Below, one piece after another: positions 1 to 28,070 of a stretch of DNA of 28,070 nucleotides (positions within the stretch are counted from its first letter, which is position 1; every line of letters starts with the position of its first letter). Origin of the DNA: a virus; the IMG/VR virus record IMGVR_UViG_3300006805_000121, positions 1-28,070 of that record, one strand, 5' to 3'. The notes below the pieces were generated by a model. It was not told the origin of the DNA and made no database searches. It saw only the letters and a list, made by a program, of their open reading frames with translations. Position numbers and translations under genes: made by a program.

Positions 1-83
1 AAATCCTTGTCGCGGTAGGTCTTTGCCAACGTATGCAGCACGTCGACCGGGTCGCGGGCGGGTTTCGAAATCAAATGAGACAT
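1..83 (-). CDS. Partial hypothetical protein, N-terminus only
   Basis: A reading frame starts with ATG at 83 and runs off the left edge. It is preceded by a good ribosome site (GAGGTG, about 6 nt upstream). The visible 27 residues start MSHLISKPARDPVDVLHTLA and continue with a charged TYRDKD stretch. There is too little to name a family. It points away from the small plus-strand genes at 277-576 and in the same direction as the Cro/YdaS-like gene, so it may belong to the leftward early operon; that is inference. Confidence 0.5.
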   Translation of the reverse strand, partial: MSHLISKPARDPVDVLHTLAKTYRDKD

Positions 84-140
84 GGCGCACCTCGCACAGT
101 AAACACTCCAGTCGTAAAAGCGCAGACTGAAGTCATGGAA

Positions 141-167
141 GAAAAGGCCCGGCCAGCCAGGCCCGGG
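141..167 (-). terminator. Weak candidate terminator, leftward
   Basis: Read on the minus strand, CCCGG and CCGGG can pair around a 10-nt loop that itself contains a short pair, followed by CCTTTTC. The U-run is short and interrupted. It could end leftward transcription before the gene starting at 83. The rest of 84-276 shows no convincing gene. It does contain a very strong ribosome site (AAGGAGG, 210-216) in front of an ATG at 225 whose frame does not look protein-like. Confidence 0.25.
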
Positions 168-276
168 AAAACGCTGCGACCGGAGACGAGGCCGCACCGA
201 GGAGAGAAAAAGGAGGCACCAGACATGACAGAATCAGCTTTCCACAGACCGATTGACCGACACGAAGGGGAACCCC

Positions 277-414
277 ATGAACCTGGAAAAAGAAATCGAA
301 CGCCTGGCGAAAGTCATCGGCGGAATGGCCGAGCAGCAGGACATCATGCTGGCCGAATTGGTAGCGACCCGGAAGGCGCTGGCGATCATGTCCGCTTACC
401 TGCCGATGACATAG
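277..414 (+). CDS. Small hypothetical protein, helical (45 aa)
   Basis: A 45-residue frame starts MNLEKEIERLAKVIGGMAEQ and ends YLPMT before TAG. The ribosome site AAGGGGA lies just upstream of the ATG. The spacing of Leu, Ile and Met residues suggests one long amphipathic helix or short coiled coil. No family recognised. It is followed seven bases later, in the same frame, by another small gene. Its strand opposes the Cro/YdaS operon, and the minus strand here gives only Leu/Phe/His/Cys-rich nonsense, which favours the plus strand as coding. Confidence 0.5.
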   Translation: MNLEKEIERLAKVIGGMAEQQDIMLAELVATRKALAIMSAYLPMT

Positions 415-420
415 ACGGAC

Positions 421-576
421 GTGGAGCGCGCATGGGAAATGGCAGTTGTCCAGGAAGACAACGCCAGCGAACCGGACGGAATGAACGCTTACACGCAGCC
501 AATCGAAATCGAAACGATTCGGACCCTTCTTGCCCAGGCAGGGCTGGTATGGCGAAGTCGAAACCCCGGCGCCTGA
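421..576 (+). CDS. Small hypothetical protein (51 aa from GTG, or 45 aa from ATG 439)
   Basis: An open frame follows the previous gene with a GTG at 421 or an ATG at 439. The product ends with an ordered-looking stretch, IEIETIRTLLAQAGLVW, then RSRNPGA and TGA. No recognised domain and no clear ribosome site, so the start is uncertain. The opposite strand carries a competing 79-codon frame (386-625) whose ATG overlaps the stop of the 622-786 gene (ATGA). Codon third positions and composition favour the plus frame, but only one of the two is likely to be real. Confidence 0.4.
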   Translation: MERAWEMAVVQEDNASEPDGMNAYTQPIEIETIRTLLAQAGLVWRSRNPGA

Positions 577-621
577 ACAAATCATGCTTCCTTCGCATCG
601 CTTCCTTGAGGCGTGAATCGT

Positions 622-786
622 TCATTTCAATTTCCTCAATTGGGCGGCATAGCGGATCGACACGCCCAGGGCAGCGGATATCTGCAGCACTTCCAGCGCA
701 GCAATCTGGTACGGCTGTAGCACAGACGCTGCCACTTTCGGAGATGGCGTCATGACACGAGAACTCTTGCGGCGCTTTTTCGCCAT
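622..786 (-). CDS. Small basic hypothetical protein (54 aa)
   Basis: ATG at 786 lies one base after the stop of the Cro/YdaS-like gene, so the two are probably translationally coupled. The protein has a basic start (MAKKRRKSSR) and a hydrophobic helical second half (VLQPYQIAALEVLQISAALG). It sits where YdaT-like or other small early regulators follow ydaS in related phages, but there is no visible similarity to YdaT. Function unknown. Confidence 0.5.
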   Translation of the reverse strand: MAKKRRKSSRVMTPSPKVAASVLQPYQIAALEVLQISAALGVSIRYAAQLRKLK

Positions 787-787
787 C

Positions 788-1009
788 TCAGGCCGCCTTC
801 TCTTCGGAAATCGGCATCGCATCGGTTGCATTCGGAAAAAGATCAGGCCGGAGAGCATGTGGCGTAACAGTCCAGTTCGTGGCCGCGCAAATCTCGCGAA
901 CCCGCTCGGCAGGAACGCCATTCAATTGCCACTTGCGTACAGCCTCCCGGGATACGCCAAGGGAAATAGCCGCCGCAGTAAAGGTTTTCCAGAATCCGAG
1001 AATCATCAT
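788..1009 (-). CDS. Cro/YdaS-like helix-turn-helix regulator (73 aa)
   Basis: The core LGVSREAVRKWQLNGVPAER followed by VREICAATNWTVTPHALRPDLFP matches the shape of YdaS/Cro-type phage regulators: a helix-turn-helix, the GVPAERV segment, and the closing T.HxLRPDLFP motif. I chose ATG 1009 because the promoter at 1046-1017 would start RNA right at this codon; an ATG at 1006 is also possible, and a longer frame from 1039 would begin upstream of the promoter's -10 box. The gene heads the leftward operon. By family it should bind the palindromic operators next door and control the lytic/lysogenic switch. No larger CI-type repressor is visible in the window. Confidence 0.8.
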   Translation of the reverse strand: MMILGFWKTFTAAAISLGVSREAVRKWQLNGVPAERVREICAATNWTVTPHALRPDLFPNATDAMPISEEKAA

Positions 1010-1016
1010 GGGAGAG

Positions 1017-1046
1017 ATTATGGCAACTGATAGTTGCACTAGTCAA
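1017..1046 (-). promoter_or_regulatory. Leftward promoter of the Cro/YdaS-like gene (probably leaderless mRNA)
   Basis: On the minus strand a TTGACT -35 (1046-1041) and a CATAAT -10 (1022-1017) are 18 bp apart. The first 15-bp operator (1023-1037) fills the spacer exactly. The -10 box ends 7 nt before the ATG at 1009, so transcription should begin at or next to the start codon. There is no ribosome site, as with lambda cI made from PRM. Confidence 0.65.
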
Positions 1047-1139
1047 CAACTGATTTGTGGTTTTGATTCCGCTAACCTGCAACTCATGGTTGCGAATCAA
1101 AAAACAGACTTTGCCGAACGGCAAGGCAAGTCCAAATAG
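1020..1139 (+). CDS. Possible small protein across the control region (39 aa)
   Basis: ATG at 1020 follows GGAGAG by a good distance. The 39-residue frame starts MATDSCTSQQLICG and ends FAERQGKSK, directly before the terminator at 1141. The frame overlaps operators 1 and 2 and the leftward promoter. No clear plus-strand promoter is seen upstream and no family is recognised. The good ribosome site and the terminator straight after the stop argue for it; the overlap with control sites argues for caution. Confidence 0.35.
   Translation: MATDSCTSQQLICGFDSANLQLMVANQKTDFAERQGKSK
1023..1037. promoter_or_regulatory. Operator 1 (GCAACTGATAGTTGC)
   Basis: A perfect inverted repeat with 6-bp arms GCAACT/AGTTGC around GAT. 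It lies between the -35 and -10 of the leftward promoter, so bound protein would block RNA polymerase. It is one of four related sites (GCAAC-N5-GTTGC) in 214 bp. Confidence 0.75.
1079..1093. promoter_or_regulatory. Operator 2 (GCAACTCATGGTTGC)
   Basis: Inverted repeat GCAAC/GTTGC with a 5-bp centre, the same design as operator 1, about 56 bp away centre to centre. It lies upstream of the leftward promoter and could help cooperative binding. Confidence 0.65.
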
Positions 1140-1140
1140 T

Positions 1141-1164
1141 AAAACCCGCTTCGGCGGGTTTTTT
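1141..1164 (+). terminator. Intrinsic terminator
   Basis: A perfect stem AAAACCCGC / GCGGGTTTT closes on a TTCG tetraloop and runs into a T6 tract. The A-run on the left side could also give weaker leftward function. It insulates the rightward promoter at 1192 from plus-strand transcription arriving from the left. Confidence 0.85.
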
Positions 1165-1177
1165 ATTGCCCCAGTAC

Positions 1178-1192
1178 GCAACTAACGGTTGT
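1178..1192. promoter_or_regulatory. Operator 3 (GCAACTAACGGTTGT)
   Basis: Near-palindrome with arms GCAAC/GTTGT, one mismatch from the other sites. Its right end touches the -35 of the rightward promoter, a usual position for repression. Confidence 0.6.
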
Positions 1193-1219
1193 TGACTTAT
1201 AAATAAATCCGGTGATAAT
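1192..1219 (+). promoter_or_regulatory. Rightward early promoter
   Basis: A TTGACT -35 (1192-1197) and a GATAAT -10 (1214-1219) with a 16-bp spacer in an AT-rich stretch. Operator 3 overlaps the -35 and operator 4 covers the expected start point. It would drive the operon from 1258 through the ParB-like gene to the integrase. Confidence 0.75.
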
Positions 1220-1221
1220 TC

Positions 1222-1236
1222 GCAACCATTAGTTGC
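1222..1236. promoter_or_regulatory. Operator 4 (GCAACCATTAGTTGC)
   Basis: Inverted repeat GCAAC/GTTGC with centre CATTA, over the predicted start of the rightward transcript, about 44 bp from operator 3 centre to centre. Confidence 0.7.
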
Positions 1237-1257
1237 ACTTATTAACCGGAGGGTACC

Positions 1258-1455
1258 ATGGCCACACAACGCAACCCGCTCCAGCTCGTCAAGGAAGCCA
1301 AGCAGATCGCCAAGGATCACGGCTGCATGGTCATCGAGAAGGGCGGCAAATTCCTCGTCTATCGCAAGACATTCAACCACTCGGCCTATCTCGGCTCGCG
1401 TGGCACTCCGGCAGCGCTCCGCGCCTTTGTCTGCCGCGTGACCAATTTCCACTGA
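1258..1455 (+). CDS. Hypothetical early protein (65 aa)
   Basis: First gene of the rightward operon, with a strong ribosome site (GGAGGG, 1249-1254) just before the ATG. The product starts MATQRNPLQLVKEAKQIAKD and has a predicted helix followed by short strands (CMVIEKGGKFLVYRK). No catalytic motif or named family is recognised. It sits where a CI repressor would be expected opposite a Cro/YdaS gene, but it is far too small and lacks a helix-turn-helix. Confidence 0.7.
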   Translation: MATQRNPLQLVKEAKQIAKDHGCMVIEKGGKFLVYRKTFNHSAYLGSRGTPAALRAFVCRVTNFH

Positions 1456-1465
1456 GGCAGCGCCC

Positions 1466-1666
1466 ATGATCACCCCGCTCATCACCACCGACGAAACCCT
1501 CTTCGACGAGTGCCTGCAGGCCGCCAGCGCCCACGGCATGCACCTGATCGGCAACGGCCAGCGCGTCGCCTTCAGCCCGGTCATTCCCGCCGGCTGGGTG
1601 CGCCTCAGCCCCAAGGTCATCAACCCCACCCATGCCCGTCTGGAGGTATCCCCATGCAACGCCTGA
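1466..1666 (+). CDS. Hypothetical early protein (66 aa)
   Basis: Starts MITPLITTDETLFDECLQAA, 10 bp after the previous stop, with GAGG nine bases before the ATG. The middle (HLIGNGQRVAFSPVIPAGWV) looks like a small alpha/beta domain. No family recognised. It overlaps the next gene by 13 bp. Confidence 0.65.
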   Translation: MITPLITTDETLFDECLQAASAHGMHLIGNGQRVAFSPVIPAGWVRLSPKVINPTHARLEVSPCNA

Positions 1667-1896
1667 TCAACTGGCTGTACTTCGCCTTCTTCGGCCTGCG
1701 CATCCGCACCCAGGAGCAGCACATCGCCGACCTGGAACAACTGCTGTCCGAGCTGCTCGACGACCGTGAGGCCCTTGAGGACGACATCAACATGGTCACC
1801 GAGCGCCTGCTCGACGCCATGATCGCCCGCGATCGCAAATCAGTCGAACGCGCCTGGAACCACAAGGTGCACACGCCTGCACCGACCTACAACTAA
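1654..1896 (+). CDS. Hypothetical protein with N-terminal hydrophobic segment and coiled coil (80 aa)
   Basis: ATG 1654 follows GGAGGTATCCCC, a good ribosome site inside the end of the previous gene. The first 16 residues (MQRLINWLYFAFFGLR) are hydrophobic and could form a short membrane anchor or amphipathic helix. Residues about 20-65 are rich in Glu, Leu and Asp in heptad-like order (DLEQLLSELLDDREALEDDI), a likely coiled coil. Function unknown. It directly precedes the ParB-like gene. Confidence 0.7.
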   Translation: MQRLINWLYFAFFGLRIRTQEQHIADLEQLLSELLDDREALEDDINMVTERLLDAMIARDRKSVERAWNHKVHTPAPTYN

Positions 1897-1903
1897 GGCC
1901 ATC

Positions 1904-4030
1904 ATGAACACCTTCCAAACCATCGAAACCACGCGGCTGTTTGAGTCTCCGCTCAACCCGCGCAAGCACTTCAACCAGCCCGCCCTGGACGAGCTCACGG
2001 CCAGCATCGCCATTCATGGCGTGCTGCAGCCGCTGCTCGTTCGACCCGACAACCAGGGCCAGTACGAAATCGTCAATGGTGCCCGCCGCTACCGCGCCGC
2101 GATCGCCGCCGGGCTGACCCAGGTGCCCGCCATGATTCGCGAGATGACCGACGAGCAGCTGCTCGAAGCGGCCGTCATCGAGAACCTGCAGCGCGACGAC
2201 CTGCACCCGCTCGAAGAGGCCGAAGGCTACGGCCGCATGATGCAGGATCACGGCTACTCCGCCGACAGCCTGGCTGAAAAGATCAGCAAGTCCCGCAGCT
2301 ACATCTTCGGCCGCCTGAAGCTGCTCGACCTCTCCGAGGATGCCCGCCGCCTCTTCTACGCCGGCACGCTCAACGCCTCTACCGCCTTGCTCGTCGCCCG
2401 TATCCCGACCCACAAGCTGCAAGCCAAGGCCATCGAGGACATCACGCAAACCAACTATCACGGCGACACCAAGTCAGTCCGTGAGGCCGGCCGATGGATT
2501 CGCGATCGTTACATGCTGCGCCTGGCCGATGCCCCCTTCCCCACCGACGACGGCGAACTGGTTGCGCTGGCCGGCCCCTGCGGTGCATGCCCCAAGCGCA
2601 CTGGCAACGCCCCGGAGCTCTTCGACGATATCGAAAGCGCCGACGTCTGCACCGACCCCGACTGTTTCACGACCAAGAAGATGGCCGCAGCCGAGCGCCG
2701 CATTCAGCAGGCCGGCAAAGACATCCAGGTCATCACCGGCGAAGAGGCCGAGAAGATCATGCCGTCTTACCAGGCCGAGTCCCGCACCCACGTCAAGCTC
2801 GACAGCCCCTGCTACGACGACCCCGACCACCGCACCTACCGCGAAATCATGGCTGACGATACCGACGGCGTCGCCATGATCGAGCACGGCCACAAAGGCG
2901 AGCTGGTCGAGGTCGTGCCCAAGAAGGTCATCGCCGAAAAGCTCAAGGCCGCCGGCGTCGTCACCCGCAAGGAAGTCGAGAAGGAAGACAACAAGAAGCT
3001 ACTCGCCCGCGTCAAGCTCGCCAACCACTGGCGCGACAAGATGTTCAAGCAGGTACGCCAACTGGCAGGCAAGGAAGCAAAAGAGGAAGGCATCAGCCAC
3101 CTGCTGCTCGACGCCATGCCCATCATTGCGCTGCGTTTCCTGACCGAAGTCGGCTTCGACAAGGGCGGCAAGGTGTGCGGCCTGTGGGGTGCCATCGGCA
3201 CTGACAACTACGCCCGCTTCGATGCCTTCAAGTTCGGCCTACCAAATCTCTCCCTGGAAGAGCAATTCCTCTTCATCCTCGACCTCGCCCTGATCTCCGA
3301 CCACACCGTTGACCAGTACAACGTCGCCAACGAACCCGGCAACCTCATCACCTTCGCCCGCGCCCTGGAAATCGACCCCGACGCCCTGCTCATCGAGGCC
3401 AAGGAAGAGATAAAAGCCGCCGAACTCGCGAAAAAACCCAAGAAAACCCCGAAAAAAGCCCGTTCCGTGCCCTCTGACGCCCATCTTCCCCCTACCGAAG
3501 CTGCGCAGGCGGGGGATTTATCGCGCGCGAAAAGCGAAGGCGGCGCGCCCGAAGCTGCGCCGGCGGGCGGGGAAAACCCGCTCGAAGAAGCAACGGCGGA
3601 AGAGCAGTCGAGCGCCTCTATCGAGGCGAACGAAACACCATCCGACGGCGTTCCCGTCTTCGCGGTGGGCGATACCGTGCTCGTGCTGGATGTCCCGAAT
3701 CCTGAATATGGAATCCGGTCTGGACTTGCTGGGCAAGGTGGTGAGATCAGCCAGATTTATATCGATGGCCGTCGGTCACCGATCCTTGTCGTTATTGATG
3801 GTGAAGAATATTCGTTCGACCCAGCCCAGCTGCAGCGCATTGCCTGGCTTGAAGAAAAGGCAATCGAGACGGACGCAAAACCATCCATCTCCAAATACGG
3901 CATCGCGATCAAGTACCGCCACCCCGACAACGCCGAGCTGGAATGGACCGGCCGAGGCCGTAAGCCAAAGTGGGTAGAGCACTGCCTGACCAACGGCATG
4001 ACCCTGCAACAACTGGAGATCGCAGCATGA
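1904..4030 (+). CDS. ParB-like DNA-binding protein fused to an H-NS-type C-terminal domain (708 aa)
   Basis: Residues about 10-110 form a ParB/Srx-type N-terminal domain: PLNPRKHF, then IHGVLQPLLVRP, YEIVNGARRYRAA and a box with ENLQRDDLHPLEEAEGY. A ParB helix-turn-helix follows (SLAEKISKSRSYIFGRLKLL). A Cys cluster near 227-255 (CGACPKRTGN, then CTDPDCFTTKK) looks metal-binding, as in other phage/plasmid ParB-like proteins. After a Lys/Pro and then Ala/Glu/Ser-rich linker (about 505-600) there is a small beta segment (GDTVLVLDVPNPEYGI), and the last 47 residues carry KYRHPDNAELEWTGRGRKPKW, the H-NS family C-terminal DNA-binding motif (WTGRGRKPKW at about 681-690). Ordinary ParB proteins lack this tail. 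No ParA is nearby. It could act in genome maintenance, silencing or control of early transcription; the role is inferred. Confidence 0.85.
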   Translation: MNTFQTIETTRLFESPLNPRKHFNQPALDELTASIAIHGVLQPLLVRPDNQGQYEIVNGARRYRAAIAAGLTQVPAMIREMTDEQLLEAAVIENLQRDDLHPLEEAEGYGRMMQDHGYSADSLAEKISKSRSYIFGRLKLLDLSEDARRLFYAGTLNASTALLVARIPTHKLQAKAIEDITQTNYHGDTKSVREAGRWIRDRYMLRLADAPFPTDDGELVALAGPCGACPKRTGNAPELFDDIESADVCTDPDCFTTKKMAAAERRIQQAGKDIQVITGEEAEKIMPSYQAESRTHVKLDSPCYDDPDHRTYREIMADDTDGVAMIEHGHKGELVEVVPKKVIAEKLKAAGVVTRKEVEKEDNKKLLARVKLANHWRDKMFKQVRQLAGKEAKEEGISHLLLDAMPIIALRFLTEVGFDKGGKVCGLWGAIGTDNYARFDAFKFGLPNLSLEEQFLFILDLALISDHTVDQYNVANEPGNLITFARALEIDPDALLIEAKEEIKAAELAKKPKKTPKKARSVPSDAHLPPTEAAQAGDLSRAKSEGGAPEAAPAGGENPLEEATAEEQSSASIEANETPSDGVPVFAVGDTVLVLDVPNPEYGIRSGLAGQGGEISQIYIDGRRSPILVVIDGEEYSFDPAQLQRIAWLEEKAIETDAKPSISKYGIAIKYRHPDNAELEWTGRGRKPKWVEHCLTNGMTLQQLEIAA

Positions 4031-4278
4031 ACTTCACCGGAACCCCGCCCATCCTCCCACTGCCCGAAAGCGTCAACCGCTGCCTGGCACATGGCGAGAT
4101 GAAAAACGAATGGTGCGAGCGCCGCTACCAATGCGCCTGCCACGAAACCATCAAGCACGACCGTAGCCTCAAAACCGCCACCGCCTATCGCAAATGCACG
4201 TCCGACCTGTACGCCGCCTATATCCCCCTGGAAGGCTTCCAGCCCTGCGAGGAAGAAGAGGAAGGGCGACCAGCATGA
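4027..4278 (+). CDS. Hypothetical Cys-rich protein (83 aa)
   Basis: ATG 4027 overlaps the ParB-like stop (ATGA), so the genes are coupled. The protein has four Cys in its first 50 residues (NRCLAHGEMKNEWCERRYQCACHETIKHD), a spacing that could bind zinc, and a very acidic end (CEEEEEGRPA). No named family recognised. Confidence 0.65.
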   Translation: MNFTGTPPILPLPESVNRCLAHGEMKNEWCERRYQCACHETIKHDRSLKTATAYRKCTSDLYAAYIPLEGFQPCEEEEEGRPA

Positions 4279-4748
4279 GCCCATCCCAACGCGAAACCAT
4301 CGCAAACGCGGCCGCGATGCTCGACGGTATGGCGCTTGAACTTCGCCGTTCTCATGCCATCCCGCCGAGCTATACGGTCATCCCTGAACCGGAAGTCGCT
4401 CAGGGCATGACCAGCATCACCGCCATCGTCGCCCACCGCATCGTACCCCCCATGCCGGTCGGCCGCTGCATCTCCCACAGCGCTGACCGGACCACCAAAG
4501 AGCAGCCCTTCGTGGAAGAGGCCGGCCCGAAGCCCAAGGCCAACAAGCGCCAGATCGATCTGGGTATCCAGTCGCGCAAGGAAGTACTTGCCGCAATCAA
4601 GGCAGGCCACAACGACACGCTCAAGATCATGGCCCATACCAAGCTGTCAAAGTCGGCCGTGTTCGGCCACTGGAATCAGCTCGTCAACAGGGGATTGATC
4701 ACGGTCGATAGGACCAAGAAGCCCTTCCGGTTCAAGGTGGTGAAATGA
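4275..4748 (+). CDS. Hypothetical protein with C-terminal winged-helix-like region (157 aa)
   Basis: ATG 4275 overlaps the previous stop (ATGA). The N-terminal half is a helix (SQRETIANAAAMLDGMALEL) followed by a proline-containing linker. The last 55 residues (SRKEVLAAIKAG, then MAHTKLSKSAVFGHWNQLVN, RGLITVDRTKKPFRFKV) have the helix-helix-helix-wing layout of a MarR/winged-helix domain. It is likely DNA-binding and may regulate the operon or help excision; no family name is certain. Confidence 0.65.
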   Translation: MSPSQRETIANAAAMLDGMALELRRSHAIPPSYTVIPEPEVAQGMTSITAIVAHRIVPPMPVGRCISHSADRTTKEQPFVEEAGPKPKANKRQIDLGIQSRKEVLAAIKAGHNDTLKIMAHTKLSKSAVFGHWNQLVNRGLITVDRTKKPFRFKVVK

Positions 4749-5191
4749 GAAAGCGCAGCACCTACCGGAAGCGGCCGGTCTCGACACCTTTGATGGTCGA
4801 GCGCAGCTTGTGCGAAGTAGACGTCGAGCTGGCCGAGCGCATGCTGATCGAGGCCTTCGCCGGCGGCTGGGCAACGACCAAGCACTATGACGGCCTGGCC
4901 AACATGCGCAACGTGCTGACCGTCGCAGCGGCCTACAAGGAAGCCAAGGACGTCCTGCACATCTGCGACGCGATGCGTATCCCGATGGCGAACCTTCGCG
5001 AGCGCTACGAGTCCAGCGGCCGCATGGGCGTCACGGGGGAAGAGCTGAAGCTGCTCCGCGTCTTTGCCGATACCTACCGTGATTTCTGGAAGCGCCAGCC
5101 GCTGGCTCTGTTCAAGGCCGCCTGCCGCGAAACCAATATTGCGCTTGGCTACGACCAGCAAGCCAGCCAGACCGAAGCCACCGTCGTCTAA
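4745..5191 (+). CDS. Hypothetical phage protein (148 aa)
   Basis: ATG 4745 overlaps the previous stop (ATGA). The N-terminus is basic (MRKRSTYRKRPVSTP); the rest is mostly helical (VELAERMLIEAFAGGWATTK, VLTVAAAYKEAKDVLHICDA, LLRVFADTYRDFWKRQPLAL). No catalytic motif seen. It sits last before the excisionase in the rightward operon. Function unknown. Confidence 0.65.
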   Translation: MRKRSTYRKRPVSTPLMVERSLCEVDVELAERMLIEAFAGGWATTKHYDGLANMRNVLTVAAAYKEAKDVLHICDAMRIPMANLRERYESSGRMGVTGEELKLLRVFADTYRDFWKRQPLALFKAACRETNIALGYDQQASQTEATVV

Positions 5192-5195
5192 TTCC

Positions 5196-5480
5196 ATGGC
5201 CCGCTACGTTCTCATCCCTAAATTCTGCGAGCTGACCGGCTACACGCCGGCTGCTGTACGCGCCAAGATTAGGGATGTAATCTGGCTGGAGGGGCGCGAG
5301 TTTCGCAAAGCGCCCGATGGGCATATCGTGATTGACATGGATGGGTACGAGTCATGGGTGGAGCAAGGTCTTACGACGGGGTTCGCTCCCGTAGCGCAAA
5401 AAGCATCGAAATCGATTTCATCTTCCAGGGCCAACGGTGCCGGGAAACCTTCAAGGTCGCCCCAACCCCTGCAAATCTGA
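5196..5480 (+). CDS. xis: Excisionase (recombination directionality factor), 94 aa
   Basis: The sequence MARYVLIPKFCELTGYTPAA, then VRAKIRDVIWLEGREF, KAPDGHIVIDMDGYESWVEQ, has the compact winged-helix plan of phage excisionases that accompany tyrosine integrases. The folded part ends near residue 60; the remaining 35 residues (Ser/Lys/Pro rich) are encoded where the integrase gene already runs in another frame, so the tail may be unconstrained. No clear ribosome site precedes the ATG, four bases after the previous stop, so translation may depend on coupling. Confidence 0.8.
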   Translation: MARYVLIPKFCELTGYTPAAVRAKIRDVIWLEGREFRKAPDGHIVIDMDGYESWVEQGLTTGFAPVAQKASKSISSSRANGAGKPSRSPQPLQI

Positions 5481-6601
5481 AGCGCGTATCGCAGCATCGG
5501 TCCACGATCCTTGACGCGATCGCCCATGGAACCTTCGATTACGCCGTCACCTTCCCCGAGTCCAAGAACAGATTCAAGTTTTCCGAGCGGCCACAAGCGG
5601 CAGGACTGCGCCTGGAGGACTATCTCGAAGGCTGGATCAAAGGCAAGCAGAAGCAACTAAAGTCCAGCACCTGGGACGGCTACAACAAGATCGTCACCAT
5701 GATCAACAACGATCCGATCGGGCGCGTACTGCTGCCCGATCTGCGCCGCGTTCATGTCCGCGACTGGTGCAAGACACAGAAATGCGGAAACAAGTGGCTG
5801 GCCAACGTTCAAAGCGTGCTGCGCTCGGCCCTCCAGGATGCCCTCGACGACGACCTGATCGAGACCAACCCCCTCTATGGCTGGAAGTACGAAAACGCCG
5901 AGGCGCTCAAGGTCATCGATGATGTCGATCCCTTTGACACAATCGAGCGTGAAGCGATTTTAACGGCCTGCCGTGATCCGCAGTACCGGAATCTCTTTGA
6001 ATTCGCATTCTGGACCGGTTTGCGCACGTCTGAGCTGGTTGCGCTGACCTGGGGAGATATAGATTGGCTACGGGGAGAGGCGCGCATCAACAAAGCCAAG
6101 ACCCAATCAGCGGAAGAAGCCGAGACCACGAAGACCCGAAAAGGCATTCGCGACGTGAAGCTGCTTGCGCCGGCCATGGCTGCCCTCAAGCGTCAAAAGC
6201 TGATTACGTTCATGCAGGATGGCGTGATCTTCAGGGACCCGCGATCAGGCGAACCCTGGGAAGGCGACGAGGCGATACGCCAGGGACCCTGGAAGACCGC
6301 AATCCGGATTTCCGGAGTGCGCTATCGCCGCCCCTACCAGACGCGCCACACCTACGCGTCGATGATGCTCACCGCGGGCGAGCCGCTGGGCTGGTTGGCC
6401 AACCAGATGGGCCACAGCGATCTCAGCATGCTGGCCCGTACCTATGCCCGCTGGATCAAGTCGGCAACGCCGGACGTGGGCAACAAGGCCGTCGCGATGT
6501 TCGCCGCTTCTGCGACTTGTGACTCAATTTGTGACACAGCAGGATCAAATGACGATATATCGGCGTCACAAACGAGTCACAACGCTAAGCTAAGCGCTTG
6601 A
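5354..6601 (+). CDS. int: Site-specific tyrosine recombinase, phage integrase (415 aa)
   Basis: The N-terminus (KSIEIDFIFQGQRCRETFKV, then APTPANLKRV and GTFDYAVTFPES) matches the DUF3596-type arm-binding domain. A core-binding SAM-like domain follows (LKSSTWDGYNKIVTMI). The catalytic domain has the first Arg in FWTGLRTSELVALTWGDID, the second Arg in YQTRHTYASMMLTAGEP, a His in QMGHSDLSMLARTYARW, and the Tyr nucleophile in that last motif. The usual His before the second Arg is replaced (YQTR); as I recall, this is common in this subfamily. The start overlaps xis by 127 bp. Four TTGTGAC arm-type sites lie inside the end of the gene and the tRNA-like attachment core begins 17 bp after the stop. 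Confidence 0.93.
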   Translation: MGGARSYDGVRSRSAKSIEIDFIFQGQRCRETFKVAPTPANLKRVSQHRSTILDAIAHGTFDYAVTFPESKNRFKFSERPQAAGLRLEDYLEGWIKGKQKQLKSSTWDGYNKIVTMINNDPIGRVLLPDLRRVHVRDWCKTQKCGNKWLANVQSVLRSALQDALDDDLIETNPLYGWKYENAEALKVIDDVDPFDTIEREAILTACRDPQYRNLFEFAFWTGLRTSELVALTWGDIDWLRGEARINKAKTQSAEEAETTKTRKGIRDVKLLAPAMAALKRQKLITFMQDGVIFRDPRSGEPWEGDEAIRQGPWKTAIRISGVRYRRPYQTRHTYASMMLTAGEPLGWLANQMGHSDLSMLARTYARWIKSATPDVGNKAVAMFAASATCDSICDTAGSNDDISASQTSHNAKLSA

Positions 6602-6703
6602 ATAACAATGATTGTTATGGTGTGCCCGGAGGGACTCGAACCCGCCCTTTTCCGCGTGGTTATTGAACTGTAGCGGCCTTGTGACACAGCCGTGACATCA
6701 CAA
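6517..6703. other. attP: Phage attachment site attP: tRNA 3'-end core with arm-type repeats on both sides
   Basis: TTGTGAC occurs at 6517-6523, 6529-6535 and 6679-6685, its reverse complement GTCACAA at 6565-6571 and 6576-6582, and a variant (ATCACAA) at 6697-6703. A 12-bp direct repeat TTGTGACACAGC is at 6529 and 6679. Between the two groups lies an exact 8-bp inverted repeat (ATAACAAT/ATTGTTAT, 6602-6618) touching a tRNA 3'-end sequence (minus strand, CCA at 6618-6620). Arm sites on both sides of a core are the layout of attP, not of attL or attR. Confidence 0.75.
6618..6660 (-). other. tRNA 3'-end fragment (integration core)
   Basis: Read on the minus strand this ends GGTTCGAGTCCCTCC then GGGCACACCA: a T-arm (loop TTCGAGT), acceptor strand CGGGCAC, discriminator A and CCA. 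The T-stem has one mismatch (GCGGG against CCCTC). No matching 5' half beginning GTGCCCG exists upstream, so this is the part of a tRNA carried by the phage, which would restore the host tRNA on integration. The amino acid identity cannot be told from this piece. Confidence 0.8.
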
Positions 6704-6832
6704 CCACGGAAACCAAAGCCTTGCCCAGTTCATCCAGCACTTTATCCCGGCATTCGATGCCGACTCCCAGGCCTTGAGCAGCGGTGGGTGCTCGGCTTTC
6801 CATTTCTGCAGACTAATGATCTCGGCATCCAT
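6698..6832 (-). CDS. Small hypothetical protein, Trp-rich (44 aa)
   Basis: ATG 6832 lies one base after the stop of the upstream gene, with GAAGGA as ribosome site. It starts MDAEIISLQKWKAEHPPLLK and ends CWMNWARLWFPWL, with five Trp in 44 residues. It is the last gene of the late/lysis operon and its stop lies in the right arm of attP. Function unknown. Confidence 0.5.
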   Translation of the reverse strand: MDAEIISLQKWKAEHPPLLKAWESASNAGIKCWMNWARLWFPWL

Positions 6833-6833
6833 T

Positions 6834-7157
6834 TCAAATCCTTCCATTACCCAGGTATAAATCGGCGAGCGCCTGCTCTTTCGTTGCCCATCGACGGATC
6901 GAGAGCAAGCGGAAGTGACGCACAACATAGTGGCCATCGAAGAGGATGACGCAATCACGACGCGTCCAGCGCCGGCGGCGCGGCGGGACATACTCAACGG
7001 TGCGCAGATAGCGCCAACCTGCCCGCTCGGCAAAGCCGAAGTGCGGGATCAGACCGCGAAAAGCATGAGATCGGCGAACCCAGGCATATTGGCGGCAATG
7101 GCCAACGCCCCAGATCCACATGGCGACCAGCCAGCAGTTGAGCATCGGCCGTGACAT
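6834..7157 (-). CDS. Hypothetical Trp/Arg-rich protein (107 aa)
   Basis: ATG 7157 follows the upstream stop by one base (TGA-G-ATG). A hydrophobic N-terminus (CWLVAMWIWGVGHC) is followed by a strongly basic body (VPPRRRRWTRRDCVILFDGH, then YVVRHFRLLSIRRWATKEQA). Codon use fits the neighbouring late genes. No family recognised. Position after the spanins suggests a lysis accessory or a lysogenic-conversion gene. Confidence 0.6.
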   Translation of the reverse strand: MSRPMLNCWLVAMWIWGVGHCRQYAWVRRSHAFRGLIPHFGFAERAGWRYLRTVEYVPPRRRRWTRRDCVILFDGHYVVRHFRLLSIRRWATKEQALADLYLGNGRI

Positions 7158-7158
7158 C

Positions 7159-7269
7159 TCAGGCTTTCACAAATGGATAGCGAAGCCAGCGCCAGGCGAG
7201 CCAGTGACGGCGCCAGCTGCTGGAGGTGGCGATCATGCCGCGATGTCGCTGATTGAGATTCCCGCCCAT
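7159..7269 (-). CDS. Tiny cationic Trp-rich peptide (36 aa)
   Basis: ATG 7269 comes one base after the Rz stop (TAG-C-ATG) and its TGA is one base before the next start. The second half, SSSWRRHWLAWRWLRYPFVK, is cationic and amphipathic, like membrane-active peptides. The tight spacing on both sides supports it as a gene; its size keeps confidence moderate. Confidence 0.45.
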   Translation of the reverse strand: MGGNLNQRHRGMIATSSSWRRHWLAWRWLRYPFVKA

Positions 7270-7270
7270 G

Positions 7271-7729
7271 CTATTTCGGCCAGGCTTCGCTCAGGGTTTG
7301 GACGTCGCTGGCGTGACCGTCAGCTGCTGCTGCCACCGCGCCATATTCTCCCGCGCACTCGCCGAGTAGCTGGAGGGCGGCATCGGCTGTCGCGCTGCTG
7401 GCCTGTCCGGTATTTCCGGACAGCTCACTGCGATGGGCGGCGACGGTGTCGCGCAGGCCGAGAGCAGACCGGCGAGCAGCATCATAGTCAGTGCGGATTT
7501 TCTTTTCGCGTTCGGTAGCGGCATTCTGGGCCTCAGTCAGTTTGGTCATCAGGGATTGCTCTTTGATACGGGCCGCAGACTCGGCAGCGAAGGCGGCCTG
7601 CAGGCGGATGGCCTTGTCAGCATCCCACTTGTCTTGAACCTGCTCCCGTCCGGTCGTGCAGCCGGCGATGAATGTTCCTGCCAGGAAGGCCAGAATGGCA
7701 GCGATACGAACGAGCGGCTCGGTCAGCAT
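7271..7729 (-). CDS. Rz: Inner-membrane spanin, Rz-like (152 aa)
   Basis: An N-terminal hydrophobic segment (LVRIAAILAFLAGTFIAG) is followed by a charged helical/coiled-coil body (LTEAQNAATEREKKIRTDYD), as in i-spanins that bridge the inner membrane to Rz1. The start overlaps the endolysin stop by 7 bp. A second gene, Rz1, is fully embedded in another frame. The hydrophobic segment ends IAGCTTG, which resembles a lipobox, but position and the nested partner support the Rz role. Confidence 0.85.
   Translation of the reverse strand: MLTEPLVRIAAILAFLAGTFIAGCTTGREQVQDKWDADKAIRLQAAFAAESAARIKEQSLMTKLTEAQNAATEREKKIRTDYDAARRSALGLRDTVAAHRSELSGNTGQASSATADAALQLLGECAGEYGAVAAAADGHASDVQTLSEAWPK
7291..7524 (-). 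CDS. Rz1: Outer-membrane lipoprotein spanin, Rz1-like (77 aa), nested in Rz
   Basis: A lipoprotein signal (KRKSALTMMLLAGLLSAC) with Cys at about residue 24 is followed by a Pro-rich region (PSPPIAVSCPEIPDRPAARQ). The gene lies wholly inside Rz in a different frame. Full nesting, a lipobox and Pro-richness are the hallmarks of Rz1. After processing it would be anchored in the outer membrane and pair with Rz to fuse the membranes in the last lysis step. Confidence 0.88.
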   Translation of the reverse strand: MPLPNAKRKSALTMMLLAGLLSACATPSPPIAVSCPEIPDRPAARQPMPPSSYSASARENMARWQQQLTVTPATSKP

Positions 7730-8271
7730 CCCAGCACCTTGCGCGCACGATCGAAGTAAGCCAGGCGATCAACGTAACCATTCAGGCCGCCATTGATGAC
7801 ACGGGTGATTGTCTGGAAGCTGTTCGGGCAATCTGCTGTGACGTTCAGGCCGCGTACCCACCAGAACCAGGCCGCCGATCGGGCGGCATTATTCGGCTCC
7901 TCGAGCAGCTCCGGCTCGGCAATCAGAATGTCGGAATCGCCGAATAGTGCCAGGCTGCACTGCCGGTAATTGTGCCGGCCGGTTATCTGGATCAGACCGC
8001 GCCCCTTGAAACGCTGGCCATCGCCATCGGCTTCCGGCGTGTTGCCGAGGCGTTCCGCCAGGCGGCCGGTATCGTAACTGGCACCGCTGGCCAGCTCGCG
8101 CACGTAGCGCAGTTCGCCAGATTCATGGGCAATCTGCGCCAGGAAGGCGGCAATCCGCCGCGGGGTATCGATGCCGAATTCCGTCATGGCCTCGTTGAGC
8201 GCATCGATCCAGAGCAGCGCCCGGCTTTTGGCATAGGGCATGATCTTGATCAGTTGTTCGGCCGTGATCAT
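7723..8271 (-). CDS. Endolysin, glycoside hydrolase family 19 (182 aa)
   Basis: The motifs AAFLAQIAHESGELRYVREL (catalytic Glu near residue 50) and QRFKGRGLIQITGRHNYRQC are typical of GH19 chitinase-like phage lysins, which cut the glycan strands of peptidoglycan. Length is normal for a single-domain lysin. There is no signal peptide, so it needs the holin to cross the membrane. The ATG overlaps the holin stop (ATGA). Confidence 0.92.
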   Translation of the reverse strand: MITAEQLIKIMPYAKSRALLWIDALNEAMTEFGIDTPRRIAAFLAQIAHESGELRYVRELASGASYDTGRLAERLGNTPEADGDGQRFKGRGLIQITGRHNYRQCSLALFGDSDILIAEPELLEEPNNAARSAAWFWWVRGLNVTADCPNSFQTITRVINGGLNGYVDRLAYFDRARKVLGC

Positions 8272-8561
8272 GACTTGCCGCCGCTGACGTTGATCACGCG
8301 ATCCTCAAGGAGCTTGATGGCCTCGCCGCCCATGTAACCAGCCATGCCGCAGATAAGGGCCGACATGGGGCCGGACAGGCCATATTCGACAGCGATCAAC
8401 CAGAACATCAGGCCGGCAAAGCCGGATACTGAAAGATGGATGATCATCGCCGCCAGCTTGAAGACTTTTCCCTTCTGGACCTGACGAAGATACCCAACAG
8501 TGCCACCCCAAAGGGCAGTAATTGCGGGAAGCCAATACTGGACGATTTCCTTTTCAGGCAC
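8268..8561 (-). CDS. Holin (97 aa, GTG start)
   Basis: A GTG at 8561 is preceded by GGAGAAGGG at a proper distance, so I prefer it over the long upstream extension, which is Arg-rich and unlike protein. The product starts VPEKEIVQYWLPAITALWGG and has about three hydrophobic segments (near 8-25, 36-60 and 64-80), with a charged end. Size, topology and position before the endolysin fit a holin. Confidence 0.82.
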   Translation of the reverse strand: MPEKEIVQYWLPAITALWGGTVGYLRQVQKGKVFKLAAMIIHLSVSGFAGLMFWLIAVEYGLSGPMSALICGMAGYMGGEAIKLLEDRVINVSGGKS

Positions 8562-8600
8562 TTTTGTTCCCTTCTCCGGTCTTTGCCGGCGATGTGGCGT

Positions 8601-8621
8601 AAAAAAACCGTCCGAAGGCGG
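8601..8621 (-). terminator. Weak candidate terminator between tail and lysis genes
   Basis: On the minus strand CCGCC-TTCG-GACGG can fold with one C-A mismatch and is followed by seven T. It would partly end late transcription before the holin gene. The stem is short and imperfect. Confidence 0.3.
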
Positions 8622-8640
8622 CTGCATAGATAATAATTTC

Positions 8641-10137
8641 TCAAACCCAGCAAACCGGCGATGCGCCCCGCGCAATCGCACCAGTGACCGGATGCTCAGA
8701 GGCGTATTTCGCACCGCCAGAAAATAGCGTCGGCGAATAGACAGTTGATTCACTTCCGACCGCCCCGACAACGCCGCGAAAAACCACGTTGTTAGTGATC
8801 GTGGCACCAGGCAGCAAGTACTCCCGGTGAATCAATCCATAAACCGAATTGCTATATCGCCAGGCTCCGAATATTGCCTCGCCATTTGGCCCGGCGTTTG
8901 GTCCAAGCGGTCCATATGAATCCGCGCCAGCTTGTGACCCGTAGCGCCACGACTCGACGCCAGATAAGGTTGTGCTGCCGGAGCCAAAGTTGAAAATGGT
9001 CGAACTGCTTGACGACGTGACGGGCGCCAGGCCGGATTTGTAGCTAATGCTCGCCGTCCCTGATGCGGTAACGCTCATACTTTGCGATAAGACGGCAGCA
9101 CCATTTGCGCGAATCTCGGCGGTGACGGTGAAGGTTGATGATTTTGTGAACGTCCAAAGACAATCACCACCCGTTACGTCGACGCCGGAAATGGAAACAT
9201 CCCCGGTTCCGGTGTAATTCTCTTTGCGATGGAGCGTCATGATCTGGGCGACGCCAGCCACATACCGAGCACCGATCAGCAAGGTATGCTCGGTGTAATC
9301 ATTTTGCGCCGTTGGCCATGATCGCCAGTTATTAATCGCCACCCAGCCAGGCGCGTTATAGCTGGACTGGACGATGTACTGCGGCGACCAGGTGCCATCC
9401 ATATAGGCAATTTTCCACGTTTGGGAAACGCTTGTAGCCTGGCTGGAACTGCCAACAAAATCGGCCAGCTTTGTAATGCTTGCCGTGGCGGACGGAGGTA
9501 TTCCGGTAATGCTCACCTCGAACAGCCCCAGCACCCGCCTGAACGGAAACGGCGTTGTCGATACCGTCTCAAAAACTGACATCAGAAATTTTGATCCAGT
9601 TTCGTTGATGTCTTCAATGATCGAAAGAACTCCGGCCCCGGCAATGTCACCACCGGCATCGAATGTTGCGCTAACCATTGTTGTGGCCTGCGTCACCACT
9701 GTTGCCGCAGGGTCTGAAATCTCACCGAAATTTGTCAGATTGAGGATGATTTCGAGCCGGTTTACACCACTCGTCGAGGTAGGGTTTCGATTGACGTCGA
9801 CATGCCACGCAGAGCCGTCGCTCGCGATATAAATCGGCCCGCCCATGTTTTTGCCGTACAGCCGCTGATAGCCGCCGGAGAGCAGCGCATAATTGAGCCA
9901 GGTACGGCCAGCCGCTACATCATTCGCATCGTTTGTTGCTGCGGCTACACCGGGCTTTGCCAGCTTTGCGCAAAATCCAGGTGGGTTGAAATCGGTGCCG
10001 GAAGGCGCTATGCCGGGAATGGCGAAGGCAGGCCCAGCCGGAGGGGTCACATAGCCTGTCGCTATGCTGTACAGGCCGTGCCACGGGTGGCCGAACTTCA
10101 GAACCTCGTTGAGAAGGACTGCTTCACCCTGGCTCAT
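8641..10137 (-). CDS. Virion protein, probably tail tip or fibre (498 aa)
   Basis: Last structural gene before lysis. The N-terminus (MSQGEAVLLNEVLKFGHPWH) is globular; the remainder is rich in Ser, Thr, Gly and Ala with repeating beta-strand patterns (VTVTAEIRANGAAVLSQSMS-like), as in tail-tip adhesins. No enzymatic motif is seen. The start overlaps the previous stop (ATGA). Receptor binding is inferred from position and composition only. Confidence 0.6.
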   Translation of the reverse strand: MSQGEAVLLNEVLKFGHPWHGLYSIATGYVTPPAGPAFAIPGIAPSGTDFNPPGFCAKLAKPGVAAATNDANDVAAGRTWLNYALLSGGYQRLYGKNMGGPIYIASDGSAWHVDVNRNPTSTSGVNRLEIILNLTNFGEISDPAATVVTQATTMVSATFDAGGDIAGAGVLSIIEDINETGSKFLMSVFETVSTTPFPFRRVLGLFEVSITGIPPSATASITKLADFVGSSSQATSVSQTWKIAYMDGTWSPQYIVQSSYNAPGWVAINNWRSWPTAQNDYTEHTLLIGARYVAGVAQIMTLHRKENYTGTGDVSISGVDVTGGDCLWTFTKSSTFTVTAEIRANGAAVLSQSMSVTASGTASISYKSGLAPVTSSSSSTIFNFGSGSTTLSGVESWRYGSQAGADSYGPLGPNAGPNGEAIFGAWRYSNSVYGLIHREYLLPGATITNNVVFRGVVGAVGSESTVYSPTLFSGGAKYASEHPVTGAIARGASPVCWV

Positions 10138-10454
10138 GGATGGTCAAATACCAGTTGTGCAGCGGCACCGGTCGCATCGGTGAAGTCGATTGTCTTGACT
10201 GGCTTGATCTGCAGTGAAAATAATCCGTCCGTGCTGACGATCACGGTCGGGCTATGCCACGTCCGGGCTGCATAGGATGTCTCGGTTAGTGGGGATGAAA
10301 TACCTCCACTGCCCCCACCTTTACCGTTGTTATTGAGTGCAGCCGATTTTGCAGCACCGGCAGCAGGTCTATTTTTCATCGGCTCGACAGGCTGAGCAGC
10401 GCCTTGTGCCTCTTCGGTCAGCGCGCGGAGCGCCTCAGTCAGATCTTTACTCAT
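10134..10454 (-). CDS. Small tail-region hypothetical protein (106 aa)
   Basis: A charged helical start (MSKDLTEALRALTEEAQGAA) leads into an Asn/Gly/Ser linker (NNNGKGGGSGG) and a beta-rich end (VIVSTDGLFSLQIKPVKTID). The start overlaps the previous stop (ATGA) and the end overlaps the next gene, so it is part of the tail-tip operon. A linker or adaptor role is possible; no family recognised. Confidence 0.6.
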   Translation of the reverse strand: MSKDLTEALRALTEEAQGAAQPVEPMKNRPAAGAAKSAALNNNGKGGGSGGISSPLTETSYAARTWHSPTVIVSTDGLFSLQIKPVKTIDFTDATGAAAQLVFDHP

Positions 10455-10867
10455 GTCTCGATCAACTCGTTGGTCGTCAGGCCGATGTCTTTGTATACGC
10501 CGACTACATGCAGGCTATCGAGCACCGACATGTGGATGGGGATAGCGTTGGCGATCCCGCTCAAGATGATTGCCGGCAGGACCAGCGCTGCACCAGGCGT
10601 TGCTGAAGCCAGGCCAGAGGCAGATAGTGCCAGGCGCAAGGTGCTGCTCGGCAGGCCGATGGCCGGGGCTGCATCCGTCGGTGAAATGGTAATGGCGGCG
10701 ACGCCTGGCGAGCTTTTAACACGGCATGTCCTGCCCGGCAGCGGACTACCAAAGTAAATGACCTTGTCCGCTGGAGTCGGGTACAGATGGTCCTGGACAA
10801 AAGCCAGGCGATGAACCAGACGGGTAGTCAGGGCGGGATCAGCGTAAAAACCGAAACTCAGGGCCAT
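10451..10867 (-). CDS. Tail-region hypothetical protein (138 aa)
   Basis: I chose ATG 10867 (MALSFGFYADPALTTRLVHR), 7 bp after the preceding stop; the longer upstream frame is Pro/Arg rich and overlaps the previous gene. The sequence is mostly beta-strand-like (VIYFGSPLPGRTCRVKSSPG, VVGVYKDIGLTTNELIET). It is probably a tail-tip structural protein. Confidence 0.65.
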   Translation of the reverse strand: MALSFGFYADPALTTRLVHRLAFVQDHLYPTPADKVIYFGSPLPGRTCRVKSSPGVAAITISPTDAAPAIGLPSSTLRLALSASGLASATPGAALVLPAIILSGIANAIPIHMSVLDSLHVVGVYKDIGLTTNELIET

Positions 10868-10874
10868 GGCGATC

Positions 10875-12722
10875 TCAGAAGGTGATGGCCAGCGAACCGC
10901 CGGCAATGGACCAGGTTGCGGAGATCGTGCCGGCCTGTTCCAGGGCGTCACGGTGTGACTGGGAAATAGCAGGCATGATCACGCGGAATTGCTCCTGGTA
11001 CGTCGGCGCAGTCGGGTCGTAGCTACCGGCTGTAGGCAGGACGTTGCACAAGAATCCGATCAACGTATCCGGGTCGGGTGTGCGCGGCGTATCGGCGCGG
11101 CCGCCGACATGGTTGGCGAGGGCAACAGGCGTACCAATATGCGCTACAACACCAGTCGGCGCCACAGCTGAAGCCGTAATGGCGGTGCTGCTGCCGGCGC
11201 TTTCCGGCACGGCTAGCACAATCGATGTCTCGGTATCCCCACTATCGATATCAAGCATGTGCTCGAGATCAATGACCTGCCCCGTCGCGCTGACACCTTG
11301 AGCGGAAATGGCTAAGACGGATCCGATTTCCCAACGTGGATCTATCGGCCGGGAAAAAGATACTGTGCGATTACGGAGCGCCCGAGCGACCTTGCGGACG
11401 ACCTTACCGACCATATGGGTCGTGGCAGCATCGATGTCGGCCTGCACGATATCAGCCCAGTAATCGCTCCCACCATTGGCGCCGGGGTGCGGCGGCAATA
11501 GCCCCTCATAGCCTGTAGGTGGCACTGCCACAGTCGGCGCGTTACTGGCCCAGATACCGATATCTGCTTCGGCTGTAGGGGTAGTTTCCCACTCGGCGCC
11601 ATCAAAGTCGCTGCTGAGTGCTTCATTGATCGTTTCAGTACGATCTGATCCGCCGGTCAAGGTAATCGTGTAGGTGTAAGACGTCTCCACGTTTTGATAC
11701 CAGCGGCGGTATAGCGTGCAATTGACTGAGTCAGCCAGGAACGGGGCATTCTCATAGGACACGATGTACGTGATGGTGGCGGGGCCGACGATCACGGGAT
11801 AGGTCCCAGGTGTTGGCGAAACGACATTGATTTCGCCCTTGACTTGCCATTCGGAAATACCTGACAGCGCCTGCTGTACGGCAGCTTTTGTTGCCCAGTT
11901 CGTGCCGTGAACGACGAAGTCGGTAAAGGTAAGACGCGACCAAGTCACGGCGCGCTCGATCTGGTGCAGACGCGGATGACGGTGCTTGAGCGTCGCGGTA
12001 AAAGTGCCTGGCAGATCGGCAGGCCAGGTCGGGCTGATCGATACCGAATCATCAAAAACATCGCCTGCACCGAAGATTGCGGACGGCGTACCAATGGACC
12101 AAGGTATCGCCTGCCATAAACCTGTGCTGTCGATCGATACGGCACCGGCCATGCTATCAAGCAGCGTGGAAAAATAGGATACCGGGTCGGGGTCGGTGGC
12201 ATTCCACGAGTAGAGCTTTTGTGCTGGGAAAGCCAGGCCACCGAACAGCGCCTCGACCTCAGCAGCAGACTGGCAAGCGGCAATGCGCGCCTGATAACCA
12301 TCACGGCAGGACAATGTGACAGTATGCGATGTCATATCCAGCGGAGCACGCTCAACCGTACCGGCAAAAAGCTGGTAATAGGCCAAGGCACCTGCCCGAT
12401 CCAACGAAACACCGATGGTGATTTCCTGTCCAGCCAGGGAAGTCAAATCGCTAGCCAGGAGCGGCTGGTAAGAAAGTGTCGCAATACGCGCTGAATCTTC
12501 AGCGGCACTGATCTTGATCTGCCCCGATAGACGGTCCGAAATATCAGAGCCATCAAGCATGACCACCGGTACCCAGCGCAGGCCACCTGGCGCTGACAAA
12601 AAGACATTCGGATTGATCACTGCGATCTGCAGTCCGAGCGTCACATAGCCAGTATCCGGCGGCGGCGTAGATGTGCCGCCGGAATCAAATGACGCATCGA
12701 AAGCAGCGTCGAATGCGGACAT
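10875..12722 (-). CDS. Large tail tip / baseplate-hub-like protein (615 aa)
   Basis: After an Asp/Phe-rich start (MSAFDAAFDASFDSGG) comes a region (VPVVMLDGSDISDRLSGQIK, ATLSYQPLLASDLTSLAGQE, AYYQLFAGTVERAPLDMTSH) like the beta-barrel hub domains of siphovirus distal-tail/hub proteins. Later a positively charged segment (KVARALRNRTVSFSRPIDPR) precedes a strand-rich end. It starts by a one-base overlap (TAATG) with the upstream gene. It likely forms the tip of the tail below the tape measure; exact family not certain. Confidence 0.65.
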   Translation of the reverse strand: MSAFDAAFDASFDSGGTSTPPPDTGYVTLGLQIAVINPNVFLSAPGGLRWVPVVMLDGSDISDRLSGQIKISAAEDSARIATLSYQPLLASDLTSLAGQEITIGVSLDRAGALAYYQLFAGTVERAPLDMTSHTVTLSCRDGYQARIAACQSAAEVEALFGGLAFPAQKLYSWNATDPDPVSYFSTLLDSMAGAVSIDSTGLWQAIPWSIGTPSAIFGAGDVFDDSVSISPTWPADLPGTFTATLKHRHPRLHQIERAVTWSRLTFTDFVVHGTNWATKAAVQQALSGISEWQVKGEINVVSPTPGTYPVIVGPATITYIVSYENAPFLADSVNCTLYRRWYQNVETSYTYTITLTGGSDRTETINEALSSDFDGAEWETTPTAEADIGIWASNAPTVAVPPTGYEGLLPPHPGANGGSDYWADIVQADIDAATTHMVGKVVRKVARALRNRTVSFSRPIDPRWEIGSVLAISAQGVSATGQVIDLEHMLDIDSGDTETSIVLAVPESAGSSTAITASAVAPTGVVAHIGTPVALANHVGGRADTPRTPDPDTLIGFLCNVLPTAGSYDPTAPTYQEQFRVIMPAISQSHRDALEQAGTISATWSIAGGSLAITF

Positions 12723-13162
12723 TATTCGACCTGCCCGATGATGGTGACAAAAACCTTGATATTGGATGTCGGATTAGCCAGTACACCGGAAGCGTTATAG
12801 ATCTCCAGAGAGACCGATCCATAATTGCTGGAAGCAAACCATGTCCAACCGGCGGGAAGTCCTGAAATACTGACTGCCCCAATATACGTCACCACCATGT
12901 AACCCGCGCGGACGGGATAAGCGCTTGTATCAATAGATGCGTCGAAATGCCCAGTCGACGTTTTTGTGAACGAGCTGGAAATCGGTCCGACATTATTGGT
13001 CGGCGTCGTGACCGATCCGCTTACTGTGTAAGCAAAGCCCAGCACGGCACAGGTAACAACGGAACCAGCCTCAAGTACGTGCGGGTCATCCCAGTTTTCG
13101 CCGCCGACTTTTCCGGCATCGGTATTGGCTAGACCAGACACTTTTTCATGGGTTAAACGCAT
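12722..13162 (-). CDS. Tail-region hypothetical protein (146 aa)
   Basis: Starts MRLTHEKVSGLANTDAGKVG; the rest is beta-rich (YMVVTYIGAVSISGLPAGWT, VSLEIYNASGVLANPTSNIK), consistent with a small virion domain. It lies one base after the preceding stop and overlaps the next start by one base. No family recognised. Confidence 0.65.
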   Translation of the reverse strand: MRLTHEKVSGLANTDAGKVGGENWDDPHVLEAGSVVTCAVLGFAYTVSGSVTTPTNNVGPISSSFTKTSTGHFDASIDTSAYPVRAGYMVVTYIGAVSISGLPAGWTWFASSNYGSVSLEIYNASGVLANPTSNIKVFVTIIGQVE

Positions 13163-13163
13163 C

Positions 13164-13601
13164 TCATGCTACCTCGCAGGTTAAATTCCAGGCCGGCGCA
13201 TTGCTGCGCCCATGGCGCTGGGATGGGGGCTCGGCAATCACTGTCATCTTGATGTAGACGTATCGAATGGCATTGCCATCTTTATCGGTGACTGTGTGCT
13301 CCGGAAAATCTGACCGCGCTATCCAACCTGACGGCAGCGGCTCTCCAACCGACAAGCCGACTGGGGTTGGCAACTCGATATCGAAAGGCTGGTCATAGTC
13401 GATTGCGTTGAGTACGGATGGCACCCAACCACTGGCCGATATCGAGACTCGCCACTTGCGCCAATGGGTCAATTTCAAGGCGGCGCCATTGGCCATACGG
13501 CGCGTCGTTGAACCACCGATTGGATCAATCGTCTGCTCATAATCGAGCCAGCTCAGGATCGGCAGATCGATGCCATCAATAATCAGACTGGGCAAACTCA
13601 C
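13164..13601 (-). CDS. Tail-region hypothetical protein (145 aa, GTG start)
   Basis: The GTG at 13601 overlaps the tape-measure stop (GTGA). The protein starts (V)SLPSLIIDGIDLPILSWLD with an acidic, strand-rich body ending in APAWNLTCEVA. Placed directly after the tape measure, where siphoviruses carry distal-tail or minor-tail proteins, so a tail-tip connector is plausible. Confidence 0.65.
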   Translation of the reverse strand: MSLPSLIIDGIDLPILSWLDYEQTIDPIGGSTTRRMANGAALKLTHWRKWRVSISASGWVPSVLNAIDYDQPFDIELPTPVGLSVGEPLPSGWIARSDFPEHTVTDKDGNAIRYVYIKMTVIAEPPSQRHGRSNAPAWNLTCEVA

Positions 13602-15829
13602 GGGCGCCTCGCAAACTGCAAACGCGCGCGATCAAAGACGCGCAAAATTTCGTCAGCCGAATCGCGGCGAGCTTCGGCATTGATGCGGCCAAGCTTTCCG
13701 AAATCAAGTACTAGCGGGGTAGTTTGACTACCATACAGGCCACTACTGGCAATAGATGACGACAACTGGGGAATAGGAAATGAATCAACTAGACCACCGC
13801 CGGCATAGCCCTTGAGGGCGCGCATGCCGTAGCGGTGAAAGCGCCAGAGGAAATCCAGGGCGCCTGGTTCCGCCGTACGCTCGGAATTGACGACGAACTC
13901 CTTGCGATGAACGATGCCGGCGGGCTCGAACTTGCCGCCGAATCCAGTCCAGCCACCACCAGCAAACCCGGTCGGATTGGTTACCTCGGCAGCCTTGTTG
14001 GCATTACCGGCAGCAATGGCCGCGGCAGATCCGACTTCATTGACTGTCACGGTCACCGTCTTGTCTTTCATCGCATCCAGCTTTGTCTGGATATTCGCGA
14101 TATTGCCGAGCGCCTCGTCGATCTTGACCTTGATCTCCAGCGCCGCCGCCTTGGTCTGCAGCTCGGTCAGCTTGGCTTCGACTGTGGCCAGCGTGGCAGC
14201 CTGATCGGTAGCGCGCTTTTCAAGGGCGGCGGCTTCGGCCTGCTTGGCCTTAGCTTGCTGTTCGATCAGCCCGGCCTGGTCATTGCCGACCTGCTCGACC
14301 ATGTCGGCATTGCCGCTGGCTTCGGCAAACTTCTGGGCACGATCCAGGAAGGCTTCAGCCTGTTTCTGGTATTTCTCAAATTCCTTGGTACGGCCATCCA
14401 GCTTGGCAGCACCGGCAGCAGCGGCATAGTAGGCGCCCTGCCCTTGCGCTTCCTGAGCGCGGGCCAGGTTGGCGGCCTGCTGCTCTTCCGGCGATAGGCC
14501 GGACTCCCGAATCTGGGTGGCTTTATCGAGTGCAGACGTGCGTACCCCGGCCGCTTTTTCGAGTAGCTTAGTCGCATCATCCGCAGCTACCTGGGCTTCC
14601 TTACGACTAGTTTCCCAGGCACTGCGCAGGGCATCCCGAAGCTTTTCAGCCTCCTTTATCTGATCGGCCGTGCGGGCCTTGTCATCCTTGAGGATATCGG
14701 CCGATGCTTTTCCGGCGGCAATGGCGCGGAGGTTTTCGAGCTTGGCGAGTTCGGAAGCCAGGTTGACGCCGAGTGCCAGGCGCTTTTTGGTGGTGTCCTC
14801 ATCATCGCCCTGAAGCCGCTTGTTTTGCAGCTTCAGGTATTCGACACGGCTTTCCATCGCCTTGACTTCGGCATCCGTGCTGGTGGTGTCCGTACTGCCA
14901 CCATCTGACAGATTCTGTTTATAGAGCGCATCGCGCTTGGCCTTGAGTTTATCCAGCTCGGCGCTAGCCTGTTTGAGCTGAGTCGCTGGATCTTCCCCCT
15001 GCTTTGGCAACACGCCGAGGATCTGCCAGATGGACAGATCAGCCTGCTTGGCATCGAGCAGCTTGCCCATAAACTGATTGATAACCGGCAGCAGAACATT
15101 TCCGATACTGACCGAGGCGGCGCGCGCCAGGGCGGCCATGCGGTCCAGGTTGTCATTGAACTTGGCAGCGGCCTTGGCCTGCTCACCATTGATGACTAGC
15201 CCGAAGCGCTCGGCTTCATCACCCAGCGCCTTGAGGCCATCCTTGCCCTGGTTGAGCATGGGGATCAGCTCGGCACCCAGTTTCTTGCCGAAGATATCGA
15301 CGGCCAGCGCGGTCTTCTCCGGGCCATCAGGCATGTTGGCAAAGACGTCGGCAAAGTCGCCGAGGACCTCCGAGACACCGCGCACGGTGCCATCGGTATT
15401 GCGGACGGCAATGCCAAACTTTTCAAAGAGCGCGCTGCTTTCCGCTGAGCCGCGCGAGGCTGAGACAATCTGGCCCGAGAGGTAGGTCAACCCCTTGGCG
15501 AGCGCCTCAGTGCTGGTATCGCTCATCTTGGCGGCGTACTGCAGCTTGGCCAGGTTTTCGACGGACTCACCAGTGCGCTGCGCCATGTTGTCCAGGGCAT
15601 CGCCATAATCAGCAGCCGAGGTGACAGCCCCTAGCAGGGCAGCTGCTGCGGCCGTAGCCGACAGGCCAATGCCGGCGATGCCGGAAGCGCTGAAGCTCTT
15701 CGCTGACATGACCTCCAGGGCGCCGAGCTGGGTCTGCAGCTTGCCAAGCGCGCCCTGGGCAACATTAGTCGCCTTGACGAACCCGGATGGGTCGCCATTG
15801 ATCTTGATGTTGGCGGTGTTATCGGCCAC
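13598..15829 (-). CDS. Tape measure protein (743 aa, GTG start)
   Basis: A long, mostly helical protein with coiled-coil stretches (LEKRATDQAATLATVEAKLT) and an N-terminal hydrophobic helix (IAGIGLSATAAAAALLGAVT). The C-terminus has the usual TMP signature GFAGGGWTGFGGKFEPAGIV then HRKEFVV. It starts with GTG at 15829 (GAGG upstream) and overlaps the frameshifted chaperone end by 11 bp. TMP length sets tail length; at roughly 0.15 nm per residue this suggests a tail of about 110 nm, hence a siphovirus. Confidence 0.92.
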   Translation of the reverse strand: MADNTANIKINGDPSGFVKATNVAQGALGKLQTQLGALEVMSAKSFSASGIAGIGLSATAAAAALLGAVTSAADYGDALDNMAQRTGESVENLAKLQYAAKMSDTSTEALAKGLTYLSGQIVSASRGSAESSALFEKFGIAVRNTDGTVRGVSEVLGDFADVFANMPDGPEKTALAVDIFGKKLGAELIPMLNQGKDGLKALGDEAERFGLVINGEQAKAAAKFNDNLDRMAALARAASVSIGNVLLPVINQFMGKLLDAKQADLSIWQILGVLPKQGEDPATQLKQASAELDKLKAKRDALYKQNLSDGGSTDTTSTDAEVKAMESRVEYLKLQNKRLQGDDEDTTKKRLALGVNLASELAKLENLRAIAAGKASADILKDDKARTADQIKEAEKLRDALRSAWETSRKEAQVAADDATKLLEKAAGVRTSALDKATQIRESGLSPEEQQAANLARAQEAQGQGAYYAAAAGAAKLDGRTKEFEKYQKQAEAFLDRAQKFAEASGNADMVEQVGNDQAGLIEQQAKAKQAEAAALEKRATDQAATLATVEAKLTELQTKAAALEIKVKIDEALGNIANIQTKLDAMKDKTVTVTVNEVGSAAAIAAGNANKAAEVTNPTGFAGGGWTGFGGKFEPAGIVHRKEFVVNSERTAEPGALDFLWRFHRYGMRALKGYAGGGLVDSFPIPQLSSSIASSGLYGSQTTPLVLDFGKLGRINAEARRDSADEILRVFDRARLQFARRP

Positions 15830-16249
15830 GGTTCAACGCCTCAACGGCTGCAAGGTAGGTGCGGTAGGGGTAATCGAAGATACCGTGGTGGCCGCGCATG
15901 ATGAGGGCGATCAGGCTGGCATCGAAGTCATCGACGCGGCTTCCGCTTGGAGAATCCGGGAAACGCCGATCAGCGCTTCCCGAACCCTGAAAAAATGCGG
16001 GTTAAGAGCCTTTGCCTTGTCACGTACCCGCGACAGATCGGCCGGTCCGTAGGCTTCGAGCTGCTCGGCCGTGGCGTCCGACATGCGCGCCAGATCATCC
16101 AGGCTGCAGTCATCGAGCACCATGCACCGCAGGGGATCGACTGGCGCGCCGGCTTCCTGCTCGGCGACCCAGGCGCGAACCTCGGTAACCGAGAGTTCGC
16201 GCACGTGGACCAGCAGGTCGGGCAGCTCGACAGGGAGCATGGCTGGCAT
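15819..16249 (-). CDS. Tail assembly chaperone, -1 frameshift product (gpGT-like, 143 aa)
   Basis: Reading slips back one base at T_TTT_TTC (15995-15989) after residue 87 and continues QGSGSADRRFPDSPSGSRVD, then DFDASLIALIMRGHHGIFDY, YRTYLAAVEALNRGR and TAA at 15821-15819. This second frame has no start codon before the region but looks like protein up to the tape measure start. The layout copies lambda gpG/gpGT: the fused form binds the tape measure during tail assembly. Confidence 0.8.
15911..16249 (-). CDS. Tail assembly chaperone, unshifted product (gpG-like, 112 aa)
   Basis: Zero-frame product starting MPAMLPVELPDLLVHVRELS, mostly helical, ending at TGA 15911-15913. It lies between the major tail protein and the tape measure, the standard place for the chaperone pair. 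The first 87 residues are shared with the frameshift product. Confidence 0.82.
   Translation of the reverse strand: MPAMLPVELPDLLVHVRELSVTEVRAWVAEQEAGAPVDPLRCMVLDDCSLDDLARMSDATAEQLEAYGPADLSRVRDKAKALNPHFFRVREALIGVSRILQAEAASMTSMPA
15989..15995 (-). promoter_or_regulatory. Programmed -1 ribosomal frameshift site (T_TTT_TTC)
   Basis: The heptamer fits X_XXY_YYZ and is in phase with the zero frame (CAT TTT TTC, residues 85-87). Both tRNAs can re-pair after slipping. The downstream -1 frame is open for 56 codons to just inside the tape measure start. Confidence 0.8.
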
Positions 16250-16252
16250 CGC

Positions 16253-16999
16253 TTAAACCTCGTTTTCGCCGCGGATGTACTGGCTGATACCGGCGGTGAC
16301 GATGGTGGCATCCTTGAGGATGCTGAGGCTCAGCGACAGGGTGTTGAAGTCATCGCTGATTTCATCGACCTGTTGCGCGACGCCGAGCTTGGCCTTCCAG
16401 ATGCTGCGGGTGGTCTGCTTGCCATTGACCTGATTGGTACCCTCGAAGAACACCGAGACTTCCGGCGCCGAATTGATCAGTGCCTGAATGTCGGCCGTCA
16501 CCTTCGGGGTGTAATCGATGGTGATCGCATCACCGTTGATCACGGTGGCGGTGGAGATGGTATCGGCGATGGTGATGCCACCGTGCGATACGGTGTAATC
16601 CGCCGGAGCGACAACCGTGGCACCCTTCTTGACGACGGGCGCAACCGAGGTATTGAGCAGGCGAGCCGTCGGGATGAAGGCGCCGGCATTGATGACGTGA
16701 TTCTCGCCGACGATGGCCGTGGCAGTCAGCGCAGCAGTCGTACCCCACAGGGCCAGGGCCAGATTGGAAGCCTTGAGGTCGCGCAGGTCGATCTGGCCAT
16801 CGATGGTATTGATTCGGGTGACGGAGTCAGCCGTACCGCCGGCGGGGTCCTGGTAATTCTTCAGTTCTTTCTTTTCTTCCGAAAAGCTGTACTTGAAGAC
16901 GGAGGCGTTGCCGACGTCGAAGAACTTGCGGGCACCAAACGAAGCGCCGCTGCTGTAAAGGGCAATTTTGATTTTGCCGGTACCAATAAATCCAGACAT
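16253..16999 (-). CDS. Major tail (tube) protein (248 aa)
   Basis: Starts MSGFIGTGKIKIALYSSGAS, with RKFFDVGNASVFKYSFSEEK and IDGQIDLRDLKASNLALALW, the typical order in phage tail tube proteins. Residues about 120-165 (VAPVVKKGATVVAPADYTVS) look like a small inserted Ig-like beta domain. Position immediately before the chaperones supports the call. Confidence 0.85.
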   Translation of the reverse strand: MSGFIGTGKIKIALYSSGASFGARKFFDVGNASVFKYSFSEEKKELKNYQDPAGGTADSVTRINTIDGQIDLRDLKASNLALALWGTTAALTATAIVGENHVINAGAFIPTARLLNTSVAPVVKKGATVVAPADYTVSHGGITIADTISTATVINGDAITIDYTPKVTADIQALINSAPEVSVFFEGTNQVNGKQTTRSIWKAKLGVAQQVDEISDDFNTLSLSLSILKDATIVTAGISQYIRGENEV

Positions 17000-17000
17000 G

Positions 17001-17468
17001 TCATGACTCCTTGTCGATGTAGCCCGGCAGGTCCGAGCGGGTGTGATACGTGATTTCGATGCGAATGCGCCAGCCGCAGACGGGCTTTTGCAAGGTTTCC
17101 GAGTCGGCCAGTAATGCCCGGGACGGATTTTGTAGAGGCTTGGTAATCAAGCCGCCGAGCGTGACGGCAGCCAGGCTGCCAAAGAGGCGGGTTTCTATTT
17201 CCAGGTGAAGCGCACCCAGCGCTGCAAGGCAGTTAGCCCGTGTCCCCATGACCAGCGGCACTACATCAAAGCGCAGCACGCGCTTTTCTGTACGAGGCCA
17301 GAAGCCGCTGTATTGAATGAGCTCGTCCTCGATCTCATCAATGACGATGCAATCGAGGTCGGTCTCATCGAGCAGCGCGAAGGGCTTGCGATGGACGCCG
17401 GATGATCCGGTAATGCCAGCCAGCTGGGCTTCGACTGCAGCGAGGATCTGGTCGAGGGCAGCGATCAT
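17001..17468 (-). CDS. Tail terminator / minor tail U-like protein (155 aa)
   Basis: An alpha/beta protein (MIAALDQILAAVEAQLAGIT, LDCIVIDEIEDELIQYSGFW, VLRFDVVPLVMG) with the length and position of tail terminator proteins, just upstream of the major tail gene in lambda-like order. It overlaps the preceding stop by four bases (ATGA). The name rests mainly on order and fold pattern. Confidence 0.68.
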   Translation of the reverse strand: MIAALDQILAAVEAQLAGITGSSGVHRKPFALLDETDLDCIVIDEIEDELIQYSGFWPRTEKRVLRFDVVPLVMGTRANCLAALGALHLEIETRLFGSLAAVTLGGLITKPLQNPSRALLADSETLQKPVCGWRIRIEITYHTRSDLPGYIDKES

Positions 17469-17731
17469 GATTCAGCCAGCCCCAGGATAAGGATGTCGAA
17501 ATCCTCATACGGCGCCCTTGCAACGATATAGGTCTTGCCTCGGGCGGCCACTGAGCTGCCCTTGTGCACCAACGTGCCAGCCGGCACGCGGATCGTGCTG
17601 CTGACGCCGCCCACCATGGCGAAAACTTCGGCCAGCTCGGTATCGATCAGCGCATTGACGGTGATGCCATCAATGACAATCGCGTCGGCAAAGTCCGAGA
17701 AGAAAAACGAGAGGTCGGCGGCGAAATCCAT
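17465..17731 (-). CDS. Head-tail joining protein, FII-like (88 aa)
   Basis: A small acidic beta-rich protein starting MDFAADLSFFFSDFADAIVI, with a middle (VPAGTLVHKGSSVAARGKTY) resembling lambda gpFII and related Phage_attach proteins. It sits just before the tail terminator gene. Its ATG has no clear ribosome site; instead it is preceded by the 57-bp repeated element. Confidence 0.65.
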   Translation of the reverse strand: MDFAADLSFFFSDFADAIVIDGITVNALIDTELAEVFAMVGGVSSTIRVPAGTLVHKGSSVAARGKTYIVARAPYEDFDILILGLAES

Positions 17732-17785
17732 GCTGCGTAGTCTCGTTTTTGACGGGGGGTAAAACTAGGCAAAAAAGTTCCGCAG
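17729..17785 (-). repeat. Late-gene repeat element, copy A
   Basis: The 22-bp core at 17761-17782 (AAAACTAGGC...AAGTTCCG) is identical to copy C and one base different from copy B. A second block, GTAGTCTCGTTTTTG, is also shared with copy B. The core ends 29 bp before the ATG at 17731. Possible late promoter or translation element. Confidence 0.75.
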
Positions 17786-17790
17786 CAGAG

Positions 17791-18078
17791 TCAAAACGTC
17801 TGCACTGACAACAGGGCCGTCAACACGTAATGCTCGCCGTCGGCATCATCGATTTCACAGCGCAGTTTGTAGTCGTTGCCAGATGCCCCACCGATGATGC
17901 GCTGCAGTACCTTGCAATCTGAAATCTGCGGCGTGCCGGAAATCATGCTTGCTGCATTCGGATCAAGCTTCACGACTGGAATGCAGGAAATAACCGGGTT
18001 GCTCACAGAGGTAGCCAGGGCAGAAAAATCGAACGTGACAGTGACGATTTCCGCAGGATCTTTGACAAGTTGTTCCAT
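17791..18078 (-). CDS. Possible fibre-tail adaptor or neck protein (95 aa)
   Basis: Starts MEQLVKDPAEIVTVTFDFSA and ends with YKLRCEIDDADGEHYVLTAL. The pattern resembles small phage proteins often annotated as fibre-tail adaptor, but I am not certain of the family. It follows the repeat-rich proteins and precedes the FII-like gene. Confidence 0.6.
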   Translation of the reverse strand: MEQLVKDPAEIVTVTFDFSALATSVSNPVISCIPVVKLDPNAASMISGTPQISDCKVLQRIIGGASGNDYKLRCEIDDADGEHYVLTALLSVQTF

Positions 18079-18086
18079 GGTGATCT

Positions 18087-18860
18087 CTAAGGATGAGACG
18101 AGACAACAAAGCGGCGTGCTGCGGCTTTGACGATAAATCTTTGATTGCTGGACAAAAGGGGCTGGCCGGCATTACCACCGGTACCGGAACCGATACCCGT
18201 GCCTGAAGCGCCAGGAATAGCAGCGCTGACCGGGGAGCCCCCTATCGCAGCCCCCCCCGTACCTGATCCGGTAGAGGTACCCGTACCGCCGGGGTCGTTG
18301 GCTGAATTCTGAGCGGATGGATCACCGCCCGTTCCCGATCCTGTGCCGGTCCCGGTTCCTGAAGCCACCGTACCCGCACCGACAGTTTGCCCAACGCCAT
18401 CGCCGCCCGATCCTGATCCCGTACCCGTGCCTGTACCACCACCTGCAACGCCTGGCGTCCCGGACTGGCCGACCGCATCGCCGCCTGTGCCGCTGCCGGC
18501 ACCGGTGCCCACTCCGGCGCCCACGGCGCCATTGACCGCACCGACTGTCAGCGAGGCGGTATCGGTCTTGATCTGGACATTGTCGGCATCGACGGCGTAG
18601 CCGATGCTGTAGACGCCATCGGGCGCGCCAGTAAATTCGAAATCACCGTTTTCGCGGACGAACAGCGTTCCGGCAGATGGCAGGCTGGTGATCCGGATGC
18701 GCAGCTGCTTTCCGGCGTTAGCCTGTGCCTCGTCGTAGAGCAGCCCCGGGCCGCTATCGCCGGTCGCTGTCTCGACAATAATCTGCGAGGCCAACAAGCC
18801 GACATAGGGCGTCCCGAGGATGCGCCGGCCGCCTGCCGATTTGTTGAGATTACGCAGCAT
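18087..18860 (-). CDS. Virion-type protein with Gly/Thr/Ser repeats (257 aa)
   Basis: Residues about 1-105 include a small beta domain (LRIRITSLPSAGTLFVRENG, DFEFTGAPDGVYSIGYAVDA) seen in phage decoration or fibre proteins. Then come about five imperfect units of 24-28 residues, each built on GTGTGTGSGTGGDA plus a variable spacer. A short basic tail (FIVKAAARRFVVSSHP) ends the protein. The repeat arm is probably flexible. The neighbouring gene carries two similar units. Confidence 0.65.
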   Translation of the reverse strand: MLRNLNKSAGGRRILGTPYVGLLASQIIVETATGDSGPGLLYDEAQANAGKQLRIRITSLPSAGTLFVRENGDFEFTGAPDGVYSIGYAVDADNVQIKTDTASLTVGAVNGAVGAGVGTGAGSGTGGDAVGQSGTPGVAGGGTGTGTGSGSGGDGVGQTVGAGTVASGTGTGTGSGTGGDPSAQNSANDPGGTGTSTGSGTGGAAIGGSPVSAAIPGASGTGIGSGTGGNAGQPLLSSNQRFIVKAAARRFVVSSHP

Positions 18861-19360
18861 CAGATCACGGTGCCCGGATGGTAATAGACGCCGCTGGCAT
18901 CAGCGGTGCGCACCAGCAGAAACCCAGCGCCGGACGGCAAGCCGCTGGCAATACTCAGCACGCCAGAGGCATTGGTCGTTCCCGTGCCGTGGACGGTCGC
19001 GGTCGGTGCTGCACCGATCGCGCCCTGGTACCAGGTCCAGAAAACTGCAATGCTGGCCAGCAGACCGGCGCCGGTGTTGTTTTCCATGGCATCGGTGGTA
19101 AAGGAGCCGCCGGTGCCACCAGTAGCTGCCCCACCTGTGCCGCTGCCGGTCGAGGTGCCGCTACCGCTGCTGACTGACGCTCCTGAGCCGCCGGCGCCGC
19201 TCGCATCGCCGCCCGAGCCAGAACCCGTGCTGGTGCCGGTGCCGCTCGATGCCGAGGCGGATGATCCACCGCTAGCCGGCGCGACCAATATATCGCCAGA
19301 CGGCAGTACGCCGCCGGCGTCATCGGCGACCGATCCATTGGGGAGGATGACGTAGGCCAT
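18860..19360 (-). CDS. Virion-type protein with Gly/Thr/Ser repeats (166 aa)
   Basis: Starts MAYVILPNGSVADDAGGVLP. Two repeat units (GTGTSTGSGSGGDASG and GSGTSTGSGTGGAATG) are followed by a strand-rich C-terminal domain (AVFWTWYQGAIGAAPTATVH, VRTADASGVYYHPGTVI). It overlaps the next start by one base. The same repeat unit in two adjacent genes suggests duplication or recombination. Confidence 0.6.
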   Translation of the reverse strand: MAYVILPNGSVADDAGGVLPSGDILVAPASGGSSASASSGTGTSTGSGSGGDASGAGGSGASVSSGSGTSTGSGTGGAATGGTGGSFTTDAMENNTGAGLLASIAVFWTWYQGAIGAAPTATVHGTGTTNASGVLSIASGLPSGAGFLLVRTADASGVYYHPGTVI

Positions 19361-20662
19361 TTATGCCACCGATACCTTTTCATCCAGATAGGCCGTCACA
19401 CTCGGTTTTGCGAATACGGCGCGAACAATGGCGTAGTCAGCAACACCCGGCGTAACAGCGACGGATAGCGTCTGCTTGACCGGCGTCGTGATGCCCGTCG
19501 TTATCCAGGTTGCCGTGCTGGTCGCCTGATTGGCGGGCGTTGCCAGCGCATCGGCGACGGCATCGCGGGCGGTAGTGCCAAGCGAAGAGCCCGAAGCGGC
19601 AAAATAATCAACCTCAAGCCAGGCATCGGCATCAGTCAGCGTGACGCCATCGGTCAGCGTGGATAGCGAAATCGTTTGGGCCGTGCCAGAGGCAAGGCTG
19701 ACGAAGTATTCAATGCTGCGGAACGGCTGCACCTTGCCGCAGTCGGCCCTCGTTACGGCCTTGTATGAGCGGTTATTAGCCGTTACCTTGACCGTATTTT
19801 CGTCGCGCAGCGTGCCGGCGAAGTCTTGAACATAGGCCTTGTACTTCGTGGTTCCGGCCGAGAAATCGTACATTTCGTAGCGATCGCCAACCTTGAGCTG
19901 GCCGGCTGTAACAAGCACGCCAGACCAGGCCGTCGGCAGCTTCATGCGGCGTGCCGTGAAGTGGCACCCGCCCTGCAGCACGGAGCCAACCACGCTGGCG
20001 GAACTGGCGGCGGCCGAAGCGTCAAAGTCATCGACAATGACACGGGCGCCGCGTGAGTTGTGCGACAGCTTGAAAATGCCCGTGATAGCGGACCCGGCCG
20101 CATCCAAAGACCCGCCAGAAATTACAGCGTTACCGTCGAATGCTGCGGTCTGGCCTGCGTTCGCGTATTTGAAAATCGGGTTGATTAGATTGACGGATGA
20201 CCCGCCCGCCGACGTTGGCGTGCCGAATCTGAACTGAGATGCAGCGTTCGTTCCGGTTATTTCAAATCGGCAGTTCTCATGCGTTTGGGCGTTCCCCGAC
20301 GTTTGAGCAAAGCCCGGAGTAACGCTCGATGCAGATGATGCTCGCCAGGTGATGTTCGCCGCATAGAATGAACCATTGATGGCCATTGTGGCGGTCGTCG
20401 ATTCGATGACCCCGCCGTTGGCCAGGGCTGTCAGTCCGCTTGAAGCACCCTGGGTACCGCCGAGAATCTTTGTTACGGAGGACGTTGTACCTGGAACCGT
20501 TGCCGTAATGCCCGCAGAGGCCTCAGCATGGGCGCTGGATACGTCTAGCGTATCGCCGGCGGCCATGGCAGCGATTGCAGCGAGCAGCGTCGTAGCAGCA
20601 TTCGTCCAGTCGACGTAAGGACTGACATTACCTGCGCCGGATTTCAGATGTACTTGTGCCAT
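19361..20662 (-). CDS. Large hypothetical virion-type protein (433 aa)
   Basis: Starts MAQVHLKSGAGNVSPYVDWT; Ala/Gly/Ser/Thr rich, with short repeated strands (NGGVIESTTATMAINGSFYA, NAVISGGSLDAAGSAITGIF) suggesting a right-handed beta helix, followed by beta domains. This is common in phage adhesins and decoration proteins. No catalytic motif. It abuts the next gene without a gap. Confidence 0.6.
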   Translation of the reverse strand: MAQVHLKSGAGNVSPYVDWTNAATTLLAAIAAMAAGDTLDVSSAHAEASAGITATVPGTTSSVTKILGGTQGASSGLTALANGGVIESTTATMAINGSFYAANITWRASSASSVTPGFAQTSGNAQTHENCRFEITGTNAASQFRFGTPTSAGGSSVNLINPIFKYANAGQTAAFDGNAVISGGSLDAAGSAITGIFKLSHNSRGARVIVDDFDASAAASSASVVGSVLQGGCHFTARRMKLPTAWSGVLVTAGQLKVGDRYEMYDFSAGTTKYKAYVQDFAGTLRDENTVKVTANNRSYKAVTRADCGKVQPFRSIEYFVSLASGTAQTISLSTLTDGVTLTDADAWLEVDYFAASGSSLGTTARDAVADALATPANQATSTATWITTGITTPVKQTLSVAVTPGVADYAIVRAVFAKPSVTAYLDEKVSVA

Positions 20663-20670
20663 GGCTATCC

Positions 20671-21165
20671 TTAGAAGCTGACTGATACCCAGCTATTCGC
20701 TGCCGGGATCGAAATGTTTTGGGGGGTGACCGATGCGGAAAACACCGGACTGATCGGCTCGACCGTTACAGTCCGCGCGCCGAGAATATTGGTGATCTCG
20801 CATGACCATCCGGCAGCACTCTCAACAACGTTCCGCCACTTGAAACCAAGGTTGATGCTGCCTGTGTCATCGGTTGCCGGATTTCCGTCGGCGCTATTGT
20901 TGGTGAGCAGGGGATAGCCGACGCCGATCTCGAATAGACCGGGATAATACGAGTCTGTTATCACTGTCGGGCTTGGTGCTGTGCTGTGCGTCCCAAGGTT
21001 CCATGACACTGCGAAGCCGCGCTTGGCGGCGCGCATGGCGGCGATGAAATCAACCTGGTCCTGCCAGGCCATGTAGCCGTCGTTCTTTCCGATGACCCAG
21101 CCGACCCAAGGAATGCGGTTTGCTGTGTTGGAAACGTAGGCGAGGATGTTGGTGTGATCGGCCAT
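20671..21165 (-). CDS. C-terminal part of split esterase-like protein (164 aa)
   Basis: This frame continues the upstream gene in phase: a TAA at 21219-21217 and 17 codons separate them. It has its own ATG and only a weak ribosome-like GGTGG. It starts MADHTNILAYVSNTANRIPW and contains KRGFAVSWNLGTHS, where a catalytic His could lie, then a beta-rich end. Together with the upstream part it would give about 391 residues. It could be translated separately, by readthrough, or be a remnant. Confidence 0.55.
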   Translation of the reverse strand: MADHTNILAYVSNTANRIPWVGWVIGKNDGYMAWQDQVDFIAAMRAAKRGFAVSWNLGTHSTAPSPTVITDSYYPGLFEIGVGYPLLTNNSADGNPATDDTGSINLGFKWRNVVESAAGWSCEITNILGARTVTVEPISPVFSASVTPQNISIPAANSWVSVSF

Positions 21166-21216
21166 CGATCCGCCACCGTCGATTGCAGACTTCAGCGGAA
21201 CAACGCCCGTGCTGTC

Positions 21217-21849
21217 TTAGGTGATCTGACCGCTCTGCCAGTCCGGCAGTGTGATGTAGGGGGCGCCCGTCGATGAGTAACGCACGCGTGGGCGATCTGG
21301 ATAGAGCGCCGCGAAGACATCGTGCCGGCGGATGCCGTAAGTCATGGTTGCCCATGCGCCGACACTGGCGCCGGTCATATAGCGCTTGGTCTTGCTGAAC
21401 TGAGGATACTCGCGCTCAACCCATTTCAGCAGTTCCGTCATCCGGCGCTCTTGCACCAGGTTCATGACTTTCGGGCTGGCCGAGTTATCTGTCCAACCCA
21501 TGTGGTAGCTGTTCAGATTGATCGCACCGTCGTTATTATCCGGGTGCCGGTCACGCGGCTGGATGGCGGCATAAACAACGCCGGTCGGCCCGGTGCGTGT
21601 CCGCGCCGCCCAGTACAGGTGCGTATCAGTAAGATATGCAAGGTCCGCCAGCATCGTCGCATGCCAAAATGCGCCGACCTGTAGTGGGTTTGTTCCTGAT
21701 CCGTGCAATTCCAGCATCAGCGGCTGGCCGGCGACAGCGGTCGGTACGAAGGAATCGCTGGCATCGAGCGTGATGCCTGCAAATTTCAGACTGCGCTGAC
21801 GGCCGCCGGCGATCACACCACCGGATGCACAGGAATAGGACTCGCCCAC
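21217..21849 (-). CDS. Alpha/beta hydrolase (esterase/peptidase)-like protein, N-terminal part (210 aa, GTG start)
   Basis: LMLELHGSGTN (oxyanion region) and RYMTGASVGAWATMTYGIRR, with the GxSxG nucleophile motif GASVG, mark an alpha/beta-hydrolase core like those of prolyl-oligopeptidase or esterase families. The frame is closed by an in-frame TAA (21217-21219) but stays open in phase beyond it. The start is a GTG at 21849, in the same frame as and four codons after the previous gene's stop. It may deacetylate or cut surface polymer; inferred. Confidence 0.6.
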   Translation of the reverse strand: MGESYSCASGGVIAGGRQRSLKFAGITLDASDSFVPTAVAGQPLMLELHGSGTNPLQVGAFWHATMLADLAYLTDTHLYWAARTRTGPTGVVYAAIQPRDRHPDNNDGAINLNSYHMGWTDNSASPKVMNLVQERRMTELLKWVEREYPQFSKTKRYMTGASVGAWATMTYGIRRHDVFAALYPDRPRVRYSSTGAPYITLPDWQSGQIT

Positions 21850-21858
21850 GGCTCGGCC

Positions 21859-22329
21859 TTAGAAGTGCGTGAATTTGAGCGTAATGGCGCCGACGGTATA
21901 GGTTCCGCCGGAGCTGGCCACCGCTGCGCCGAAGTCACTGATGGCGATGATGCGATTGGAAGCCGTCGAGTCGTAGCAGACTGCACCCGTTGCGCTGATC
22001 GTCGTCGATCCAGTCCAGACCGCCGGAGTAATGACGATGGTCGTCCAGTGGTTAGTCGTGTCGGCCGCCGTGACGATCGAGGTCGCCGTTTGGCCGCCGG
22101 CCGTATAGCCCGTACCGGTGACCTGCGTCACGTCAGCCAGGAAGACATCCGTCGCCTGGCTATAGCTGGTGATGTCGATCAGGGCGCACTTGACGACATC
22201 GGTCGACAGGTTCATGCCACCCTGCAGCGCGGAGGCGAGGAAGGCATCCGGGATGTGGATGGTGGCTGCCTGAGCAGCAAAGGCCAGCGCGAATAACAGG
22301 CTGGCGAAGATGTTGCGGATGGATTTCAT
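21859..22329 (-). CDS. Phage protein with N-terminal signal peptide (156 aa)
   Basis: ATG 22329 has GGAG upstream. The first 22 residues (MKSIRNIFASLLFALAFAAQ then AA) are a standard Sec signal peptide with a likely AxA cut. The mature part (IHIPDAFLASALQGGMNLST, then FLADVTQVTGTGYTAGGQTA) resembles a common phage virion-type family that normally starts without a signal. It follows an intrinsic terminator. Export to the periplasm would be odd for a capsid component. Confidence 0.65.
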   Translation of the reverse strand: MKSIRNIFASLLFALAFAAQAATIHIPDAFLASALQGGMNLSTDVVKCALIDITSYSQATDVFLADVTQVTGTGYTAGGQTATSIVTAADTTNHWTTIVITPAVWTGSTTISATGAVCYDSTASNRIIAISDFGAAVASSGGTYTVGAITLKFTHF

Positions 22330-22349
22330 GGGTGTTTCTCCAATCGGAT

Positions 22350-22375
22350 AAAAAGAAAAGGCCCGAAGGCCTTTT
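22350..22375 (-). terminator. Intrinsic terminator inside the late region
   Basis: Read leftward: AAAAGGCC-TTCG-GGCCTTTT followed by CTTTTTA. The stem is perfect with a stable TTCG loop. It lies between the 84-aa gene and the signal-peptide gene, so it would lower expression of the accessory block unless late transcription is antiterminated. Confidence 0.75.
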
Positions 22376-22385
22376 GTCATTCAGA

Positions 22386-22640
22386 TCAGGCAGCCGGCGG
22401 GTCCGATTTCTTTGCAGCCTTGGCCATGTCGGCAGCAGCCTGGAGCATCTCCTTGGAGGCGGTGAAGCGGCCATCCTTGAAGGGGTCGTCGGACCTGCTG
22501 ACGTAGAGGGCGCGGCCAGCTTCGGTCAGCTTCTTGGCAGTGTCCTTGGCGACATCGACGATGGTGCTGGCTTCTTCGTGAACGCCGCCACGGTCGTCGC
22601 CGTAATTGACTTGGGTCGAGTCGATGATGAGTAGTTTCAT
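22386..22640 (-). CDS. Small head-region hypothetical protein (84 aa)
   Basis: ATG 22640 has GGAGAAAACC upstream. It starts MKLLIIDSTQVNYGDDRGGV and is then helical and charged (STIVDVAKDTAKKLTEAGRA) with a Lys/Ala-rich end. It follows the capsid gene, a place where small decoration or chaperone proteins are found. Function unknown. Confidence 0.65.
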   Translation of the reverse strand: MKLLIIDSTQVNYGDDRGGVHEEASTIVDVAKDTAKKLTEAGRALYVSRSDDPFKDGRFTASKEMLQAAADMAKAAKKSDPPAA

Positions 22641-22667
22641 GGTTTTCTCCGATGCCCTTCCTGCTGG

Positions 22668-22695
22668 CCTCCCTGTCTCCGAAGAGGCAGGGAGG
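22668..22695 (-). promoter_or_regulatory. Stable cUUCGg hairpin after the capsid gene
   Basis: A 12-bp stem (one C-A mismatch on the transcribed strand) closes on C-TTCG-G, between the capsid stop and the next ribosome site. No U-run follows, so it is unlikely to be a classic terminator. It may protect the capsid mRNA 3' end or mark a processing site. Confidence 0.5.
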
Positions 22696-22723
22696 GCTTT
22701 CAGCTGGCTGCGGGCGGGGGTTG

Positions 22724-24862
22724 TTAGGTGGTCAGGATGTCCTTGACGGCGACGAAGGAACCCACGTTGCGGACGTTGAAGTCGACGTCCTGCAGGGCGA
22801 TGACACGCTTGCCGCCCGAGGTGGAGTTCGCGTACGGGTCGAGCATGATGTCGACACCGCCCCAGAAGCCAACGACGAAGTCTGACCAGTTGCCGAAGTA
22901 GGCCGCAGAGCAAATGCCGGAGGCAGAGCCCTTGGTCAGGTTGGACGGGATGGTGTTGGTAACATAGGCGTCGTAACCCAGGACATCGCCGATACCGCGC
23001 TCGCGGCCAGAGGTCCAGACCGGCTTGCCGTTGGTGCTGGAAAACTCTTGCATCTTGCGCAGCTTGCCGCGCACCTTGCTGTTGGTGACATAGGCCAGGT
23101 TGCCGACGTCGGCGTTGCTGTTGGCGACAGCTGTTTCCATATCGACGCACATGTCGTAGGTCGGTGCTGCACCGTTGGTACCCAGGGCAACAGAGCCGAT
23201 GCCGGAGATGTTGGCGAGGCCATAGGGCTGGTTGCTGGAGCCGAGACCATTGAAGGCACCGTTCTGGACTTCCAGGGCCAGGACGCGGGCGAGGTCCATA
23301 CGGACGAAAAGCTCGACCGCAATGGAAGCCTGCAGCAGCAGGCGGCGGGTGTAGTCGGTGAAGGCGCCGACGGTCTTCGGCGTCAAGGGCATCTGGCCGA
23401 TGGTCTGTTGCGACTCGGTCGGGGCGTTACCTTCCGCGACCCAGTAACCCTGGGCAGCGCCCGTCTGAGACGGAATGGCGATGTTGCCGTTGAGGTCGTT
23501 GAGGACGGTGACGCCCAGGCGATCAAGAATCATCGCATTGCGCAGCAAGTCGATGAAGCTGGAACCGAGGACTTCGGTGGCCACCAGGTTACCGCCAGCG
23601 GTCGGCGTGCCGGCCGTCAGATCGCGGAAGTAGGCCTGAGCAGCACGCGAGCTGCGGGAGATGATCGACATGAGGTTGCGGACAACACCGGCCACATCCT
23701 TTTGCTGGACAACCATGCCACGTCCAAGCACATCGGCCGGCAGGGTGATGGCGGTTTCACGCTCTTTCACACGGGCATCGGAGGTATCGCGCTTGTCCTG
23801 GGCAGCACGCGAGCACTCCATTTCGAACGGGGCGATCTTGGCGGCGTTGAGCGGGTCCTGAGCGGCCAGCATGGCGCGGCAGAAAGAGAAGGACTGGGCT
23901 TCGCGCTCGGACAGGCCGATTTCCGGCGATTCAGCCAGACGCAGCTGGCCGTTGTCCTTGAGCTTTTCCATCACCAGGGAACGGAAGTCTTCGGCAGAGG
24001 TGCCGAGGTCGGCATGGGTGTCGGCCAGGTCGTTCATGTTGAACTGGCGGCCAATGGCGGAGATGACGCGGACGCGGGCGCGTTCGGCGGCAATCGGGTT
24101 CGGGCCAATCACTTGCACGTCGACCGTGCGTTGGGCGGTGGTGGTGTCCGCCGGGTTTTCGACTGCAGTAGTCATGCTTCGTTCTCCTTGAACGGTTTGG
24201 GTATTTACCCCGGCGGACGGGGCATCGAGATCAATCACGCGATAGCGGGACTGAGGATTCTTGGGGTCGGGTGCATCGAGGGAGCGACCGAGGCCAACCG
24301 TGGCATCAGCGGGGATATCAACCAGGCTGACTTCGAAGGGCAGCCAGTTGGTGACGCGGTACTCATCGGCCTCGCCATCCTTGCCCTGACGAATGAGCAC
24401 GCGCTCGTTGATCAGGTAGCCGATGGAGACATTGCGCACCAGGTTGTCGGCGATGTCCTGCCGCAGATCGGCCAGGGCATCGCGCCGGGAAATGACGATA
24501 TCGACTTCGAGCTGACCACCGACGAGGCGGGCAGCTTCGATTGCGCCGATTGCTGCCAGCGGCGTATCGCCGACAGCTGTTTCGCGATCATGGTTGGCAA
24601 GCAGGACGCCGGCGCCAGTTTCAAAGCGGCTGAGGTCGCACTCGCCCTTCTTGTGGCCGAGCACTTCGATCCACGGATCATCCCACCAGCTTTGGCGCAG
24701 GTAGGGTGTTTCGGAAGATGCCGAGATCGTGAGGCGCAGCAGCTCGGCAACAGGTTCGACCGATCCGTCGACCGGCTGGCCATCGCCTTCGCGGATGGTG
24801 ATGGTCGCCGGCAGCTGGCGGTGCAGTGTGCCTTCGACTCGGGAGCGTTTCGGTGTGTTCAT
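22724..24862 (-). CDS. Fused HK97-type prohead protease and major capsid protein (712 aa)
   Basis: Residues about 50-220 resemble a prohead protease (VEPVAELLRLTISASSETPY, LLANHDRETAVGDTPL with a candidate catalytic His, NVSIGYLINERVLIRQGKDG, LPFEVSLVDIPADATVGLGR). After a linker comes a scaffold-like helical region (FRSLVMEKLKDNGQLRLAES) and from about 430 an HK97-fold capsid (AGGNLVATEVLGSSFIDLLR, GYWVAEGNAPTESQQTIGQM, AYFGNWSDFVVGFWGGVDIM). Fused forms of this kind are known. ATG 24862 is preceded by repeat copy B and has no clear ribosome site; the longer upstream frame overlaps the portal end and is Pro/Arg rich. Confidence 0.88.
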   Translation of the reverse strand: MNTPKRSRVEGTLHRQLPATITIREGDGQPVDGSVEPVAELLRLTISASSETPYLRQSWWDDPWIEVLGHKKGECDLSRFETGAGVLLANHDRETAVGDTPLAAIGAIEAARLVGGQLEVDIVISRRDALADLRQDIADNLVRNVSIGYLINERVLIRQGKDGEADEYRVTNWLPFEVSLVDIPADATVGLGRSLDAPDPKNPQSRYRVIDLDAPSAGVNTQTVQGERSMTTAVENPADTTTAQRTVDVQVIGPNPIAAERARVRVISAIGRQFNMNDLADTHADLGTSAEDFRSLVMEKLKDNGQLRLAESPEIGLSEREAQSFSFCRAMLAAQDPLNAAKIAPFEMECSRAAQDKRDTSDARVKERETAITLPADVLGRGMVVQQKDVAGVVRNLMSIISRSSRAAQAYFRDLTAGTPTAGGNLVATEVLGSSFIDLLRNAMILDRLGVTVLNDLNGNIAIPSQTGAAQGYWVAEGNAPTESQQTIGQMPLTPKTVGAFTDYTRRLLLQASIAVELFVRMDLARVLALEVQNGAFNGLGSSNQPYGLANISGIGSVALGTNGAAPTYDMCVDMETAVANSNADVGNLAYVTNSKVRGKLRKMQEFSSTNGKPVWTSGRERGIGDVLGYDAYVTNTIPSNLTKGSASGICSAAYFGNWSDFVVGFWGGVDIMLDPYANSTSGGKRVIALQDVDFNVRNVGSFVAVKDILTT

Positions 24863-24916
24863 GTCGCGTAGTCTCGTTTTTGGCGGGGTTGAAAAATAGG
24901 CAAAAAAGTTCCGCAG
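24860..24916 (-). repeat. Late-gene repeat element, copy B
   Basis: The core at 24892-24913 differs from copies A and C in one base (AAAAATAGGC). It shares the second block GTAGTCTCGTTTTTG with copy A. The core ends 29 bp before the ATG at 24862 of the protease/capsid gene. Confidence 0.75.
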
Positions 24917-24920
24917 GGGA

Positions 24921-26519
24921 TCAGGCATTCGAGTCCGGCGGAGTGTTGCCATCCTGGGCAGCAGGGTCGGGCCGGGCCGGTGCATCGGGCGGGCCATAGA
25001 TGGCCTCTTCGGCAGCGACTTCGGCAGCGATCTCATCGGGGTCATCACCACGCTGCAGGATGATCCGGCGGCGGCTGGTGGTGCGGTTTTTGATGTTGAT
25101 CTCGTCGGCCGTGGCTTCCTTGACCGGATCGATACCGGCCCAGCGGCGTGGCTGCCAGGTAACACCATCCTGATAGGCGGCGATCTTTGTGTCATCAAGG
25201 CCAGGCGTGCCGAGCACCAGGTAGGGCAGGACGACGCGCATCACTTCGGCATGCAGCCAGTCACGGATGATGCCCTGCACGCGCTTGTAGTGTTCGCGCT
25301 CGGCCACGATGCCGACCCGGGCCGACGAGTAATTGACGGCCTCAAGGTCGTTGCCCAGGGTGACGTAGGACATGCCGCGCGCGGCGGCCCAGCCCCGCAG
25401 CTGCTGCTTGACGTAGCCATCGGCCGAGACATCGGGCCACTTGGATTCGAAAGGCTTGAAGTCGTAGCCGTGCGGCAGGGTGTCGAACTGGCCCGGCATG
25501 GTTGTGCTGTACTTCTCGGCAGCGGCCGTGATGGCCTGTACTTCCTCGGCCGTCAGTACCTTGCCCTGTGCCTTGGCGGCTTCGAGTACGCTGGAAACAA
25601 TGGTGTCGGCAAATCCCGGCGGGGCATCGCCCTCCAGGCTGGTGAAGAAGCCCTGGCGCTTGGCGGCATTGGTGCTGGCGACGGCGGCCGACTCTTCGAA
25701 ATCATGCAGCATCCAGAGGCGGCGGGCGCCGCCGGACAGCCAGGGATAGCCGCGCAACTGGCCGATATGGCGACTGACGAAACCATGCCGTACTTCGCTG
25801 GCAGGCAGGCGGACATGCTGGCCGACGGTCAGGGTATCGCCGAACTCTTCGCCGGCCTTGACGGCACGAATCCAGTACGCCTGGGGCCGGCCATCGTTGT
25901 CGATCTCGATACCCATGCGGACACGGTTGCCGAGCCATTCGCGATTGAGGGTGACGTCGAGCAGATTGGGGTTGAGCAGCTGGATCTGGATGCCGTACTT
26001 GCCCTTGCCGGTACGGAAGCGATAGAGCAGCTCGCCATCTTCCGGGCCGGCGGCGAGCGCCAGGCTTTCAACGGCACGCCAGCTCAGGCCGGAGACTTCG
26101 CAATCCTTGCCCCAGTCGGTGAACGCGGCCTCGATGCGCTCATTGGTTTTTCTGTCGAAGGTGCCGTCGCGCTTCTTGAGGCGCATCTGCAGGGGCATGC
26201 CGGTATCGCCGAGCACGCCGTCATCGAGGCGCAGCATGTAGCCGATGGCCCACTCGTCATTGCGCGACATGGCCCGGGCACGGGCGCGCAGGGTCGGCAG
26301 TTGGCGGGACAGGTCCTCATTGATGGCGCCGGCCGTAGTCGGCCAGTTTTCCACCCAGGCCGGGGTCTCGGCGGCAGCAAAGCTGCGGGCCGCATGGCGC
26401 GTGCTGGCGAGCTGCTGGGTCTGGATTGATCCGGCGATATTGCGGACGGTGTTGTTGAGCCAGTCCGCCCGCTGGGCAGCGGTTTCCTTTGGCTTGCGGA
26501 AGTAGTCAAGCAGGCCCAT
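24921..26519 (-). CDS. Portal protein, lambda gpB-type (532 aa)
   Basis: ATG 26519 (MGLLDYFRKPKETAAQRADW) lies one base after the previous stop. Regions such as SRNDEWAIGYMLRLDDGVLG, HGFVSRHIGQLRGYPWLSGG and YVTLGNDLEAVNYSSARVGI match the lambda-type portal family (Phage_portal_2). It forms the dodecameric DNA channel at one capsid vertex. The C-terminus is acidic and Pro-rich. Confidence 0.92.
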   Translation of the reverse strand: MGLLDYFRKPKETAAQRADWLNNTVRNIAGSIQTQQLASTRHAARSFAAAETPAWVENWPTTAGAINEDLSRQLPTLRARARAMSRNDEWAIGYMLRLDDGVLGDTGMPLQMRLKKRDGTFDRKTNERIEAAFTDWGKDCEVSGLSWRAVESLALAAGPEDGELLYRFRTGKGKYGIQIQLLNPNLLDVTLNREWLGNRVRMGIEIDNDGRPQAYWIRAVKAGEEFGDTLTVGQHVRLPASEVRHGFVSRHIGQLRGYPWLSGGARRLWMLHDFEESAAVASTNAAKRQGFFTSLEGDAPPGFADTIVSSVLEAAKAQGKVLTAEEVQAITAAAEKYSTTMPGQFDTLPHGYDFKPFESKWPDVSADGYVKQQLRGWAAARGMSYVTLGNDLEAVNYSSARVGIVAEREHYKRVQGIIRDWLHAEVMRVVLPYLVLGTPGLDDTKIAAYQDGVTWQPRRWAGIDPVKEATADEINIKNRTTSRRRIILQRGDDPDEIAAEVAAEEAIYGPPDAPARPDPAAQDGNTPPDSNA

Positions 26520-26520
26520 A

Positions 26521-27078
26521 TCAGCCCTTTCCGGCGCGGTAATGAACCCGGCCTGGCGAACCACCGCCCTGCAGCATGAGCAGCGCGGCATTTTCCTTGG
26601 CGACCAGGGGCCGGTATTTGTCAATCAAGGCCTGAATCTGGTTGATGTCCCGGAACTTCATGCGGCGGCCGGCAATCTCGTACTCTTCGACAAGCGCCTT
26701 GCCACCGGTCAGGTAGGCAGCCAGGGCAGCCTCCGCGGCATCGAGGGCGCGCTTGTTGAAGCTGCGGCCGTCGTGTGTGATGGCAACCGTGAGGTCCGGC
26801 AGGATGGTTACAGCCTTCTGGCCGATCGTGATGCGGTCGGTACCCTTCTCGATCCAGCTCACCAGGGTGGCTGGGCCGGCTGACCAATCCTTGGTATCAG
26901 TTGCGGTCAGGGCAATAGCATAGGTATCGCCATTTGCTGCGGTGGGGATATCGACCGCTGTACCGGATGACCAGAGCAGGCGGTAAGCCAGAACCCAGCC
27001 AGCTCCGGCCGGGTAGTCGGGGAATGACTCAGACCAGGCGGCCGAGTCGCCAGCGCGTAGTGTGGTGGGTTCGTTCAT
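26521..27078 (-). CDS. Head-tail joining protein, gpW-like with N-terminal beta domain (185 aa)
   Basis: The N-terminal part (AAWSESFPDYPAGAGWVLAY, IALTATDTKDWSAGPATLVS) looks like an Ig/beta-sandwich domain; the C-terminal part (RALDAAEAALAAYLTGGKAL, YEIAGRRMKFRDINQIQALI) has the helix-hairpin-helix layout of gpW. In lambda order gpW sits between terminase and portal. Here its upstream neighbour is a repeat element and then cassette-like DNA instead of terminase. No ribosome site precedes the ATG at 27078. Confidence 0.68.
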   Translation of the reverse strand: MNEPTTLRAGDSAAWSESFPDYPAGAGWVLAYRLLWSSGTAVDIPTAANGDTYAIALTATDTKDWSAGPATLVSWIEKGTDRITIGQKAVTILPDLTVAITHDGRSFNKRALDAAEAALAAYLTGGKALVEEYEIAGRRMKFRDINQIQALIDKYRPLVAKENAALLMLQGGGSPGRVHYRAGKG

Positions 27079-27128
27079 GCGCGCAGTGTGGGCGCGCGGG
27101 GTTGCTAAAACTAGGCAAAAAAGTTCCG
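27076..27128 (-). repeat. Late-gene repeat element, copy C
   Basis: The core at 27107-27128 is identical over 22 bp to copy A and ends 28 bp before the ATG at 27078. The second block of A and B is missing here. A separate 15-bp inverted repeat (GTTGT-N5-ACAAC, 27140-27154) lies just upstream. No gene is seen in 27079-27210. Confidence 0.75.
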
Positions 27129-27188
27129 TTTTACTTTATGTTGTCGCACACAACTGGTGCGTAATGACGTAAAACTCGGCCTCGGCCA

Positions 27189-27227
27189 GAATAGACGGCG
27201 AGAATGCCGTCTACTTCGCGTTGGGCC
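27189..27227 (+). other. Half attC-like site / left junction of the cassette region
   Basis: An 8-bp hairpin (TAGACGGC/GCCGTCTA) is followed after six bases by G^TTGGGCC, which is exactly complementary to the GGCCCAAC that opens the next attC. No matching left-hand box is seen upstream. It is either a decayed attC or a secondary insertion point. Confidence 0.5.
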
Positions 27228-27438
27228 GCAGGCTTCGCACCGTGATTTCGTACTCAGGCTCACCGTTCGCTGTAACTACGACTGGCTCCCCTCGTTCAAG
27301 CACATGCTGCGCAACAGCAGCACAGGCTTCGCCGGTAACGTCAGTCTTATTGCTTGCCCACGTCATCCCGTCCTTCAACACGCTTCCGCAGAAAATCCTG
27401 TTCGTGATCGGGCTCTTTGCCACATGTAGATTTTTCAT
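27211..27438 (-). CDS. DUF7446-like small phage protein in a cassette (75 aa)
   Basis: ATG 27438 has GGAGGAACC upstream. The protein starts MKNLHVAKSPITNRIFCGSV and contains KDGMTWASNKTDVTGEACAA and EPVVVTANGEPEYEITVR, a layout I associate with the DUF7446 phage family. Function unknown. It lies almost wholly within the cassette 27221-27510 but runs opposite to the attC direction and ends 10 bp beyond the boundary. It is read in the late-operon direction. Confidence 0.7.
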   Translation of the reverse strand: MKNLHVAKSPITNRIFCGSVLKDGMTWASNKTDVTGEACAAVAQHVLERGEPVVVTANGEPEYEITVRSLRPNAK

Positions 27439-27455
27439 GGTTCCTCCGGGCCAGC

Positions 27456-27517
27456 GGCCCAACAATTCGTTCAAGCCGATGCCACTTCGTGGCACGGCTT
27501 AACTCAGGCGTTATGCC
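27456..27517 (+). mobile_element. attC: Integron attC site 2
   Basis: Boxes GGCCCAAC (27456-27463) and GCG^TTATGCC (27508-27517) flank a hairpin: GTT[C]AAGCCG[A]TGCCAC, loop TTC, then the perfect complement GTGGCACGGCTTAAC. Two bases (C 27472 and A 27479) bulge out, as in real attC sites, and the sequence closely resembles the aadA-cassette attC from memory. Cut expected after G 27510. Confidence 0.88.
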
Positions 27518-27874
27518 TCATGCCGCGCCCGTCTGATCCATCATCACCGTGCGGGCCAGAGCCTCACACGTCGGGCAGGTATCAAACGGCGTCTGTCTCG
27601 GCTGCGCTGCCTGCTCCATCGCCAGATAGATGCGCTCCAGCAGCGCGGCAGACAAAACAAAATCACCTCGCGCCAGCATGATGTCGTGCGCCGCTCCGAT
27701 CATTTCCCGCGTTACCGTCGTCTCGCCAACGCCGACTTTCGCCGCCTTCAGTTCCGCAATCGCCGTCAGCGTCTGGTCAGGGTCACCGCAACCGTCATCA
27801 CCAATGCCAAGCGCCTCGTCAATTGCGGCCAGAGTGCGTACCGCCTGCTCAAACATGCTCTTGTAGTCAGTCAT
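27518..27874 (-). CDS. Hypothetical protein in a gene cassette (118 aa)
   Basis: ATG 27874 has GGAGAACGAA upstream. It starts MTDYKSMFEQAVRTLAAIDE and is mostly helical (MIGAAHDIMLARGDFVLSAA, LLERIYLAMEQAAQ), with a CPTC pair near the end. It fills the cassette 27511-27948 and its stop lies one base outside attC 2. Orientation is opposite to the attC direction. No family recognised; it resembles small accessory genes of phages. Confidence 0.65.
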   Translation of the reverse strand: MTDYKSMFEQAVRTLAAIDEALGIGDDGCGDPDQTLTAIAELKAAKVGVGETTVTREMIGAAHDIMLARGDFVLSAALLERIYLAMEQAAQPRQTPFDTCPTCEALARTVMMDQTGAA

Positions 27875-28070
27875 TTCGTTCTCCGTTCCCATCGCCGGCA
27901 TAACCCGGCAGTCCAGCGGACGCCGTTCCGGCGCCGCTGACTTTTGCGTTAGGGCGCTTCCCGGCATCGAGCATGTCAGCCGCAGCGCGCAATGCCTGCG
28001 CCAGCGCGTCGGATGCCGGAACATGATCTTCATGGGTGTAGCCGTCGCTTCTCCACCCATCAAGGCAATA
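27867..28070 (-). CDS. Partial hypothetical protein reading through attC 3 (68 codons visible)
   Basis: An open frame enters from the right edge: YCLDGWRSDGYTHEDHVPAS, then DALAQALRAAADMLDAGKRP, NAKVSGAGTASAGLPGYAGD and NGERND before TGA at 27869-27867. It overlaps the next start by 8 bp. Its C-terminal 30 residues are encoded by the attC, so the real gene may once have ended sooner. No family recognised. Confidence 0.5.
   Translation of the reverse strand, partial: YCLDGWRSDGYTHEDHVPASDALAQALRAAADMLDAGKRPNAKVSGAGTASAGLPGYAGDGNGERND
27897..27955 (+). mobile_element. attC: Integron attC site 3
   Basis: Boxes GGCATAAC (27897-27904) and GCG^TTAGGGC (27946-27955) flank AGT[C]CAGCGG[A]CGCCG, loop TTC, then the exact complement CGGCGCCGCTGACT: 14 pairs with the same two bulged bases (C 27913, A 27920) as site 2. 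GGCATAAC is complementary to the GTTATGCC at the cassette's other end, the rule for one excisable cassette. Cut after G 27948. Confidence 0.88.

Follow-up and report, generated by a model that had tools for sequence, protein, structure and literature searches.

The window, by which we mean the whole stretch of 28,070 nucleotides that was analysed (IMG/VR virus record IMGVR_UViG_3300006805_000121), contains the minus-strand late operon of a phage, with a head-tail joining gene (26521-27078, minus strand; phrog_5774, E 7e-35) that forms the phage side of the insertion treated here, a portal gene of the lambda family (24921-26624, minus strand; PF05136, E 6e-73, and phrog_21), a tape measure gene and tail genes. 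At the opposite end of the window lie genes for a phage integrase of the ordinary type and for a ParB-like protein, and backbone relatives of the phage were found in Rhodocyclaceae MAGs. Two further features of the backbone may be recorded: a 708-aa protein (1904-4030, plus strand) that joins ParB N-terminal and HTH domains to an H-NS C-terminal domain, an unusual fusion, and an intergenic repeat, GGAACTTTTTTGCCTAg, that stands upstream of late genes at 27111-27127, 24896-24912 and 17765-17781 (all on the minus strand; three copies observed vs 0.02 expected). Similar TTCCTTGCCTA elements lie ahead of the head-joining gene in most relatives, and the repeated element might be a late promoter or operator.

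Next to the head-tail joining gene lies an array of integron gene cassettes with two attC sites on the plus strand, attC1 (27457-27516) and attC2 (27898-27954). The first-pass annotation, made from sequence alone, had placed two such sites at 27456-27517 and 27897-27955, and had claimed that both share the same two bulged bases (C and A), that the cassette ends obey the pairing rule and that such agreement by chance is very unlikely; all of these claims held. Two covariance models recognised the sites. The first (attC1: 62.4 bits, E 4e-13; attC2: 45.2 bits, E 9e-9) was built on ten sites from integrons outside the window's kind, namely class 1 cassettes of a P1 record and Rhodocyclaceae genome sites near integron integrase genes (L099, the source of three of these sites, was later recognised as a prophage-borne array, and the training set is thus not purely bacterial); the second, enlarged to 109 sites, concurred (56.9 and 52.5 bits, respectively). 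These models were made in place of a simple hairpin scorer, which was dropped because it did not separate attC from shuffled DNA. Folding gave the expected hairpin for each site, the two bulged bases (C and A) being on its 5' arm, with z-scores between -2.8 and -4.0 whichever strand was folded. attC1 is of the class 1 cassette (aadA/aadB) type: in DNA similarity searches it showed 81-91% identity over 53-79 bp to class 1 cassette attC, with matches in 3,021 plasmid records, 991 E. coli records and one P1 phage record. attC2 resembles the attC of Rhodocyclaceae chromosomal integrons, similar sites being found near intI in L098 and L100. When the whole locus was searched against the phage, plasmid and E. 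coli collections only attC-sized matches were obtained, and no Rfam family matched the window sites. In about 0.8 Mb of related phage DNA the sole strong match of the enlarged model outside the known loci was L174, a cassette-bearing copy of the window's locus, and a chance origin of the window attC is therefore excluded. The idea of a phage carrying integron cassettes, also put forward in the first-pass annotation, is supported, as the covariance-model test set beforehand as its possible refutation was passed.

With cassette limits set by the G|TT crossover rule, cassette 1 (290 bp, 27221-27510, plus strand) begins with TTGGGC and closes with the G in the R' box of attC1, and cassette 2 (438 bp) occupies 27511-27948 on the same strand, each being supported by a covariance-model match and by R'/R'' pairing (GTTGGGC at 27220 with GCCCAAC at 27457; GTTATGC at 27510 with GCATAAC at 27898). 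Among the seven cassettes of the window, L005 (an overlapping contig) and L002, all four variable bases match in five. Cassette 1 carries a minus-strand gene of 75 aa (27211-27438), antisense to attC, that belongs to DUF7446 (PF24233, E 8.5e-16) and phrog_1578 (E 3.9e-11). The minus-strand gene of cassette 2 (123 aa, 27518-27889) has no known family; its cluster spans 7 loci, with relatives of 84-92% identity in L022-L025, and those in other phage contigs likewise occupy attC arrays with the same inversion. Cassette 3 starts at 27949 and continues on the plus strand to the window's end at 28070 and beyond; the 3' end of its gene (27867-28070, minus strand; the gene as a whole is L005:4187-4579) reads through attC2. 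At the left boundary of the array (27192-27220, plus strand) a hairpin, TAGACGGC-gagaat-GCCGTCTA, is followed by CTTCGC and the crossover G|TT, a layout that resembles the attI of phage integrons. We nevertheless rejected this boundary as a clear attI, since it did not match the phage attI profile significantly.

The array does not stop at position 28070. The IMG/VR contig L005, which possibly comes from the same sample or a related one, overlaps the window's end over 4,375 bp at 100% identity and then runs on past it. It adds two attC (L005:4100-4158, which on the evidence of the overlap and a covariance-model match ends cassette 3, and L005:3732-3804), so that the array comprises at least four attC by covariance model. 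Beyond the array L005 contains, in order, a gene of 83 aa, the large terminase gene (phrog_15, E 6e-149), an additional ORF and the gene of the small terminase, which places the array between the terminase side (the gene after terL) and the head-joining and portal genes. The first-pass annotation had proposed to look past 28070 for terminase and more attC, and both are found here; the longer array, the inversion of the genes relative to attC and the IntI and attI encoded by related phages had been missed. No integron integrase was detected in the window and L005 by a TIGR02249 search at E <= 1e-30, though the phage genome is perhaps incomplete. The array is a CALIN, having at least two attC that obey the R'/R'' rule and no integron integrase nearby, although recombination with such an integrase is inferred; with neither an IntI nor a boundary significantly matching attI, the window itself is not a complete integron. 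Two other ORFs of L005 deserve mention: one of 180 aa (L005:530-1072) between the small and large terminase genes, and one of 58 aa beyond the last attC (L005:3568-3744), which ends ...AACGCCTGA inside that attC and could be a fifth cassette that has lost its own attC.

The gene after terL and the head-joining gene stand only 50-67 bp apart in about 14 relatives; with attC present, the gap between them spans 1,829 bp in L005, 651 bp in L017 and 1,143 bp in L174. Because the gap is nearly empty in these relatives and filled with attC or other cargo elsewhere, the array is an insertion into an accessory hotspot. Cargo without attC matches was observed in the gap after terL in L154, L161, L166, L168-L170, L172 and L179. 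The small gene that follows terL, just ahead of the hotspot, matches a late transcriptional activator family (phrog_836) in L396 (2868-3167, E 4e-7) and L306 (5055-5321, E 0.005); its counterpart in the window phage (L005:3287-3538) matched no family. attC-bearing DNA also occupies the window's insertion site in G157 and G158. The gene order of G158 is terL, attC array, IntI, head-tail adaptor and portal, so that a whole integron takes up the window's gap. G157 encodes terL, portal, head and tail proteins, an endolysin and a phage integrase, the last adjoined by an IntI with an early array; two late attC of the same contig lie between the terL-side gene and the head-joining gene, i.e., in the window's position, and the late boundary matches the attI profile (E 0.004). 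Since IntI was present in only 2 of the 49 records searched (window included), integrase-less arrays like that of the window are common.

The cassette genes of the window are encoded on the minus strand, against the plus-strand attC; in the window, L005 and L002 together no cassette gene is sense and five are antisense (that of cassette 1 with Pfam support). For a wider comparison, IMG/VR was scanned with a pattern for one attC type (69 stretches, 295 modelled attC), and gene strand was set by a codon model plus family matches, which took the place of a first count by longest ORF that had proved noisy. Under the codon model, genes on the same vs the opposite strand to attC numbered 60:14 in bacterial arrays (4 of the 14 belong to the L099 prophage), 5:184 in the viral arrays found by attC pattern and 16:134 in viral IntI loci (10 of the 16 from one bacterial-like contig); the bacterial control is drawn mostly from one family, Rhodocyclaceae. 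Counted per locus, with some loci overlapping or near-copies, 102 of 108 viral loci were inverted and six sense; three of the six are one bacterial-like contig, and another, L329, falls within the viral IntI group. Polarity was also checked without reference to genes: R'/R'' complementarity was found in 166/208 and 134/158 cases in the modelled direction vs 40/208 and 24/158 when reversed, and viral arrays kept the pairing rule of cassette ends at 80-86% vs about 9-14% in shuffled sequence. The stop codons of the inverted genes are concentrated at the edge of attC, and 108 of 380 end 6 bp inside attC, which may reflect a TAA created at the crossover. Matches to attC on both strands were seen in two viral contigs, L231 and L249. 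Cassette genes antisense to attC are one criterion for the inverted phage integron that we propose, and the window meets it.

Integron integrases were traced from the prophage L099 (G001:C6), a relative of the window phage in which ParB and SSB genes are followed by seven attC with inverted genes and a terminal integron integrase. With this integrase as query 388 viral stretches were found, and the best 80, which were retained, contain 222 attC; of those upstream of intI, 211 are on the opposite strand to that gene and none shares its strand. In the IntI tree (n=112; midpoint root, sampled bacteria mostly of one family) a fork with support of 100/97 parts 68 rows (67 viral and the prophage L099) from the bacterial rows. 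Five phage IntI that were tested reached 425-473 bits against TIGR02249 (cut-off 265), and terL was present on 23 of 50 long IntI contigs (15 of the GpA type and 8 Terminase_6). The phage records searched held no close relative of the phage-group IntI (best match 55%, class 1 IntI1), and in 369 host-class genomes only those of G001 (76%) and G584 (72%) came close; nearly all of the viral sequences are metagenomic contigs. The attI of these integrons was located with the exact 7-mer predicted from the R'' box of the first cassette. In 44 of 52 IntI loci this 7-mer stands ahead of intI or close to the start of the gene, its distances clustering at -82, -61, -55, -46 and -43 bp; phage attI mostly lies 39-82 bp before intI. 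The attI sequence is conserved on the intI side (about CTTAAATTCRACGACACC...) and variable on the cassette side, the trace expected from attI x attC insertion, and the attI profile also recovered the held-out attI of G159 and L099. A viral-group IntI and a conserved attI occur in G157, G158, G159 and the prophage L099. Both are absent from the window, which therefore fails this further criterion of the inverted phage integron and is at most an integrase-less satellite.

We consider it very likely that the feature of the window is an integrase-less cassette array (CALIN) of a phage-specific inverted integron lineage, situated within the late operon of a siphophage that is temperate and lambda-like. 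The identity of the attC, the cassette boundaries, the continuation past the window, the near-empty site in relatives and the antisense genes are shown. For the relatives it is likewise shown that phages encode an integron architecture comprising a distinct IntI group, a conserved attI and arrays, lying within phage operons, whose genes point toward intI and share its direction. The arrival of the window cassettes can only be inferred, because neither the window nor L005 has an IntI. The cassettes would have been inserted as circles at an attI-like site by an IntI of phage or host origin, either supplied in trans or lost afterwards, which would have cut attC on its folded bottom strand; expression of the inverted genes would come from the phage operon and not from an integron Pc promoter, and the array may serve as a plug-in site for phage accessory genes (e.g., methyltransferases and Mom-like DNA-modification proteins). 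More speculatively, the inverted layout makes the bottom strand the non-template strand, and transcription could expose it for folding. A bolder reading, which we hold to be likely, is that temperate siphophages own an integron lineage, with a phage-specific IntI group, a conserved attI and inverted cassettes read by early or late operons, used for capturing and swapping accessory and counter-defence genes, the window being an integrase-less late-operon satellite of it.

The array might alternatively be a fragment of an ordinary host chromosomal integron gained by illegitimate recombination, as Qi et al. 2023 proposed for phage CALINs, without any phage-specific system. In favour of this are the integron integrase present in 93 of 151 host-family genomes, the similarity of attC2 to Rhodocyclaceae chromosomal attC and the lack of an IntI in the window. 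We regard it as unlikely, however, since the cassette genes are inverted relative to those of host arrays, encode phage-type proteins where they could be matched and recur in other phage arrays, and since the array does not lie at a prophage end but between late genes, at a hotspot that other phages use alike, also with IntI.

An assembly chimera of a phage contig and a bacterial cassette array, an alternative already raised in the first-pass annotation, could be suspected because the array stands at a contig end in metagenomic data. This reading was rejected as very unlikely: over 4,375 identical bases L005 spans the array together with the flank on either side, and it goes on into terminase (albeit perhaps from the same or a related sample), and independent relatives, in MAGs and other contigs, bear attC in the same gap that is near-empty elsewhere. 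Equally improbable are late-operon terminators or mRNA-processing hairpins that merely resemble attC. Near-palindromic attC between co-directional genes would fit such elements, but under the bacterial-attC model the conserved R boxes, the bulged bases and the polarity give scores well clear of background, and terminators leave the pairing rule of viral cassette ends unexplained.

Phage CALINs and phage-borne IntI are already known: Qi et al. 2023 (PMC9892861) described 17 phage CALINs, as well as four IntI-bearing cases, temperate phages or prophages linked to host or class 1 integrons. Those CALINs are, like that of the window, integrase-less attC arrays inside phage genomes, some with methyltransferase genes; one of them, MW202573 (L002), has at least four attC by the same model and, in the present analysis, cassette genes opposite to attC. 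In that paper we found no account of a phage IntI group, conserved phage attI, systematic gene inversion or a late-operon hotspot. In the open-access literature searched (preprints were outside its scope) we found nothing that describes a phage group of IntI with inverted cassettes and an attI to itself, and no direct precedent for a phage integron lineage other than Qi et al. 2023. With canonical chromosomal and class 1 integrons the phage integrons share a TIGR02249 IntI, an attI next to intI, the polarity of attC with respect to intI and the R'/R'' pairing; they differ in that canonical cassette genes diverge from intI, whereas those of phage arrays run toward and with intI, in phage operons. 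The 'atypical' integrons of Treponema (PMC3607928) also have co-directional intI and cassette genes, but there intI is transcribed toward attI, while in phages attI immediately precedes the start of intI, which is the canonical arrangement, and the cassette genes are flipped relative to attC instead. Phage moron or accessory-gene hotspots resemble the window in holding variable cargo at a fixed late-operon gap; the cargo of the window differs in being delimited by attC that obey the cassette rules.

If the phage lineage is real, phages would do more than pick up stray integron pieces: they would operate their own integrons, coupled to phage transcription programmes, and would possess a mechanism for the fast exchange of accessory genes, including those for DNA methyltransferases and Mom-like modification proteins. 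Such a lineage might be an outgroup or a source for bacterial integrons, cassette gene orientation would not be a fixed integron rule, and gene flow between phages and integrons would become directly testable. Pipelines that assume sense cassette genes may overlook inverted cassettes. The inverted cassette proteins amount to 392, in 294 clusters, and 112 of the cassette proteins were tested for families. Most of these had no informative Pfam match; the matches obtained include DNA methyltransferases, a Mom-like protein, NinX, a DHH phosphoesterase, an exonuclease and an RNA ligase.
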